64,000 nucleotides of DNA from Phycisphaerae bacterium (GTDB taxonomy: Bacteria; Planctomycetota; Phycisphaerae; Sedimentisphaerales; Anaerohalosphaeraceae): NCBI GenBank assembly GCA_018052735.1, contig JAGPMT010000001.1:62001-126000 (forward strand). The letters are read 5' to 3'. Made by a program: the position numbers and the translations under genes. Shown piece by piece: positions 1 through 64,000 of this stretch. The notes under the pieces were generated by a model. That model had not been told where the DNA came from. It worked only from the letters and a program-made list of their open reading frames with translations, and ran no database searches. Each line of letters begins with the position of its first letter. Positions within the stretch are counted from its first letter, which is position 1.

Positions 1-97
1 ACTGTTCTTTTTGTATTTGGGATGTTTGACGAAGACTGTCTGTCTCTGTCAGGGGCACCGGCGAGCGGGTGCTGTTGCTTAAAGGCAGTGGATTCAT
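1..97 (-). CDS. N-terminal fragment of gene after flgI, possibly FlgJ-like rod-binding protein
   Basis: The first 32 codons of a reading frame begin with ATG at 97 and run off the left edge. An upstream GGAGG lies 6 bases before that ATG, inside the short gap after flgI, which supports translation of this gene as the next member of the rod/hook operon. The visible protein starts MNPLPLSNSTRSPVPL and is polar, with no signal peptide. In many flg operons flgI is followed by flgJ (rod-binding protein), and a non-secreted, polar N-terminus fits that; too little is visible to recognise the family. Identity is inferred from position only. Confidence 0.45.
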   Translation of the reverse strand, partial: MNPLPLSNSTRSPVPLTETDSLRQTSQIQKEQ

Positions 98-110
98 GGG
101 CATCCTCCGG

Positions 111-1217
111 CTACATAATTTCCAAGTTCGCCTGCAGAGCGCCGGCCTTTTTCAGGGCATTAAAAATTGCAATCATATCGCGCGGCGTGGCACCGATGGC
201 ATTGAGCGCCTTGGCTAATTCTTCCACTGTTACCACGCGGGGCATCGGTACCAGATACCCGTCGGACTCCTCAACACCCAGCAGTGTTTCATTGACAACC
301 TGAGTGGTGGCCCCTTCGGTAAACGGCGCCGTCGGCTGGGAGACATTCTGCTGCTCCTTGACTTTTATAACCAGTCCGCCCTGTGAAATTGCGACAGCAG
401 AAATACCAACATTTTTACCGACCACAATGGTACCGGTGCGTTCATTAATCACAACCACTGCAGGCGTGTCAACAGCCACTTCAAGCTGTGTTATATCCAC
501 AATAAAACCCCCGATTTCCGCAGTGCCTATAAAAGAGGGAATAGCCACACGGACAGTTCCTGCATCAGCCGTAACCGCACAATTGGGGTATTTTTCGTTG
601 ATAGCCCGGCTGATATTCTCAGCCGTCGTAAAATCAGAATTCCGCAGATTCAGGGTGATAAAGCGGTTTCCGGAAACAGATTCCACAAAGCTGGCTACCT
701 CTGCCCGCTCGACGATCGCCCCGCCGGGAATCCGCCCGACGGTTGGATGATTCTTTGTAATCGAGGCATTTTCTCCAGCCGCTGACCAGCCGCCGATAAA
801 TACTGTCCCGCGCGCAACGGCATACACTTGTCCATCAGCGCCGTACAATTCCGTCATCAGCAGTGTCCCGCCCTGCAGATTTTTAGCATCGCCGATAGAC
901 GAAACATCGACATCCAGACGGGATCCTTCACGAGCAAACGGCCCTAATTCTGCTGTTACAGACACAATGGCAATATTGCCGCTTTTGAGATCGTTGGACG
1001 AAAACACCAGACCGGACCGCCGGAGGATATTTGTCAGCATCTGACGCGACGGGAGCGTACTGTCGCCCGTATTGGCCAGACCCACCACCAAACCGATGCC
1101 TTCCAGCGTATTGCCTCGAATTCCCTGAATATCGACGATATCCTTGATGCGTTCGGCCCCGGCTGGTGAAACCAGAGTCGTCCCTATCAGCAAAACTGTT
1201 ATCATCTGAAGTTTCAT
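111..1217 (-). CDS. flgI: Flagellar P-ring protein FlgI
   Basis: FlgI forms the periplasmic P-ring around the flagellar rod in the peptidoglycan layer. The 368-residue protein has a Sec signal peptide (about residues 1-21, ending SPAGA) followed at once by the family's opening block (ERIKDIVDIQGIRGN, then GLVVGLANTGDS). Other family segments are NIAIVSVTAELGPFAREGSRLDV and a C-terminal part with VTVEELAKALNAIGATPRDMIAIFNALKKAGAL. Length is normal for FlgI. It lies 23 bases after flgH with a GGGAG ribosome site just before its ATG. A P-ring needs a peptidoglycan layer, which is worth noting if the organism is a planctomycete. Identification is secure. Confidence 0.97.
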   Translation of the reverse strand: MKLQMITVLLIGTTLVSPAGAERIKDIVDIQGIRGNTLEGIGLVVGLANTGDSTLPSRQMLTNILRRSGLVFSSNDLKSGNIAIVSVTAELGPFAREGSRLDVDVSSIGDAKNLQGGTLLMTELYGADGQVYAVARGTVFIGGWSAAGENASITKNHPTVGRIPGGAIVERAEVASFVESVSGNRFITLNLRNSDFTTAENISRAINEKYPNCAVTADAGTVRVAIPSFIGTAEIGGFIVDITQLEVAVDTPAVVVINERTGTIVVGKNVGISAVAISQGGLVIKVKEQQNVSQPTAPFTEGATTQVVNETLLGVEESDGYLVPMPRVVTVEELAKALNAIGATPRDMIAIFNALKKAGALQANLEIM

Positions 1218-1240
1218 ACGGCGTTAAACTCCCTGTGCGG

Positions 1241-1855
1241 TTAGAACGGCCATAGTACATCGAGGATGCGTGCAAGCCAGCCGGGCTTGTTGTAGGGCGC
1301 AGCTACTCCTTTGTATTTGGCGATGATATTGAAGTTGGCCACCCGCTTGCTGTCTACGGTATTGCTGTAGGAAATATCGCTGGGCCTTACAATCCCGCTG
1401 ACTTCAATCTCCTGAATGTCATCTGAAATATTGCGCTTGCAGGTACCGTTGACGACCAGATTCCCGTTGGGCATTATATCGACGACTACGACGGTAATAT
1501 TGTCAAAAAAGGCCCGCTTGTTTTTGCTGTCTGCCTCACTTTCAAACGTATTGGTATAAGTGGTGCCGCTGCCGAAATTGACAGCCGGGATGCTGGTCAG
1601 GATATGCTCGACCCCAATTTTGCCGTCAAACTGATTATTGCGGGAGGTTGTCCGGGACATCTCCCGTTCGGATGTATTGGTCATGTTGCTGGTTTCATTG
1701 ATAACAATCGTCAAGACATCTCCAATTTTTCGGGCTACATCGTCGGCATAAATATTTTTGGCATTGGCGTCTTTTCTGGCCCAGATGGAACCGCCTTGAA
1801 CGGCATTGACCGCAGCCAGCAGGAAAAGAAAAATCTGATTTATTTTCTGATTCAT
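1241..1855 (-). CDS. flgH: Flagellar L-ring protein FlgH, apparently not a lipoprotein
   Basis: FlgH builds the L-ring in the outer membrane. The 204-residue sequence shows the family core (NIYADDVARKIGDVLTIVINE, then the Ser/Thr-rich stretch, FFDNITVVVVDIMPNGNLVV and EVSGIVRPSDISYSNTVDS). The N-terminus is a signal peptide (FLFLLAAVNAVQGGSIW) but has no cysteine: the only Cys in the protein is internal (NGTCKRN). Classical FlgH is lipidated at a Cys right after the signal peptide, so this one is probably processed by signal peptidase I instead. It sits 12 bases after flgA and before flgI in the same operon. Family assignment is secure; loss of lipidation is read directly from the sequence. 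Confidence 0.95.
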   Translation of the reverse strand: MNQKINQIFLFLLAAVNAVQGGSIWARKDANAKNIYADDVARKIGDVLTIVINETSNMTNTSEREMSRTTSRNNQFDGKIGVEHILTSIPAVNFGSGTTYTNTFESEADSKNKRAFFDNITVVVVDIMPNGNLVVNGTCKRNISDDIQEIEVSGIVRPSDISYSNTVDSKRVANFNIIAKYKGVAAPYNKPGWLARILDVLWPF

Positions 1856-1867
1856 TTTGTCTCCTTT

Positions 1868-2845
1868 TCAGAAAACAGGTTCGACCGTTCCATCCTCGTT
1901 AACCTTGGCCAGAATGATTATTTTTGAATTGACATTCTGTACTTTGATCAAAGCTCCCGCTGCGCCATCCTGAAGCGCTTTTCCGCTGGCCGTTGCGGTA
2001 AAACCGGGATTGTCAATTCGAATTGCTACACTTTGATTGCGCTTTACTGCGATGGGGGGTTTTGCAGCACCTGTCATTTGAGCTGTCAGAACGGTGCGGG
2101 CAGGTATCGAACGAACAGCAGCTTGTCCATAGGGCACCGACCAGTCTGACTGTTCAGGGCTGTCGGAAAATCCATTTTCTATCGCCGTATTTTCAGGGCT
2201 GATAAGCTCGCCCTTGGCAATAGCGCGGGTAGTCACAACCCGACGGCACGGATAACGGCATCGGAACACGACCTCACGCCGGCCGATTGTGCGTCCTTGT
2301 CGAACAGCGGCTACTTCTACCCGGCATTGGCTTTTTGAGCCGTTTTCGAGCAGCCGGCACACAAATTCAATATCCCCCGAGACATCAGCAAGCACCAAAT
2401 CCGCAGGGCTTCGAAGAATATCAAACTGACAAGCAGATTTGTCCGGCGGATTTTCTTTCAGGAAATCAGCAGCTTCTTGGGCAATCTGACTTCCCGAAAC
2501 AATGCGAGCCAGACAATGGATGCGCACTTCTTCGGCGCCAAGCAGTGTTACCGAAGACAAAGGAATTCCGCTGCAGGCCAGACGGCTCAGCACAACATTG
2601 CGACTGATGACGAGAGTTTGTCCCGGCTCGGCCATATATCCCAATGCTACGCTGCCAGCCTTTGCTGCCAGCATTTCGCTGCCTTGCAGGACAGCAGCTT
2701 GTCCGAGTGTCGGCGCGGTGCTGCTGACGGTGATATCCCGCGGCAAAAATATTTTGAGTCTTTCTTCCGATGTTCCAGCGGCCTCGGGACAGACTGACAC
2801 AAAAATGCCTGCCAAATAAAATAGAACCATGCGTCTGGATTTCAT
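1868..2845 (-). CDS. flgA: Flagellar P-ring assembly chaperone FlgA
   Basis: FlgA is a periplasmic chaperone needed for P-ring assembly. The 325-residue protein begins with a signal peptide (RRMVLFYLAGIFVSVCPEAAG) and ends in a SAF/ChapFlgA domain (about residues 200-325) with TTRAIAKGELISPEN, then RSIPARTVLTAQM, VKRNQSVAIRI, FTATASGKALQDGA and IKVQNVNSKIIILAKV. The N-terminal half is less conserved, as is usual in the family, and has several cysteines. It is encoded directly before flgH and flgI, the rings it helps to build. Length is longer than E. coli FlgA (about 219) but common outside the enterics. Confidence 0.93.
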   Translation of the reverse strand: MKSRRMVLFYLAGIFVSVCPEAAGTSEERLKIFLPRDITVSSTAPTLGQAAVLQGSEMLAAKAGSVALGYMAEPGQTLVISRNVVLSRLACSGIPLSSVTLLGAEEVRIHCLARIVSGSQIAQEAADFLKENPPDKSACQFDILRSPADLVLADVSGDIEFVCRLLENGSKSQCRVEVAAVRQGRTIGRREVVFRCRYPCRRVVTTRAIAKGELISPENTAIENGFSDSPEQSDWSVPYGQAAVRSIPARTVLTAQMTGAAKPPIAVKRNQSVAIRIDNPGFTATASGKALQDGAAGALIKVQNVNSKIIILAKVNEDGTVEPVF

Positions 2846-2862
2846 TGCATTGAATCTCCTTC

Positions 2863-3651
2863 CTAATAGCCGGCAATCTGGATCGCATTTTTGAGCATTT
2901 CATCACCTGCTTTGATGGCACGGGAGTTTACTTCATAAGCGCGCTGGGCTGTGATAAGGTTAACCAGTTCGGTTACCATCTGCACATTGGATTTTTCCAG
3001 AAATCCGCTTTGTATCATTCCGAATCCGTTTTCGCCGGCCGTGCCTGTAATGGGGGTGCCGCTGGCCTCAGTCTCAGCCAAGAGGTTGTCGCCTTCGCTT
3101 GACAGACCCGACGGATTGACAAATCGGGCTAATTGCAAGGTCCCCACCACGCTCTGTGCCCCGCTGTCGTCCAGCACATTGACGCTGCCGTCCTTGCCGA
3201 TATCAATGGAAACCGCATTGGACGGAATGCTTACGGACGGCTCGATCGAATATCCCATAGCAGTTACCAGCTCGCCGTCGGCGTTAATCTGAAGCGCCCC
3301 ATCACGGGTATAGCGCAGAGAGCCATCTGGCATTCTGACCTGCAGAAAACCATCGCCGGCAATAGCGATATCCAGCGGCCGGCTGGTGTTGACAAGTTCC
3401 CCTCCTGAAAAGACCTTGACTGTCGAGCCGGCCCGAACACCGCTTCCGATTTCCATTCCTCCGGGCGTTTTTATTCCCGAGGATACTTCCGCTCCAAAGT
3501 CCCGCAATTTGCTGTAAAGCAGATCCTGAAAGTCAATTTGGCTGCGCTTAAAGCCGGTGGTGTTAATATTTGCAAGATTGTTCGCCGTAACATCCACCAT
3601 CATTTGCTGGGCACTCATGCCGGTTGCCGCTGTGGAAAATGCTCGTAACAT
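2863..3651 (-). CDS. flgG: Flagellar distal rod protein FlgG
   Basis: FlgG forms the distal rod. The 262-residue length is exactly that typical for FlgG. The N-terminus has the rod-family block (MLRAFSTAATGMSAQQMMVD, with NNLANINTTGFKRSQIDFQDLLY) and the C-terminus has QSGFLEKSNVQMVTELVNLI followed by RAYEVNSRAIKAGDEMLKNA. The middle shows IAIAGDGFLQV and LRYTRDGALQIN as in other FlgE/F/G proteins. It has no cleavable signal because it is exported by the flagellar type III system. It follows flgF by 43 bases and precedes flgA. Confidence 0.96.
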   Translation of the reverse strand: MLRAFSTAATGMSAQQMMVDVTANNLANINTTGFKRSQIDFQDLLYSKLRDFGAEVSSGIKTPGGMEIGSGVRAGSTVKVFSGGELVNTSRPLDIAIAGDGFLQVRMPDGSLRYTRDGALQINADGELVTAMGYSIEPSVSIPSNAVSIDIGKDGSVNVLDDSGAQSVVGTLQLARFVNPSGLSSEGDNLLAETEASGTPITGTAGENGFGMIQSGFLEKSNVQMVTELVNLITAQRAYEVNSRAIKAGDEMLKNAIQIAGY

Positions 3652-3694
3652 CCGTGTACTCCTAATTTTTCTGATTTTCGGCCTAATGCCGTGT

Positions 3695-4426
3695 TCAGCT
3701 CATTGCCACATCGAGCAGATTTTTGGCAGTCTCTCCGCTTTTAGAAATCAACTTCATATTGGCCTCATAAAGACGGCTGACCATAATCATATCTACCAGT
3801 TCTTCCGTAAGCTGCACATTGGAGCTTTCCTGAAAGCCCTGCTTGACCACCAGACCGACAGCCGGTTCCGAATCCATATTTTGCGGTGCAGCAAAGCAGT
3901 TTAGACCAGCCGGCGTCAGCCGGTTTTCTTTGTCCAGAAAATCAACAAGCTTAAACTTTCCTATCGGAACACCTGCTGCACTAACCGTTCCATCGGCAGC
4001 CACATTGATTTGCGACAGTCCTGCTGCTTGCGGGACGGTAATCGGCCCCGATTCACCAGCTACAATGCGGCCGATCATATCAACAATTTGACCGTTTTCG
4101 TTAAGGCGAAATGCCCCATTGCGGGTATACAGGGGTCCCTGAGGGGTTTCGATAACGAAAAACCCTTTTCCGCACAAGGCCATATCCAGCGTCCGGCCGG
4201 TTTCGATAAAAGATCCTTGGGTAAAATCGACCGCTATATTAGCCGGCTTGCGGCTGTTTTCTGCGGGGCCGGCTGTCTGTTCCAATGCTGACAGCGATTT
4301 GGAAAAATCATTGTATCGCCGCTTAAATCCCGGCGTGCTAACATTGGCCAGATTATGAGCAATCAGGTCAAATTCCTGCGTCAAGCTTCGTATGGCCGAA
4401 CCGACTTGTGCTGATATTTCTGACAT
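3695..4426 (-). CDS. flgF: Flagellar proximal rod protein FlgF
   Basis: This 243-residue protein is a FlgE/F/G-family rod protein. It shows an N-terminal rod block (FDLIAHNLANVSTPGFKRRY), the central MALCGKGFFVIETPQGPLYT with RNGAFRLNENGQIV, and a C-terminal QGFQESSNVQLTEELVDMI followed by SRLYEANMKLISKSGETAKN. It is shorter than the FlgG encoded next to it and lies immediately upstream of it, the usual flgF-flgG order, which is why I call it FlgF. Spacing to flgG is 43 bases. Export is expected through the flagellar secretion apparatus rather than by Sec. Confidence 0.9.
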   Translation of the reverse strand: MSEISAQVGSAIRSLTQEFDLIAHNLANVSTPGFKRRYNDFSKSLSALEQTAGPAENSRKPANIAVDFTQGSFIETGRTLDMALCGKGFFVIETPQGPLYTRNGAFRLNENGQIVDMIGRIVAGESGPITVPQAAGLSQINVAADGTVSAAGVPIGKFKLVDFLDKENRLTPAGLNCFAAPQNMDSEPAVGLVVKQGFQESSNVQLTEELVDMIMVSRLYEANMKLISKSGETAKNLLDVAMS

Positions 4427-4450
4427 TCTTTCTTCCCGACTTTTGTATTT

Positions 4451-5722
4451 CTACACAGCTGCAGCATCCGGTACGCGCCGGCTCGACAGCACAGCAGCAG
4501 CCGAATGCTGTCCCCGATTTAATTGATGCAGAACCGCGTTGGCTGCACAGACCAAAACGTCAAGCTGCTCATCCTCAAGATAAATGTATTCAGCGGCAAT
4601 AGAAAATCCGCTTTCCTTTCTCTGGGCACGAACAACCCGGGCAATACCGGCAATACCCTTTTCGCCTCCGGGTGGCTGCTGGTACTCCATCGGCATTTCG
4701 GTTTCTTCCAGCCGCAAGACCAGCACAATCCGATCGCCTGCCTGAACATTCAGACTTGTTTCAAACCGCACCCCCAGCCCTCCCAGCTCGGTAACCGTCG
4801 CCGGCACAAACTGAGGCGGCTCAAAATCCGTCTGAGACAAGCCGGAAACCGGATCAAGAGCCGTAATTTTTCGCCTTGACATCTGCCTTGGCACAAAAGG
4901 CGATCTGCCCAAGGAGCAATCCGCAACAAAAGCTGCCTTTCTCACCGGCACCCGCACAAACCGGCGCCGGTTCACCAGCCGAACCTTATCGCTGTGCCTT
5001 AAGACGACAACAGTGCCGCGGCATTGAACAGGCACTGTTTGAAATTCTGCCACAAATCCCCCCGTGTAATAGCGGCATGTCCACGGCTGGCCGAAAACAA
5101 TCTCCGCCGGTTCCGGAAATCGAATCGTAATGCCCGCCGGCGAATTATCGATCACTGTGGCCTCAAGTTCGCCGCTCATCCGGGGATTCCGCCTGATATA
5201 GAGTTTTTTTTTCACCGGTATCTGCCGGCTGTCTTGTGCAGCGGCAGTCATCTGTCTGTCAGGGGCGGTTTGCCGGAAATCAAGTTTTTCACGCAGCGAA
5301 GAAAACTGCTCTTCCAGCCGCAAAGCTTCGGAAATCCCTTTCGTCTGCCGAATCTGTTCAATGATCCCGGCTACTGTCTGGTCAAACACATCAGGAAGGG
5401 TAAAAATCGATTCCTTTTGCTTCAGTTCCGCCTTTCTGACAACTCTCAGAAGGAGCTGCTTCTGCTGGTCCGTAAGCTGTTTTTTGCCTGCATAATCATC
5501 AAACCGGCGATTGTCAGTTTTTGCAGCCGATTGGCGGTTCAACCAATTCCAAATAACAGCCGCAGCTATCACTGCCCCCACTGCAGCAGCAGATATCATT
5601 AAAAGACGCTGACTGGCGGCCGGACTACTGTGATATTTTGTCAGGGCATCCCATCGCTCCAAAGGAGTCAGACCAATAAGCACCTCATTCAAAATAAACC
5701 ATATGCTGTTTATCTCTGTCAT
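4451..5722 (-). CDS. Membrane-anchored PilZ-domain protein in the rod/hook operon
   Basis: A 423-residue protein with one transmembrane segment (about 40-61), a charged, helical linker (about 75-165), a YcgR-type flagellar-brake N-terminal domain (about 168-250) and a PilZ domain (about 251-390). The PilZ arginine motif is clear at 252-257 (RRRFVR, RxxxR). The second motif, normally (D/N)xSxxG, reads ELGGLG at 312-317, so Asp is Glu and Ser is Gly. PilZ proteins of this type bind cyclic di-GMP and slow or redirect the motor. Placement between flgE and flgF strongly suggests a flagellar role, but binding is uncertain given the altered motif. I do not recognise a specific gene name. Confidence 0.85.
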   Translation of the reverse strand: MTEINSIWFILNEVLIGLTPLERWDALTKYHSSPAASQRLLMISAAAVGAVIAAAVIWNWLNRQSAAKTDNRRFDDYAGKKQLTDQQKQLLLRVVRKAELKQKESIFTLPDVFDQTVAGIIEQIRQTKGISEALRLEEQFSSLREKLDFRQTAPDRQMTAAAQDSRQIPVKKKLYIRRNPRMSGELEATVIDNSPAGITIRFPEPAEIVFGQPWTCRYYTGGFVAEFQTVPVQCRGTVVVLRHSDKVRLVNRRRFVRVPVRKAAFVADCSLGRSPFVPRQMSRRKITALDPVSGLSQTDFEPPQFVPATVTELGGLGVRFETSLNVQAGDRIVLVLRLEETEMPMEYQQPPGGEKGIAGIARVVRAQRKESGFSIAAEYIYLEDEQLDVLVCAANAVLHQLNRGQHSAAAVLSSRRVPDAAAV

Positions 5723-5739
5723 GGCTGGCTTTTGCCTGC

Positions 5740-7410
5740 TTAACGGATTAGATTTGTCAGCTCACTGAGAATATCATTAGCGACTTTAATTGTCCGGGCA
5801 TTGGCCTGATAGCCGTTCTGGGCCTGAATCAGATTGACAAACTCGCTGGCTACATCGGTATTTGATTTCTCCAAAGCTCCGCCGTGAATAGAGCCGGCAC
5901 CGCCATTCATTGCCTGTGTGGCCACCGCTTCTCCGGAATTGGCCGAGGGAATGTAATAACCGTTGCCCAGAGCTTCAAGGCCGGCCGGATTCTGAAACAG
6001 GGCAACCTGTATGGCGGCTATATTTTTTTTGATACCATTGGAAAATGCTCCAATCAAAATGCCCTCGTTATTCACCGATACGGTTGTCAAACGTCCGGCC
6101 GGATAGCCGTTTTGCTCCCGGGCAACAGCGGTCGAATTCCCTGAATACTGGGTCAGTCCATCCAGCCGGCCTTCTGTTCCCAGCCCAATTTCAATCGTCT
6201 GGGGATTGGAGGGATCATGAGCAAACGTGATGGTAAACTGCGGAACGCTTGATTCGGCCAATCCGGCAAATGCTCCATCGGCGGCATTGAAGCGAATGCC
6301 GTTAATACGCCGGTCCTGCATCGCAATACTGCTGATGTCTCCGGTAACCGAGGTTAAAATCATATCCCAAGTATTGTCTGTATTGGTTCGAACCAGAGCA
6401 CCGGAAAGAACATGCGCTCCGCCCTGCGAATCATACACTGTAATGTTGATGTTTTTCACCTCGCTGCCGCCAACTACCGCCGTTTCAAAATAGGCCGGCA
6501 TTTCGATATCCGCTGTACCGCTGTTGGAAAACTCCAGCTTGATGTCGGATCGGCTGTATCCGCTTTGGGCATCCGTAATCACAATTCGGCCGTTCTGCAG
6601 GCTTGCTACGGCGTTGTCAGCTCCGAGTACCGCATTCAAATCTGAAAGAAAATCACCAATTGTTGTGCTGCCGTCATCTGCGATAGAAATTGTCGCAGGC
6701 GTCAATGCGGTTCCATCATGGGCATAGCCACTGACTGTAATCGCTGCCGACTCGAATGTCCCCGATGACAGCTGACTGAATAGAGTGCTGGAAGCGGCCA
6801 GCTCACCGCTGACTGTTCGCAGAGCGATGTTGGATTTCAAAACATTGGTTTGCGGGGTGTCCAAAGAAGCATCCGAGCTTAAATTGCCGGCCAACCGCAC
6901 AAGCGTCGTGGCACTGGCCGGCATTGCAACATCATAGGGGACCTTGATGTTGCTGTTGCCGGGAATTTGAAAACCATCGGACTCGCCAATAGATCCGATG
7001 CGCTGCACGACATAGCCGGTGGAAGGATCTACCAGATTGGAGTTGGCATCCACCGAGAAGGCCCCAGCACGGGTGTAAATATTCTGGGAACCGGAACTTA
7101 GAACAAAATACCCTTCTCCTTCTATTGCCAGGTCAAGCGGATTGCCGGTGTTGACAATGCTGCCTTGGGTCATATTGGGCGTAATGCCGGATATCCCTAC
7201 GCCACTGCCCAACTGCTGCGGGTTTGTGCCGCCGATCGCACTGGTCGGCTGGGAGGCCTTTTTGACAGTCTCACTTAACAACTCGGAAAATGTGATGCGG
7301 CTGGCCTTGAATGCGGTGGTATTTACATTGGCAAGGTTGTTTCCTGCAATATCGAGCATTTTTTGATGCGCCTGCAGTCCCGTTACGCCTGCGGATAGTG
7401 CCGAACTCAT
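5740..7410 (-). CDS. flgE: Flagellar hook protein FlgE
   Basis: FlgE polymerises into the hook. The 556-residue protein has the hook/rod N-terminal block (SALSAGVTGLQAHQKMLDIA, NNLANVNTTAFKASRITFSE), the GNPLDLAIEGEGYFVL and IYTRAGAFSVDANSNLV segments, and the C-terminal block with GALEKSNTDVASEFVNLI and NGYQANARTIKVANDILSEL. It is longer than E. coli FlgE (about 402) because of extra central domains (about residues 170-400), the region that faces outward in the hook and varies widely in size between bacteria. It follows flgD by 33 bases, the standard order. Confidence 0.96.
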   Translation of the reverse strand: MSSALSAGVTGLQAHQKMLDIAGNNLANVNTTAFKASRITFSELLSETVKKASQPTSAIGGTNPQQLGSGVGISGITPNMTQGSIVNTGNPLDLAIEGEGYFVLSSGSQNIYTRAGAFSVDANSNLVDPSTGYVVQRIGSIGESDGFQIPGNSNIKVPYDVAMPASATTLVRLAGNLSSDASLDTPQTNVLKSNIALRTVSGELAASSTLFSQLSSGTFESAAITVSGYAHDGTALTPATISIADDGSTTIGDFLSDLNAVLGADNAVASLQNGRIVITDAQSGYSRSDIKLEFSNSGTADIEMPAYFETAVVGGSEVKNINITVYDSQGGAHVLSGALVRTNTDNTWDMILTSVTGDISSIAMQDRRINGIRFNAADGAFAGLAESSVPQFTITFAHDPSNPQTIEIGLGTEGRLDGLTQYSGNSTAVAREQNGYPAGRLTTVSVNNEGILIGAFSNGIKKNIAAIQVALFQNPAGLEALGNGYYIPSANSGEAVATQAMNGGAGSIHGGALEKSNTDVASEFVNLIQAQNGYQANARTIKVANDILSELTNLIR

Positions 7411-7443
7411 TGTTTATCTCCTGTTTTTCGGGTTCACACTTTG

Positions 7444-7845
7444 TTATCTATCGGAATCGGCTGCTGACTCGACTGACGTTTTTACACGCAAAATATCATC
7501 CAAGGTCAGGGTATAATCCCCCACACCCAGCAGAAGTTTTCCGTCAATATTGGCAATCTGGTCAACCTGTCCGCTGATGAGATTGACGCTGCCGTCGCCG
7601 GTTTCGCCTACAAATGAAACTTCTTTTCCTATCAATGATGAGGCATATTGCCGCTGCACACTTTTGAGGACATCAGCGAAGGCCGTATTCATCTTTTCCA
7701 ACTGGGATAACTGCGAAAATTGAGCCAGCTGGGCTGTCATATCCGCATTATCCAGCGGCTCCAGCGGATTTTGATTCTGTAATTGGGCAGTAAGCAGCTT
7801 CATATAATCAATTTGAAGCGAGCTTGCCGACAAGACTTCGCTCAT
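7444..7845 (-). CDS. flgD: Hook-capping protein FlgD, short form
   Basis: FlgD forms the scaffold cap on which hook subunits assemble. The N-terminal signature is clear: DYMKLLTAQLQNQNPLEPLD is closely matched, followed by DMTAQLAQFSQLSQLEKMN. The protein is only 133 residues, against about 230 in E. coli. The second half keeps one small beta-rich segment (IGKEVSFVGETGDGSVNLIS, then LLLGVGDYTLTLDDILRV) and lacks the Ig-like/Tudor extension of long forms. It is the first gene of the leftward operon, with a sigma-54 promoter about 80 bases upstream. Identification from the N-terminal block is firm. Confidence 0.93.
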   Translation of the reverse strand: MSEVLSASSLQIDYMKLLTAQLQNQNPLEPLDNADMTAQLAQFSQLSQLEKMNTAFADVLKSVQRQYASSLIGKEVSFVGETGDGSVNLISGQVDQIANIDGKLLLGVGDYTLTLDDILRVKTSVESAADSDR

Positions 7846-8441
7846 TATTCTTTACCTTTCCAGTCAGATCTTGGGTCCAAAGAGCAAACGGCTGAATCAG
7901 CATCCAGCCGCACATTTACAACAAATGAGCAAATTCCGTGCCATTAACCAGCCGCAGGAATATCCGCAAAAAGCATAACGTTTTATTTTAATAGACGTTA
8001 TAAAGAATTTGCATGAGCAAGGACACAGAGAAAGGAACTCCTAACTTGTATCGCTTAGAGACAAAAAGATTTTCCCTGCCGGAAAAAATTTCCTTTCTGC
8101 AATACACTTGCTCTGTATAAGCAGCATTATCAAAATACGTTTGCCGCACTGGTCTGATTGAAGCTTAAAACATTGTTTTCTATAGTCTTATAATTAAAAA
8201 ATCGTCCCATAAAAATTATTAAAGTTTTGAGGTTGTAAATTACGACATAAAAAATAAGTATTCTGGAGTCCGGGTTCTATAAAACCGGCTTAAAGGCAGT
8301 GATCCCAGACGGATTGCTCAATTATCTGCCGTTTTACCCGCTTATTTCTCCAGGGTTTTTCTAATCTCTTTGAAAAATCGTTGTGTTTATATGAATCTCA
8401 AGGATGGGAATTCATAACAGAATCAGACATCGGAAGACGCT
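7846..8441. other. 596-base intergenic region with divergent control signals
   Basis: No protein gene is visible. The left part holds the sigma-54 promoter of the flg operon. The right part (about 8180-8440) is the leader of the activator gene: a TATAAT sits at 8189-8194 without a convincing -35 box. Between 8263 and 8360 there are possible RNA stems: CTGGAG (8263-8268) with CTCCAG (8348-8353) followed by GGTTTTT, and inside it a CCGG...CCGG hairpin around 8270-8287. Upstream activator sites for the NtrC-type protein would be expected here, but I see no clear inverted repeat that I can assign. Confidence 0.5.
7928..7943 (-). promoter_or_regulatory. Sigma-54 (-24/-12) promoter of the leftward rod/hook operon
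   Basis: Read on the minus strand the site is TGGCACGGAATTTGCT: the -24 element TGGCAC, five bases, then TTGC and a T, matching the sigma-54 consensus TGGCACNNNNNTTGCW at every fixed position. It lies about 80 bases before the flgD ATG and faces it. Transcription should start near 7917. An enhancer-binding activator of the right class is encoded next door at 8442-9872. Confidence 0.9.
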
Positions 8442-9872
8442 ATGAGTATAAACAATATCGTTATTATCGGCCGTCAGAGGGAAATTCAGACGCTTGCCCA
8501 GACATTTGCAAAAAATGTATATGCCGCCGATGACATCTCAGAAGCCATTGAATTGACGCGCCGGTTCAGTCCAGATCTCATTCTATTCGGCACTCATTTT
8601 ACCGCCGCAGAAATCGACGGTTTTCAGCAGGCAGCCCACCATATTGCCAATATACCTGTTGTAATTGTAGGTACCGGCAAAGAAGGAGAACAAAATTCCT
8701 GTGGTCCTATAAAAAAAGATAATGTCTACTATTTAAACAGCCCCGGCGATCAGTCCTCGCTGATTAGGATTATGGAGCTGATTAAACACAAATTGCCGCT
8801 GGCTACCTATAATAACGGCGATTTTTTTGCCGATGATATAGCCGCTTCAGCAGGACTTGCAGGAAAAAGCCCTGCTGTCCTTTATGCCCTTAAGATGATT
8901 AAAGTAGTTGGATCCAGTGCCTGCAATCCGATTTTGATTACCGGCGAAATGGGAACAGGCAAGGAATTAGCAGCCTATGCGATACACTTGCAGCGCTCGC
9001 CCGGCCGGGACATGATTGCCGTAAATTGTGCATCGTTGAACGCCAACCTGCTTGAAAGCGAGCTTTTCGGCCACGAAAAAGGTGCTTTTACCAGCGCTGA
9101 CCGTGAAAAGATCGGGCTATTGGAAATGGCCGGTGACGGCAGTATTTTTCTGGATGAAATCAGCGAAATGCCGCTGGATTTACAGGCCAAACTGCTTCGT
9201 GTTATTCAGGAAAAGAAGTTTCGCCGGGTCGGGGGCACGCGGGAAATCGTCTGCCGGGCTACCATTATTGCCTCCAGCAATCGCGATTTACGGCAGGAGG
9301 CCAGCAACGGGCGGTTTCGTGCCGATTTGTACCACCGGCTGTGTATTTTCCCAATCCATCTAAGCCCTCTGCGGTCACCGTCACGCCGCAGCGATATCCG
9401 GCTGCTGGCCGAGTATTTTATTCGCACACAGACCATATGTCCTGAAAAAGCCAAATGGAATCTATCGATTACTCAACTGGCACTCGAAGCGCTGGAAGCA
9501 TACGACTGGCCGGGCAATGTTCGTGAACTGCGGAATGTTATCGAGCGTGCTGTTCTTCTCGAAACCACAGACAAAATCGGCCTTAACAGCATTATTATCA
9601 ATCCCCATGAGCCGAAAGACTTCTTTAACTCTGACAGCAGTGAAAAAATCAAAGATTATTCGCTGGCAAAGGCCGAACAGGAACTCATTGCCCGTGTTCT
9701 TCGCCAGACAAACGGACGCAAGACAAAAGCGGCCGAACTGCTAGGCATCAGCCGGGCAACCTTATATGCAAAGCTGAAACAGCACAATATTGTTGATGCA
9801 GAATCGGATGAGCAGAACAACACAACTATCAATCCGTCAGATTTGATGCCCGAATCTGCTGCCATAGCTTAA
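8442..9872 (+). CDS. Sigma-54-dependent activator (NtrC/FleQ-like) with degenerate receiver
   Basis: A 476-residue enhancer-binding protein. Residues 1-115 have a receiver-like fold pattern, but the acidic pocket is replaced (IIGRQ), the phospho-accepting Asp position is Gly50 (LILFG) and the conserved Lys is missing, as in FleQ. The AAA+ domain (about 140-370) has Walker A GEMGTGKE (168-175), the sigma-54 contact loop as GAFTSA (214-219; usual form GAFTGA) and Walker B GSIFLDEI (233-240). A Fis-type helix-turn-helix ends the protein (about 427-449, [18 protein letters not shown]). It lies between two outward-facing sigma-54 promoters and is the likely master regulator of both flagellar operons. 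A GGAAG site precedes its ATG. Confidence 0.93.
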
Positions 9873-10192
9873 CGGGCATTACTGCCAACGATTCTGGGAC
9901 TGTTTCGCTGCAAAATCGGTTCTTTCCGAACGAAACTGTTCCGTCTGAGTAGGCGGCTCCTATATCATCGCAGCCATCCGCATCACACAGCAGTGTAATG
10001 ATCCTGTTTAAGAATTTGACACCTACCGCCGCTGCTATACAGTTCAGGAACCCAAAAATTCGCCCACTGTTTACAGATAAGATATTTTTTTGATAGTCTG
10101 CAGCGCCTCGGCTGCTATGGCACAATTGTTGCACTGGATAAGTGTCGGGTTTATGCGCCTCAATAAACAGAACAAATGCAGCATCTGAAACG
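9873..10192. other. Intergenic region before the second flagellar operon
   Basis: About 320 bases between the sigma-54 activator gene and the chosen start of the next gene. Apart from the sigma-54 promoter at 10118-10133 I see no gene, no clear terminator for the activator gene and no obvious inverted repeat. Activator-binding sites for the promoter would be expected roughly 80-200 bases upstream of it, i.e. about 9920-10040, but none can be picked out by eye. Confidence 0.5.
10118..10133 (+). promoter_or_regulatory. Sigma-54 (-24/-12) promoter of the rightward flagellar operon
   Basis: The plus strand reads TGGCACAATTGTTGCA, an exact match to TGGCAC-N5-TTGC with the preferred trailing A. 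Transcription should start near 10144, just ahead of the TPR-protein gene that begins the operon. A GTG at 10142 would fall at or before this start point, so the first usable start codon is the ATG at 10193. Confidence 0.9.
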
Positions 10193-12679
10193 ATGACGGA
10201 CCAGATTCATAACAACAATCTTGACGCCTTAGGCCAAGAATGGTCGCAGCGGATTAAAGATATTCGCAAGCTGGCTCAAAGTGAGTCCTTGTCGGATGCC
10301 AAGGATGACGCCGGCACCGTTTCCCCCAGCGATGAATTACTCTCTGGGCTGCCGGATGACACTGTTTCTGACAACAGTGCAATACTCCGTGAGGAAATCA
10401 AACATGGCGCCGCTGCCGCCGGCCAACGGCAGCTCTATCCGGCAATTGGAACAAACCAAAGCCGACGGATTGGTATTCTCAAACAGCTGGCAGCAGGAGT
10501 GATCTTGAGCGTATTGGTTATCGGGATCTACGAGATTTTGACATATCTATGGGTCTGTCACTCTATTCGGATGAGAGCATGGGGGCAGACCGATGATGGT
10601 CAAAATAAAGTCGGCCAAACGGCTGCTTTGCAAAAACCTGCAATTTTGCCTGATGAGCATCCAATATCTCTTAAAATAGCACAGGATTATTATCGTCAAG
10701 GCAATTATGCCTATGCTCGTGCAATATACAGCAAGATTCTGGATGGGCTTGAGAAAAACGAGGATGATGGATTGCAGGAATTTGTGAAACTCAAGACGGC
10801 TTTATGTTTTCATAAAGAAGGCAACAGCGAGCAATCTTATGGGCTGCTGAAAAATCTGCAGGTCAGCCACCTGCCTTTGATACGGATATTAGCCAATTAT
10901 TACTTGTGTCAGGCAGAAATGCGCAATCACCAATACCTGTCTGCCCGTTCAAGAGCATATCAGGCTCTGGCACTGCTGGATTGTGTCCATCCGCCGCTAA
11001 GCGGATTCAGCCGGCTGCGGAAAACTTGTGATTTCCTTGCAGCACAGGCCGTCAGCCGTCAGGTGCTGGCATTATCGGACGCAGATAAAGAGCTTCCAGC
11101 GGCATTGTGGAATTGGCCGGGATTGGATATTTTGTCTGAAATAGATGAACAGTCACTTTGTGCGGTGCTGAATACCGGTGCTGCTGAGTTCAGTCGGGCA
11201 TTGACAGGACCGGTGATTGAAATCGCTGACCGACAGCCCGTTCGCCGCTGGACTGTAATCAGTAACGGAACATCAATTGGGGAATTGACAAGCCGTTTTG
11301 CAGTAAATACAGGCAGTAATGTATACTGGGACATTGCGTCCGATAAAACAGGCATTCACAACCGACCCGTAAGCCTCTATTTAAGGTCAGCAACAGAACC
11401 AGACTGTGTAAAAATTGCCGCCGGCTGTGCCGGCTTGGCAGCCGTACCAGATACGCAAACCGAAATCAGACTCTTTAATCCAGCCGACTACAATCGTGTT
11501 TCAGAACAGATTGACCTGCTGGCAAAAGATGCCTTGTCATGCTGGCAGCGCTTTCTGGTAGTTTATGATGAAGATGCCGGTCATGCCAATGTCCATTTTA
11601 CGATGGGACTGTTAGAAGCCGTCAGCGGCCGGACAAATCAAGCCGTTGCTGAATTCCTAACGGCAGCCCATCGCTTTCCCAACTCCGAATTGGCACCCTA
11701 TGCATTAGTAAGAGCAGCCAAGCACAAGGCAGATCTGTATGATTACGCCGGCACTTACACCCTCTTAAAGGATACAGCCGAACAATATCCTGATTATCCC
11801 AATATCGAACAGGTTTATCTGCTTCTGGCAGATGCAGCCGTTAAAAAAGGATCTGCATCGGAGGCGGCCAAATTATACAGCAGGGTGTATTATCTTAACC
11901 GGTCTCCAGAAAGCCGTTTGTCTGCGGCTTTGACAGCCGGACAGCTTTTTTATCAGCATGGGGATTTCGAAAATGCCGAATTATGGTTCAACCGGTATAT
12001 TACAGATGAAAATGCACGGCAAGACCGTCAATTTCATCAGGCCTGCCTATTGTTGGGCAAAATGCTTCGCAGGCAGGGAAACTCCAAATCTGCCGCCGAT
12101 GCACTGCTGTTAGCGCTTTCGGGGAATCTTTCACAGGCAGATTATGTGGAAGCTGTCACCGCGGTGGTGGAAGAGTACATCGTGCAGGAACGCTTTATTC
12201 AATCGCTGGATATTCTAAATGAGGCCCTCCGCCGGCATTTGACGCAACAAGAGATGGTTCATCTGCTGGTGCTTAAAAGCCGGGTATTCCGGGGCATGGG
12301 ATTAACCGATAAGGCGATTGCTTTTCTTAACGATAAAGAAAGCTATCTGCTGGATAATTCGCTTAAAGCAATGGTCGGCAGCGAACTAAGCCAATGCTAT
12401 ATGGAACAAGGCAATTGGGATTATGCCTATAAAAAACTGATGCAAACGCTGGAGTGGGTCCAATCCGGTCCGCTTATGCATCAGACAATGCTGCGGCTAG
12501 CGCAGGTGTGTGTAAATCGAGGGCTGCATACGCAAGCATCTGCTGTTTGTTCACAGCTGATAAGCTTAAATCCTGCTGACTCCATCCGTCAGCAGGCCGC
12601 CGAAATACAGGCAGGCATATATCAGACACAGAAACACTATGACCTTGCGGTTTTGGAATTGCTGGGGCAGAACAAATGA
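10193..12679 (+). CDS. Large membrane-anchored TPR protein heading the fliLMN operon
   Basis: I chose the ATG at 10193 (828 residues, MTDQIHNNN...) because the sigma-54 promoter places the transcript start near 10144; an in-frame GTG at 10142 is too early. The protein has an acidic, soluble N-terminus (1-90), one transmembrane helix (about 96-122) and then a long TPR-like solenoid to the end, with repeats such as AQDYYRQGNYAYARAIYSKI, the segment around FENAELWFNRYI, and CYMEQGNWDYAYKKLMQTL. A central beta-rich insert is also present (about 300-440). The topology suggests most of the protein is periplasmic. It overlaps the next gene by 4 bases. No family name is recognised; a scaffold or assembly role for flagella is inferred from the operon only. 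Confidence 0.8.
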   Translation: MTDQIHNNNLDALGQEWSQRIKDIRKLAQSESLSDAKDDAGTVSPSDELLSGLPDDTVSDNSAILREEIKHGAAAAGQRQLYPAIGTNQSRRIGILKQLAAGVILSVLVIGIYEILTYLWVCHSIRMRAWGQTDDGQNKVGQTAALQKPAILPDEHPISLKIAQDYYRQGNYAYARAIYSKILDGLEKNEDDGLQEFVKLKTALCFHKEGNSEQSYGLLKNLQVSHLPLIRILANYYLCQAEMRNHQYLSARSRAYQALALLDCVHPPLSGFSRLRKTCDFLAAQAVSRQVLALSDADKELPAALWNWPGLDILSEIDEQSLCAVLNTGAAEFSRALTGPVIEIADRQPVRRWTVISNGTSIGELTSRFAVNTGSNVYWDIASDKTGIHNRPVSLYLRSATEPDCVKIAAGCAGLAAVPDTQTEIRLFNPADYNRVSEQIDLLAKDALSCWQRFLVVYDEDAGHANVHFTMGLLEAVSGRTNQAVAEFLTAAHRFPNSELAPYALVRAAKHKADLYDYAGTYTLLKDTAEQYPDYPNIEQVYLLLADAAVKKGSASEAAKLYSRVYYLNRSPESRLSAALTAGQLFYQHGDFENAELWFNRYITDENARQDRQFHQACLLLGKMLRRQGNSKSAADALLLALSGNLSQADYVEAVTAVVEEYIVQERFIQSLDILNEALRRHLTQQEMVHLLVLKSRVFRGMGLTDKAIAFLNDKESYLLDNSLKAMVGSELSQCYMEQGNWDYAYKKLMQTLEWVQSGPLMHQTMLRLAQVCVNRGLHTQASAVCSQLISLNPADSIRQQAAEIQAGIYQTQKHYDLAVLELLGQNK

Positions 12680-13653
12680 TGGATGCACTTCGACCATTCT
12701 CCGAGGACCGACAGATCAGGATGCAGCACCATCCGAAGAATTGCTGTCTGTCGGCAGCTGTTTTGGCGGCAGTTCTGATGACAGCAGCTGCCAGCCGGAC
12801 CGGCTTGGGGCAAAATTTGGCACAGGAGTCAGATTTTTTCCAGCTGTTAGAAAATGATTTACAGATTGAAACAAAAGAAATGCCGAATCTGACTGCCGAA
12901 CCAAATACGGTTACGATTACAGAAAAGACCGCTGCCATCGATAAACAAGCGGCATCCAGCGACCTCATCCATTTGCTTCCGCCCCCTCGAACAGCAGCCC
13001 TGACAGCGCAGCAGCAGGTATGGCAGGCACGGATAAGTGCATCACCCTCTTTTTCTTCAAATCCGACAAAAGAAGAACTTGAAGGACTTATCCGGCGAAT
13101 CCGCTCGATAGAAATCAAACCTAAGATGCCTGCCGAGCCGACAGCCGCTGTATCGGTTCCGGCTCCAGCAGAAAAACCTGCGGAAAAATCCGCCGGCGGA
13201 GAACCCCAGCAAGCAGACGATGCCGGCATCGTAAAAACCGCTGCCGCAGACGGCAGGATTTCTGCCCAAACTCTGGCGTTATTCCGCCAATCTGCCCAGC
13301 ATCCAAACGCACTGAAAAATCCATATCAACTGGGTGAAATTCTATATGAGGGCGGATGCCTTAAAGAGGCCGCAATCTGTTATAAAGAAGCGTTAAACCG
13401 GCTCAACAGTCAGCCGACTTCCGCAGACGACAAAGCTTGGCTGCTGCTGCGGCTGGGCGACTGTCTGCGGGTTGACAATCCGGCCGAGGCGCTGGACAGC
13501 TACAGGAGGGTCATACAGGACTATCCGAATTCGCCCTGGACAGCGCTGGCTAAAACAAAAAGCATGTGGGTAGAATGGAACCTGCAGGTGCAGCCGCGGA
13601 AACTGATTGAACAGAATCCCTTGTCAACGGCAGAAGGAATTGAATCAAAATGA
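12676..13653 (+). CDS. Exported TPR-containing protein of the flagellar operon
   Basis: A 325-residue protein that starts inside the stop codon of the previous gene (ATGA overlap) and ends the same way into the next, so the three are translationally coupled. A hydrophobic stretch near residues 22-45 (CCLSAAVLAAVLMTAAASR) looks like a signal peptide after a long charged n-region; a second ATG at 12721 would give a more ordinary signal. The middle (about 60-200) is low-complexity and rich in Ala, Pro and Glu. The C-terminal third has TPR-type helices (YQLGEILYEGGCLKEAAICY, then LGDCLRVDNPAEALDSYRRV). Probably periplasmic. No specific family recognised; function is inferred as flagellar only from position. 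Confidence 0.78.
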   Translation: MMDALRPFSEDRQIRMQHHPKNCCLSAAVLAAVLMTAAASRTGLGQNLAQESDFFQLLENDLQIETKEMPNLTAEPNTVTITEKTAAIDKQAASSDLIHLLPPPRTAALTAQQQVWQARISASPSFSSNPTKEELEGLIRRIRSIEIKPKMPAEPTAAVSVPAPAEKPAEKSAGGEPQQADDAGIVKTAAADGRISAQTLALFRQSAQHPNALKNPYQLGEILYEGGCLKEAAICYKEALNRLNSQPTSADDKAWLLLRLGDCLRVDNPAEALDSYRRVIQDYPNSPWTALAKTKSMWVEWNLQVQPRKLIEQNPLSTAEGIESK

Positions 13654-15059
13654 AAACCGCAGAAGCATCCGTGCTTATTATCGATGACAATCAGGATGCG
13701 GTGCGTCAGATACTGGAGGTACTGGCCCGCAGAGGCATCCGCGGCCTCGTGGCCTCGGACCTTCGGCAGGCGTCTGCAATGTTGGACAAAAGTCCGGCTG
13801 ACCTTATTTTTGCGAATGTGCCGATTGACCAGCCGGCCGAGAGCTTTCGCTTTATTCGCCAAATCCATTCAGCATTTCCGGAATTGCCGCTTGTGCTGAC
13901 AGGTCAAATTCAAACCGGAACTTTTCAGCCGCAGATGCTGCTGGATATGGCCGTTCAGGCCGTCCCGGTCGGCTGCCGCCGTTTTCTGCTGAAGCCGCTG
14001 GAGCGAAGTGCGATTGAAGCCGTGCTGGACACACTTGTTCCGAATCAGGCTGTTGCCGCAGCGCATTGGCCGGCATCCGGGGAAGAGGGCTATCCGATCA
14101 TCGGAAAAAGTCCACGCCTTCTGCAGACTGTCGAACTTGCTAAAAAAGTGGCAGCCACGTCGATACCCGTTTTAATCAGCGGCGAAAGCGGAACCGGCAA
14201 AGAGCTGATAGCTTCGCTTATTCATTACTCCAGCCGGCGGGCCGGCGGGCCTTACCTGCAGGTCAACTGCGCCGCTTTGAGCGATACACTTCTGGAAAGC
14301 GAGCTGTTCGGACACGAAAAAGGCGCATTTACCGGCGCTTATACCCAGCGGAAGGGACGCTTTGAAATGGCACACGGGGGCACACTGCTGCTGGACGAGA
14401 TAACCGAAACGCCGCTGAAGTTTCAGGCCGCCCTGCTGCGGGTGCTGGAACAGCAGGATTTCGAGCGGGTCGGGGGCAGCAACCGTGTCCGTGTGAATGT
14501 ACGCATTATCAGCACGACCAATCGCGATCTGGCGGAGGAGACTGCACAGGGACGATTCCGCCGCGATTTGTATTACCGTCTGTGCGGCATGCGGCTGGTA
14601 GTGCCTCCGCTACGGCAGCGTCTGGAGGATTTGCCGGATTTGATTTGGTTTTTTGTCAATCTCTATTCGCATCAGACCAGCCGCCGCATCAGCCGGCTCA
14701 GCGAGGATATGATGAACCTTTTCAGGACTTACCATTGGCCGGGAAATGTCCGTCAGCTTCGCAATGTAGTACGGACCTCTCTGCTGCTGGGCAGCGGGCC
14801 GGTACTGTCGCTGGCGGATGCATCGTGGATGCTCGATGATAGGCAGCCCCGTTCTCAGAAGGACTACGGGATAATAGAAGAGTCTCCTGCCGATTTGGGC
14901 GGAATCGCTCTGTCTGACTTGGAACGGCAGGCCATTCTGGCTACGCTGGAAAAAACAGACGGCAATCAGTCCAAAGCGGCTAAAATACTCGGCATCAGCG
15001 ACAGAACACTGCGTGATAAAATTCGCCGGTATCAACAGCAGGAGTGTCTGTGCCGCTGA
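13650..15059 (+). CDS. Second sigma-54-dependent response regulator (FlrC/FlgR-like), pseudo-receiver
   Basis: A 469-residue NtrC-family protein. The receiver domain (1-125) keeps the acidic pair Asp12-Asp13, Thr84 and Lys115 (LLKPLE), but the phosphorylation site is Asn56 (LIFANV) instead of Asp. The AAA+ domain has Walker A GESGTGKE (178-185), a canonical GAFTGA loop (225-230), Walker B TLLLDEI (245-251), and the Fis-type helix-turn-helix lies at about 441-461 (SKAAKILGISDRTLRDKI). An Asn at this site cannot be phosphorylated in the normal way, so activity is probably set by level or by partners. Being inside a sigma-54-controlled operon, it may act on later flagellar operons. No sensor kinase gene is adjacent. 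Confidence 0.93.
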   Translation: MKTAEASVLIIDDNQDAVRQILEVLARRGIRGLVASDLRQASAMLDKSPADLIFANVPIDQPAESFRFIRQIHSAFPELPLVLTGQIQTGTFQPQMLLDMAVQAVPVGCRRFLLKPLERSAIEAVLDTLVPNQAVAAAHWPASGEEGYPIIGKSPRLLQTVELAKKVAATSIPVLISGESGTGKELIASLIHYSSRRAGGPYLQVNCAALSDTLLESELFGHEKGAFTGAYTQRKGRFEMAHGGTLLLDEITETPLKFQAALLRVLEQQDFERVGGSNRVRVNVRIISTTNRDLAEETAQGRFRRDLYYRLCGMRLVVPPLRQRLEDLPDLIWFFVNLYSHQTSRRISRLSEDMMNLFRTYHWPGNVRQLRNVVRTSLLLGSGPVLSLADASWMLDDRQPRSQKDYGIIEESPADLGGIALSDLERQAILATLEKTDGNQSKAAKILGISDRTLRDKIRRYQQQECLCR

Positions 15060-15104
15060 TGCAGACAAAGAATCTTTTTTTGCAGATAAATAGAAAGGCA
15101 GCAA

Positions 15105-15671
15105 ATGGCAGACAACACCGCTAAACAAGATCTTGAACAAGCCGACGGAAATGAATCCGCTGGTCAGCCTGCGGTTCAAATCGGTCTATTAACGTGGCTG
15201 ATTATGATAACTATTATTGTGCTGCTGTCCAGCTCGGGATTTGTGCTGGGGCGCTTGCTGGCACGGTCCGGTCCCTCGGAGGCCGCTGCCCCCGCTGCAG
15301 GCGATAGTCCAGCCGGTACACAAGATGCGGCGGGCAGCAGGCAAGACACGTGGTTTTTTAACGAACTGGAGTCGGTGGTGGTCAATCCGAATGAACCGGG
15401 TGCCACGCGGTATGTTCGGGTGGGGCTGATTCTGGAAATCAGCAGCAGTATGAGTCAGGACAAAGCCAAAGCCGTCATTGAAAGCAAGAAGCCCCTGCTT
15501 ATCAACTGGCTGAATCTGTATTTCAAGGGCCTGTCGCTGAGCGAAATGGAAACGGATAAAGATATCAGCCGCATCTTGTCGCAAATATGCGATGGTTTCA
15601 ACGAAATTCTCTGGCCGGACGGGAAACCGCAGATTAAGAAAATTCTGATTCGGGAATTTAATATCCAATGA
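15105..15671 (+). CDS. fliL: Flagellar basal body-associated protein FliL
   Basis: FliL is a single-span inner membrane protein that surrounds the stator and supports torque. The 188-residue protein has a short cytoplasmic N-terminus, one transmembrane helix (about 27-49), an Ala/Pro/Gly linker and a periplasmic FliL domain (about 84-188) with FFNELESVVVNP, YVRVGLILEI and the terminal IKKILIREFNIQ. A possible ribosome site AAAGG lies before the ATG. It overlaps fliM by 4 bases (ATGA), the standard fliL-fliM arrangement. Confidence 0.93.
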   Translation: MADNTAKQDLEQADGNESAGQPAVQIGLLTWLIMITIIVLLSSSGFVLGRLLARSGPSEAAAPAAGDSPAGTQDAAGSRQDTWFFNELESVVVNPNEPGATRYVRVGLILEISSSMSQDKAKAVIESKKPLLINWLNLYFKGLSLSEMETDKDISRILSQICDGFNEILWPDGKPQIKKILIREFNIQ

Positions 15672-16618
15672 GCAAGCTTTCTGTTGATACTTTGAGCAGT
15701 TTCAAAATCCGCCAGCTTTTGTCTGCGGTGGGAAGCAAGGGCAGCCCCCAGACAGAAAAACAGCCGGTGGTGTCTGCGTACGACTGGCGCCAGCCGCGCC
15801 TCAGCACCGCCCAGCGTGCAAAACTGAAAGCGTTTGCAGACACAGTTGCCGCTGAATGTACAAAAGAGTTCATCCGTTTTTATCCGTGCACTATGCGTGT
15901 ATCCTTGGCCGATGTCCGGCTGTGCCTGCCGGATGCATTGAAAGCTCCAAATCCTGAGGATACATCCGCCGAATACCGGATTGGTTTTGGGCCGGATGCC
16001 GGTCAACTGTGCGGCTGGATCTGCATTCCGATGCCGAGTGCCTTATTGTGGACAAGTCGGATTCTGGGAGACAAAGGGCAAATAGAAGACGCGGGCCGCA
16101 AACTGTCAGGATTGGAAGAATCGCTTCTGCTGGATATGGCAGGAGGACTGATTCAGGCATTCTCACAGGCCTATGGCAAAAATTTAGTTTCCCATGCATG
16201 CTTTTCGTCCGGGCCGACAGCTGCGCAGAAAGAGCCGGATGCACTCTGCCAGATTGTTCTTGATGTCCAGCAGCCCGACCATCCGAATGAAACGGCATCG
16301 TTTTATTTTGTCATCGGCTGTGATAAGGTCCGTGCTGTTACCGGCGGTTCGGAGGAGAGAAAAACAGCTGCACCTGCAGCGGCGATGATGCGTGAACACA
16401 TCTGCAACCTGCCGGTTACCGTAACCGTTCGGCTGGCTGATGCGTCACTGTGTCTGAAAGACATTATGAATCTGGAGGTCAATGATGTGGTGCTGCTTGG
16501 GAAAAAAACGGCAGAACCGGTCGAACTGCTTTGGGGGGACAAAATCCTTTTCTATGGTCTGCCTGCCCAAACAGGGCAGCATCGGGCGGTTGTGATAATC
16601 GATAAGAACTCGAAATAA
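15668..16618 (+). CDS. fliM: Flagellar motor switch protein FliM, divergent
   Basis: FliM is the middle layer of the C-ring and the CheY docking subunit. The 316-residue sequence is divergent but placed by three points: the opening LSSFKIRQLL (9-18), which aligns to the LSQDEIDALL docking motif; YDWRQPRLS, equal to the usual YDFKRP segment; and a C-terminal SpoA domain (about 240-316, LPVTVTVRLADASLCLKDI). It overlaps fliL and is followed by fliN. The docking motif has lost its acidic residues and gained Lys13 and Arg15, so CheY binding may differ. The GGxG loop of the middle domain is not obvious. Length is near the usual 330. Confidence 0.88.
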   Translation: MSKLSVDTLSSFKIRQLLSAVGSKGSPQTEKQPVVSAYDWRQPRLSTAQRAKLKAFADTVAAECTKEFIRFYPCTMRVSLADVRLCLPDALKAPNPEDTSAEYRIGFGPDAGQLCGWICIPMPSALLWTSRILGDKGQIEDAGRKLSGLEESLLLDMAGGLIQAFSQAYGKNLVSHACFSSGPTAAQKEPDALCQIVLDVQQPDHPNETASFYFVIGCDKVRAVTGGSEERKTAAPAAAMMREHICNLPVTVTVRLADASLCLKDIMNLEVNDVVLLGKKTAEPVELLWGDKILFYGLPAQTGQHRAVVIIDKNSK

Positions 16619-16647
16619 CTCCATACTTTCTATAAAGGAAGCGAACT

Positions 16648-17064
16648 ATGTCTGAAACAGCAGTTATGGCAGAAGAAAAAAAAGCGGAACAGCCGGAAGA
16701 TGCCCTGCAGGCAGAACAGAGCGTCTCTCCAATATCCGTCCAGTCAGTTGAATTTACCAATGTTGAGGAAAAGGATGCAGCCGGCACGCCGGCCAGTTTG
16801 GATATTCTGCTGGATATGGAAGTCCCCATCACCGTGGCCATCGGGCAGGCGGACATTTCCATTCAGCGGCTTCTGCAGCTTGGACCGGGATCGGTGGTGA
16901 AGCTGGACAAGACCATCGATGCACCGGCGGAATTATATCTGAAGGATACGCTGTTTGCTCTTGGAGATATTGTGGCGGCTGATGGGCAGTTTGCCGTGCG
17001 GATTCGGGATATTATCGGCCCCCGCAATCCCTCTGGAAAATCGGAAAAAACCAAAAAATCCTAA
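16648..17064 (+). CDS. fliN: Flagellar motor switch protein FliN
   Basis: FliN forms the base of the C-ring and assists export. The 138-residue protein has a variable acidic N-terminus (1-50) and a SpoA domain (about 51-125): ILLDMEVPITVAIGQADISI, LLQLGPGSVVKLDKTIDAPA, then ELYLKDTLFALGDIVAAD and FAVRIRDII. This is the canonical FliN pattern. A ribosome site (AAAGGAAG) is placed before ATG 16648. Follows fliM by 29 bases; the next gene is flhA, with no export-gate genes between. Confidence 0.95.
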   Translation: MSETAVMAEEKKAEQPEDALQAEQSVSPISVQSVEFTNVEEKDAAGTPASLDILLDMEVPITVAIGQADISIQRLLQLGPGSVVKLDKTIDAPAELYLKDTLFALGDIVAADGQFAVRIRDIIGPRNPSGKSEKTKKS

Positions 17065-17091
17065 TCGCTATCCGCGGGAGAAATCCGTTTC

Positions 17092-19227
17092 ATGACCCCT
17101 TCCGGCAAAACAAGCACTCCCAGCTTGGGGATGACACAGACAGCCGCTTCCTCGCGCAGCAATATCGTCTTTGCGGTTGGGCTTGTGGTGATTCTGGCCA
17201 CCCTGCTGCTGCGTATGCCCACCCCGCTGCTGGATATGCTTCTTGCGTGCAGCATTTCTCTGTCGATTGCTGTTCTGCTTGTCACCATCTCGTCCCATGA
17301 ACCGCTGGAACTGTCGGCATTTCCGTCGCTGCTGCTGCTGGTCACAATGTTCCGGCTATCGCTGAATGTCGCTTCGACCCGTCTGATTCTGACGCAGGGG
17401 GATGCCGGAAAAATTATTCAGACATTCGGCGATTTTGTCGCAGGCGGCAGCTTTGTGGTGGGTCTGGTGATTTTTGTCATTCTCTTTATTATTCAGTTTA
17501 TTGTAGTGACCAAAGGAGCCGAACGCATCAGCGAGGTTTCCGCACGCTTCACGCTTGACGCGATGCCCGGCAAGCAGATGGCCGTTGATGCAGATCTTAA
17601 CGCCGGCGCTATCACCGAAGCACAGGCCAATGAACGGCGCGCCAAAATTGTCAAGGAAAGCGAATTTTACGGCGCCATGGACGGCGCCAGTAAGTTCATC
17701 CGCGGCGACGCCAAAGCGGGCATTATTATTACTCTTATCAATATCCTCGGGGGCATTGCAACCGGCTGTGCCCGCGGAATGTCCATCAGCGATGCGATCC
17801 GGACGTATTCGGTACTGTCTATCGGCGACGGTCTGGTCAGCCAAATCCCGTCGATGATTATTTCCATCAGTTCGGGCTTTTTGGTGAGCAAAATTTCTTC
17901 CAGCCGCAGCGTCGGTCAGGATTTATCCAGACAATTCTTGAAAAACTCCCAGCCGCTGACGGTGGCGTCTCTGGTGATAGCCGCACTGGGATTTGTTCCG
18001 GGCCTTCCGATGCTGCCGTTTTTCCTGCTGGCCGGGGCTACAGCTCTAACCGGCCGCATGATGGCATCGTCCTCAGCCGTGCAGGAGACGAAACATGCGG
18101 CCGAACAGAAGCCCGCCAAAGAGCAAAAGCAGCCGCTGGAAGAGCTGTTGGATGTGGATAAAGTGTCGGTCCATGTGGGGGTTCGGCTGATTGGAATGGT
18201 CGATCCCCGCAAAGATAGCGCTATTTTTGACCGCATTGGTGCCCTCCGCCGCCGGTTCGCCCAGCAGATGGGAATCATCATGCCGCTGGTGCGCATCAAA
18301 GACAGCATTTCTCTGGAACCCAATGCTTATGAAATCCGCATTTTTGACCATATTGTTGCGCGTGGAAAATTACAGCCGGAGATGTATCTAGCGATGGATT
18401 CAGGCACCGTTCAGGATAAGATCGACGGGCTTGAAACAACAGAGCCGGTCTATGGTCTTCCGGCTCTCTGGATTGCCGAATCGCAGCGTCAAACTGCCGA
18501 ACTGAACGGCTATACAGTGATTGATCCGGAATCGGTTTTCATCACCCACTTATCTGAAACGTTGAAAAAACATGCCGCTGAACTGCTGACGCGGGATGAT
18601 GTCCAGCAGCTGGTAGACCGCCTTCGCAAAACACAGCCGTCACTGGTTGGGGATGTCGTAGGCGATTTGGTGCCGATTGGAATTCTCCAGCGTGTTTTAA
18701 AGAATCTGCTGGCCGGCGGAATTCCTATCCGTGAACTGCCGATCATACTCGAAGCGCTGGCCGAAGCGGCTGTCAAAACCAAAAATACCGATATGCTGAC
18801 TGAAATGGTGCGCAAGCATCTGAGCCGGACCATCTGCGAGCAGTATAAAAACGACAAAGGACGGATTCCGGCACTTACGCTCGAGCCGGCTTTAGAGCAT
18901 CAGCTGACGGCCTCGCTTCGCCAAGAAGGCGACACGCTGGTTCTGGGACTTCGGGCGGAAACTGCGATGCAGCTGACCCATCGGATTGCACAGGCCTGGA
19001 AAGCAGCGGCAGACAAAGGCGTAGAACGGCCTGTTCTGCTGTGTGATTCGCGGCTGCGGTACAGCCTGTCGGCGATGCTGTCCCGCGCCGTACCGCTGCT
19101 GGGCGTGCTGGCCTACGATGAGATTGTGTTGGGTACAGAAATTGAGCCGGTGCAGACTGTCTCTCTGCCGAAGGAGGGCCAGCTGGAAACGGATGAACCG
19201 GTTTTGGCAGCGCAGGGAAAGGGATAA
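17092..19227 (+). CDS. flhA: Flagellar export gate protein FlhA
   Basis: FlhA is the large nonameric gate of the flagellar type III secretion system. The 711-residue length is normal. The N-terminal half has about eight transmembrane segments starting near residue 26 and carries the family signature (RFTLDAMPGKQMAVDADLNA). The cytoplasmic C-terminal half starts near residue 345 and includes KDSAIFDRIGALRRRFAQ and LAEAAVKTKNTDMLTEMVRK. It is preceded by fliN (28 bases) and followed by a small membrane protein gene. fliO, fliP, fliQ, fliR and flhB, which commonly sit between fliN and flhA, are absent here and must be elsewhere. Confidence 0.97.
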   Translation: MTPSGKTSTPSLGMTQTAASSRSNIVFAVGLVVILATLLLRMPTPLLDMLLACSISLSIAVLLVTISSHEPLELSAFPSLLLLVTMFRLSLNVASTRLILTQGDAGKIIQTFGDFVAGGSFVVGLVIFVILFIIQFIVVTKGAERISEVSARFTLDAMPGKQMAVDADLNAGAITEAQANERRAKIVKESEFYGAMDGASKFIRGDAKAGIIITLINILGGIATGCARGMSISDAIRTYSVLSIGDGLVSQIPSMIISISSGFLVSKISSSRSVGQDLSRQFLKNSQPLTVASLVIAALGFVPGLPMLPFFLLAGATALTGRMMASSSAVQETKHAAEQKPAKEQKQPLEELLDVDKVSVHVGVRLIGMVDPRKDSAIFDRIGALRRRFAQQMGIIMPLVRIKDSISLEPNAYEIRIFDHIVARGKLQPEMYLAMDSGTVQDKIDGLETTEPVYGLPALWIAESQRQTAELNGYTVIDPESVFITHLSETLKKHAAELLTRDDVQQLVDRLRKTQPSLVGDVVGDLVPIGILQRVLKNLLAGGIPIRELPIILEALAEAAVKTKNTDMLTEMVRKHLSRTICEQYKNDKGRIPALTLEPALEHQLTASLRQEGDTLVLGLRAETAMQLTHRIAQAWKAAADKGVERPVLLCDSRLRYSLSAMLSRAVPLLGVLAYDEIVLGTEIEPVQTVSLPKEGQLETDEPVLAAQGKG

Positions 19228-19233
19228 TTTAAG

Positions 19234-19479
19234 ATGCCGTTGGATGTTCGCTCTATCTCGATCCGTTTTGCCGCAGCGGCATTTTTTATTCTATCCTTTA
19301 TCGGCTGGTTTGCTGAACTGCCTCCGCTGACCTGCTGCAAACGAGCGGGAGCAGGGGCATTGATTATCTATATTACAACTGCAGCTGCGGTGAATTTGGT
19401 CAATCGGATGCTTATTGGTCTGTGGATTAAATCTCAGTCGGACGAGCACAAAGGAGATTTAGACGGACGTGGATTCTGA
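19234..19479 (+). CDS. Small two-span membrane protein between flhA and fliA
   Basis: An 81-residue protein with two hydrophobic segments (about 11-30 and 41-62) and a charged C-terminus (QSDEHKGDLDGRGF). It starts 7 bases after flhA and overlaps the start of fliA, so it lies inside a tightly packed operon and is very likely translated. The loop holds a CC pair. I do not recognise a family. The place is usually taken by flhF or a MinD-like flhG gene, neither of which this resembles. Confidence 0.68.
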   Translation: MPLDVRSISIRFAAAAFFILSFIGWFAELPPLTCCKRAGAGALIIYITTAAAVNLVNRMLIGLWIKSQSDEHKGDLDGRGF

Positions 19480-20260
19480 AACAATGACACAGCCACCGGC
19501 GGCTGAACAGGTCTGCCTGAAAGCCGCTGCCTGCAACGCTTACCGCCGGCAGAATCATCCGGCACTGAGCGATGAGACCATCGCGCAGTATCTTCCGCTG
19601 GTGCACAAAGTCGTTCAGCGCGTGGCTGTCTATCTGAAGCCGCCGCTGAGCCGTGAAGATTTGGTCTCGGCCGGACTGGTCGGTCTGGTCAAAGCCGCAC
19701 GCGATTACAATCCTTCCCATGAAGCCGAATTTCAGACCTATGCCTATATCCGCATCCGCAGCGCCGTTCTGGATGAGCTGAAACGCCAGTCTTTCGTTCC
19801 CGCCGTTGTCAATAAGCAGATTCGTCAGGCTGCTCAGCTCCGCCTTGACCTGACCGACCAGCACGGCCAAGCCCCTTCGGATGAAGAACTGGCAGGGCAG
19901 CTCCATATTTCTGTCGATAAGCTTTATCAGATTTTCAGCAGTGCCCGTATCCGCCAATTTGTGTCGTATGACCATTTTGCCGATGACGAGTCGGGACCGG
20001 CAGACCGCCTGGCCGCCAGTGCACCGGATCCTTCTGCGCAAATGGAAAAAACGGAACTGGTTGACCAGCTGGCCGCCGCCATCAGCCAGCTTGACCAACG
20101 TCTGCGGCAGATTATTATTCTGTATTACCAGCAGGACCTGACGATGAAGCAGATTGCACAGGTCCTCGGGCTGACGGAACCCCGCGTCAGTCAGCTTCAT
20201 GCAAAAGCGCTGTTTCTTCTTTCATCCAAAATGAGGGCGTGGAAATATGACCGAGAATGA
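19469..20260 (+). CDS. fliA: Flagellar sigma factor FliA (sigma-28)
   Basis: FliA directs RNA polymerase to late flagellar and chemotaxis promoters. The 263-residue protein shows sigma region 2 (HKVVQRVAVYLKPPLSREDL, GLVGLVKAARDYNPS, FQTYAYIRIRSAVLDELKRQ), region 3 (about 130-165) and region 4 (LDQRLRQIIILYYQQDLTMK, then QVLGLTEPRVSQLHAKA). A GTG start at 19469 is used here because an AGGAG lies 12 bases upstream; ATG 19484 is the alternative and lacks a ribosome site. It overlaps its neighbours on both sides. Transcription from the sigma-54 promoter at 10118 would make sigma-28 follow sigma-54. Confidence 0.96.
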   Translation: MDSETMTQPPAAEQVCLKAAACNAYRRQNHPALSDETIAQYLPLVHKVVQRVAVYLKPPLSREDLVSAGLVGLVKAARDYNPSHEAEFQTYAYIRIRSAVLDELKRQSFVPAVVNKQIRQAAQLRLDLTDQHGQAPSDEELAGQLHISVDKLYQIFSSARIRQFVSYDHFADDESGPADRLAASAPDPSAQMEKTELVDQLAAAISQLDQRLRQIIILYYQQDLTMKQIAQVLGLTEPRVSQLHAKALFLLSSKMRAWKYDRE

Positions 20261-20480
20261 TTATCGAATCGTCCAGCCGCTGCAGAATTTTCCGGCTGTT
20301 GCCGGCCTGCATCGGATTGACGGCAATACCGCACGGGAAAAAAGACAGAAGACTCCCAGCGAGTCGAAGCCTAAAAAGGCTGCGGCGGAATCTACGCCGG
20401 ACGGACAGCTTTCGCCCAGCGGCAGCAAGGATTGTTCCGGCACTGACAGCAATGGGCATTTCATCGACATCCGGGCCTAA
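20247..20480 (+). CDS. Small hydrophilic protein after fliA
   Basis: A 77-residue protein whose ATG lies 14 bases inside the fliA end, which suggests translational coupling. It is strongly polar, with a Lys/Glu/Ser-rich middle (EKRQKTPSESKPKKAAAE) and a short terminal block NGHFIDIRA. No transmembrane segment or signal peptide. I do not recognise a family. The tight overlap with fliA and the distinctive C-terminus are the only support for it being a real gene; it could be a regulator or partner of FliA, but this is a guess. Confidence 0.55.
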   Translation: MTENDYRIVQPLQNFPAVAGLHRIDGNTAREKRQKTPSESKPKKAAAESTPDGQLSPSGSKDCSGTDSNGHFIDIRA

Positions 20481-20509
20481 GCGTGCATGACAACAACAGG
20501 AGATGTATA

Positions 20510-20737
20510 ATGCAGAAAACAGTAGCCAGCATCGTGAAAGCCAATGACGTGATCGTAGAAGGGCGGTTCTGTTTGAATATTAACCAGCCCGGACCGGACA
20601 GCGAAAGTTCGCACCGTTCGGTTCTGCCGCAGGTGCGGCTGCTGGAAAAAAATACCGACTATGCCGTAATCGAAATTACATGCGGATGCGGTTCCAAGAT
20701 CCGCCTGCGGTGTGACTATGATGCCACAACCGCCTGA
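20510..20737 (+). CDS. Small protein with CGCG...C cluster in the flagellar operon
   Basis: A 75-residue protein. The ATG at 20510 is chosen over an upstream start at 20483 because a good ribosome site (AGGAG, 7-8 bases upstream) precedes it. The N-terminus looks beta-rich (ASIVKANDVIVEGRFCLNI), and the C-terminal half ends with ITCGCGSKIRLRCDYDA, a CxC...C arrangement that could hold a metal. No signal peptide. It lies 30 bases after the previous gene and before two lipoprotein genes. No family is recognised. Confidence 0.65.
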   Translation: MQKTVASIVKANDVIVEGRFCLNINQPGPDSESSHRSVLPQVRLLEKNTDYAVIEITCGCGSKIRLRCDYDATTA

Positions 20738-20792
20738 CGCTGTTATAGAAATGCGGCGCTGCCGCTTCGTGGATTTATCCAGAGGAATCTAT

Positions 20793-21350
20793 ATGAAAAC
20801 AAAACAACTATTAATGCCATCGATATTGTCAGGAATCATCGTTTTAGCCGGCTGCGTCCAGCCGGGACAGCCGCTTGAATCCGCAGTCAAGCCGGCGCAA
20901 ACCGAGATGAAAACCGATGGTATGGCTGCCAAACGGTTTCAGGAACCGCAGACGGAAGGCCCGACGGTCATCGAATCTGCGATTGAACTGTCTAAAAAAT
21001 ATGCGGCTTTGTCAGAGGAAATGACAAAACTGCAGCTGGAAAAACAGGCATTAGCCGCAGAAAACAGCCGGCTGAAAGAACAGGTGGCTGCATTGGAGCC
21101 GCAACTGGCACAAACCCAAAAAGAGCTGTCGGAGGCCAATGACCTGCTGGTTGAAATGCGGATTGAACTGAACAACTGGAAAGCCGATGTTCTCGGCTTC
21201 CGGGAAGAGATGCGGCAGGCCGATAAGGCGCAGCTGGAAGCGCTGATTAAGATACTTGAAATCTTAAATCCCCAAGGGACAGAAGCGGAGCCGAACTCGG
21301 CTTCTGTAAATCCCAAACAGGAAACTGCAAAACACCCAGCCGCAGAGTAG
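20793..21350 (+). CDS. Coiled-coil lipoprotein in the flagellar operon
   Basis: A 185-residue lipoprotein. The ATG at 20793 is chosen because an AGAGGA ribosome site lies 6 bases upstream and the resulting N-terminus is a proper lipoprotein signal (SGIIVLAGC, lipobox LAGC, Cys22). A longer in-frame start at 20712 would bury the signal peptide. Residues about 68-150 form a heptad-rich coiled coil (SEEMTKLQLEKQALAAENSR and following). Val, not Asp, follows the Cys, so outer-membrane sorting is plausible. Its neighbour is a second lipoprotein gene. Family not recognised; a periplasmic structural role near the basal body is inferred from position. Confidence 0.78.
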   Translation: MKTKQLLMPSILSGIIVLAGCVQPGQPLESAVKPAQTEMKTDGMAAKRFQEPQTEGPTVIESAIELSKKYAALSEEMTKLQLEKQALAAENSRLKEQVAALEPQLAQTQKELSEANDLLVEMRIELNNWKADVLGFREEMRQADKAQLEALIKILEILNPQGTEAEPNSASVNPKQETAKHPAAE

Positions 21351-21358
21351 GTGACTGT

Positions 21359-21991
21359 ATGAGCAAATACCGCTTATTTCTGATTTTGCCGCTTTTAGCC
21401 GTTTTCGGCTGCGGGGTCAATGAAGCCTCCAAGCCGGCACCAACAGGCTATTACCTGAATCCGACCAAAAATCTGAAGGCACTGGGGCGAACAGCATTGG
21501 TAGAACTGGCCCATCATTCTTCCGCTTATCGGGTTGAATCGGATGTAACCGAAGCGCTTTTTGAGGAGATACAAAAACGGCAGATTTTCGGTCTTACAAG
21601 GATTCGTCAAGATGATCCGGCTTGGCGTAGCATGCCGATTGAAGCAGACGGCAGCTACACGCCGGAAGAAATGGCATGGATGAGAAAAACCTTCAAATGC
21701 AACGCCGTACTGACGGGCACCATAACACAATTCGAACCCTATCCCCATCTGACGCTTGGGCTTCGATTGCGTCTGGTTGACCTTTCGGACGGGCAATTGC
21801 TATGGGCAGTTGAACAGGTCTGGGATTCAACGGATAAGTCAACATTGGACAGAATTGAGGCCTATTACAATCCAAAACATCTGTTTTTCGACAGCAGCAA
21901 TCTCGGCGGACAATTGGGGTCGATCAGCTCGCTGAAGTTTTTCAAGTTTGTGGCACATGAAGTTGCCATGATGCTGCCATCTGAATTTTAA
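21359..21991 (+). CDS. Lipoprotein with CsgG/TolB-N-like fold
   Basis: A 210-residue lipoprotein with signal FLILPLLAVFGC (lipobox VFGC). The mature part has an alternating beta-alpha pattern: a strand (ALVELAHHSSAYRV), a helix (VTEALFEEIQKRQIF), then CNAVLTGTITQFEPYPHLTL, LRLRLVDLSDGQLLWAVEQV. This layout, with a new-strand 'can it be reached by name' step followed by TGTITQF, is typical of CsgG, LpoB and the middle domain of the flagellar protein FlgT. I cannot assign a specific family by eye. It starts 9 bases after the coiled-coil lipoprotein, so the two are probably co-translated. A role at the outer-membrane end of the basal body is inferred. Confidence 0.75.
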   Translation: MSKYRLFLILPLLAVFGCGVNEASKPAPTGYYLNPTKNLKALGRTALVELAHHSSAYRVESDVTEALFEEIQKRQIFGLTRIRQDDPAWRSMPIEADGSYTPEEMAWMRKTFKCNAVLTGTITQFEPYPHLTLGLRLRLVDLSDGQLLWAVEQVWDSTDKSTLDRIEAYYNPKHLFFDSSNLGGQLGSISSLKFFKFVAHEVAMMLPSEF

Positions 21992-21999
21992 GAGGTTTT

Positions 22000-22027
22000 T
22001 TATCGGCACATTAAAAGACTGTCTTTA
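22000..22027 (-). promoter_or_regulatory. Sigma-28-like promoter pointing antisense to the operon end
   Basis: On the minus strand TAAA (22027-22024) and GCCGATAA (22007-22000) both match the E. coli-type FliA consensus perfectly, separated by 16 bases (optimum 15). It faces left, away from the FlgM-like gene and into the 3' end of the lipoprotein gene, where there is no gene on the minus strand. It may be chance, or it may make an antisense RNA. A partial inverted repeat (TTAAAAGACTGTCTTTAA, 22011-22028) overlaps the upstream half. Confidence 0.4.
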
Positions 22028-22134
22028 AGGAAATTATAAAAAAATATTTAAGTTTGCGGTAAAATCCTCGAAAATAATATCAGAAACAGCGAAGATAGAT
22101 GAATGCCCATTTAGAAAAAATATAAGGCAATAGA

Positions 22135-22410
22135 ATGATTGAGAAAATATATAACAATCAGATTCAGAATATCGCCAAGGAATTTTGTTCCCCTTCCTCC
22201 GGCGATCTGTCGATTCGGCCCAACATCCAAGCCGATGCCTCTTTGCAGCTGAATTGCCAATCGCTTATGGAACAGGCATCTCTGAAATCAGCTGATGCTG
22301 ACGATGGAGCCGTTGTGGAACGGGCACGCCAGCTGCTGCTGTCCGGTCAATTGGATACTCCCGAAAACATACGGCAGGCAGCCCAAAATATCCTGAAATT
22401 TGGTGTTTAA
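22135..22410 (+). CDS. flgM: FlgM-like anti-sigma-28 factor
   Basis: A 91-residue protein with a polar, disordered-looking N-terminus and a helical C-terminus (ERARQLLLSGQLDTPENI, then RQAAQNILKFGV) that fits the FlgM family pattern of helix-G-x-(Y/L)-x-(I/T) followed by a terminal helix with a Leu-Phe end. FlgM holds FliA inactive until the hook is complete and is then exported. Position near the fliA operon end supports the call. It is separated from the operon by about 140 bases; TATAAG (22121-22126) lies 8 bases before the ATG and AAGG could act as ribosome site. Sequence similarity is modest, so the name is provisional. Confidence 0.62.
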   Translation: MIEKIYNNQIQNIAKEFCSPSSGDLSIRPNIQADASLQLNCQSLMEQASLKSADADDGAVVERARQLLLSGQLDTPENIRQAAQNILKFGV

Positions 22411-22440
22411 TCTATTGGGGGCAGTCCCAGTAATGTTCAT

Positions 22441-23250
22441 TCAGCGCGGCCGCAAAACATCCGCAGACTGGCCCGATGCAAGCGTTTGGAGGATTTGAAC
22501 AAAGCGTTCCACCATATAGTCCGCCGGCCATGTGCGCCTGCAGCGGACATTGTCTTCGTCCACATCCGCAAAGACAAAAGGAAGCATAACGGATTCAATT
22601 TCCCTGTGTTCCAGCTCCGCGGCCAATTGCCCTAATGCCTCTAAGATGCTCACCGGTATTGATACAACCGATGGTTCACTCAAACCGGCCGGCCGACACA
22701 GCATTGGCGGTGTCGTTACAAAATGCTCGCGGCAGGCCAGCGGCCGGATTGCATAAATGGAACAGACGCCGTGATGCAAAAAAGGGCATTCGATATCCAA
22801 TTGCCAATACCATTGGCTCAGCCCCTTGGCATCCTTAGCCTTCATCACAGAAGCAGAGCCCAAAATCTTTCGTGCCGCCGAAAGACACGAACTTAAAATC
22901 GGCATCCGATACCAACTCTCCATCCTCGCCAATTCCTGCCGCAGCCGATACACTTCCGGCATTGACAATGAGACCAGATACCGGCAGCATACACAGCAGC
23001 CCTTGCTGCAGGGGACAGAATGCCCGCCGGCGGCAAGAGAAGATAAAAGTACCGAACACAGTTTATCCGAAATGGCCCGTGCCAAAGGCACAATGTCCGG
23101 CAGGGATATCGGTTTTGGCAGCAGTTTGATTGTAAGGGGCACCTGTGTTTCGGCTACCGGCAGTTCGGCTTTAATGAACCGAAAATCACCGCCCCTGACA
23201 TTTTCATCAGATGCCGGTTTATCACACAGCAATAAAACCGATTCGTTCAT
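22441..23250 (-). CDS. YkgJ-family cysteine-cluster (Zn/Fe-chelating) protein
   Basis: A 269-residue protein with the YkgJ/UPF0153 cysteine pattern: CSKGCCVCCRYLV (about residue 80), then CPFLHHGVCSIYAIRPLACREH, and further Cys and His near MLC. Such proteins are thought to bind zinc or an iron-sulfur cluster; their function is not well settled. The first 75 residues are an extra N-terminal segment. It converges with the FlgM-like gene and starts 6 bases after the end of the upstream coiled-coil gene, so the two minus-strand genes form a small operon. Confidence 0.82.
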   Translation of the reverse strand: MNESVLLLCDKPASDENVRGGDFRFIKAELPVAETQVPLTIKLLPKPISLPDIVPLARAISDKLCSVLLSSLAAGGHSVPCSKGCCVCCRYLVSLSMPEVYRLRQELARMESWYRMPILSSCLSAARKILGSASVMKAKDAKGLSQWYWQLDIECPFLHHGVCSIYAIRPLACREHFVTTPPMLCRPAGLSEPSVVSIPVSILEALGQLAAELEHREIESVMLPFVFADVDEDNVRCRRTWPADYMVERFVQILQTLASGQSADVLRPR

Positions 23251-23256
23251 AGAAGA

Positions 23257-23676
23257 TCAGTGATTTTCTGCCGGTGCTTCCGTGTTTGCCGGCTCCTGCA
23301 ATGCCGAAACAGGAAGTGTTTGCTGCTGCTTTAGCGGTTCTATGCCCAATTTTTTCTGAATCGTTTCAACCTGTGCCGAAAGCAAGGAAATCTTTCTGTC
23401 AATAGCCTCTAATTTTCGACCGACGCCATCCACATCTGCCTGCAATTGCCGTTGAGCCGATTCTGCCAAGCCGGCATACTGATTGATGAGGCGTTCATAG
23501 GCTTCAATCATCAATGTCATTTCGGTTTGCGCCGGGGGAATAGTGAATTCCTGCCTGATAGGACGGCGTCTGTAATCCGACTGCTGGCTGCCCAGAAGCA
23601 TTGTCGAAGACAGCAGCAGGCCTGCAGATGCTATTCCAGTGATTGCCAAAAGACCTCTATATCGTCCTGATTTCAC
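23257..23676 (-). CDS. Membrane-anchored coiled-coil protein
   Basis: A 139-residue protein with a short basic N-terminus, a hydrophobic segment (about 8-28, LLAITGIASAGLLLSSTMLL) that could be a signal anchor, a coiled-coil region (about 55-112, including AESAQRQLQADVDGVGRKLE and ISLLSAQVETIQKKL) and a Pro/Ala/Glu-rich tail. It lies just before the YkgJ-like gene. No family is recognised. The 1.1 kb upstream contains the RNA candidate at 24353-24556, which is read in the same direction but ends in its own terminator. Confidence 0.65.
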   Translation of the reverse strand: MKSGRYRGLLAITGIASAGLLLSSTMLLGSQQSDYRRRPIRQEFTIPPAQTEMTLMIEAYERLINQYAGLAESAQRQLQADVDGVGRKLEAIDRKISLLSAQVETIQKKLGIEPLKQQQTLPVSALQEPANTEAPAENH

Positions 23677-24127
23677 AAGCCAGCCCTTTCCATTCGAGGT
23701 ATAATATGCGTTTTAACAAACGTCCCTGTTGAACAAAAGCGTCCGATAAAGCAAAAGAAAATGGAGGAGTAAGACCATCCTTTACTATTATTCTCGATAC
23801 TTTATCGTAAAACTTAAATGGTTCTTATCCAATTCAAGCGGTTTGAAAAATGAATATCCAGCGGCAGGCAGGCGGCGCAAAAAGGCTGTTTTGATGCCAC
23901 ATTAAGACCATTCAGGCAAATCGGCGATTTCAGCGGTTCTGTTTTATTTGGCTGAAAATCCGGTGTCTCTGGTGCTGCTGATTTCCCCCTCAAACCTTGC
24001 AAATAACGTCCGGCAGCGGCAATCCGCACTGCCTATCCGGCCGGCAATTCCTGCATAACGGCATCCGCTATACTGTTCCAAAGGCGGCGGTGTGCCTGTT
24101 GAGGCCGGTAAATACCGTCGACAACAT

Positions 24128-24179
24128 TCAACAACACTGATTTTTAGCGTAAAAATCCAGAGCTGTTGATAGTTGTTGA
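24128..24179. repeat. Nested inverted repeat (possible operator or hairpin)
   Basis: Outer arms TCAACAAC (24128-24135) and GTTGTTGA (24172-24179) enclose inner arms GATTTTTA (24139-24146) and TAAAAATC (24150-24157) separated by GCG. All arms are exact complements (8 of 8 in each). There is no following U-tract on either strand suited to a terminator. It may be a protein-binding site or a stem-loop in an untranslated RNA. Function unknown. Confidence 0.6.
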
Positions 24180-24211
24180 TTACTCTCTTTTATAAGGCTT
24201 CCATCTCATTT

Positions 24212-24235
24212 TATCTTTTCTATCTTGCCTATCTT
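24212..24235. repeat. Three TATCTT direct repeats at 9-base spacing
   Basis: TATCTT occurs at 24212-24217, 24221-24226 and 24230-24235, each followed by three variable bases. The even 9-base phase differs from helical phasing (10.5) but suggests either slippage growth or an array of binding sites. It lies about 50 bases right of the nested palindrome. Confidence 0.45.
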
Positions 24236-24352
24236 GCTGGAAGCATAAAAGGTGTGATTATTTTTCACAGGCTGGATAGAGAAGGCATTTGATTGAAGCG
24301 TCTGGAATACAAATCCCCTGCAGTCATTTTGGGCGATTTTTTTAGGCCGAAT

Positions 24353-24379
24353 AAAAAAGGCAGAGCATACAGCTCTGCC
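24353..24379 (-). terminator. Intrinsic terminator of the RNA candidate
   Basis: On the minus strand the stem GGCAGAGC - loop of five - GCTCTGCC (24379-24372 with 24366-24359) is followed at once by six U residues (24358-24353). The 8-bp perfect stem and the U-run make a textbook Rho-independent terminator. On the plus strand the stem is followed by CTTTT, so it may also work weakly in the other direction. Confidence 0.85.
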
Positions 24380-24556
24380 CTTTTGGATTAGTATGGCTCT
24401 TCTCGTACCATGCTTAGCGGATATCTTGTCGTGCCCTGATTACCATCGGCCTTGTGTGCATTCGCGAGACAGGCATTTCAAGTTCCTGCCAACATAACCT
24501 CTTGGGTTATTGGTTAAGAGCCATTTTTGACTGTTCCATCAATTGATGCTCTTTCT
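24353..24556 (-). ncRNA. Structured small RNA candidate with own terminator
   Basis: Read on the minus strand, an 8-bp closing stem pairs TGGCTCTT (plus-strand 24516-24523) with AAGAGCCA (24394-24401). Between them are several hairpins, including ATAACC/GGTTAT (24494-24499 with 24505-24510) and a GGCAGG/CCTGTC stem. The closing stem is followed after about 14 bases by an intrinsic terminator at 24353-24379. A sigma-28-like promoter lies just upstream at 24564-24590. I compared it by eye with 6S, SRP, RNase P, tmRNA and common riboswitches and did not find a match. The plus-strand reading also folds but lacks a proper terminator. The RNA is an inference; its family is unknown. Confidence 0.6.
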
Positions 24557-24563
24557 ACATACT

Positions 24564-24590
24564 ATATCGGCCGTCAGACGAAAAAGTTTG
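24564..24590 (-). promoter_or_regulatory. Sigma-28-like promoter before the RNA candidate
   Basis: On the minus strand CAAA (24590-24587), 15 bases, then GCCGATAT (24571-24564), against the FliA consensus TAAA-N15-GCCGATAA: 10 of 12 bases match with optimal spacing. The predicted start near 24556 is at the 5' end of the structured RNA. A sigma-70 -10 (TATAGT, 24566-24561) overlaps but has no -35 box. Such near-matches occur several times by chance in a window of this size, so support is moderate. Confidence 0.45.
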
Positions 24591-24804
24591 AATATTTTTC
24601 TGCATTTTCAATACTGCCATTCAATTTTTATCCTGCTGTTTCTGCGCAGGCAAAAGACATAAGCCCGTTCGTGCAACGGCATCAGTACGGCAGACAGTAC
24701 CCCCCCAAAAAATGACGATATGCGATTTCCAGTTTTGCGGTCTCTAAACACGTTAAAAAATATCTGAATGTGTCTTTTCTTCTTCACAACGGCTGGGCTG
24801 TGTG

Positions 24805-24810
24805 TATAAT
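24805..24810 (+). promoter_or_regulatory. -10 box immediately before the CheY-like gene
   Basis: TATAAT ends 8 bases before the ATG at 24819, so the transcript should begin at or within two bases of the start codon. There is no ribosome-binding site upstream of the ATG. The -35 region (CTTCAC at the right distance) is weak. Confidence 0.55.
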
Positions 24811-24818
24811 TTGCCTAT

Positions 24819-25220
24819 ATGGAGCAGAAAGCGGAAAAACAGCCGAGAGTCCTTGTTATTGAAGACGATCCCGGTCATCAGAGACTGCTTGAGCTTTACA
24901 TCCAGCGTGCCGGCTGCCAATGCGATTGCTGTTTCGATGGGCGAACGGGATTGGACAAAGCGCTGTCCCATGAGTACGATGCCATTTTCATTGATATCCA
25001 TATTCCCGAGATGGACGGCTTTATGGTTGCCACACAGATTCGCGAACAGGGTCTGACCGTTCCGCTGATCGCCACGACGGCCTTAACCGTAGAAGGCATT
25101 CGGCGCAATGCCTCGAAAGTCGGCTATACGGAGTTTCTCCAGAAGCCGCTGGGCGAAAAAGAAATCTGCGACATTCTGCAGCGCTACGCCTTCGGCGAAC
25201 CTTTGGCACAGAAAAGCTGA
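24819..25220 (+). CDS. Single-domain response regulator (CheY-like)
   Basis: A 133-residue stand-alone receiver domain. All key residues are present: Asp16-Asp17 (VIEDDPG), the phospho-acceptor Asp59 (AIFIDIHIPEMDG), Thr86/Thr87 and Lys109 (FLQKPLG). The short tail after residue 123 carries no output domain. It could be a chemotaxis protein or a phosphorelay part; a motif such as IPEMDGF is common to receivers attached to hybrid kinases. No kinase or che gene is adjacent. Transcription probably starts at the ATG itself (leaderless). It converges with addA. Confidence 0.9.
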   Translation: MEQKAEKQPRVLVIEDDPGHQRLLELYIQRAGCQCDCCFDGRTGLDKALSHEYDAIFIDIHIPEMDGFMVATQIREQGLTVPLIATTALTVEGIRRNASKVGYTEFLQKPLGEKEICDILQRYAFGEPLAQKS

Positions 25221-25241
25221 TGCCGGCAATCGCCGGTTTAA

Positions 25242-28200
25242 TCAAGCCGACGGATTTTCACGGAGCGGTTCTGCGGTGTTCAACTCAACGGGAACGGCCG
25301 TTGCAGGTGTGAGAAAATAAAGCCATGCCGAAACAACGCGGCGTTTGAGAATGGCTTCGGCGGCCTGTGCATAGAGACGGACCTGCGGGGCATAACGGGC
25401 GGCACGGTCAGAAAGATGCATCTGTTCAATGCGGTCCGTCTTGAAATCCACAATCACCAGCCCTTCCGCAACAGGAATAATCATATCAATGATGCCCTGC
25501 AGAATAACAAATTCTCCCTGACTCTGTGCGCCGACAGCAGCCGCATCCAGCGCATAGGTAAAGGGCCATTCCCGCAGCAGTGCTGCGCCTGCTGCCCGGG
25601 CCAGCATGCCCAGTCGGCTGCTGAAAAAAGCACAAATGGCCGCCGGGTCAATGGCGTCTGCTGCGGACGGATCCAGCAGTCCTGCCCGGCACAGGGATTC
25701 TGCTGTTGTTTTTACAGCAGCGACATCGAGGGGTTTGGACATGTCGATATGTTCCAAAATCCGATGAACAGCCGAACCCAACACGGCTCCGCCGGGGGCG
25801 GCTGCCGCGGGCTGTCCGGCAGGTTTGTTCAGAAACGCCTCCTGCATGCCCCCAGCGGCAAACTCATCATCCCGATGGCTCAGCTGGCTGACGGAAAGCT
25901 TGGCCGGCAAACATGTTAAATCCTCGAAGGGATAACGCCAGCGCAGATTCCTGCCAATGGCTTCAAAAGCGGCAGCAGCCTGCCGGTCGGCTTCTGAACC
26001 GGCCTTCGGCGGTCGGCAGAGAGATGGAACTGACCGCTTGGCCTGAAGAATCTCCTCAGTCATTTGATTCAGATCCTTCCGCCGGATGCGCTGGGCATAA
26101 AACAGGTTGTCATCTGCCAGACGAGGATGGTCAATATAATACAATGAAGCCAGCGCCCGCTGGCGAGCGAAGCCGGCGGTTATCCAATCCAGCGGACAGC
26201 ATGCTTCGGCCAGCTTCCAATCGGGCAGGGAATCGAACACGCTGCATTCAGACAGCTGGCAGGTACAGGCATCGGATTTGGCGCTTGCGGTCAGTATCAG
26301 TTTTTCCCTTGCCCGTGTCAGGGCCACATAAAGAATGCGCATTTCTTCGGCCAGACCCGAGCGCCGCTTTTGCTCGGCAATAACCTGATGCGCCATCGAG
26401 GGAAACCGTCCAGCCGCCGGCCGGACCGGTATTTGAAGGCCGAGCATCTGTTCATCAATGAGACACTCGCCGGCGGTGTCCTGCATATTAAACTTCGCAT
26501 TCAGTTCGGCGACAAACACGACAGGAAACTCCAGCCCCTTGGCCTTGTGTATGCTCATAATCCGCACGGCATTTTCAGCCGAGCTGTCGGGTTCGGCCGG
26601 AGCCCAGTCCTGTTCGGCCTCGGCTAATTTTTCCAAAAACTCCACAAAGCGCACCAGCGCTGTGCCCGGTTCGGTGGTGCGGAAATGCTCGAATCGAACG
26701 GCGTAGTCGTGCAGTTTCTGGAGATTGGCTATTCGCTGAGCACCGTTGGGCATCGCCGCATAAAATGTTTCCAGCCCTTTGGAACGCATGATTCCATCCA
26801 GCAGATCGGCCAGCGATCCCTGCCGCACCTGCCGTCTCCAATCGCTGATCTGCTCCAGAATCGCCGACAGCGTGCTGCGCAGCGCTGCATCCGCTCCGTC
26901 TGCCGCATACTTCCGCAGCGCCGTGTAAAAGGACATTTTCTTTTCTGCATGCAGCCGGATAAGAGCCAGCTGGGCATCGGTCAGGCCGAACAGCGGGCTG
27001 CGCAGCAGGGCTGCCAATTCGATATCCCGGCAGGGATTATCGAGAACTTTCAGCAGGCATAGGCAGTCGGTAATCTCGGTGGTTTCAAAAAACCCGCAGG
27101 AGCTTTGAGAACTGACAGGCACCCCTGCCAGCCGAAGGATTTCGACGTATTGCTGCGCCCGTCCGGCCGGCGAACGGAGCAAAATGACAATATCGCGATA
27201 CGCCGCAGGTCTGTATGCGTTCAGGCGCTTGTCAAAAATACTGAACTCGGGTTGGCTTCCGACCATCTGCCGAATCCGCCGCGCAATAAATGCCGCCTGC
27301 CGCTGAACCTCTGACAGCGTCTGCGAAAAGTCGGCATCACTGTCGGAAGTGTCGTCGGAATCTGCCTGACCGTTTTCTTCCCGGTCCAGCAGATACAGCT
27401 CCACCGGATGGGCAGGTCCTGCCGAACTACGAAACGGCTCATAGGGAAAGGCCGCTCTCAAGTGTGCCCGATGGTCATAATCCATTCCGGCAACCGAGGT
27501 CTTCATCACCCGCTCAAAGAGAGCATTGACGCAGCTGATGATTTCGGGGCGGCATCGGAAATTATCCTGCAGATCGACTCGGCCGGGCTGGCTCGACGGC
27601 TGGGCAATATCGGCGGCGGACTCCAAATGCGACAGGAAAATCTCCGGTCTGCTCTGACGGAAACCGTAAATGCTTTGCTTGATATCGCCTACCACAAAAA
27701 GATTATCCGGGCGGGCCAGATGCTCAATAAGCCGCTGCTGAACAGCATTGATATCCTGATATTCATCGATAAAGATATGCTCAAAACGCTTCCGCAGCTG
27801 GGCGGACACATCAGGGTGCGATTCCAGCAGGGCCAAGGCCCGATGCTCCAGATCGGCAAAATCCAGCACATTCCGGCGCTGTTTTACCGCCCGATAGCAT
27901 CTGTCGAACCGCTTGAGCAGTTCCAGCAGTGTCTGAGTCTGCAATCCAGCCTGCGGAGCAATCCATTGGCTGTAGCCGTCGGCCAGCAAGGCAAAATCAC
28001 AGAGGGCCATTAATTGATCTTTTACAGCCTTAATAAGATCCTTGATGAGCTCCTGCTGAGACTGATTTATTTTATCTTTCTTTCGAAGCTGGCCCCACTT
28101 ATTAATACCTGCTATATACTGCCGGCATTCCTCATACTTCTCCTGCCCAATGAGTTGTTCGCACTTCAAAACCGCCGGCAGGACCGTCTGCTGGATATAG

Positions 28201-28937
28201 TCCGATACGTATTGACCATTGCACCACTGGCTGTCCAGAGCCGTCGCAGCAGACAGCTTCTGACGGCAGAAAGCCAGCTCCTGCAGCAGAATCTCTTTTT
28301 GGGTATCCTGCAGCTGCCGATAGGCCTGACTATGAATGTCGCTGATTTCAGCTGCGCGGCGGTAAAAGTCGTCCCGGCTGACAACACTGTCGAGAAACTC
28401 GCTGAGAGGGATAATGCGGTCGATAAAACTTCTGGAACCGGCCTGAACCCTGCGGCCGTCAAACAGCGTGCGCATCGCCTGTGCAAGCTGTTCATCCGCC
28501 CAAGCCTCTTCGAGCATTTCCGTCAGTACTTCGTGCTTCACAAGCCGCTGCTCATCTTCGTCGACGATGCCGAAAGCCGGATCCAAATCAATGAGAAAGA
28601 AAAACTCCAGCAGAATGCGTTTGCAGAAAGCATGAATGGTGCTGATATACGCACGATCCAGACGGAGAAGCTCTAAACGGAGGTTTTTGGCGGCTGTCTG
28701 GCGATAGGTTTTATAGAGTGCCTCTGCAATCCGGCTGCGCATCTCTTCGGCTGCCGCATCGGTAAATGTCAGAACAAGCATCGCATCGGCATGCACCGGC
28801 GCAAGGGAGTCGCTGATTCGTCTTACGGCCCGCTCTGCCAGTACAGCTGTTTTCCCTGTTCCAGCCGATGCAGTCACCAGCACCTTCCGCCCGACAGCGC
28901 TGATTGCCGCCTTTTGTGCTTCCGTCCATGCTGTCAT
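25242..28937 (-). CDS. addA: AddA-type helicase-nuclease
   Basis: AddA processes double-strand DNA ends for recombination together with AddB. The 1231-residue protein is a UvrD-like superfamily 1 helicase: motif I VTASAGTGKTAVLAERAV (near residue 20), motif II HIFIDEYQD, motif III VVGDIKQSIYGFRQ, motif V IMSIHKAKGLEFPVVFVAE and motif VI RILYVALTRAREKLIL. The C-terminus has a RecB-type PD-(D/E)xK nuclease with GEFVILQGIIDMI and LVIVDFKTDR. Length matches AddA. Unusually, no addB lies next to it: upstream is the divergent repressor gene and downstream the CheY-like gene. An ATG at 28937 follows a weak GGGA ribosome site. Confidence 0.93.
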   Translation of the reverse strand: MTAWTEAQKAAISAVGRKVLVTASAGTGKTAVLAERAVRRISDSLAPVHADAMLVLTFTDAAAEEMRSRIAEALYKTYRQTAAKNLRLELLRLDRAYISTIHAFCKRILLEFFFLIDLDPAFGIVDEDEQRLVKHEVLTEMLEEAWADEQLAQAMRTLFDGRRVQAGSRSFIDRIIPLSEFLDSVVSRDDFYRRAAEISDIHSQAYRQLQDTQKEILLQELAFCRQKLSAATALDSQWCNGQYVSDYIQQTVLPAVLKCEQLIGQEKYEECRQYIAGINKWGQLRKKDKINQSQQELIKDLIKAVKDQLMALCDFALLADGYSQWIAPQAGLQTQTLLELLKRFDRCYRAVKQRRNVLDFADLEHRALALLESHPDVSAQLRKRFEHIFIDEYQDINAVQQRLIEHLARPDNLFVVGDIKQSIYGFRQSRPEIFLSHLESAADIAQPSSQPGRVDLQDNFRCRPEIISCVNALFERVMKTSVAGMDYDHRAHLRAAFPYEPFRSSAGPAHPVELYLLDREENGQADSDDTSDSDADFSQTLSEVQRQAAFIARRIRQMVGSQPEFSIFDKRLNAYRPAAYRDIVILLRSPAGRAQQYVEILRLAGVPVSSQSSCGFFETTEITDCLCLLKVLDNPCRDIELAALLRSPLFGLTDAQLALIRLHAEKKMSFYTALRKYAADGADAALRSTLSAILEQISDWRRQVRQGSLADLLDGIMRSKGLETFYAAMPNGAQRIANLQKLHDYAVRFEHFRTTEPGTALVRFVEFLEKLAEAEQDWAPAEPDSSAENAVRIMSIHKAKGLEFPVVFVAELNAKFNMQDTAGECLIDEQMLGLQIPVRPAAGRFPSMAHQVIAEQKRRSGLAEEMRILYVALTRAREKLILTASAKSDACTCQLSECSVFDSLPDWKLAEACCPLDWITAGFARQRALASLYYIDHPRLADDNLFYAQRIRRKDLNQMTEEILQAKRSVPSLCRPPKAGSEADRQAAAAFEAIGRNLRWRYPFEDLTCLPAKLSVSQLSHRDDEFAAGGMQEAFLNKPAGQPAAAAPGGAVLGSAVHRILEHIDMSKPLDVAAVKTTAESLCRAGLLDPSAADAIDPAAICAFFSSRLGMLARAAGAALLREWPFTYALDAAAVGAQSQGEFVILQGIIDMIIPVAEGLVIVDFKTDRIEQMHLSDRAARYAPQVRLYAQAAEAILKRRVVSAWLYFLTPATAVPVELNTAEPLRENPSA

Positions 28938-28956
28938 GTATTTTATCCCTGCCCTT

Positions 28957-28975
28957 CTGACTCTCCGAAAGTCAG
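28957..28975. repeat. Inverted repeat before addA
   Basis: CTGACT (28957-28962) and AGTCAG (28970-28975) are exact complements separated by 7 bases, 20 bases before the addA start codon. The position suits an operator for a repressor acting on addA. Other short palindromes lie further right in the same gap (GCATAA-TC-TTATGC near 29055). Confidence 0.5.
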
Positions 28976-29138
28976 CCCTACTCTAAACAAATCAGAATGC
29001 CGCATCAATACCCTTATGACAAAAACTGCTCCCCCTTATGTCCCGCAAAACAGGCATAATCTTATGCAATTAAGATGCGTCTTGCATCCAATTTTTTCGG
29101 CCGGATTTAAAAATCCTTGTGTTTCAGGAGTTTTATTT

Positions 29139-29160
29139 TTTTGTTGGATAAATAACAAAA
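29139..29160. promoter_or_regulatory. Candidate operator before the XRE-S24 gene
   Basis: TTTTGTT (29139-29145) and AACAAAA (29154-29160) are exact 7-base complements with an 8-base spacer, ending 4 bases before the -35 box at 29165. This is a likely binding site for autoregulation by the encoded repressor. The match is from the sequence; the role is inferred. Confidence 0.55.
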
Positions 29161-29164
29161 TGGC

Positions 29165-29193
29165 TTGCATATTGTACTCCACCGCATTATAAT
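29165..29193 (+). promoter_or_regulatory. Sigma-70-type promoter of the XRE-S24 repressor
   Basis: TTGCAT (29165-29170), a 17-base spacer and TATAAT (29188-29193): a strong housekeeping promoter. The ATG follows 8 bases after the -10 box, so the transcript probably starts at or next to the start codon; there is no ribosome site. Confidence 0.75.
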
Positions 29194-29201
29194 AGGCCAT
29201 T

Positions 29202-29981
29202 ATGTCGTTAGGTCAAATACTTCGAAAGCGTCGGGAACAGCTTAAGCTGACACTGGATGAGGTGGCTGCATTGACCGGCTTTTCCAAGCCGTATCTTTCG
29301 ACAATTGAGACCGGTCATGTCAAAAATCCTCCCAGTGACAAACTGCTTCGCAAACTCGAAGAATATCTCAAATTCGAGCCGGGTCATTTGCAGCACCTCG
29401 CCCATGTTGAACGGATGCCGGTTGATATACGTCATGAGTACGAAGCAATAGATGCCGAAAATCGGCGATTTCGGCAGATTATTAAAGATATTATCGCTCA
29501 TAAAATCAATCCCGAAAAACTCGACAAACTGCTGAACGGCTGTGACCTCCAAGCCGATGCCGAAAGCCCTTACAGGGAAAAACCGGGCCAGTGGGTACCT
29601 ATTATCAACAAGGTTCCTGCGGGCTATCCGGCAGAATTTGACGACATGGGATATCCGGTTGGTTTTGGGGACGATTATGTCCGCTGTCCGGATATTCATG
29701 ACCCCAATGCCTTTGCCGTTCGCGTTGTAGGGGATTCAATGCAGCCGAAGTTCGCAGAGGGTGATGTTGTTATATTTTCGCCGGCCGCCGATATTCAAAA
29801 TGGCGATGATTGTTTTGTCCGCCTTCGAGAACCCCATGAGACGACATTCAAGCGTATTTTCTTCGAACCAGACAACAGAATTCGCCTGCAGCCGCGCAAT
29901 AACCTTTATGCCCCTGTTATTGTCGAATCCGGACGTGTCAACGGCCTCTACCGCGCGGTGATTCATTACCAAAAACTGTAA
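29202..29981 (+). CDS. LexA-like repressor: XRE helix-turn-helix plus S24 peptidase domain
   Basis: A 259-residue regulator. Residues 5-60 are an XRE-type helix-turn-helix (LKLTLDEVAALTGFSKPYLS). A linker with a short helix follows (about 75-115). The S24/LexA domain (about 130-259) has a candidate self-cleavage bond Ala140-Gly141 (KVPAGYP), catalytic Ser179 (VVGDSMQPKF) and Lys217 (TTFKRI). Such proteins cut themselves when RecA is activated by DNA damage, releasing their targets. It is divergent to addA, a DNA-repair gene, with inverted repeats in the shared gap. Likely leaderless. Phage CI-type repressors share this architecture, but there are no phage genes nearby. Confidence 0.9.
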   Translation: MSLGQILRKRREQLKLTLDEVAALTGFSKPYLSTIETGHVKNPPSDKLLRKLEEYLKFEPGHLQHLAHVERMPVDIRHEYEAIDAENRRFRQIIKDIIAHKINPEKLDKLLNGCDLQADAESPYREKPGQWVPIINKVPAGYPAEFDDMGYPVGFGDDYVRCPDIHDPNAFAVRVVGDSMQPKFAEGDVVIFSPAADIQNGDDCFVRLREPHETTFKRIFFEPDNRIRLQPRNNLYAPVIVESGRVNGLYRAVIHYQKL

Positions 29982-30121
29982 GGATACAAAACCCATCCTG
30001 TGTGACTTTCACCATGATTATTCCGGTTTTTAACTGGAATTGACAGCGTGAAACGCTATAATCTCTGACATTTAATCCTATTCCTAAAAAGGACTATTCA
30101 GGAGCAGGTAAAACCGGATTT

Positions 30122-33100
30122 ATGTCATTGGGAACAAACCTCATGGCAAACAGTGTCCTGATAATGGTGTCGATGGCACTATGCAGCGGACTGGCTGCGG
30201 AGACGCAGCCGCAAACTGCGCCCGATTTAGCGGGGCAGGATCTTCATCTGACCGCCCCGACAATGACAGTCTGTCATCAGCCGGAGGCCGAATGGCCTCA
30301 GGTTATCCTGCTGGAAGGCGGCGCGGCAGTCCAAATAGGAGACAATCTTTTATCCAGCCGCAGTGCCGTTATCTTTCTTCGCCCGCAGGGCCGCGAACAA
30401 GCGGCTTTTGGCATAGGGCAGGCATGGCAGACGCGGGTGTATATGGAGGGAGATGTTTCCGTTCAGCAGGGCAGCAGGTCCAAAGCCACTCCTATTCAGC
30501 ATTTCATCGTCGAGGGGGCACAAGCGATTGTTACCCAATTTCTGGCAACCGGTCAGGTGTTTGCCACAGCAGATACAAACACGGCGGTATCTTTCGATTA
30601 TCTGGCAGACAGCCCGCTATACCAGCAGGCAGTAAAAGCCGGCCAGCAGATACCGTTGGGGCCTGCGGTTCGCAAGACAGCCCGAGTACCCAGTCCTGAA
30701 GAGGTTATTGCTCATCCTGAAATTCAGCCGGAAAAAACGGCTTCGCGGATGGCAACTTCGATTGCCCAGCAAATTGAACACAGTCGGAAACCAGACAAAT
30801 CCGCACCGACAGGACCGGTTTACCCTGTTCACCTGTCGGCCGTTTGGGAGCCGGTCCCGCAGATTCAGAAAACCCAGATGCCCGATGGGCAGGAAGTTGT
30901 TACGGCTTCGGGGCGGTTTTATCTATGGCAGAAACGGCCTGATGATACTGTCATAGAGTTTATGGCTGATCAGCTGGTTCTGTTCTTCGGCAAAGGACAA
31001 TTCGAATTGGAATCCGATGCTTCCAAAAGCGGCCAGCTGGGAATGGGGACCATTCAGGCGGTCTATCTTTCAGGCAATATTGTAATGACAGAGGGCCGCC
31101 GAACGACACGGGCTGATGAGCTGTATTACGATTTTACCAATCAGCGGGCGCTGGTGGTGAATGCATCAATGCGGATTTTTGATGAAAAAAGAGGCCTGCC
31201 TGTTTATTTGCGGGCTTCGCTGCTCGGACGCGTCAGCAAAGATATTTTTGAAGCCCAAGATGTGCAGCTGACCAGCAGCGAATTTTATTTCCCGCAGCTG
31301 TCGGTCAATGCCTCTCGGATGGTGCTGCTGACCGGCGAGGCGCTGGAAATGCGGCGGCGTCTGACGGAACAGAAAGATACAGCCGCTCAATACGAAGGTC
31401 AACTCAAGGATGTAACCGTCCGCTATGGGAGTACGGCCTTTTTCGGCTGGCCCAGCATGGTAACCAATTTCGCCCGGCCGGATATTCCGCTCAGCCGGCT
31501 GACTGTCGGCAGCGATTCTGAATTCGGCACGGCGGTGGAAACCCGCTGGCATTTGGCACGGCTGCTGGGGATCCGCGATCCCGTTTGGGCAAACAGCCGG
31601 CTGGCGGCGGATTATTTCAGCGACCGCGGCGTGGGAGCAGGAATTGAAAACGAGTACGAGACGGATGATTCCAAAGGATCGCTGATCAGTTATATCATGA
31701 CCGACCGCGGCAAGGACGATTTGGGACGGTACCGCAAGAATATTGAGCCGGATAAGGATATTCGAGGGCGGTTCAGCTTTCGGCACCGCCAGTATCTGCC
31801 GGATGACTGGCAGCTGACGCTTGAGACAAGCTATCTGTCGGACCGCAATTTTTTGGAGGCGATGTACCGCAACGAGTTCTATACCGACAAAGATCAGGAA
31901 ACAGTCCTTCACCTGAAACGCATCTGGGACAATCAGGCCTTTTCGATTCTGGGCAAAATCCGCATCAACGATTTTGAAACAACAACCGATGAACTGCCCA
32001 GCGTCGAATACCATCGAACAGGCCAGTCGTTCTGGGATGACCGGCTGACGTGGTACAGCGACAGCCAGCTGGGGCGGTTTCGAAACCGATTTGACAACGA
32101 TGCGGATTTAAGACCGACCGATACCAGCGACTTTTACACCTTTGCCTATACCCGCAACGAGGTGGATTGGCCGCTGATGTGGAACACCGTCAAACTGGTG
32201 CCCTTTGCAGCTGGCAGCTACGGCTATGAGGATGATTACGGTTTTGACAGAACGCTTGACGGGCGGCGGATTGACAGCGAAAACAAGGTGATTCTGGGCG
32301 AAGCGGGCATACGGGCCTCTACCATGTTCTGGAAGGAAGATCCGTTCGTTCGCTCCGCCTTGTGGGATATCAGCGGACTGCGTCATATTATTACGCCGTA
32401 CATGGAGGCTGTTGTTTACGAAGCCAGTGACAAGACGGCCGATATGCGGGATGTGATCCACGCCGGCATTCAGCAGCGCTGGCAGACCCACCGGGGCAGC
32501 CAGCAGGAACTCCGCACGCTGGATTGGATGCGTTTGGACATTGAGACAACATGGGTCAGTGAGGATGCGAAAGCAGCTGTCAGTCCGCTGGCCGACGACC
32601 CCTTCGGGTACGGTCTGCGTCAGGTGTACGGACCGGCCGGATTTATTTATAATGATCCGTCTATCCCCCTGCTGCTTCGCCGCGACGACAGTTTCTTCGG
32701 AACAGTCAGAGACACCCTGAATACAGAATACATCTGGCGAATTTCGGATACCTTCTCCCTGCTGAGCGATATGAATTACGACATCAACAGCGGCCGCATT
32801 CAGCAACTGGATGCAGGCGTCAGCCGCTATGTTTATCCGGATATCAGCTACTACCTCGGGACGCGGTATCTGTATCCGGTTGTTCTGCCGGTCGATAAAA
32901 CCCGCGACGGCATTCCCGACATTTACGAAAAAGGATCCAATTCCTTTGTGGCGGCGGTTACCTATCGTCTGAGCCAGCGGTACACAGCGACTTTTTCGCA
33001 GGAATACAACTTTGATTTCGGCAAAGCTATTCGCAGCGATTTGGCACTCATACGCCACTATCACCGGCTCTTTTATGCGATGAGTTTGTCGCTGGATGAA

Positions 33101-33211
33101 TCCCTCAACCGCAGTTCGGTGATGTTCAGCGTCTGGCCTCAGGGTGTTGAAGAGCTGACGGTCGGCTCCCGCAAATATACCGCCCTGACCGGCTCCCGAT
33201 GGGAAGATTAA
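30122..33211 (+). CDS. lptD: LPS-assembly protein LptD-like outer membrane protein
   Basis: LptD places lipopolysaccharide in the outer leaflet of the outer membrane. The 1029-residue protein has a signal peptide (LMANSVLIMVSMALCSGLAA), an OstA-like periplasmic part (about 30-440; for example QAVYLSGNIVMTEGRRTTRA followed by DELYYDFTNQRALV), and a long C-terminal barrel-like part rich in alternating aromatic/charged strands. Length is larger than E. coli LptD (784), mainly through an added N-terminal OstA-like segment. The ATG at 30122 has an AGGAG about 15 bases upstream; ATG 30144, seven codons later, starts directly at the signal peptide and is equally possible. A terminator-like hairpin follows the gene. 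Confidence 0.85.
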   Translation: MSLGTNLMANSVLIMVSMALCSGLAAETQPQTAPDLAGQDLHLTAPTMTVCHQPEAEWPQVILLEGGAAVQIGDNLLSSRSAVIFLRPQGREQAAFGIGQAWQTRVYMEGDVSVQQGSRSKATPIQHFIVEGAQAIVTQFLATGQVFATADTNTAVSFDYLADSPLYQQAVKAGQQIPLGPAVRKTARVPSPEEVIAHPEIQPEKTASRMATSIAQQIEHSRKPDKSAPTGPVYPVHLSAVWEPVPQIQKTQMPDGQEVVTASGRFYLWQKRPDDTVIEFMADQLVLFFGKGQFELESDASKSGQLGMGTIQAVYLSGNIVMTEGRRTTRADELYYDFTNQRALVVNASMRIFDEKRGLPVYLRASLLGRVSKDIFEAQDVQLTSSEFYFPQLSVNASRMVLLTGEALEMRRRLTEQKDTAAQYEGQLKDVTVRYGSTAFFGWPSMVTNFARPDIPLSRLTVGSDSEFGTAVETRWHLARLLGIRDPVWANSRLAADYFSDRGVGAGIENEYETDDSKGSLISYIMTDRGKDDLGRYRKNIEPDKDIRGRFSFRHRQYLPDDWQLTLETSYLSDRNFLEAMYRNEFYTDKDQETVLHLKRIWDNQAFSILGKIRINDFETTTDELPSVEYHRTGQSFWDDRLTWYSDSQLGRFRNRFDNDADLRPTDTSDFYTFAYTRNEVDWPLMWNTVKLVPFAAGSYGYEDDYGFDRTLDGRRIDSENKVILGEAGIRASTMFWKEDPFVRSALWDISGLRHIITPYMEAVVYEASDKTADMRDVIHAGIQQRWQTHRGSQQELRTLDWMRLDIETTWVSEDAKAAVSPLADDPFGYGLRQVYGPAGFIYNDPSIPLLLRRDDSFFGTVRDTLNTEYIWRISDTFSLLSDMNYDINSGRIQQLDAGVSRYVYPDISYYLGTRYLYPVVLPVDKTRDGIPDIYEKGSNSFVAAVTYRLSQRYTATFSQEYNFDFGKAIRSDLALIRHYHRLFYAMSLSLDESLNRSSVMFSVWPQGVEELTVGSRKYTALTGSRWED

Positions 33212-33223
33212 AATACTTCGAGC

Positions 33224-34216
<993 letters not shown>

Positions 34217-34249
34217 CCGATTGCAGGCCGAATCCAATCGACTAACCGC

Positions 34250-34275
34250 GGCAGAACGGCTTCGGCCGTTCTGCC
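34250..34275. terminator. Strong UUCG tetraloop hairpin after fbaA
   Basis: GGCAGAACGGC (34250-34260) and GCCGTTCTGCC (34265-34275) are perfect 11-base complements closed by a TTCG loop, the most stable tetraloop. No U-run follows (TGCTCTATTG), so it may act as a transcript-stabilising 3' end or an attenuator rather than a classic Rho-independent terminator. Confidence 0.6.
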
Positions 34276-34321
34276 TGCTCTATTGCTTAGACAAGAGCCC
34301 AAGACACGAGGTACACAATAC

Positions 34322-36559
34322 TTGAAACCAGGCAAAAAAACATTCATAAGCATTGGAATCATCGTTCTGGGAATACTGATTTTAGCAGGCAGCTCCTGCA
34401 ACCCGGAACAGGAAACCAGAAACGGTGCTTCTTCTGATAAGAAGAAGTCCTCGTCAGCAGGTCCTTCCAACACGGTTCTGGATGCAGCGGTCGAAAGCAT
34501 CTGTCGTGGGGAGTTCGTCCAAGCTGAACAGCTTTTGGCGCCGCTGTCTGATACCCAGCAGGCACAGCAGCTGCTGCATTTGATCCAGCGCTACTATCAG
34601 ATTGAGCAGCACCGGCAAGAAGAAAAGGCCGCCGCGTATCAGGAACAGTCCCAAAAACTCAAAACCATCGAAGAGCGTCTGTCGGGCAAAGAAACCATTG
34701 ACGCCAATGATATAGATGAGACAATGGCAGCTGTCTATCAGGCGCGGGAATATGCAGAAGACCAAGAAAAGGAGACGCTGCTGACCCGTCCGTTTATTCA
34801 GAACCTTCTAAGCCGGATGAAGGCCATGGGGGCGGAGTATGAGCAGCAGGGCAAATGGATTGATGCCTATGCCCACTGCTATTATTGGCTGACGCTGCTG
34901 TATGAAGATGACCCGGCCCTGCGAGATAAGGCCGAAGAGCTGGCTGATTTGGCAGAAATCGAACTGTCGATGAAAGACAGCAGCTGCGGCGAAACGGCCG
35001 CCCAGCGGTACGAAGGCATTCAGGCCGTTATGCTCCATCGGGCTTTGCAGCTTTTGGATGCCAACTATGTCAATGGCGTGGATTACCGGGCAATGATTTC
35101 AAAAGCTCTGGTGCGCTGCCGCCGGATAGGCATCATGCTGGCCAAGACACAGGAAAAAACGGCTTGGACTGCCCCCGCTGAAGCCATTGACCGGTGGAAC
35201 ACAGGATTGGAAGTACTGGACAAGCAGCTGGCCGAAGCCCCTTCTGAGCCGCTGCAGATGTCCGAGATGACCGATTTCCTTGAAGATGTATTGGCTTTGA
35301 ATGCAGTTACGCTGAAGCTGCCGGATGAGGTAATCATTGCCCATGTTACAGAGGCAGCGTTTGCGGCACTGGATCCGTTTACCAATATGGTCTGGCCGTG
35401 GAGTGTGCAGGATTTTGAAAAAAGCATGACCCAGCAATTTACCGGCATCGGCGTTGAAATCTCCAAGGCCACCGGCGTGCTGAAGGTCGTCAGTCTGCTG
35501 CCGGATACGCCTGCCTATAAATCGGGGCTGGATGCTGACGATGAAATCATTGCGGTCAACGGAGAACCGACGGATGAGATGACCATTTTCTGTGCTGTCA
35601 GCAAAATTACAGGTCCCAAAGGAACCAAGGTAACGCTGACGGTCCGCCGCCCTTCAACCGGACAGGTAAAGGATGTCACCATTACCCGCGACAAGATTGT
35701 GGTCCAGCCGCTGCGGGGCTGGACACGGGAGGCTGACGGCCGGTGGAATTATTTCATTGATCCTGAAAACCGCATCGGCTATGTCCGTTTGACTTCCTTT
35801 ACGGAAACATCCGGACCGGATTTAGATGAAGTGCTCAGCAAGTTGGAAAAGAACGGCCTTTCCGGGCTGATTTTGGATTTGCGGTTCAACAGCGGCGGCT
35901 ATCTGCAGTCCGCCGCGGAAGTGGTGGACCTGTTTGTTCGTGAAGGGATCATTGTCAAAAGCAGCCCGCGCTATGGTCTGGATACATATGAAATCGCTCA
36001 CCGCAGCGGCACCCATCCGGATTATCCGCTGGTTATTCTTATCAATGGTTCCAGCGCCAGCGCTTCGGAAATTGTCGCCGGCGCCCTGCAGGATCCCGAA
36101 CATCGCCGGGCTACGCTGGTCGGTCAGCGGACCTACGGCAAGGGCAGCGTGCAGGTTGTAACCGGCTTTACCGGAGGCGGATCGCAGCTGAAATACACCG
36201 TCGCCTACTACCATCTGCCCAGCAACCAGCAGGTCAAAAACCGCTACCAGATGGAAAAACTCGGACGGAAAGACTGGGGCATTGCGCCCGATGTAACAGT
36301 CGAGATGCTTCGCAATGAAGTCCAGAAGATGCTCGATATTCAGCGGGACAACGATGTCTTGAGCCAAACCGATCATCCTGAAAACGGTGCAGGCAGCCGC
36401 CGGCATCAGCTCGAGGAAACACTGCGGGCCGATCCGCAGCTTTCTATCGGTCTGCTGGTGCTTCAGAGCAAGCTGATTGCGCAGGGGCGTACACTGGCAT
36501 TGACGCAAACAGCTGCCGACAATCGTCCCGCCGAACCGAACGCCGTGAATGTGCCGTAA
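34322..36559 (+). CDS. C-terminal processing protease (S41) with PDZ domain
   Basis: A 745-residue exported protease of the CtpA/Prc family. I chose the TTG at 34322 because GAGGT lies 9 bases upstream and the signal peptide (FISIGIIVLGILILAGSSC) then starts at once; a TTG at 34283 is the longer alternative. The first 350 residues are helical. A PDZ domain (about 370-450) includes LPDTPAYKSGLDADDEIIAV; the S41 core has ILDLRFNSGGYLQSA, INGSSASASEIVAGAL (nucleophile Ser) and RTYGKGSVQ (catalytic Lys). The cell role is trimming periplasmic proteins. The long helical N-terminus is larger than in E. coli CtpA (Prc). The lipobox is imperfect (GSSC). Confidence 0.88.
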   Translation: MKPGKKTFISIGIIVLGILILAGSSCNPEQETRNGASSDKKKSSSAGPSNTVLDAAVESICRGEFVQAEQLLAPLSDTQQAQQLLHLIQRYYQIEQHRQEEKAAAYQEQSQKLKTIEERLSGKETIDANDIDETMAAVYQAREYAEDQEKETLLTRPFIQNLLSRMKAMGAEYEQQGKWIDAYAHCYYWLTLLYEDDPALRDKAEELADLAEIELSMKDSSCGETAAQRYEGIQAVMLHRALQLLDANYVNGVDYRAMISKALVRCRRIGIMLAKTQEKTAWTAPAEAIDRWNTGLEVLDKQLAEAPSEPLQMSEMTDFLEDVLALNAVTLKLPDEVIIAHVTEAAFAALDPFTNMVWPWSVQDFEKSMTQQFTGIGVEISKATGVLKVVSLLPDTPAYKSGLDADDEIIAVNGEPTDEMTIFCAVSKITGPKGTKVTLTVRRPSTGQVKDVTITRDKIVVQPLRGWTREADGRWNYFIDPENRIGYVRLTSFTETSGPDLDEVLSKLEKNGLSGLILDLRFNSGGYLQSAAEVVDLFVREGIIVKSSPRYGLDTYEIAHRSGTHPDYPLVILINGSSASASEIVAGALQDPEHRRATLVGQRTYGKGSVQVVTGFTGGGSQLKYTVAYYHLPSNQQVKNRYQMEKLGRKDWGIAPDVTVEMLRNEVQKMLDIQRDNDVLSQTDHPENGAGSRRHQLEETLRADPQLSIGLLVLQSKLIAQGRTLALTQTAADNRPAEPNAVNVP

Positions 36560-36572
36560 AGGAATTTAAGCG

Positions 36573-38066
36573 ATGTCAGAAGATGCATTTACAGATATCA
36601 GTAAATTTGAGCGGCAGCGCCGCGAAAAACTGCAGAAGCTGCGCCAATGGAAGATTGATCCTTATGGCGGCCGTTTCGAAAATGCTGTTCCTGCCGAGAC
36701 GGTCAAAGCCGGCTATACAGATGGTCAGGAAGGCCAGCGGGCCCGCTGTGCCGGACGAATTGTACTGCTCAGGGATATCGGCAAGCTGATTTTTGTGACG
36801 CTGCGGGATTCCAGCGGCACAATCCAATTGGGCTTCAGCAAACAATTGATGGCCCAGCAGTGGGACTTTCTGAAACTGCTTGACCTTGGCGATATTATCG
36901 GGGCCGAGGGGCAGCTGGGCAAGACAAAAACCGGCGAGATTACCATCTGGACCGATTCGGTAACCCTGCTGAGCAAAGCCCTGCTGCCGCCGCCGGAAAA
37001 ATTCCACGGTCTGGCGGATCCGGATCTGCGGTATCGGATGCGCTATGTGGACTTGTGGGCCAATCCCGAAGTGATGAAGCGCTTTAAGACCCGCAGTGCT
37101 ATTATTGCATCAATACGCCAGTTCCTTAATGAGCGCGGCTTTTTGGAAGTTGAAACTCCCATGATGCAGGCGCAGGCCGGCGGCGCTGCGGCGCGCCCGT
37201 TTATCACGCATCACAATTCTCTCAATCTGGATTTGTACCTGCGGATAGCGCCGGAGCTGTTTCTCAAACGGCTTCTGGTCGGAGGAATGGAAAAAGTCTT
37301 TGAAATCAACCGGAATTTCCGCAACGAAGGTCTCAGCACGCGGCACAATCCGGAATTTACGATGATGGAGCTGTATGAGGCGTACGCTGATTACCGTGTG
37401 ATGATGGATCTGTCCGAAGAGCTGATTAGCCGACTGATTGAAACACACGTCGGAAGCTGGAAACTGCCGTTCGGTTCGATGGAAATCGATTATTCCCGCC
37501 CTTGGCGCCGGGCTCGCTATGCCGACCTGCTGGCCGAGCATGCAGGCTGCCGCATCGATGATATGCCGTCGGTACGGGCAAAAGCCCGGCAGCTGGGCAT
37601 CCCTGAAACCAATATGGACGATGCGGTGGTCATCAACGCGGTTTTTGAGGAAACAGTTGAATCGCATCTGATTAATCCGACCTTTGTGATGGATTATCCG
37701 GCAGCGATTTGTCCGCTGACCAAGCAAAGCAAGGCTGATCCGCGCTATGCCGAGCGGTTCGAGCTGTTTATCGGCACGATGGAGCTGGCGAATGCCTATA
37801 CAGAACTCAACGATCCGGACGTGCAGGAGCGGAATTTCCGAATGCAGCTTCGGGGTCTGTCGGAAGAGGAAAGCATGGCGAAGATGGATGAGGATTTTAT
37901 TCAGGCGCTCAAATACGGAATGCCGCCGGCCGGCGGACTGGGCATTGGGATTGACCGGCTGATCATGCTGCTGACCAACGCCACCAGTATCCGTGATGTT
38001 GTCCTGTTTCCCCTGCTCAAACCGCTGGCCGTCAAAACAGCCGGCACGGCAGAAAATACGGACTAA
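36573..38066 (+). CDS. lysS: Lysyl-tRNA synthetase, class II
   Basis: LysS charges tRNA-Lys. The 497-residue protein has an N-terminal OB-fold (about 55-165), class II motif 1 (QFLNERGFLEVETPMMQ), motif 2 (KVFEINRNFRNEGLSTRHNP with EFTMMELYEAY) and motif 3 (GLGIGIDRLIMLLTNATSIR). Length is normal. A ribosome site (AAAGGAAT) lies 13 bases after the protease gene stop. The following gap of 100 bases holds no recognised signal. Confidence 0.97.
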   Translation: MSEDAFTDISKFERQRREKLQKLRQWKIDPYGGRFENAVPAETVKAGYTDGQEGQRARCAGRIVLLRDIGKLIFVTLRDSSGTIQLGFSKQLMAQQWDFLKLLDLGDIIGAEGQLGKTKTGEITIWTDSVTLLSKALLPPPEKFHGLADPDLRYRMRYVDLWANPEVMKRFKTRSAIIASIRQFLNERGFLEVETPMMQAQAGGAAARPFITHHNSLNLDLYLRIAPELFLKRLLVGGMEKVFEINRNFRNEGLSTRHNPEFTMMELYEAYADYRVMMDLSEELISRLIETHVGSWKLPFGSMEIDYSRPWRRARYADLLAEHAGCRIDDMPSVRAKARQLGIPETNMDDAVVINAVFEETVESHLINPTFVMDYPAAICPLTKQSKADPRYAERFELFIGTMELANAYTELNDPDVQERNFRMQLRGLSEEESMAKMDEDFIQALKYGMPPAGGLGIGIDRLIMLLTNATSIRDVVLFPLLKPLAVKTAGTAENTD

Positions 38067-38166
38067 GTATTGCGCTGCAGGCTCCAGAGCGGCTCTTGAA
38101 GACGCCTCCCAAATCATGGATGAATGCTCTTGTGCCTGCGGTCATTAATTAATAAGGACAGATGGC

Positions 38167-39522
38167 TTGAAGCAAATCAGCGTGTTACTGTGTTTTCGGT
38201 ATCTTCAGCATCGGCGGATTGTCCTGCTGAGCATCGCCGCCGTAGCGTTAAGCTGTGCGCTGCTGATTGCAACAGACAGCTTGTTTACCGGCTTTATCAG
38301 CGCCGTTGAAAACAGCGTCGGCCAGCATTTGGGGGATATTATTCTCGAGGCGCCGGCCAATCGCACCATTACGGATTATGATGTCCTGATTGCATCGCTG
38401 CAGCAGGCTGCCTGCATCCGGTCGGCAACAGCCGTCCTCAGCAGTCAGGGGCTTCTGCTGTCGGCACCGGGGAAGGTGCGAGCGGTCCGGGTCTGGGGAA
38501 TCGAGCTGCCGCGCCGGCTGGAGGTGACGCCGCTGCAGGAGTCCCTGCTGTTTCAAAAAGACAAATCGGCTCAGCAGGTGAGTTTTGATGTGCCGGGTGC
38601 AGCAGAAATGACAGGGGGCATTGTCGGCATTGGGATTCTGACCCGGCCCGACGAAATGACCGATGAATACGATATAGAAGCGGTCAAAGGAATGCTCGGA
38701 CAGCCGATGATGCTGACCTGCGGTGCAGCATCGTATGAGCAGGACAGCCAAGACCGAACCAACGGGCGGCCGCGCTTTTCACGCCGGGTAGTGCGGTTTG
38801 CGCTGGCAGATGTGATGATGACCGGGGTTAATGACTTTGACGAATCCTTTGTGATGCTGCCGCTGGACTATCTGTCCCGACAGCTGAATCCCCAAAGCCC
38901 GCCGGCAGCCAATATTATCCATATTCGTCTGGCCGACGGTGCGGATGAGCAAGAGGCCATGGCCGTCGTGCGCGGTCTATGGAATACCTTTGCCCAAACG
39001 CGATTGGAGTGGTATAATTTGGCTTCCATTGAATCGGCCCGGGCAATGCAGGCACGTTTGATTGCAGAATACAAAAAGCAGATGGGGGTTCTGCTGCTGA
39101 TTTTCGGTCTGGTCTCAATGGGCATCATTCTGCTGGTGTTCTGTATTTTCTACCTGATTGTGATGACCCGCCGCAAGGATATCGGAATTTTGAAAAGCTG
39201 CGGCCTGTCCAGCGGTTCTGTGGCGGCGTTGTTTGTGCTGTTTGGAACCGTCGTGGGGCTTATTGGAGCAGCAGCCGGCATCGGTCTGGGCTGGCTGATT
39301 ATTGACAATATCAATGCAATTGAACAGGCGGTTGCGTCGGTTTTCGGCATCAAGCTGTGGAAGGCCAGCACCTACCTGTTCAGCCGGATTCCCAATACAA
39401 TGCACTGGGGCTCCGTCGTTTGGATTACCGCCTGCGGCATCGGAGCGGCAGCGGCTGGGTCGCTGATTCCGGCGGTTGCTGCCGCCCGCATCAGGCCGGT
39501 AGAAATCCTGCAATATGAATAA
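38167..39522 (+). CDS. FtsX-type permease of lipoprotein exporter (LolC/LolE-like)
   Basis: A 451-residue permease with one N-terminal transmembrane helix (about 15-38), a large periplasmic domain and three C-terminal helices (about 305-330, 350-380, 415-440), the LolC/LolE/MacB-like plan. The start is TTG at 38167 with AAGGA nine bases upstream. It is the first of a three-gene set: two permeases and an ATPase. In LolCDE the two permeases extract outer-membrane lipoproteins from the inner membrane. I cannot tell which is the LolC and which the LolE counterpart, and a macrolide-type MacB family remains possible. FtsX-type segment: KDIGILKSCGLSSGSVAALF. Confidence 0.88.
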   Translation: MKQISVLLCFRYLQHRRIVLLSIAAVALSCALLIATDSLFTGFISAVENSVGQHLGDIILEAPANRTITDYDVLIASLQQAACIRSATAVLSSQGLLLSAPGKVRAVRVWGIELPRRLEVTPLQESLLFQKDKSAQQVSFDVPGAAEMTGGIVGIGILTRPDEMTDEYDIEAVKGMLGQPMMLTCGAASYEQDSQDRTNGRPRFSRRVVRFALADVMMTGVNDFDESFVMLPLDYLSRQLNPQSPPAANIIHIRLADGADEQEAMAVVRGLWNTFAQTRLEWYNLASIESARAMQARLIAEYKKQMGVLLLIFGLVSMGIILLVFCIFYLIVMTRRKDIGILKSCGLSSGSVAALFVLFGTVVGLIGAAAGIGLGWLIIDNINAIEQAVASVFGIKLWKASTYLFSRIPNTMHWGSVVWITACGIGAAAAGSLIPAVAAARIRPVEILQYE

Positions 39523-39579
39523 ACAATAAGCCGGTTTCTGCACGGCTGGACTGCATTCGAGCGGAAAGCAGAAAAAGAA

Positions 39580-40932
39580 ATGATTAAATGGCTTCTGGCA
39601 TGGCGGTATTTTATTGGGCGTCCGATTTCGATTCTGGCGGTCGCTGCGGTAACGCTGTGCGTTTTCATCGTTGTGGTTGTTATGACGGTGATGAACGGTT
39701 TGGTTGAAGATTTTAAGCAGAAAAACCACAGTTATGCCGGCGACTGTGTGATTGAATCCGATTCACTGACGGGCTTTGCTTATTATGAGGAGTTTCTGGA
39801 GACCCTCGGCAGGCAGCCTTTCATCCATGCGGCATCCCCTGTCGTCAAAGGAGTGGGACTGCTCACAATGCCGGGGGCCGACTGGAACATCGGCATTGAA
39901 ATTCACGGTATTGATCCGGTCCTGCATTCGCAGGCAACCGGTTTTGCTGACACCCTTTACTATCACAAAGATGCTCCGGCTGATGCTTTTCGGCCGTCTT
40001 ATTTACCAGAAACCGCCGGCTGCATTGTCGGCATCGATATCATGAGTCCTCGCCGTCAATCCGATGGTGGCTACTATCATCCCGATACCCCTGTTGCATT
40101 GGAGCTGATTATCAGTGCCTTTCCGCTTAATCTGCGGGGCGGACTGGCACGAGCCGGCACAGACTTTATCAGCACCAAATCGTTTTATTACAGCGATGAC
40201 AGCCACAGCGGGCTGGTCAAGGTTGATGGAGCGGTGGTCTATGTGCCGCTGGCCGAGGCACAGATTTTGTGCGGTATGGATGCCCCGCTGAAGCGTGCCA
40301 GTTCCATTCATATTCGCTTTGCTGCGGGAACATCGCCTCTTGATGCCCTCGAGAAAGTCCGGACGCTGTGGAGCGAGCATCAATCCCGCTACGGCAGCCA
40401 GCCCGGGGGCGAACTGCTGACGCACGTCCGTGTCCAAAGCTGGCAGGAAAACCGCCGCAGCATCATTGCCCCAATGGAAAAAGAGCAGACCATGATGATC
40501 ATGCTTTTTATCATGCTGGGTCTTATTACTGTGTTTATCGTCCTTGTGGTGTTGTATATGATTATCAGTCATAAAAGCAAAGATATCGGCATTTTGAAAA
40601 GCATCGGCACTTCGGCTGCGGAAATGCTGGGGGTATTTCTTCTTTATTCGGTCTTTATCGGCTTGATAGGTGCCGGTTTAGGCAGTTTGGGCGGGTGGTT
40701 TTTCTTGTCAAAAATAAATCCGCTGGAAGATTGGCTTTTCGAGCATTATCAGTGGCAGCTGTGGGACCGTGCGGTATATGCTATCGGCGATATCCCCCAT
40801 CAGGTCGATGCGGATGTTCTGGCGGCTGTCATCGGGGCGGCCGTTTTATCGTGTCTGCTCGGAGCCATCATCCCCAGCTATCAGGCCGCCCGGAAAAAAC
40901 CGGCACAGAGCTTACAAGTTAATCAGCTGTAG
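39580..40932 (+). CDS. Second FtsX-type permease (LolC/LolE-like)
   Basis: A 450-residue protein with the same design as its upstream neighbour: N-terminal helix (about 18-42, VAAVTLCVFIVVVVMTVMN), periplasmic domain, and three C-terminal helices with DIGILKSIGTSAAEMLGVFL. It starts at ATG 39580, 57 bases after the first permease, and is followed by the ATPase gene after 9 bases. Two different permeases with one ATPase is the LolCDE arrangement rather than MacB, in which ATPase and permease are fused. Confidence 0.88.
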   Translation: MIKWLLAWRYFIGRPISILAVAAVTLCVFIVVVVMTVMNGLVEDFKQKNHSYAGDCVIESDSLTGFAYYEEFLETLGRQPFIHAASPVVKGVGLLTMPGADWNIGIEIHGIDPVLHSQATGFADTLYYHKDAPADAFRPSYLPETAGCIVGIDIMSPRRQSDGGYYHPDTPVALELIISAFPLNLRGGLARAGTDFISTKSFYYSDDSHSGLVKVDGAVVYVPLAEAQILCGMDAPLKRASSIHIRFAAGTSPLDALEKVRTLWSEHQSRYGSQPGGELLTHVRVQSWQENRRSIIAPMEKEQTMMIMLFIMLGLITVFIVLVVLYMIISHKSKDIGILKSIGTSAAEMLGVFLLYSVFIGLIGAGLGSLGGWFFLSKINPLEDWLFEHYQWQLWDRAVYAIGDIPHQVDADVLAAVIGAAVLSCLLGAIIPSYQAARKKPAQSLQVNQL

Positions 40933-40941
40933 AAATGGATT

Positions 40942-41646
40942 ATGGAAATAATTCTTAAAGCAACGAATCTGCATAAAACCTACCGAATGGGGAAAGTCCG
41001 CCTGGAGGTATTGCGCGGGATTAATCTTGAAATTCCGCGGGGACAATTTGCGGCCGTTATCGGGGCAAGCGGCAGCGGAAAAAGCACACTTCTGCATATT
41101 CTTGGGGCATTGGATAAGCCCGACAGCGGCTCCGTTCATTACGAAAACCAGCGTCTGGACCGGATGCGATGGTCCCAGTTAAATCATTTTCGCAACCGTA
41201 CAGTAGGTTTTGTTTTTCAGTTTTACCATCTTCTGGACGAATTAACCGTGCTGGAAAATGTGATGACCCCGGCGATGGTTTCGGCGGGAATTTTCAGGTG
41301 GATAAAGACAAAAGCGAGCATCCGCAAACGGGCATATGAGCTTTTGGAGCAGTTTGGTCTTAAAGACCGGCTTGACCACAAACCCTATGAATTGTCCGGC
41401 GGAGAACGGCAGCGGGTCGCAATTGCCCGTGCATTAATAAACCAGCCGCCCCTGCTTTTAGCCGATGAGCCGACAGGAAATCTTGACTCTCGTACCGGAC
41501 ATGGTATTTTAGATACCTTAGCCGAATTAAACCGACAAGGACAGACGATAATTATGGTTACACACGATGAGCGCATTGCCGCCCGCGCAAGCCGGATTAT
41601 CCGCCTGGTCGATGGAAAAGTCAAAGAGGTTGCGGTAAATCAGTAG
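40942..41646 (+). CDS. lolD: Lipoprotein exporter ATPase LolD-like
   Basis: A 234-residue ABC ATPase. Walker A GASGSGKST (about 45-53), Q-loop with VGFVFQFYHLLDELTV, signature LSGGERQRVAIARAL, Walker B LLLADEPTGNLDS and the switch His (VTHDERIA) are all present. The motif after the Q-loop and the EPTGNLD sequence are typical of the LolD/FtsE/MacB subfamily. It follows the two permeases, so it most probably energises them. The window encodes several lipoproteins, so an exporter is needed in the cell. Confidence 0.92.
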   Translation: MEIILKATNLHKTYRMGKVRLEVLRGINLEIPRGQFAAVIGASGSGKSTLLHILGALDKPDSGSVHYENQRLDRMRWSQLNHFRNRTVGFVFQFYHLLDELTVLENVMTPAMVSAGIFRWIKTKASIRKRAYELLEQFGLKDRLDHKPYELSGGERQRVAIARALINQPPLLLADEPTGNLDSRTGHGILDTLAELNRQGQTIIMVTHDERIAARASRIIRLVDGKVKEVAVNQ

Positions 41647-41670
41647 AACTGCTTAACAAATGGAGAATTT

Positions 41671-42528
41671 ATGGGACCGAAAATATGGATCAATAACTGT
41701 TTAGTTGACCAGGCGGAAGCAAAGGTGTCGGTTTTTGACCATGCACTTCTGTATGGGGACGGCGTTTTTGAGGGCATTCGGGTGTACGGCGGCCGCATTT
41801 TTGAATGCAAGGCACATCTGGACCGACTTTATGAATCAGCCAAAGTTATAATGCTTAAAATCCCAATGGAAATGGAGGGATTAACCCGCGCAATGGAGGA
41901 CACAGTTGCGGCTAACGGGATACGAGAGGGTTATATTCGTCTGATTGTTACGCGCGGGATTGGGGATCTGGGATTAAATCCTTTTTTGTGCAAAAAAGCA
42001 CAGATTATCATTATTGCCGACCAAATTCAGCTGTATCCTGAGGAATTGTACGACAAAGGGATAAAAGTAATCAGCGTTTCAAGTGTTCGCAACCATCCGC
42101 TGACTTGTCCGCCGCAGGTAAAATCGCTTAACTACCTCAACAATGTTTTGGCCAAGATAGAAGCGGTCCAGGCGGGCGCCGATGAAGGGATTATGTATAA
42201 TCATCTCGGATATGTTGCAGAAGCAACCGGGGATAATGTCTTTATTGTTAAAAACGGCATTGTTTATACTCCGCCGATTCAGGCCGGCTCGTTAGGAGGC
42301 ATTACGCGGCGTGTGGTTATCCGTCTGGCCAAACAAGAAAACATCAATGTAGTGGAAACCGACTTGACACGGTTTGATCTCTATGTAGCCGATGAAATGT
42401 TCTTAACGGGGACTGCCGCTGAAGTAATCGGTGTGGCAGAAATGGACGGCCGGACAATCGGTTCAGGCAATCCGGGACCGATTACGCTGCGGCTGAGGAA
42501 AAAATTCTTTGAATACGCCCATTCCTGA
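41671..42528 (+). CDS. ilvE: Branched-chain amino acid aminotransferase (class IV)
   Basis: A PLP enzyme that makes Val, Leu and Ile from their keto acids. The 285-residue protein has the class IV pattern: FDHALLYGDGVFEGIRVYGG, RLIVTRGIGDLGLNP, the PLP lysine in VKSLNYLNNVLAKIEA, GYVAEATGDNVFIVKNG, and ADEMFLTGTAAEVIGV. A D-amino acid transaminase is less likely on length and motifs. GGAG lies 9 bases upstream of the ATG. The next gene starts 20 bases before this one ends. Confidence 0.92.
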   Translation: MGPKIWINNCLVDQAEAKVSVFDHALLYGDGVFEGIRVYGGRIFECKAHLDRLYESAKVIMLKIPMEMEGLTRAMEDTVAANGIREGYIRLIVTRGIGDLGLNPFLCKKAQIIIIADQIQLYPEELYDKGIKVISVSSVRNHPLTCPPQVKSLNYLNNVLAKIEAVQAGADEGIMYNHLGYVAEATGDNVFIVKNGIVYTPPIQAGSLGGITRRVVIRLAKQENINVVETDLTRFDLYVADEMFLTGTAAEVIGVAEMDGRTIGSGNPGPITLRLRKKFFEYAHS

Positions 42529-43537
42529 AAATGCGGCTTTTCTGGGCAGCTGGTTGACGGCAGGTATAGATGCCCTTTTTGAACCTGTTCGAAATGAACT
42601 GGCAGAAGTACAGGGGCTGATTGCTGAACAGATGCAATCGCCGGAAGAAGAGATAAACAGCTGCCTGCGTTTTCTGCGCCAGCGGCCGGGCAAAATGCTT
42701 CGTCCGGCCCTGCTGCTGCTGTGCGGGAAAACCATAGAAGAACGTCTAACAACGGAGCATAGAGACCTTGCGGCCATGATAGAACTGATGCATATGGCGT
42801 CCCTGCTGCACGATGATGTGATTGATTCAGCCGACCTCCGTCGGGGATTTCCCAGCGCCAATGCCTTATGGGGAAATACCGCAGCGGTTTTGCTCGGTGA
42901 TTATCTGCTCTGTCGAGCTTTTTCTCTGGGCATTTTATGCCGTCTTGCCGATGCCGCCAAACTGTTGGGGCAAACCGCTCAAACGCTGTGTACGGGGGAA
43001 TTGAAGCAGAATCTTCTCAAAGGCCGTCCGAGTCTGAACGAACAGGATTATCTTCAAATCATCGAGTCCAAAACAGCTGTTTTATTTGCATGCGGCTGCC
43101 GGCTGGGGGCGATGGCTTCCGGCGCTTCGGAGGCACAGGAAAAGGCACTGAAAGACTTCGGGCTTCACTTCGGAATGGCCTTTCAGATAGCCGACGACCT
43201 GCAGGACATCCTGTCCACGGCTGCCCAAACCGGCAAGACACAGGGTATTGACAGGACACAGGAAAAATGGACGCTTCCGGTCATCCGCTGGATTAGTCAG
43301 GACGGCTCAGACCGGCAGGCAAGGATTAACCAGTGGAGCAGCGCAACGGATGTCCGCGTACTAATCAATCAAATGCGTTCGGACGGCAGCATCGATTACG
43401 CCTTTCAGCAGGCCCAGCAGGAGGTTCAGCAGGCCAAACAGCAATTGGACAGTCTGCCGGATACGCCGGCCCGCCAGTCGCTGAAGATGCTGGCAGACCA
43501 TATTACAGAACCGATACGCACAGTTTTGAATGCTTAG
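42509..43537 (+). CDS. ispB: Trans-isoprenyl diphosphate synthase (IspB-like)
   Basis: This enzyme builds the long isoprenoid tail of quinones or a related carrier. The 342-residue protein has the first aspartate-rich motif in LLHDDVIDSADLRRG and the second in MAFQIADDLQDIL, plus GKMLRPALLLL. The gene begins with TTG at 42509 inside ilvE, preceded by GAGGA nine bases upstream, so the two are coupled. The product chain length cannot be read from sequence; residues before the first Asp motif (MHMAS) are small, favouring long products. Strong terminator hairpin follows. Confidence 0.9.
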   Translation: MNTPIPENAAFLGSWLTAGIDALFEPVRNELAEVQGLIAEQMQSPEEEINSCLRFLRQRPGKMLRPALLLLCGKTIEERLTTEHRDLAAMIELMHMASLLHDDVIDSADLRRGFPSANALWGNTAAVLLGDYLLCRAFSLGILCRLADAAKLLGQTAQTLCTGELKQNLLKGRPSLNEQDYLQIIESKTAVLFACGCRLGAMASGASEAQEKALKDFGLHFGMAFQIADDLQDILSTAAQTGKTQGIDRTQEKWTLPVIRWISQDGSDRQARINQWSSATDVRVLINQMRSDGSIDYAFQQAQQEVQQAKQQLDSLPDTPARQSLKMLADHITEPIRTVLNA

Positions 43538-43564
43538 CGTCTTTCGGCCCGCGCATAAAAAAAA

Positions 43565-43595
43565 CAAGGCCGGCTGCAAAACCGGCCTTGTCTTT
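43565..43595. terminator. Bidirectional terminator between ispB and the OMP gene
   Basis: CAAGGCCGG (43565-43573) pairs perfectly with CCGGCCTTG (43582-43590), followed by TCTTTTCTT on the plus strand and preceded by AAAAAA on the left, which becomes a U-run on the minus strand. It lies between two convergent genes and fits both. Confidence 0.85.
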
Positions 43596-43613
43596 TCTTG
43601 TCTTCAAAACTTC

Positions 43614-44390
43614 TTAGAATGTCAGGGCGTAGGAAATCATTCCCCACAGCTCGTCTTCATTGTTGACAGTATCTTCGAAGGAGTTCTGGAAGTAAACACC
43701 CGGAACAACCTTACCGCCGGTCAGCGGGCAGGTAAAGGAGGTCTTTAAGCTCCAGACCATATGCGACCAGTCGTTATCAACATCCGGACCGCCGGTCCCA
43801 TCATTGTACACAATATCCCAGCCGAACATCATCGGCAGATCAGGGGCCTGTTCGAGCTTGAAGTTATATCCAAAACCCATCGCATAAATGGTTCCGGAGA
43901 AATCTTTATTTAATCCTTCACCCTTGGAATCCCACATCTGATAGACAGCGCCGCGGGGTACCAAACCGGAGTCGCCCAGCAGAGACGGCATCGCAAACTC
44001 TGCAAACACTTCCTGCACATCTTTATCCTTTGTAGGCATGTCAATAAAATCATAGTAGCGCCAGCCGACTGTGTAGTCCGTCTTCCACGGGCAGCTTTCG
44101 GCATAGGTGCCGCTGTAGGCCAGCGTGTAGCGGTATTCGGTCGCATTGACCCGGCTCATCTGGTCATTTCCGCCGGTGCCTGCATAGGATGCCCATGCAT
44201 TGGCGCTGAAGCCGTTGTCAAAGCCGAAATTCACGCTCGGCTGCCAGGCAGAGGCATCATCCAGCATGTCGAAACCTCTCCAGATGTACTTGCTGGCATA
44301 CGTTAAATCAATGGTTGTCTTCACATCCGCGGCGCTTGCTACAGCAGCAGCACACCCCACCAGTACAATCCCTACCAACAGTTTCTTCAT
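43614..44390 (-). CDS. Outer membrane beta-barrel protein (TorF-like conserved family)
   Basis: A 258-residue protein starting at ATG 44390, which has AAGGAG seven bases upstream; a longer TTG start at 44408 is less likely. It has a signal peptide (KKLLVGIVLVGCAAAVASAA) and then about 12 short amphipathic strands ending in Phe (ISYALTF), the usual outer membrane signal. Opening TIDLTYASKYIWRGFDM resembles a family of small conserved barrels of unknown function (TIGR02001 type). No function can be assigned. A TATAAT lies about 50 bases upstream (44444-44439). Confidence 0.78.
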   Translation of the reverse strand: MKKLLVGIVLVGCAAAVASAADVKTTIDLTYASKYIWRGFDMLDDASAWQPSVNFGFDNGFSANAWASYAGTGGNDQMSRVNATEYRYTLAYSGTYAESCPWKTDYTVGWRYYDFIDMPTKDKDVQEVFAEFAMPSLLGDSGLVPRGAVYQMWDSKGEGLNKDFSGTIYAMGFGYNFKLEQAPDLPMMFGWDIVYNDGTGGPDVDNDWSHMVWSLKTSFTCPLTGGKVVPGVYFQNSFEDTVNNEDELWGMISYALTF

Positions 44391-44438
44391 TTTTGATCTC
44401 CTTAACAAAAATTGGTTTTCGACTCTACTTCACTAATT

Positions 44439-44444
44439 ATTATA
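44439..44444 (-). promoter_or_regulatory. -10 box of the outer membrane protein gene
   Basis: TATAAT on the minus strand (44444-44439), about 48 bases before the ATG at 44390. The -35 region at the right distance is poor. The remainder of the gap to folC (44445-44611) shows nothing further I can identify. Confidence 0.35.
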
Positions 44445-44611
44445 TCTCGACTATTCCGAAAAAAACCTTGATGTTTTCCACCCTTGCGCCGTCAAATATA
44501 CTTAAAAAAATACAGACTTCAATACCTATTTTAGAAAAAAACTAGAAATAATCCGAAGCATCAGAACCCCGGCCGCAAGAGATAAAATTGCGTTCTTCGG
44601 ATTAAAACAAA

Positions 44612-46060
44612 TCAGATGCTCGGTTCCGGATGAAACATCTGTTTGGCCTGACCTACCAGATAAAAACTGCCGGTGATGCAGATTAAATCTTCACGCGTTA
44701 CAGCGCTGCAGGCCACGCGAATGGCTTCTTTGAGCGACAAAGCCGTCTGGCACATTTTCCCGCACAATTCGGTGTACATTTCCGCCAGGTCGGTCGGGAA
44801 CACCGCTTTAGGCGAATTGCTGCGCGTAAAAATAACCTTGTCGGCTCCATATTGGAGCTCAGTGAGCATCCCGCGAATATCTTTGTCACTATTGCAGCCG
44901 AAAATGATGACCATTGAATCATACGGCACATGCTGACCAATAGCTTGAATCAGAGCGCGAATGCTGGCGGCATTATGAGCCGCATCCACCAGAATGCGGG
45001 GATCTTCGCTGATCATTTCCATACGGCCGGCCAGCCGGACTTCGCTCAATCCCATAACGGCTTTCTGGTCGTCAATTGTATAGCCGCGGTTTTTCAGCTG
45101 GTCCAGCATAGCCAAAGCCAAGCCGCAGTTGATGGCCTGATGATCTCCCGGCAGCGGCACACGCAAATGCTCAAACCGGCTGCTGGGCGTTGTCAGGCAG
45201 ATCCGCGTATGCGGGCCGTATTCGCGGGAGGATTCGAACCGATACGAAAAATCAATATCCTTGCCGGTTACAATCAGCGGCGCCTTTTGAACAGCAGCAT
45301 ATTTCTTGAGAACCCGCATGGCTGCCGCATCCTGCGGAACAGTAACGACCGGCACACCTTTTTTGATTACGCCGGCCTTTTCTTTGGCGATGCAGTCAAT
45401 CGTCGGCCCCAGCAGATTTTGGTGATCGATGCTGATGGAGGTAATGCCGACCAATTCCGGCATAATCACATTGGTGCTGTCCAAACGTCCGCCAAGTCCC
45501 GTTTCAATGACGGCTAAATCGACCTGATGATCCGCAAAATACATAAACGCCAGAGCCGTCATAATCTCGAAGAAAGTCGGACATTCATTGGCCTCTGAAA
45601 GCTTCTCGATAACCGGATAGACGCGATTCATCAAATCGAGCATTTCTTTGCGGCTGATCATCTGGGAATTCACCACAATCCGCTCATGCAGAGTCATCAC
45701 GTGAGGCGAGGTATACAAGCCGACCTTGTAGCCGTTGGCTTCCACCATTTTGGCCAGCATTGTAGCAGTCGAACCCTTGCCTTTTGTGCCGGCGATATGA
45801 ACCAGTTTTGTTTTTTGATGCGGATTGCCAAGCCCTTTGAGCAGCTTGTTCATCCGTTCAAGGTCAAAAGCAGTTACATTATAGCGCAGTTTCTGCTGCT
45901 TCTCATAGTCCGTCTTATCGAACAGATACTGAATGGCCTGTTCATACGTATGAAACGCCTTCGCAGGACGTTTGACAGTAGCGACGGAAGCGGATGAGGG
46001 TTTCTTTTTACGCGTTTCTGAAAGAGTAGTCTTCCCTGGTCTTTTCTTTGTTGCTGTCAT
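44612..46060 (-). CDS. folC: Folylpolyglutamate/dihydrofolate synthase
   Basis: FolC adds glutamate to folates. The chosen start is ATG 46060 (MTATKKRPG), giving 482 residues; an upstream in-frame start would add a hydrophobic stretch not normal in this family. After a basic N-terminal tail (about 1-38), family features are the ATP loop VHIAGTKGKGSTATML, the SPHVMTLHERIVVN loop, DLAVIETGLGGRLDSTNV, and EARLAGRMEMI-like segment VRLAGRMEMISEDPRILVD in the second domain. No ribosome site precedes the ATG; TACAAT lies four bases upstream (46070-46065). Confidence 0.92.
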   Translation of the reverse strand: MTATKKRPGKTTLSETRKKKPSSASVATVKRPAKAFHTYEQAIQYLFDKTDYEKQQKLRYNVTAFDLERMNKLLKGLGNPHQKTKLVHIAGTKGKGSTATMLAKMVEANGYKVGLYTSPHVMTLHERIVVNSQMISRKEMLDLMNRVYPVIEKLSEANECPTFFEIMTALAFMYFADHQVDLAVIETGLGGRLDSTNVIMPELVGITSISIDHQNLLGPTIDCIAKEKAGVIKKGVPVVTVPQDAAAMRVLKKYAAVQKAPLIVTGKDIDFSYRFESSREYGPHTRICLTTPSSRFEHLRVPLPGDHQAINCGLALAMLDQLKNRGYTIDDQKAVMGLSEVRLAGRMEMISEDPRILVDAAHNAASIRALIQAIGQHVPYDSMVIIFGCNSDKDIRGMLTELQYGADKVIFTRSNSPKAVFPTDLAEMYTELCGKMCQTALSLKEAIRVACSAVTREDLICITGSFYLVGQAKQMFHPEPSI

Positions 46061-46517
46061 AGATATTGTAATGCTAACACAAAAAATCCAATAAGTCAAT
46101 GAAGTATAAACATTTCTTGTGTAAAAAAACAAAAACGCTCTTTGTTTATATACATAAGTCCTTATTATAAATATAGATACAAAAGCACAAAGTGTGAGAT
46201 AAATTCAATTATAGAAAGAATACATATCAGATATACTAATATATGTATTAATATTATTGATTTTTGTTTCTGCTTTAACTAAAGTTGGGCTCAATTGGCC
46301 ATACTTATTTCAACTATAAAATCTCTTGCATTAACATATCCTGACTGCTAACATAATTCTCTTTATTTTAGACGTGAAAACAGAGATTTTGTTTGAAATA
46401 TTCTGTCAAATTATGAGCTTCAAATATTCTTAGAGCTGCACACATCCAAGATGCTGGGACAGGGTATTCAATACATCAAGCTTAAAAAACAAACTTAAAA
46501 ATGAGCGAGAGTAAACT
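46061..46517. other. AT-rich intergenic region between folC and tkt
   Basis: A 457-base stretch markedly richer in A and T than the genes around it, with no protein gene or clear RNA. It must hold the promoters for folC (minus) and tkt (plus). One possible tkt promoter is TTGTTT (46389-46394), 17 bases, then TATGAG (46412-46417), a weak match. Nothing else is assigned. Confidence 0.5.
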
Positions 46518-48524
46518 ATGGCCAAACTGACAGAACTGGACAATCTATGTATTCAAACAATTCGTTTTCTTGCTTTGGATGGCGTACAGGCCGCAAAATC
46601 CGGTCATCCGGGAATGCCGATGGGGATGGCAGCGGCTGCGTATGCTTTATGGCAGCGTCATCTTAAATTCGACCCTGCTCATCCCGAATGGATTAACCGC
46701 GACCGGTTCGTTCTATCGGCCGGACACGGCAGTATGCTTTTATATGCACTGCTGCACTTATTCGGCTATGATTTGCCGCTGGATGAACTCAAACGGTTTC
46801 GCCAGTGGGGCAGCAAAACTCCCGGCCATCCGGAATACGGTCATACACCCGGCGTTGAGGTAACCACAGGTCCATTGGGGCAGGGTATTTCGAATGCGGT
46901 TGGAATGGCCATAGCCCAAAAATATCTGGCCGCACGCTATAACAAAGAGACATTCAATCTTTTTGACTATCACATCTATGTCATCTGCGGCGACGGCTGT
47001 CTGCAAGAAGGCATCAGCGGGGAAGCGTCGAGCCTGGCCGGCCATCTGGGGCTGGATAACTTGATTGTCATCTATGATGATAACCATATTACAATTGACG
47101 GCGAAACAAGCCTGTCTTTTACCGAAAATGTAGCACTGCGGTATCGTGCCTATGGCTGGAACGTGCTGGAAATCGGCGGCGACGGGCACGACATTGATGC
47201 CCTCGACGGCGCTTTGGAGTTTGCCAAGGCCCAGTCCGAACGGCCCACGCTGATTAAGTTTCGCTCTCATATCGGCTACGGCAGCCCCAATTTTCAGGAT
47301 ACGCATACGGCTCACGGAGCACCGCTGGGTGAAGACGAAATCAAATTGATTAAGAAAAATGCCGGCTGGGATCCAGAGCAGAAATTCGTTGTTCCCGCCG
47401 AGGTTACCGCACATACCGGCAAAGCAAAAGAAACCGGTCGGAAATTGTATGCCGATTACCAGAAGCTCTGGGATGCCTACGCCCGGGCATACCCAGAACT
47501 GGCCAAAGAACTTCAAGACGCCTTGAGCGGAAAAGTCGTCATTGATGAGAAAAAACTGCCTATTTTTGATCCGGCGACGCCTCTGGCCACCCGTGCAGCC
47601 TCGGGCAAGACACTGGATGCCCTAATGCCTTCAATGCCGCTGGTGCTGGGCGGCTCGGCAGACCTGACACCCTCGAATAATACCCGCTTTAAAGGGGCCG
47701 AGGATTTTCAGAAGACCAACCGCGCGGGGCGGTATATCCGATACGGGGTTCGGGAACATGCTATGGGAGCAATTATGAACGGCATAGCCGTCAGCAAAAT
47801 CCTTCGGCCATACGGCGGCACATTTATGGTATTTGCCGATTATATGCGTCCGGCTGTTCGTCTGGCGGCAATGTCCGGCTATCCGACGATTTTTGTCTTT
47901 ACCCACGACAGCATCGGAGTCGGTGAAGATGGTCCAACCCACCAGCCGGTTGAAACGCTGGCCTCTTTGCGGATTATGCCCAACCTGCTGACATTCCGGC
48001 CGGCTGATGCCAACGAAACAGCATTGATGTGGAAATATATTCTGGAACATCCCGATATGCCCGCGGCAACAGCACTGACACGTCAGAATCTGCCCGTGCT
48101 GGATCCGGCCAAATATCCGGGCATGAAGAACTTCAACAAAGGTGCGTACGTCCTTATCGGACAAACCAAACCCGATGTGCTGCTGCTGGCCACCGGTTCG
48201 GAAGTAGCGCTGGCGTTAGCCGCCCATGACAAGCTTGCTGCTGAGGGCATCAAAGCCCAAGTTGTTTCGATGCCCTGCTGGACGCTGTTTGACAAACAGG
48301 ATGATGCTTATAAAGAAAGTGTTCTTCCATCGGCAGTCAAAGCCCGTGTAGGAGTAGAGGCCGGCGTAGAAAACGGCTGGTGGAAGTATCTGGGCACTTG
48401 CGGTCAGTTTGTCGGCATGCATACGTTCGGAGCCAGCGGAACTTATAAGGCCTGCTTCGAAAACTTTGGATTCACCGTGGATGCGGTCGTCGCAGCGGCT
48501 AAGAAATCCATCGCAAAAGCATAA
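46518..48524 (+). CDS. tkt: Transketolase
   Basis: A thiamine diphosphate enzyme of the pentose phosphate pathway. The 668-residue protein has the family pattern: AAKSGHPGMPMGMA, the TPP-binding motif GDGCLQEGISGEASSLAGHL to YDDNHITIDG, the pyrimidine-binding domain VREHAMGAIMNG with FVFTHDSIGVGEDGPTHQP, and a C-terminal domain with LLLATGSEVALALAAHDKL. Length is normal. Followed by a clear terminator; then pfkA, so central carbon enzymes are clustered here. Confidence 0.97.
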   Translation: MAKLTELDNLCIQTIRFLALDGVQAAKSGHPGMPMGMAAAAYALWQRHLKFDPAHPEWINRDRFVLSAGHGSMLLYALLHLFGYDLPLDELKRFRQWGSKTPGHPEYGHTPGVEVTTGPLGQGISNAVGMAIAQKYLAARYNKETFNLFDYHIYVICGDGCLQEGISGEASSLAGHLGLDNLIVIYDDNHITIDGETSLSFTENVALRYRAYGWNVLEIGGDGHDIDALDGALEFAKAQSERPTLIKFRSHIGYGSPNFQDTHTAHGAPLGEDEIKLIKKNAGWDPEQKFVVPAEVTAHTGKAKETGRKLYADYQKLWDAYARAYPELAKELQDALSGKVVIDEKKLPIFDPATPLATRAASGKTLDALMPSMPLVLGGSADLTPSNNTRFKGAEDFQKTNRAGRYIRYGVREHAMGAIMNGIAVSKILRPYGGTFMVFADYMRPAVRLAAMSGYPTIFVFTHDSIGVGEDGPTHQPVETLASLRIMPNLLTFRPADANETALMWKYILEHPDMPAATALTRQNLPVLDPAKYPGMKNFNKGAYVLIGQTKPDVLLLATGSEVALALAAHDKLAAEGIKAQVVSMPCWTLFDKQDDAYKESVLPSAVKARVGVEAGVENGWWKYLGTCGQFVGMHTFGASGTYKACFENFGFTVDAVVAAAKKSIAKA

Positions 48525-48548
48525 CAGCCGCCGGAGTCTGTTGAAATA

Positions 48549-48586
48549 CAAGGCCTTTGTTTTTATCCATCAAGGCCTTGTTTTTT
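48549..48586 (+). terminator. Intrinsic terminator after tkt
   Basis: CAAGGCCTT (48549-48557) pairs with AAGGCCTTG (48572-48580) and is followed by six T residues (48581-48586). It sits 25 bases after the tkt stop codon. Confidence 0.9.
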
Positions 48587-48635
48587 GCGCTGGATGCCGT
48601 AAAGTATAAGAAAAGCAGACTCTTAGGAGCCAACA

Positions 48636-49733
48636 ATGGAATGGAACAAAATCAAACGCATCGCCGTGATGACCGGCGGGGGGGACTGCCCCGGGCTTAA
48701 CGCTGTCATTCGAGCCGTAACCAAAAGTGCAATCAACCGGTACGGACTGGAAGTCTGGGGCGTAGAAGATGGCTACCGCGGTCTGATTGAAGACCGTATC
48801 GGTCTTCTAAACTACAATGATGTCAGTAATATCCTCACGCTGGGCGGCACCATTTTGGGCTCTTGCAATTCGTCCAATCCGTTTTCATTTCCGGTTCGTC
48901 GGGGCCAGCGCACCATTCACAAAGATGTATCCGATACCTGCATTGCAAACCTCCGAAAGCGGGGGATTGAGGCTTTGGTCTGCATCGGCGGCGACGGGAC
49001 AATGGCTTCAGCGGCAGCATTTGCCAAAAAGGGACTGCCGATCATCGGCGTACCCAAAACCATTGACAACGATATCTGGGGAACCGACATTACCTTCGGT
49101 TTCAATACAGCAGTAACTACAGCAGCCGAAGCGATTGACAAGGTCCATACCACCGCCAGCTCGCACCATCGGGTGATGATTGTGGAAGTAATGGGACGCT
49201 ATGCCGGCTGGATTGCCCTGCATGCCGGCGTGGCAGGCGGCTCTGATGTGATTCTGATTCCCGAGATTCCTTATCAGCTGGAGAAGATTGCTCAATATGT
49301 ATTGGCCCGCTCCAAAAAAGGCAAACGCTTCAGCATTATCACCGTTGCCGAAGGCGCCAAACCCAAAGGCGGTAAAGCGGTTGTCTTCAAAACCATCAAA
49401 GATAGTCCCGATCCGGTTCGTCTAGGCGGCATTTCATTTGTGCTGGCCGAACAGCTGGGGGAATTGACGGGGCTGTCCTGTCGGGCGGTCAATCTGGGCC
49501 ATATTCAGCGCGGCGGATCGCCGACCCCCTTCGACCGCGTGCTGGCAACCAATTTCGGTCATTATGCACTGGAGCTGCTGATGAAAGGACAGATCAACCA
49601 GCTTGTTGTCTGGACGGAAGGACGGCTGGGCAGTGTGCCTCTGGCCCGCATTGCGGGTAAAATCAAAACCGTCCGGCCAAATGACCCGCTTATCGCCGCT
49701 GCCAAAGCCGTCGGCACGAGCTTCGGCGTATAG
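48636..49733 (+). CDS. pfkA: 6-Phosphofructokinase, Gly/Lys signature group
   Basis: Phosphorylates fructose 6-phosphate in glycolysis. The 365-residue protein has GGGDCPGLNAVIRA, the phosphate-donor site CIGGDGTMASA (Gly121 at the position that is Asp in pyrophosphate enzymes), PKTIDNDIWGTD (Lys141), the substrate segment VMGRYAGWIALHAG and NLGHIQRGGSPT. Gly at the first site favours ATP; Lys at the second is seen in both pyrophosphate enzymes and one actinobacterial-type ATP group. ATP use is therefore likely but not proven. A TTAGGAG ribosome site precedes the ATG. Confidence 0.93.
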   Translation: MEWNKIKRIAVMTGGGDCPGLNAVIRAVTKSAINRYGLEVWGVEDGYRGLIEDRIGLLNYNDVSNILTLGGTILGSCNSSNPFSFPVRRGQRTIHKDVSDTCIANLRKRGIEALVCIGGDGTMASAAAFAKKGLPIIGVPKTIDNDIWGTDITFGFNTAVTTAAEAIDKVHTTASSHHRVMIVEVMGRYAGWIALHAGVAGGSDVILIPEIPYQLEKIAQYVLARSKKGKRFSIITVAEGAKPKGGKAVVFKTIKDSPDPVRLGGISFVLAEQLGELTGLSCRAVNLGHIQRGGSPTPFDRVLATNFGHYALELLMKGQINQLVVWTEGRLGSVPLARIAGKIKTVRPNDPLIAAAKAVGTSFGV

Positions 49734-49763
49734 TAATACCGGCATAAAGCCGGATTCAATAAT

Positions 49764-52700
49764 TTGCTGGATTTAGGTCAGGATAAAACAGTTCGTCAGA
49801 TTGCAGCCCGTCTGGCAGACCACAATCCTGCATTGGGGCCTGTAACAGTCAGCGGGACATGGGGATCGTTTGCGCCTCTGCTGGCTGCCTATCTGCTCAA
49901 AACACTCAAACGTCCGATTCTTTATATCCGACCGCATATTGACGATGCCGATGACGCCGCCGACGACTTGCAGGTTTTCACCGGGCTGCCTGTCCAGACA
50001 TTTCCAGTCTGGGAAAGCCCCGATGAAATTACCGATGCCGCCGATGAAATCCTTGCCCAGAGACTGCGGCTGTCATTGTGGATGACCCGACAGCAGCCGC
50101 CTGCCGAGCCGTTTGTTGTTTCAACCTGCGTTCAAGCTCTCAACCAGCCGGTTGCTCGCCCGCAACTGCTTTTTGAACTGGGATTGTCTTTGTCTGTCGG
50201 TCAGACAGTAGAGCCGGACCTTGTAATTGGGTGGCTGGCCGACCATGGCTTCGAACGCACCGACAGCGTGGATATGCCCGGTCAGTTTGCACAGCGCGGC
50301 GGCATTATCGATATTTATGCTCCGGTCTGTACAGCAGGCAACACACCCAATACAGCCGAAGCCATGCCGGTTCGCATAGAGTTTTTCGGCGACTGTATCG
50401 ACAGCATTCGCCGAATTGATTTAGATTCGCAGCTTTCCCATCAAATGCTGTCTTCGGTGCAGATCACTGCCCCGCCGCTGTCAATTGCCCCCGAAGGCAC
50501 CGAGCTGTTTATTAATCTGCTGCCTGCGGAAACGCTGATTATTCTGGAGGAACCTGCAGAGATTGCAGAGGTATCCGATGTATTCTTGAGCCGGCTGGAA
50601 GATGTGCGCGGACTGTATCCGTGGCCAGCGGTTTATAAAGCCATTCAGCGTTTTACGACACTGCACATCAGCCGATTCGCCGGTTCGGCATCGCCTGACT
50701 TCCAGCTGGATGTCTGCAGTGTTCAGCAATTTGAGCAGAAGGCCGGCTCTCTCTGGAAAGACCAACAGGCCGTTCTGGCAGAGCTGCTTCGTGAAGCCCG
50801 GACTCAGCAGGTTCTTTTTTATTGCGAAAATCAGGCCGAAATTCAGCGCGTCAGCGAAATCCTGCAGGAAAAATTTACTGTTATTCCCGATACCTTTTTG
50901 CTGCTATCCGGCTTTATTCATCGCGGCTTTATGATTCGCTCGCTTAACACCCTTGTTGTTACTCATCACGAGGTTTTCGGTCAGGTCTCCATCCGCCGCC
51001 GGGTCCAGCGGATTCAGGGGCTTTCGCCGGTCGATACCGCGCTGGACTTAAAAAAAGGCGACTATGTTGTTCATCTGACCTACGGCATCGGCAAATATTG
51101 CGGCATTCAGATGATGGAAAAGGCCGGCGCCAAGGCCGAATATATAACACTTGAATATGCCGACAAAATCCAGATACATGTGCCGATTTCCAATATGCAT
51201 CTGGTACAGAAATTTATCGGTTCGAGTCCTAAACGGCCGATGCTCAGCCGCATCGGGACAAAAAAATGGCAGCGGCAGAAGGAAAATGTCGCCCGGGGTG
51301 TTGCAGAACTGGCTGCCGAGCTGCTGGATGTGCAGGCCCGCCGCCAGCAGATGGGCGGATTTGCCTTCGGATCCGATACAATCTGGCAGAAAGAATTTGA
51401 AGAGGCCTTTGCCTATCTGGAAACGCCGGACCAGACAACCGCTGCCCAGTGCATCAAAGACGATATGGCTTCCAGTCGGCCGATGGACCGTCTGCTGTGC
51501 GGAGACGTTGGTTACGGCAAAACCGAGCTGGCGATGCGGGCGGCCTTCAAAGCCGTTCAGGCCGGAAAGCAGGTTGCCGTTCTGGTACCAACGACAGTTT
51601 TATGTGTGCAGCATGGCCGGACCTTTCGGCAGCGGTTTGCTGACTTTCCTGTTGCCGTTGAGATTCTCAACCGCTTCCAAACGCCCAAAGAAACCCGCCG
51701 GATTCTTTCCGGCTGCCGCAGCGGCACCGTTGATATCCTCATCGGCACGCACCGCCTGCTGAGCGATGATGTTGCGTTTAAGGATTTGGGGCTGCTGATT
51801 ATCGATGAGGAACAGCGGTTTGGGGTGGAACACAAGGAGCGGCTGAAGCGATTCCGGGTCAATGTTGATATCCTGACAATGACCGCCACGCCAATACCGC
51901 GCACGCTGCATATGTCGCTGATCGGTCTGCGCGACATCAGTTCGCTGTCTACGCCTCCGCTGGACCGGCGGGCTGTTGCAACAAAGGTCTGCCGATTCAG
52001 CCCCGAGGTTATTCGCAAAGGGATTTTGTTTGAAATCAGCCGCGGCGGGCAGGTTTTTTTCCTATACAACAGGGTACAAACCATCGAGCATTTTGCCCAT
52101 ACGATACGGGCCATCGTCAATGATTCGTCGGTGCGCATTGATATCGCCCACGGCCAGATGCACAAGCACCAATTGGAAGATGCCATGATTCGCTTTATCA
52201 ACGGCGACACCAATGTGCTGATTTGCTCGACCATCATCGAATCCGGTATCGACATCCCTAACGCCAATACCATCTTCATTTATGACGCTGACCGGTTTGG
52301 GCTTGCCCAGCTTCACCAGTTGCGGGGGCGTGTCGGCCGGTACAAGCACCGTGCGTATGCCTATCTGCTTCTGCCGGAATCGCGGCCGATTACGCCGATT
52401 GCAGCACGGCGTCTGAAAGCCATTGAAGAATACTCCCAGCTTGGCGCCGGTTTCCGCATTGCGTTGCGCGATTTGGAGATTCGGGGCGCCGGCAGCATTC
52501 TTGGGCCTGAACAGTCCGGCCATATCAATACCGTCGGCTACGAACTCTATTGCCGCCTGCTGGCCGAAGCCGTCAAGCGGCTGAAAAATGAGCCAATTGA
52601 AAAAGAAATCCAAACCGTTATTGACCTTGGTTTTGAGACTTATATTCCCAAAAGCTATATTCCGTCCGACCGACAGCGATTGGAGGTATACCGGCGCATC

Positions 52701-53027
52701 GGTACAGCACGAACTGCCGAAGACATCGACCGCCTGCGTACCGAACTGCGGGATTTGTTCGGCCCAGTGCCGGAGCAAGTAAATATGCTGCTGGATACCG
52801 CACAAATCCGTCTCTGGGCCGACCGATGGCGTATCCAGAGTATCATTGTCCAAAAACCCGACATTATTTTTACCTTCTTTGACGGGGCTTCCGGGATAGA
52901 TCTTTTTGCACGTTATTCGGGAACAATACGCATACCCGACCCGCGAACTGTTCATATTCGGCTTGAAAAATCCTATTTTGAAATCAAAACCCTTCTGGCT
53001 TTCCTGCGAAAGATTCTGCGACAATAG
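49764..53027 (+). CDS. mfd: Transcription-repair coupling factor Mfd
   Basis: Mfd removes stalled RNA polymerase from damaged DNA and recruits UvrA. The 1087-residue protein has the UvrB-like N-terminal domains (1-350), a RNA polymerase-interaction domain (KKGDYVVHLTYGIGKYCGI, about residue 430), a RecG-like helicase core with Walker A LLCGDVGYGKTELAMRA, DEEQRFGV, TATPIPRTL and RVQTIEHFA, and a C-terminal TRCF domain (about 960-1087). The start is TTG 49764 without a clear ribosome site; a small hairpin CCGGC-ATAAA-GCCGG (49739-49753) lies just before it. Confidence 0.95.
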   Translation: MLDLGQDKTVRQIAARLADHNPALGPVTVSGTWGSFAPLLAAYLLKTLKRPILYIRPHIDDADDAADDLQVFTGLPVQTFPVWESPDEITDAADEILAQRLRLSLWMTRQQPPAEPFVVSTCVQALNQPVARPQLLFELGLSLSVGQTVEPDLVIGWLADHGFERTDSVDMPGQFAQRGGIIDIYAPVCTAGNTPNTAEAMPVRIEFFGDCIDSIRRIDLDSQLSHQMLSSVQITAPPLSIAPEGTELFINLLPAETLIILEEPAEIAEVSDVFLSRLEDVRGLYPWPAVYKAIQRFTTLHISRFAGSASPDFQLDVCSVQQFEQKAGSLWKDQQAVLAELLREARTQQVLFYCENQAEIQRVSEILQEKFTVIPDTFLLLSGFIHRGFMIRSLNTLVVTHHEVFGQVSIRRRVQRIQGLSPVDTALDLKKGDYVVHLTYGIGKYCGIQMMEKAGAKAEYITLEYADKIQIHVPISNMHLVQKFIGSSPKRPMLSRIGTKKWQRQKENVARGVAELAAELLDVQARRQQMGGFAFGSDTIWQKEFEEAFAYLETPDQTTAAQCIKDDMASSRPMDRLLCGDVGYGKTELAMRAAFKAVQAGKQVAVLVPTTVLCVQHGRTFRQRFADFPVAVEILNRFQTPKETRRILSGCRSGTVDILIGTHRLLSDDVAFKDLGLLIIDEEQRFGVEHKERLKRFRVNVDILTMTATPIPRTLHMSLIGLRDISSLSTPPLDRRAVATKVCRFSPEVIRKGILFEISRGGQVFFLYNRVQTIEHFAHTIRAIVNDSSVRIDIAHGQMHKHQLEDAMIRFINGDTNVLICSTIIESGIDIPNANTIFIYDADRFGLAQLHQLRGRVGRYKHRAYAYLLLPESRPITPIAARRLKAIEEYSQLGAGFRIALRDLEIRGAGSILGPEQSGHINTVGYELYCRLLAEAVKRLKNEPIEKEIQTVIDLGFETYIPKSYIPSDRQRLEVYRRIGTARTAEDIDRLRTELRDLFGPVPEQVNMLLDTAQIRLWADRWRIQSIIVQKPDIIFTFFDGASGIDLFARYSGTIRIPDPRTVHIRLEKSYFEIKTLLAFLRKILRQ

Positions 53028-53490
53028 ACGATTTTTGTAATTCAGAATTATTGCTCACTATTCAGAGATAATTTTTTCGCATTCTCGGGGCTAAGGCCGA
53101 TGCATCAGCTGCCTCTTGAGTAATGAAACAATATATACGAAAGACGGCAACCGAGATGGAGACATTGCCGAGAAAATATTACATTTTGCGGTGGCACAGT
53201 CATTCCGGCGGTTAGTCCTCTTTGCCGGGCAGACAGTACCTATCAATTTATCTTATACATCGCCAGTGCCATCCTATAAGATGCAGGTATTACAAGCCCT
53301 TAAAAAAGACAAAAAACAGCTGGAATCAACAAGCATTAAACATGCGGCCTTGCCAAAGCAAAAAATGGGATTGGCCCTTTTGAAAAGCGGCTTTTCGGTA
53401 TATTGGGGATTAATAAAATGCTTGTTTTTACCCTATCAATATGATATAAGCCGGTTTTAATAATCCTAAACTCACTTTGGAGAAATAGTT
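53028..53490. other. Intergenic region before glyA with doubtful short ORF
   Basis: A 463-base gap. A TTG-started frame (53116-53460, 114 codons) is open but shows no recognised domain, no signal and no ribosome site; I leave it as a doubtful ORF. A good promoter for glyA is visible at its right end. Confidence 0.4.
53422..53450 (+). promoter_or_regulatory. Sigma-70-type promoter of glyA
   Basis: TTGTTT (53422-53427), 17 bases and TATAAG (53445-53450), placed about 35 bases before the glyA start codon, which has a GGAG ribosome site. Spacing is optimal and both boxes are good matches. Confidence 0.65.
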
Positions 53491-54744
53491 ATGTCATCGG
53501 CCCTTGAACAGACAGACAAGGTTGTATTTGATTTAATCAGTCAAGAGGAGCAGCGGCAGGCGGCTTCGATTCGAATGATACCGTCGGAAAATTATGTTTC
53601 CAAAGCGGTCATGCAGGCCACAGGAAGCTGCCTGACCAATAAATACTCAGAGGGCTATCCGGGCAAACGATACTATGAAGGCCAGCAGATTACCGACCAG
53701 ATTGAAACGCTGGCACAAAATCGAGCCAAGGCATTATTTGGAGCCCAAGCAGCCAATGTACAGCCGCATTCCGGGTCGCCGGCCAATCTTGCGGCCTATT
53801 GTGCGCTGGCCCAGCCGGGCGATACGATTATGGGGCTTGCGCTGCCGCACGGCGGACATTTAACCCACGGCTGGAAGGTCAGCTATACAGGCAAGTTTTT
53901 CAATTCGGTGCAATATGAGCTGGATCCAGCCACAGGCCGGCTGGATTACGACAAGATAGCCGATTTAGCAAAAAAACACCGTCCGAAAATCCTCATTTCC
54001 GGCTCCAGTGCTTATCCGCGGATTATTGACTTTTCGGCCTTCGCAGAAATCGCCAACAGGGTTGGCGCCTATCATGTATCGGATATGGCCCACATTGCGG
54101 GTTTGGTTGCCGGAAAAGTCCATCCCAGTCCTGTTCCTTATGCAGACATCGTAACAACAACAACGCATAAAACCCTGCGCGGACCCCGCGGGGGAATGAT
54201 TTTATGTAGAGCGGAACACGAAGCGGCCGTCAACAAGGCTGTTTTCCCGGGCCTGCAGGGAGGGCCCCATATGCATACCATTTCGGCTCTGGCTGTGGCG
54301 CTGGGCGAGGCGATGACGCCTGACTTTGCGGCCTATGCCGCGCAAATTGTTCGAAATGCCAAGCGGCTGGCCGAAAAACTTCTGGGCTATGGCTTTAACC
54401 TTGTTTCCGGCGGAACTGATAACCACCTGATTCTCATTGATTTGCGCAACAAAGGCCTTGCCGGAAAACCCTTAGCCAAAGCGCTGGATCGGGCTCATAT
54501 TGTCTGCAATTATAACTCGGTTCCCGGCGATACGGCCGGCCCCTTTAATCCCAGCGGACTGCGTCTGGGAACGCCGGCTATAACCACGCGGGGGATGAAG
54601 GAAGAACAGATGGACCAGATAGCCGCTTGGATTGATACCATCAGCCGGAATCTGGATAACGATGACGTAATCAGCAGGATTGGACAAGCGGTAATAGAGT
54701 TGTGCCGGCAGTTTCCGCTGCCGGATCAGTTTGTACGGGTTTGA
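53491..54744 (+). CDS. glyA: Serine hydroxymethyltransferase
   Basis: A PLP enzyme that converts serine and glycine with tetrahydrofolate. The 417-residue protein has the family features: RMIPSENYVSKAVMQATGSC, YSEGYPGKRYYEGQQ, VQPHSGSPANLAAY, the PLP lysine in TTTTHKTLRGPRGG, and FPGLQGGPHMHTI. Length is typical. GGAG lies 10 bases before the ATG and a good promoter lies upstream. One-carbon metabolism links it with folC elsewhere in the window. Followed by an oxidoreductase gene after 15 bases. Confidence 0.97.
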   Translation: MSSALEQTDKVVFDLISQEEQRQAASIRMIPSENYVSKAVMQATGSCLTNKYSEGYPGKRYYEGQQITDQIETLAQNRAKALFGAQAANVQPHSGSPANLAAYCALAQPGDTIMGLALPHGGHLTHGWKVSYTGKFFNSVQYELDPATGRLDYDKIADLAKKHRPKILISGSSAYPRIIDFSAFAEIANRVGAYHVSDMAHIAGLVAGKVHPSPVPYADIVTTTTHKTLRGPRGGMILCRAEHEAAVNKAVFPGLQGGPHMHTISALAVALGEAMTPDFAAYAAQIVRNAKRLAEKLLGYGFNLVSGGTDNHLILIDLRNKGLAGKPLAKALDRAHIVCNYNSVPGDTAGPFNPSGLRLGTPAITTRGMKEEQMDQIAAWIDTISRNLDNDDVISRIGQAVIELCRQFPLPDQFVRV

Positions 54745-54759
54745 TAATCCCCGAAATCT

Positions 54760-55824
54760 ATGGCAGAGCATCCATTAAAGCTGGCTGCGATAGGCCTGTC
54801 GGACGAAGCCGTTGAGCTTTTGGATATCGCGCAGGAAAGCGGCTTATACGCGATTGCGGCTGTGGGAGATGAGCGCAACGAACGGGCAGAAAAAACCGCT
54901 CGCCAGTTTGATTGTCCGGCTTATACGGACTACCGGCAGCTGTTGGTGCAAACATCCGCAGACATCGTGTTTTTTGGAGGACCAGTTTACCAATGTGCCG
55001 AGTTTATCCGGCCGGCAATGGAAGCCCGCTGTCATATTCTTAAAAGCTGCCCGCCGGCGCTGCACTTCGAACAGCTGGCGCATTTTTACCGCACAGCCGG
55101 CAAAGAACATGTCTGTTTTATCACAGCTCAGAATGGACGTTTCGGACTGCCCTTTGAGCATATTCGGAACTATCTATCCCAAATAGGGCAAGACGATCCT
55201 CATCCTTGGCATTTGATTTCGGCGGTCTGCCATGTACCGATGGGGCCGCCGGAACAGGAGATGCGCTGGCTGTATGACCCGACGATGGCCGGCGGGGGTG
55301 TGCTGCTGCATCACTGTTATGATCTGATAGACCAGCTGATTTTGTGTTTTGGGCTGCCGCAGCGGGTGTATGCCCTGACCATCAATCAGGCCCCCGACAA
55401 ACAGCAGCGGATGAGCTTGACGGAAGATACGGCTGTTGTGGCAATGCAGTTTACCGATGCGCTGATTGCGCAGATTTGCGCCAGCCGGACATTGGGTCCG
55501 GCCCGCTGGCATCTGCGGGTACACGGCAAACTGCAGCATTTAACGGCAACCAAAGAAGAAATCATCATCTGCGATAATCTGGGAAATCTGCTGGAGCAGA
55601 AGGCCTATCCGAACGATGAACGCCCCAGCAAAATGCGGATGCTGCAGCATCTGGCAGCAGGGCTGAAGAATCCGCCCGAACAGCCGCTTTATCCTGAACA
55701 CGGTTTTGATTTGAATACGATGGCCGTGATTGAAGCAGCGTATTTATCAGCCCGCACGGGCATGGCCGAAGAACCTGCAAGGATTCTTAAATTGGCTGAA
55801 ACAGGAACAGCCAGCATTCTATAG
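54760..55824 (+). CDS. Gfo/Idh/MocA-type oxidoreductase, degenerate active site
   Basis: A 354-residue protein with the two-domain plan of this NAD(P)-dependent family: a Rossmann N-terminus (KLAAIGLSDEAVELLD, then TARQFDCPAYTDYRQLL and DIVFFGGPVYQCAEF) and a C-terminal alpha/beta domain with MAGGGVLLHHCYDLIDQL. The usual EKP lysine motif is replaced by LKSCPPALHFEQL; the Lys is two places earlier and followed by SC. This may be an altered catalytic mechanism or loss of dehydrogenase activity. Substrate cannot be inferred. Downstream of glyA by 15 bases. Confidence 0.8.
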   Translation: MAEHPLKLAAIGLSDEAVELLDIAQESGLYAIAAVGDERNERAEKTARQFDCPAYTDYRQLLVQTSADIVFFGGPVYQCAEFIRPAMEARCHILKSCPPALHFEQLAHFYRTAGKEHVCFITAQNGRFGLPFEHIRNYLSQIGQDDPHPWHLISAVCHVPMGPPEQEMRWLYDPTMAGGGVLLHHCYDLIDQLILCFGLPQRVYALTINQAPDKQQRMSLTEDTAVVAMQFTDALIAQICASRTLGPARWHLRVHGKLQHLTATKEEIIICDNLGNLLEQKAYPNDERPSKMRMLQHLAAGLKNPPEQPLYPEHGFDLNTMAVIEAAYLSARTGMAEEPARILKLAETGTASIL

Positions 55825-56006
55825 CATCGGACAGACATCCTGTACAGGGCATTGGTTCATCGGCTTGCTGATGGAGTCGAAAATGCCCGGATGGAACTAT
55901 CCATTGCCCTGCACCAAGGCCCTGTTCAACAGATAAAATGCTGTCCATTTTTGCTTGAAAAGAGCATTGATTATGGTATATATGTTCTTTTTAAGTACTT
56001 AAAGAA

Positions 56007-56300
56007 ATGAATACAAACGATTATTGTTCCGGCTGCAGACAAAAAGAGACCTGCAGACAGGCATATGAAAAGTTAGGCTGCTATCAAGGTCCTAACATTG
56101 CCTGGAAGGCCATCAGGGCATTTGTTGTGCCGATTGCGATTTTTGTCGCTTCAGCAGCCGGTGCAAATCTGCTTTTCCAAAGATATTTTGAAGGAACAAG
56201 TTTGACACTGGTTTGTTTTGTAGGAGCTGTCAGCATAACAACAGCGGCAGTTTTTTTGTTTTACCGCCGACCCAAAAAAGACATAGCGGATAAAAGGTAA
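56007..56300 (+). CDS. Small Cys-rich membrane protein heading the rnf cluster
   Basis: A 97-residue protein with four N-terminal cysteines (7, 10, 16, 25: CSGCRQKETCRQAYEKLGC) and two transmembrane segments (about 36-57 and 65-86), followed by a basic tail. It starts six bases before rnfC begins and so is almost certainly in the rnf operon. The design, a cysteine cluster plus two helices, resembles RseC-type proteins linked with Rnf and SoxR reduction, though the cysteine spacing differs. Could bind an iron-sulfur cluster. I do not assign a family. Confidence 0.75.
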   Translation: MNTNDYCSGCRQKETCRQAYEKLGCYQGPNIAWKAIRAFVVPIAIFVASAAGANLLFQRYFEGTSLTLVCFVGAVSITTAAVFLFYRRPKKDIADKR

Positions 56301-56306
56301 GCATCC

Positions 56307-57680
56307 ATGGCCAAGATACGGGGACTTTTTACATTTCGAGGCGGGGTTCATCCGCCGGAAAACAAAGAATACAGCGAACAATGCCCGATTGAGGTGGTAC
56401 CGACGCCCAAGCAGACGGCCGTTCTGCTCAGCCAGCATCTGGGAGCAGTTTGCAAGCCGCTGGTAGCCAAGCGGGATAAGGTCACTGCCGGCCAAATGAT
56501 CGGCAAGACAGATGCCTTCGTTTCAGCTCCGGTTCATTCTCCGGTCAATGGAACTGTGCGGGATATTACGCTGCTGCCGCATCCGGTCATCGGCCGCACT
56601 ATGGGGATTATCATCGATGTTGACCAGCAGATTACTGTTCCTAAGCAGCCTGCTGCAGGACAATTTGACAAAAACTTTGATCCGTCGGCGTACTCTGTCG
56701 AAGACATCTGCCGGGCAGCTCAGGAAGGCGGCTTGGTTGGTATGGGCGGCGCAGGCTTTCCCACACGTGTCAAAATAGAGCCGAATCCGTCGATGCCCAA
56801 AGAAACCCTGATTATTAACGGCTGCGAGTGCGAACCTTTTATTACCTGCGATTATCGTCTGATGCTCGAGTGGACATGGCAGGTGCTGGCAGGGATACGG
56901 CTGGCGGCTAAAGCGGCAGGCGTATCAAAAATCCGCATCGGCATTGAGGACAACAAGCCCCAGGCCATTGGCGTGATGACAGAAGCAGTCCAGTCGCTGG
57001 GCGGCACAGAGGATATCCAAGTTGTGCCGGTTAAAACCAAATATCCGCAGGGCGGCGAACGGCAGCTTATTCAGGCAATATTGAAGAAAACTGTCCCCAC
57101 CGGCAGCATTCCGCCGGCCATCGGCATCTGTGTGCTGAATGTGGCAACCTGTGCGGCTCTGGCAGAGGCTGTCGTACTCCATCAGCCGCTGACACACCGG
57201 GTGGTAACGGTTACCGGACGGGCTATCAGCCGTCCGGGCAATTATTATGTGCCTATCGGCATCAGTGCTGCTGAACTCATTGATTACTGCGGCGGACTGA
57301 CCGAGCAGGCCGCCAAGGTTGTGCTGGGCGGGCCGATGATGGGATTTGCGATTGCAGACCTGTCCCAGCCGATTACCAAAACCAGCGGTGCGCTGACACT
57401 GCTGACCCGTCAGGATGTTACGGAAGCCAAATTCTCCCATCAGCAGACGCCGTGCATTCGCTGCGGGCGATGCTTGGCGGTCTGTCCGGAGCGGCTGAAC
57501 CCAACCAAAATTGCCCACGCCGTTAAGCATTTCCGGATGGATATCGCCGTTCAAAACTACCTGACTGGATGCATCGAGTGCGGCTGCTGCAGTTATGTTT
57601 GTCCGGCTCATATCGAGCTGTCGGGCTATATCAAGACTGGAAAACTTCTGATGGCACGGGAAAAAAAACGTCTGGGGTAA
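56307..57680 (+). CDS. rnfC: Rnf complex subunit RnfC
   Basis: The peripheral NADH-binding and iron-sulfur subunit of the Rnf ferredoxin:NAD+ oxidoreductase. The 457-residue protein has VHPPENKEYSEQCPIE at the start, FMN/NADH-site motif EGGLVGMGGAGFPTRVK, EPNPSMPKETLIINGCECEP, and two [4Fe-4S] motifs near the end, CIRCGRCLAVCPERLNP and CIECGCCSYVCPAHIEL. Longer gammaproteobacterial forms have an added C-terminal tail that is absent here. First of six rnf genes in order C-D-G-E-A-B. Confidence 0.97.
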   Translation: MAKIRGLFTFRGGVHPPENKEYSEQCPIEVVPTPKQTAVLLSQHLGAVCKPLVAKRDKVTAGQMIGKTDAFVSAPVHSPVNGTVRDITLLPHPVIGRTMGIIIDVDQQITVPKQPAAGQFDKNFDPSAYSVEDICRAAQEGGLVGMGGAGFPTRVKIEPNPSMPKETLIINGCECEPFITCDYRLMLEWTWQVLAGIRLAAKAAGVSKIRIGIEDNKPQAIGVMTEAVQSLGGTEDIQVVPVKTKYPQGGERQLIQAILKKTVPTGSIPPAIGICVLNVATCAALAEAVVLHQPLTHRVVTVTGRAISRPGNYYVPIGISAAELIDYCGGLTEQAAKVVLGGPMMGFAIADLSQPITKTSGALTLLTRQDVTEAKFSHQQTPCIRCGRCLAVCPERLNPTKIAHAVKHFRMDIAVQNYLTGCIECGCCSYVCPAHIELSGYIKTGKLLMAREKKRLG

Positions 57681-57717
57681 CGTTCGAATACGCTATATTG
57701 CAGAGGATTAAAAATCA

Positions 57718-58728
57718 ATGTTAAGCAAAATTACGGTTTCACCAGCGCCGCATATCAGCCAGAAACGGACTACCCGCGGTGTGATGCTGGATGTAATTAT
57801 CGGCCTGTCGCCTGCGATAGCGGCGGGAATTTTCTTTTTCCGAACGCAGGCAGCGCTGGTGCTTGCGGTCAGCGTTGGGTCGTGCATGTTTTTCGAATGG
57901 ATGTGCAATGCCATCCGCAAGAAACCCAATTCACTGGGCGATTTGAGTGCCGTGGTGACAGGGCTGATTTTGGCGATGTCGCTGCCGCCGGCCATTCCGC
58001 TGTGGGCGGTTGTTATCGGAAGCGGATTTGCCATTATTATCTGCAAAATGCTGTTCGGCGGTTTAGGTTCGAATATCTTTAATCCAGCAATGGCTGCAAG
58101 GGCTTTTTTGACGGCTTCATTCGGTCTGCTGATGACCACCTGGACAGTGCCGGCGCCGCTTGATCCGTCGATGCCGCTGCTGAAGGCCGAAAACACTCTG
58201 GCGGTAACGCAGGCCACCCCTCTGGCTTGGAGCAAGGAAGCGATTAAGCATAAAGCATCTGCCCAGACGGCCAATCAGCAGATTGGGGCGGCTTTTTTCG
58301 GAACGGTAGGCGGATGCCTGGGCGAAACCAGCTCGCTGGCATTGCTTATCGGAGGTCTGTATCTTCTGGTTCGGCGGACGGTTACTTGGCATATTCCCGT
58401 TTGCGTGCTGTTATCGGCGGCTGTGCTGGCATCGCTATTTTATTGTGTCAATCCGGATCGCTATGCGTCTCCCCTGCTGCATCTATTTGGCGGCGGGATG
58501 CTGATTTGCGCCTTTTTTATCGCTACCGATCCGGTTACCGCACCCTTGACCGCAAAAGGAATGTGTATCTTTGGGCTGGGAGTTGGGGCGCTGATTATGC
58601 TGATCCGCATTGTCGGTGAATATCCCGAAGGCGTCATGTATGCGGTGCTGATAATGAATGCCCTTTCGCCGCTGATTGACCGTGCAACGCCGTGTATTCC
58701 GGCAGGAGGCAAACCCAATGTCCAATAA
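57718..58728 (+). CDS. rnfD: Rnf complex subunit RnfD
   Basis: An integral membrane subunit carrying covalent FMN. The 336-residue protein is hydrophobic with about 9-10 helices. Family segments: RGVMLDVIIGLSPAIAAGI, GGLGSNIFNPAMAARAF, and near residue 163-170 VTQATPLA, equal to the FMN-attachment site of NqrB/RnfD (usual SGATPL; Thr167). The Gly to Gln change in this motif should be checked against homologues. It is 37 bases after rnfC. Substrate of the flavin transferase encoded at 61660-62691 is expected. Confidence 0.95.
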   Translation: MLSKITVSPAPHISQKRTTRGVMLDVIIGLSPAIAAGIFFFRTQAALVLAVSVGSCMFFEWMCNAIRKKPNSLGDLSAVVTGLILAMSLPPAIPLWAVVIGSGFAIIICKMLFGGLGSNIFNPAMAARAFLTASFGLLMTTWTVPAPLDPSMPLLKAENTLAVTQATPLAWSKEAIKHKASAQTANQQIGAAFFGTVGGCLGETSSLALLIGGLYLLVRRTVTWHIPVCVLLSAAVLASLFYCVNPDRYASPLLHLFGGGMLICAFFIATDPVTAPLTAKGMCIFGLGVGALIMLIRIVGEYPEGVMYAVLIMNALSPLIDRATPCIPAGGKPNVQ

Positions 58729-59332
58729 GCAAACGAAAAATCGGATTGTGTATTTTCTGGAGGAAAGCTGGCTTTTAATGGTCTCATCCGTTGTTTTCGG
58801 ATGTCTGCTGGCGGTTTTCAATGCCCTCTGGAGTCCGCGGATTGAAGCCAACCAGCAATCCAAGTTTGCCCAGCTGGCTGGAGGCCTGCTGACTGGGGCA
58901 GTCAGCTTCAAAGAAGCTGGAACCTTCAACGGCATTACGGTAATGAAAGCCCTGACGGCCGACGGCTCACCGGCAGGATGGGCGTTTGTGTGCGAGGGGG
59001 CGGGCTTTGCCGATAAAATCAAACTGGTGGTAGCAGTAGATACGGCATTTGAAAAAATGGCCGGCTTCGGGGTTTTAAGCAGCAATGAAACCCCGGGCTT
59101 CGGCGATAAGATTACGATTAAACCCGAGGATGGCGGCTTTTATCAGCCCCAATTTATTGGTGCACCGGTGGAGACGCTGACATTGACTAAAACCGGCGAT
59201 GCATCCAAAATTGACAGTGAGATTGTCGCCATCAGCGGTGCAACCATCAGCAGTGAAGCGGTGGTATCTATTTTGAATGCATCCCTGCTGCCGGTTAAAG
59301 AGGCGATGCGTCAGCAGGGCCTGCTTCCGTAG
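58718..59332 (+). CDS. rnfG: Rnf complex subunit RnfG
   Basis: A 204-residue subunit that carries covalent FMN on the outer face. The ATG at 58718 (AGGAGG eight bases upstream) is chosen over an earlier in-frame start at 58676 because it gives the ordinary N-terminus with one transmembrane helix (about 18-37). The FMN site is in IVAISGATISSEAVV, with Thr176 as attachment residue, and GVLSSNETPGFGDKI is the family motif. It overlaps rnfD by 11 bases. ApbE at the end of the locus would attach the FMN. Confidence 0.94.
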   Translation: MSNKQTKNRIVYFLEESWLLMVSSVVFGCLLAVFNALWSPRIEANQQSKFAQLAGGLLTGAVSFKEAGTFNGITVMKALTADGSPAGWAFVCEGAGFADKIKLVVAVDTAFEKMAGFGVLSSNETPGFGDKITIKPEDGGFYQPQFIGAPVETLTLTKTGDASKIDSEIVAISGATISSEAVVSILNASLLPVKEAMRQQGLLP

Positions 59333-59413
59333 AAGCACCGGCTGAAAAACTGAACACTGATTGTCCGCTGGAAGTTGATTTCGATAACAAAAAAAAATAA
59401 AGAGGACCTGTAA

Positions 59414-60028
59414 ATGTCCAGTAATGCTTCGATAGGAAAGACTTTTTTGGCGGGGATTTGGGACAGTAATCCCGTGCTCCGGCTGATGCTGGGGATGTGT
59501 CCAACGCTGGCAGTTACGGCAGCGGTCAAGCCGGCTGTGACGATGGGCTTGAGCGTTGTGTTCGTGCTGTTCTGCTCGAATGCGGTAGTCAGCCTGATGC
59601 GGAATCTGCTCAAGCCCCACTTGCGGATTTTGATGTTTACCTTGACGATCGCTGCATTTGTGACCATTGCTGATTTGGCATTGAAGGCCTATCTGCCGGA
59701 TATGAGTGCAGCGCTGGGACCTTATATCCCCCTGATCATTGTCAACTGCATCATCATCGGCCGGGCCGAAGCCTGTGCCAGCAAAAACGGCCTGCTGGTC
59801 AGCATTGTCGATGCGGTTGGAATGGGCCTGGGCTTTACGCTGGCGCTGTGCCTGCTGGCATCGATTCGCGAAGTGCTGGCAACCGGCAAATGGTTTGATA
59901 TACCGGTGATGCCGGCGGCGTTTGTCCCGTGGGCGGCGATGGGGATGCCGGTCGGGGCGTTTGTCACGCTGGGACTGATTCTGGCAGGCGTCAACCTGAT
60001 AACGAAAAAAAACAAGGAAAAAAACTGA
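59414..60028 (+). CDS. rnfE: Rnf complex subunit RnfE
   Basis: A 204-residue polytopic subunit (six predicted helices). Signature segments: SNASIGKTFLAGIWDSNPVL, NAVVSLMRNLLKPHLRILMF, PLIIVNCIIIGRAEACASKN and VDAVGMGLGFTLALCL. A GAGGA ribosome site sits about nine bases before the ATG. It lies 81 bases after rnfG, with no visible element between, and 41 bases before rnfA, with which it is homologous. Confidence 0.95.
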   Translation: MSSNASIGKTFLAGIWDSNPVLRLMLGMCPTLAVTAAVKPAVTMGLSVVFVLFCSNAVVSLMRNLLKPHLRILMFTLTIAAFVTIADLALKAYLPDMSAALGPYIPLIIVNCIIIGRAEACASKNGLLVSIVDAVGMGLGFTLALCLLASIREVLATGKWFDIPVMPAAFVPWAAMGMPVGAFVTLGLILAGVNLITKKNKEKN

Positions 60029-60069
60029 AAATCAGGCGAAGGTTGCCAACTTTATAGAAAGATAAACCA

Positions 60070-60666
60070 ATGGATACTGCACAAACACTGCTGCTGGGCT
60101 TTATCGGGATTGTGATTGTCAACAATCTGGTGTTTACTAAGTTCTTAGGCATTTGTCCGTATCTGGGTGTTTCGGGGCGGATTGATATGGCCTTCGGGAT
60201 GGGACTGGCGGTAACCTTTGTGGTGACGCTGGCCGGCACGCTGACATGGATTATTGACCATAGCTTTCTTATCGGCACGCCGCTGGAAGTGATGCGCTAT
60301 CTATGCTTTATTATGGTAATTGCCGGAGCGGTGCAGCTGGTCGAGATGTATCTGAAGAAATTCTTTCCGCCTTTGTATGAAAGCTTCGGTATTTTTCTGC
60401 CACTGATTACCACCAACTGCGCAATTCTGGGAATGTGTTTATTTATCAACCTGTGGGCTATCGACAGTCTGCTGATGGCCGCCGTACTCAGTGCCGGAGC
60501 CGGCATTGGTTTTACACTGGCCATCTGCATTATGGCCGGAATCCGTGAGAATCTTCAGCTGGCCGATGTGCCGCCGTGCCTGCGCGGGGCGCCGATTACG
60601 CTGATTACAGCGGGACTGCTGACTTTGGCATTTATGGGGTTTGCGGGAATGATAAAGGGCAGCTGA
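60070..60666 (+). CDS. rnfA: Rnf complex subunit RnfA
   Basis: A 198-residue membrane subunit homologous to RnfE but inserted in opposite orientation in known complexes. It contains NNLVFTKFLGICPYLGVS, LITTNCAILGMCLFI and ADVPPCLRGAPITLITAGLL. Conserved Cys residues in GICPYL and TTNCAIL match those that coordinate an iron-sulfur cluster between RnfA and RnfE. Length is normal. The gap to rnfB (85 bases) holds no recognised signal. Confidence 0.95.
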   Translation: MDTAQTLLLGFIGIVIVNNLVFTKFLGICPYLGVSGRIDMAFGMGLAVTFVVTLAGTLTWIIDHSFLIGTPLEVMRYLCFIMVIAGAVQLVEMYLKKFFPPLYESFGIFLPLITTNCAILGMCLFINLWAIDSLLMAAVLSAGAGIGFTLAICIMAGIRENLQLADVPPCLRGAPITLITAGLLTLAFMGFAGMIKGS

Positions 60667-60751
60667 CAATGGATAACATTCGACTGACAGCCGCAGCCTT
60701 CAGGGGTTGTCCGTCAAAAATCTTTGATAACATATTAGACAGGAATCCACG

Positions 60752-61609
60752 ATGCTGAATATCCTACTTGCCGGAATAATCAATAACGCCTGGCCAGCAG
60801 CAGCGCTGGCGCTGGGGTTGTCAACCGTGTTTGCAGCGGTGCTGCTGATTGCCAGTATCAAGCTGAAGGTACAGGAAGATCCAAAGGTGGAGCAGATTCA
60901 CAAGGCCCTGCCGAATATCGACTGCGGGGCATGCGGTTTTGCCGGCTGTGCGGCGTATGCGAAGGCCGTAGCGGCCAATCCCGAACTGCTGGGCAAGTGC
61001 GCTCCCGGGGGCAGCAATACAGCCAATGCAGTAGCGGCCATTCTGAATCTTCAGCTGTCCGGCAGCGGCGCTCCGAGACGGCCGATTATTCATTGTCGGG
61101 CCTGTCAGCAGGATAAAACTTATTTTGCCAAATACGAGGGTATCATCGGCTGCACCAGCGCCAACGCCCAGCCGAATGTGCAGGCCTGTGCGTTCGGGTG
61201 TCTGGGCTTCGGCGGCTGCGTCCGCCGCTGCAAATTTGACGCCCTGCATATTATTGACGGGCTGGCAGTGGTGGATTATGAAAAGTGCACCGGCTGCGGA
61301 GCTTGCGCAGCAGGATGCCCCCGCGGGCTGATTGAAATGGTGCCGTTCACGCATCCGATCATGATGACCGTAGCCTGCAGCAGCAGGGAAAACGGAAAAA
61401 ATACGCGTGCCTTTTGCAAAGTCGGCTGCATCGGCTGCGGACTGTGCGCTAAGCAGAGCGACTTATTTGCAGTTTCCGACAATCTGGCACGAATCGATTA
61501 TGCCCGTTATGCCCCATCCGAAGCAGCACAGGCAGCAATGGACAAATGCCCTACCGGGGCGATTGTCTATCGCGGCACAAATGCGCCCGTGCCTCGCCAA
61601 GCCGGTTAA
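60752..61609 (+). CDS. rnfB: Rnf complex subunit RnfB
   Basis: The ferredoxin-like entry subunit. The 285-residue protein has one N-terminal transmembrane helix (about 12-36), the four-Cys cluster domain NIDCGACGFAGCAAYAKAVA with KCAPGG, then a long C-terminal part with several more cysteine groups: CRACQ, AFGCLGFGGCVRRCKFDAL, CTGCGACAAGCPRGLIE and FCKVGCIGCGLCAKQSD, with a terminal CPTG. These are the multiple [4Fe-4S] sites typical of long RnfB. It is the last gene of the complex; apbE converges with it after 50 bases. Confidence 0.95.
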   Translation: MLNILLAGIINNAWPAAALALGLSTVFAAVLLIASIKLKVQEDPKVEQIHKALPNIDCGACGFAGCAAYAKAVAANPELLGKCAPGGSNTANAVAAILNLQLSGSGAPRRPIIHCRACQQDKTYFAKYEGIIGCTSANAQPNVQACAFGCLGFGGCVRRCKFDALHIIDGLAVVDYEKCTGCGACAAGCPRGLIEMVPFTHPIMMTVACSSRENGKNTRAFCKVGCIGCGLCAKQSDLFAVSDNLARIDYARYAPSEAAQAAMDKCPTGAIVYRGTNAPVPRQAG

Positions 61610-61659
61610 ATATCAACAGCATAAAAAACGACAGCCGATTGCAATTTTGTCAAGCATCT

Positions 61660-62691
61660 TCAATCGAGCAGATAACGGCCTGCACCGGCAGTTTTCTCAA
61701 ACACCGGTTTTTCTCCGCGGGGGATGAGAATAGCTTCAACATCGGGGAGGGATTCAATGAACGGCATCCCTTTTTTATCGCCCAAGACACTTACAGCTGT
61801 TGAAAGAGCGTCGGCCTGCATGGCTGTTGGGGCGATGATGGTTACGCTGGAGAGGGTTTGAGCGCTGTCGGCGGTGGTGGGGTCGATGATGTGGCTGTGT
61901 TTTTGGCCGGCGATAATAGTAAAACGCCGGTAGTCACCGCTGGTGGCAACGGCCCGGTTGTCCAATTTCAGCTTGGCAAGGATATTTTTGTCGCTGGCCG
62001 GATCCTGCAGACCAATAAGCCAATGTGGGGCCCCATCGGCAGGTGTGCCGAAGCAGCGAATATTGCCGCCGATATCAACCATTCCTCCGCGCAGGCCGGC
62101 TTTTTGAAGAATTTCAACGGCCTTATCAACCGCATAGCCCTTGGCAATCCCGCCTAAATCGAGGAACATTCCCTCTTTAGTGAAACGCACTGTGCGGTTT
62201 TGCGCATCTAAAATAAGGTTGCCGTAACCCACCCGTTCCTTAGCCGCCTCTAACTGCTGGGGCGCGGGGGCAGCGCCGGTTACCCTGGCCTGTCTCCATA
62301 TCTGCACGACCGGTCCGACGGTAATATCAAACGCCCCTTCTGAAAGCCGACTGTATTCAACCGCAGCAGCCAGCACTTCAAACAATTCTGCATCCACCTC
62401 TACGGGCGATTCAAACGCCTCCCTGTTGACCTTCGACAGGAGGGAGTTGGGGTCGTAATCGCTCATCCGCTTTTCAATGTCGTATATTTTCTCAAAGGCG
62501 GCTTCTATCGCTTTTAGACCATCCGATGGTCTTTCTGTGACAACAACAATGCGGGCGATGGTTCCCATCGTCATCCGCCAGCCGCTGCCAATCGCTACAG
62601 GGCGGTCCTTGAACGCTGCCCACAAAAGAGCGGCAGCCGCAAATAGTCCGATAACAGCTTGAACTGATTTCCTTGTTCGTTCTTGAAGCAT
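61660..62691 (-). CDS. apbE: FAD:protein FMN transferase ApbE
   Basis: ApbE transfers FMN from FAD onto Thr residues of periplasmic proteins such as RnfG and RnfD. The 343-residue protein has one N-terminal membrane segment or signal (about 12-28), then the ApbE fold: SDYDPNSLLSKVN, AFDITVGPVV, FLDLGGIAKGYAVDKAVEIL, GGMVDIGGNIRCFG and SHIIDPTTADSAQTL. It is convergent with rnfB and lies next to its substrates' genes, a common arrangement. Confidence 0.95.
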   Translation of the reverse strand: MLQERTRKSVQAVIGLFAAAALLWAAFKDRPVAIGSGWRMTMGTIARIVVVTERPSDGLKAIEAAFEKIYDIEKRMSDYDPNSLLSKVNREAFESPVEVDAELFEVLAAAVEYSRLSEGAFDITVGPVVQIWRQARVTGAAPAPQQLEAAKERVGYGNLILDAQNRTVRFTKEGMFLDLGGIAKGYAVDKAVEILQKAGLRGGMVDIGGNIRCFGTPADGAPHWLIGLQDPASDKNILAKLKLDNRAVATSGDYRRFTIIAGQKHSHIIDPTTADSAQTLSSVTIIAPTAMQADALSTAVSVLGDKKGMPFIESLPDVEAILIPRGEKPVFEKTAGAGRYLLD

Positions 62692-62721
62692 TAAAAATTC
62701 CTGAATTTTTATGTCGGCTTC

Positions 62722-62750
62722 TGGTCAGCAAATGTCGAAGTAAGTATAAT
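62722..62750 (+). promoter_or_regulatory. Sigma-70-type promoter of the radical SAM gene
   Basis: TGGTCA (62722-62727), 17 bases and TATAAT (62745-62750). The ATG at 62757 is only six bases after the -10 box and has no ribosome site, so the transcript is probably leaderless. Confidence 0.6.
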
Positions 62751-62756
62751 AAGTTT

Positions 62757-64000
62757 ATGATTCATAAACAAATACAAAGCATAAAGGATATTATAAGTCG
62801 GCAGTTTTTGCCGTATGTGCGCAAGCCCGCCCGCTATATCGGCGGCGAGTTTAACCAGATATGCAAAGACCTTAATCGCTGCGATGTTCGGATTGCATTG
62901 TGTTTCCCTGATATTTACGAAATTGGGATGAGCTATCTGGGTTTGGAAGTGCTCTACAGCATTATTAACAATCTCGAAGGTGCAGCCGCAGAGAGGGTCT
63001 TTGCGCCATGGTTTGAAGCCGAAGAAGTCATGCGGAGCAAAAAGATACCCTTGTTTACGCTTGAATCGCATGCACCGGTTCGCGACTTCGATATCATCGG
63101 ATTCAGCATGACCAATGAGCTTTGCTACACGAATCTGCTGAATATGCTGGATCTGGCAGGGCTGGAGATACGAGCAGAAAACCGGTCCGACAACGATCCG
63201 CTTGTCATCGTCGGCGGTCAGGCGGCCAACTGTGCCGAACCTATCAGCGCTTTTGCCGATCTGTTTGTGCTGGGGGAGGGGGAAGAAGCTGCCGTAGAAC
63301 TGATCAAGCTGTATCGCCGCATTCAGGCCGCCAACGGCACAAAACAGGATTATCTGGAAGCGTGTGCACAGCAGTTCTCGTATGTTTATGTGCCGAAGTT
63401 TTTCCAGGTGAATGATGCTCCTGACAGCAGCAGTTATGTTAAGCCGACAAAAGAGGGAGTAAGGGACAAATTTATGAATGCGGTCGTACGGGATTTCGAG
63501 AATGCTCCTATTCCTGAAAAACCCATAGTGCCGTTTGTTCAGACCGTTCACGACCGGGTCAGCATTGAGATTATGCGGGGTTGTCCCGGACACTGCCGCT
63601 TTTGTCAGGCCAGCTGGTGCCGGCGGCCTGTGCGGGTGCGAAGTGTCGGGCGAATTGTTGAAGCTGCTAAAAAGCAATATGAAGCAACAGGATATGACAC
63701 CGTCAGCTTGCTGTCCCTTTCGACATCCGATTACCCGCAGCTGGAAGAATTGGTCGAGGCCATGAATGCTGTGTTTAGCCCTCTGCATGTCGGGCTGTCG
63801 GTGCCGAGTTTGCGAGTGCAAAAGCAGCTTCAGCTCCTGCCCAAGATGGTCGCATCGGTTCGCAAAAGCGGTCTGACAATTGCTGTCGAGGCAGCCAGCG
63901 AAAAACTGCGCAAGGTCATCGGCAAACCGATAGCAGATGAGGACTTGCTTGCGGCAGTTCGGGCTGCCTTTGAAGCCGGTTTTTTGAAGGTCAAACTGTA
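62757..64000 (+). CDS. B12-binding-type radical SAM protein (TIGR03960-like), N-terminal part
   Basis: A frame open from ATG 62757 to the right edge (414 codons visible). The opening (RQFLPYVRKPARYIGGEFNQ, with IALCFPDIYEIGMSYLGLEV) and the B12-binding-like domain with DIIGFSMTNELCYTNLLNML and VIVGGQAANCAEPI are typical of the TIGR03960 family. The radical SAM cluster motif CPGHCRFCQ (CxxxCxxC) is present near residue 278, followed by YDTVSLLSLSTSDY and VEAASEKLRKVIGK. In many genomes this family is encoded beside a TIGR03936-type protein linked to tRNA or ribosome modification; the actual reaction is not settled. The C-terminus lies outside the window. Confidence 0.9.
   Translation, partial: MIHKQIQSIKDIISRQFLPYVRKPARYIGGEFNQICKDLNRCDVRIALCFPDIYEIGMSYLGLEVLYSIINNLEGAAAERVFAPWFEAEEVMRSKKIPLFTLESHAPVRDFDIIGFSMTNELCYTNLLNMLDLAGLEIRAENRSDNDPLVIVGGQAANCAEPISAFADLFVLGEGEEAAVELIKLYRRIQAANGTKQDYLEACAQQFSYVYVPKFFQVNDAPDSSSYVKPTKEGVRDKFMNAVVRDFENAPIPEKPIVPFVQTVHDRVSIEIMRGCPGHCRFCQASWCRRPVRVRSVGRIVEAAKKQYEATGYDTVSLLSLSTSDYPQLEELVEAMNAVFSPLHVGLSVPSLRVQKQLQLLPKMVASVRKSGLTIAVEAASEKLRKVIGKPIADEDLLAAVRAAFEAGFLKVKL

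Follow-up and report, generated by a model that had tools for sequence, protein, structure and literature searches.

Our comparative analyses indicate that a 64,000-nucleotide stretch of Phycisphaerae DNA, analysed as a whole and called here the window, carries on its minus strand the gene of a small structured RNA that represents a real, new and previously undescribed family, conserved in a planctomycete order whose members are mostly uncultivated. The family is strongly supported by covariation and has a promoter of a defined class, and no description of an RNA of this kind was found in the open-licence literature. We consider it fairly probable that it is a regulatory RNA belonging to the regulon of a non-flagellar sigma factor of the FliA/WhiG type, hereafter SigA.

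Location and parts of the RNA gene

A preliminary description of this DNA had placed on the minus strand a structured small RNA, with a promoter and a terminator, in a gene-free 1.1 kb just downstream of the flagellar locus. The RNA is present as claimed, on stronger grounds than first judged, and the gap around it is confirmed: from 23677 to 24752 the ORF list has no entry reaching 80 aa for either strand, and past the gap the first probable gene begins at 24819. The flagellar neighbourhood is real in the window, where the RNA lies 2-5 kb from flagellar genes, but this proximity is not shared by the loci of its relatives. The parts of the gene are as follows.

24587-24592, minus strand: -35 element TTCAAA of a sigma-28-family promoter; motif conserved upstream in relatives
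24564-24571, minus strand: -10 element GCCGATAT; motif conserved upstream in relatives
7-8 nt past the -10 box, minus strand: predicted transcript start
24353-24557, minus strand: small RNA gene, recognized by its conserved core, promoter and terminator; predicted transcript of ~205 nt
24393-24525, minus strand: conserved structured core (126.5 bits with model R1, 100.7 bits with model R2)
24516-24524, minus strand: 5' strand of the closing stem P1, AUGGCUCUU; compensatory changes at the outer pairs
24393-24401, minus strand: 3' strand of P1, AAGAGCCAU; supported by the covariation count
24495-24509, minus strand: hairpin P2, UAACC-N5-GGUUA; both-sided change in 4 of 5 pairs
24488-24493, minus strand: 5' strand of P3, GUUGGC, pairing with GCUAAG at 24418-24413; strong covariation, e.g. 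UUCAGC/GCUGAA
24413-24418, minus strand: 3' strand of P3, GCUAAG; covaries with the GUUGGC strand
24438-24460, minus strand: conserved apical segment UGCACACAAGGCCGAUGGUAAUC, the loop of the P3/P4 arm; conserved in the alignment, candidate contact site
24353-24379, minus strand: intrinsic terminator GGCAGAGC-UGUAU-GCUCUGCC-UUUUUU, read from the sequence; hairpin 24379-24359, six T 24358-24353

The promoter reads TTCAAACTTTTTCGTCTGACGGCCGATAT at 24592-24564, that is, CAAA-N15-GCCGATAT (TTCAAA-N15-GCCGATAT). From these parts a transcript of ~205 nt can be expected to exist. Its strand, taken as 208 nt, folds at -61 kcal/mol (z -2.8), a value equalled by 1 of 200 shuffles. The several internal hairpins and the terminator with six U that had been noticed earlier both hold on the minus strand, and so does the closing stem, except that it has 9 bp and not 8. 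A protein-coding reading was tried and is rejected on account of short and broken frames, the three frames of the window's RNA having no open stretch longer than ~30 codons and its 20-codon ATG frame being broken in the nearest relative.

Distribution of the family

Among 59 relatives searched by plain BLAST, 11 have a clear homologue of the region; these homologues have in common ATGGCTCTTAA...GAGAAGAGCCAT and, in their central part, a CACAAG..GAT motif. A first covariance model, built from 12 sequences, matched 98 of the 161 genomes of the order Sedimentisphaerales (class Phycisphaerae) and, in a sample spanning the phylum, no genome from outside the order. With a refined model built from 96 sequences, the RNA was found in 103 of the 161 genomes (55 of the 66 good ones), belonging to the families here numbered f1, f2, f6 and f7, and there were no matches in other orders of the class (298-genome class sample; ~235 Phycisphaerae genomes from outside the Sedimentisphaerales). 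A pattern scan of ~85,000 species yielded 31 matches, 27 of them confirmed by the covariance model and titled Sedimentisphaerales, Anaerohalosphaeraceae, Phycisphaerae, Planctomycetota or 'uncultured bacterium'; the 4 non-planctomycete matches were unconfirmed by the model and are attributed to chance. Most carriers have a single locus and some have two to four, and the RNA is absent from several near-complete genomes of the order.

The RNA had been described as unmatched to any known family by eye, and the Rfam scan bears this out, returning neither a family nor a housekeeping RNA. No Rfam 15 covariance model reached its gathering threshold anywhere in the window; relaxed thresholds gave terminator look-alikes only (ar9 at 21.7 bits, cut-off 45), and with E allowed up to 3, no family came up repeatedly on the RNA across 20 homologous loci. 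As a separate observation, L036:951-1363 (plus strand) matches the cspA thermoregulator family at 63.4 bits (cut-off 78), which is unexpected on a planctomycete contig.

Structure and 3' end

The architecture consists of the closing stem P1, the side hairpin P2 and a long P3/P4 arm bearing the conserved apical segment. Covariation in relatives, one of the tests suggested in the preliminary description, was examined with a structure of 33 pairs over 96 sequences and was found: both-sided, compensatory changes occur in 28 of the 33 pairs, double-change cells number 257 against 119 +/- 11 in shuffles, and the covariation score is 0.274, compared with 0.173 +/- 0.005 in shuffles and 0.05-0.10 once the partners are slid. 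The values for P1, P2 and P3 lean towards the fitted model, because the alignment was made with a model holding these three stems; the P4 pairs covary although they are absent from it. The sequence of P1 is nearly invariant, its outer pairs excepted.

Such a molecule invites comparison with 6S RNA (RF00013), and it might be the order's 6S-like RNA, binding RNA polymerase rather than base-pairing. Like 6S, it is ~200 nt long, has one locus in most genomes and has its 5' and 3' ends paired with each other, here by P1; moreover, no 6S match was found in the window's genome, and some planctomycetes reportedly lack 6S (Wehner 2014, cited in PMC5673643). Unlike 6S, it has no match to RF00013 or any other Rfam family, its short closing stem, side hairpin and second arm differ from the long 6S rod with its single central bubble, and its promoter is of an alternative-sigma type; its absence from several near-complete genomes and its 2-4 copies in some also speak against this analogy, which we regard as very unlikely. 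By analogy with CsrB, the RNA could also be a decoy titrating an RNA-binding protein, given its strongly conserved structure with few loop motifs and its extra copies in some genomes. However, there are only two GGA motifs in the window's RNA and no array of repeated hairpins, and sequence conservation falls on one unique apical segment instead of on repeats, so that a decoy would be an unlikely explanation.

Terminators were found in most copies of the RNA in the order. Family f7 accounts for all of the 24 or more loci at which a larger domain, GCCCCUG...CAGGGGC-U(n), takes the place of the plain terminator and encloses a further conserved stem. This domain, which reads GCCCCTG-CGAAGCAG-AAGGCGAGTAT...ATAC.CTCG...CAGGGGC-T(n) in DNA letters, is found in the 120 nt that follow the RNA core at loci that include L043, L054, L064, L070, L073, L080, L089, L093, L094, L106, L116 and L127. 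The terminator raises the question of a cis-acting leader, a riboswitch or attenuator of a downstream gene, the more so as AGAGC is common to the 3' strand of P1 (P1') and the 5' arm of the terminator in some members. Yet the nearest downstream ORF lies on the opposite strand in 56 of 103 loci, only 26 of 103 are followed by a same-strand ORF at 250 nt or less, the downstream genes vary, and GGCAGAGC-type terminators are also found after unrelated regions of the order. Since the RNA is framed by a promoter and a terminator of its own, and has varying neighbours and few same-strand ORFs, it is most improbable as a leader, a reading largely refuted by the orientation of its neighbours.

The promoter class

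Upstream of the RNA, ~25 nt 5' of its core, an order-wide motif TTCAAG(ATT)-N16-GCCGATg is found (consensus TTCAAR-N16-GCCGAT). We counted occurrences of the pattern [TC][TCA]AA[AGT]-N-[CTA]CGA[TA], measuring the spacing from AAR to YCGAT. The modal spacing, 17, occurs in 64 of 108 RNA upstream regions against ~1.5 expected from shuffles, and a spacing of 18 in a further 15 of 108; the sigma-28-like promoter proposed earlier is thus real. Upstream of 28 flagellin genes from the order, the commonest spacing by this count is 15 (18 of 28), with a -10 end CGATAATG. The spacer of the RNA promoter is therefore 2 bp wider than that of the order's flagellin promoters, and the CGATAAT end is missing; these differences in spacing and -10 end place the RNA promoter in the sigma-28 family but in a class distinct from the flagellar one. 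The window's own RNA promoter has a spacing of 16, 1 bp below the mode of the order, and falls between the RNA and flagellin classes, so that reading by the flagellar FliA would be possible at this particular locus.

Some further elements were observed around these promoters. In family f1, a palindrome-like ATCAGTAYTRAT lies 20-40 nt upstream of the -35 box (L024, L032, L036, L040, L052, L055). CAGTAYT occurs in 14 RNA upstream regions against 1.9 in shuffles, and the ATCAGTAYTRAT element is a possible activator site. Elsewhere in the window, 22000-22029 (minus strand) holds a further sigma-28-like site, CTTAAAGACAGTCTTTTAATGTGCCGATAA, directed away from the ORF at 22135-22410 (plus strand), which encodes 91 aa that look FlgM-like by eye and have no Pfam or NCBIfam match.

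Flagella, FliA and a second sigma factor

The preliminary description had suggested that the RNA is driven by FliA and would tie motility to other genes. In its full form, this explanation holds that the flagellar FliA (window 19469-20260, adjoining flhA) transcribes a late flagellar small RNA comparable to MotR or FliX of Escherichia coli. It has points in its favour: the promoter resembles sigma-28 promoters and has in the window the N15 spacing of the E. coli consensus, the RNA lies close to flagellar genes there, and FliA and WhiG sigmas have a common promoter specificity in other phyla (PMC8325347). Across the order, however, it finds no support. Flagellin is present in 129 of the 161 genomes, and the RNA is carried independently of it, by 83 of the 129 genomes with flagellin and 20 of the 32 without (tallied by hand from two lists). 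An orthologue of the window's FliA is absent from all 17 flagellin-less carriers tested, a set that leaves out G063 and G078, apparent flagellin-misses in which a FliA orthologue is present; in these 17 genomes both the RNA and its promoter are kept. Flagellated controls of f1, f2, f6 and f7 have the orthologue at 45-59% identity, and in G038, the control from f5, the match reaches only 32%. Together with a promoter spacing and -10 end unlike those of flagellin genes, and with the lack of linkage to flagellar genes in other genomes, this phyletic pattern leads us to reject a FliA-only reading, and makes it doubtful that flagellar FliA is what drives the RNA. Since the promoter is kept in species without flagella, the RNA is probably part of a distinct control circuit that derives from a flagellar sigma factor.

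A candidate for that role is SigA, a second, WhiG-like sigma factor of the FliA/WhiG family that is ~30% identical to the window's FliA. It occurs in all 17 tested flagellin-less carriers, intact in 15 and fragmentary in 2 (two fragments in G081, a partial match in G068). Three near-complete genomes, G037, G042 and G046, have no strong SigA match, no kinase of the type described below and no RNA. In the window's genome, SigA (G000:C69:33555-34220) matches TIGR02479 (FliA_WhiG) at 261 bits, with a cut-off of 189.6, and adjoins a MinD/FlhG-like and a FlgB-like gene. The FlgB-like gene stands beside SigA in 5 of 5 loci examined, flagellin-less G067 among them; its protein has no Pfam or NCBIfam match and is possibly a regulator of the WhiG-like sigma. 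Copies are seen at L220:5920-6324 and L164:2401-2823, both on the minus strand. The window's genome has three FliA/WhiG-family sigmas, at window 19469-20260, C69:33555-34220 and C41:117666-118331, all above the NCBIfam FliA_WhiG cut-off.

A histidine kinase with the same promoter

Additional exact TTCAAG-N16-GCCGAT sites were retained only when supported by orthologues, since many lie inside ORFs and are probably due to chance. In the window's genome and two others, such sites lead to orthologous soluble histidine kinases (seen, for instance, at L250:641-1459, minus strand, and at G000:C49:46543-47316). Matches to this kinase occur in 146 of the 161 genomes of the order and in 63 of the 66 good ones, the good genomes that lack it being exactly G037, G042 and G046. 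Among the 30 best orthologues examined, 28 have the motif upstream and 25 have it at the modal spacing of the RNA. Kinase and RNA have a common promoter class in motile and non-motile members alike. The genomes of family f5 and G024 have SigA and the kinase, and the RNA was not found in them, so that it does not appear to be an obligatory part of the system. No complementarity was detected between the apical loop and the 5' region of the kinase (mean z -0.14, 24 genomes). The motif also stands ~140 nt upstream of the genes for two proteins with a common ...EHYKMLSTVEY(S/T)GQGQFKH... segment, at L170 (G099) and L183 (G137); the G099 copy has no Pfam match.

Discussion

From the distribution of the two sigma factors and the form of the promoter, it is most likely SigA, and not the flagellar FliA, that reads the RNA promoter. 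According to this explanation, SigA, encoded beside the FlgB-like gene and kept where flagellin is gone, would transcribe the RNA; its promoter type would also drive the conserved soluble histidine kinase and, being under one type of promoter, kinase and RNA would both be members of one SigA regulon. The transcript would end at its own terminator and fold into P1, P2 and the long P3/P4 arm, leaving two segments, the apical loop and the single strand that precedes P1', exposed to mRNAs or to a protein partner. The RNA probably acts in trans through one of these two segments.

Small RNAs under flagellar control have been characterized in other bacteria. The sigma-28-dependent UhpU, MotR, FliX and FlgO of E. 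coli are mostly derived from UTRs and serve flagella (PMC10578931), and Campylobacter jejuni has two flagellar small RNAs (PMC11187230). The planctomycete RNA resembles those of E. coli in being a small RNA with a sigma-28-family promoter, and those of C. jejuni act in the flagellar cascade; no sequence or structural relation to either was found. In contrast with the E. coli RNAs, which come mostly from mRNA UTRs of flagellated hosts, it is a free-standing and strongly structured gene that is kept where flagellin and FliA are lost. A parallel for the sigma factor is found in the actinobacteria Streptomyces and Rubrobacter, in which WhiG-type sigmas have been taken over from flagellar control (PMC8325347). 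Both cases involve a sigma of the FliA/WhiG family, promoters of the GCCGAT type and non-flagellar genes; they differ in that a regulatory RNA takes part here, with none in the excerpted account of PMC8325347, and in that the neighbour of SigA is FlgB-like.

No small-RNA work on the class Phycisphaerae was found in the open-licence literature, and annotators of these genomes gain a usable covariance model together with the TTCAAG-N16-GCCGAT motif. We propose tentatively, as an idea that may well prove wrong, that a module of FlgB-like protein, WhiG-like sigma and kinase, originating from flagellar control, has outlived the flagellum, with the RNA as its non-coding output, through which a sigma-28-family signal would reach post-transcriptional control in cells with and without motility. 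If this is true, a sigma-28-type regulon, RNA included, would have been retained past the loss of flagella, and the roles of FliA/WhiG sigma factors outside motility would thereby become testable.
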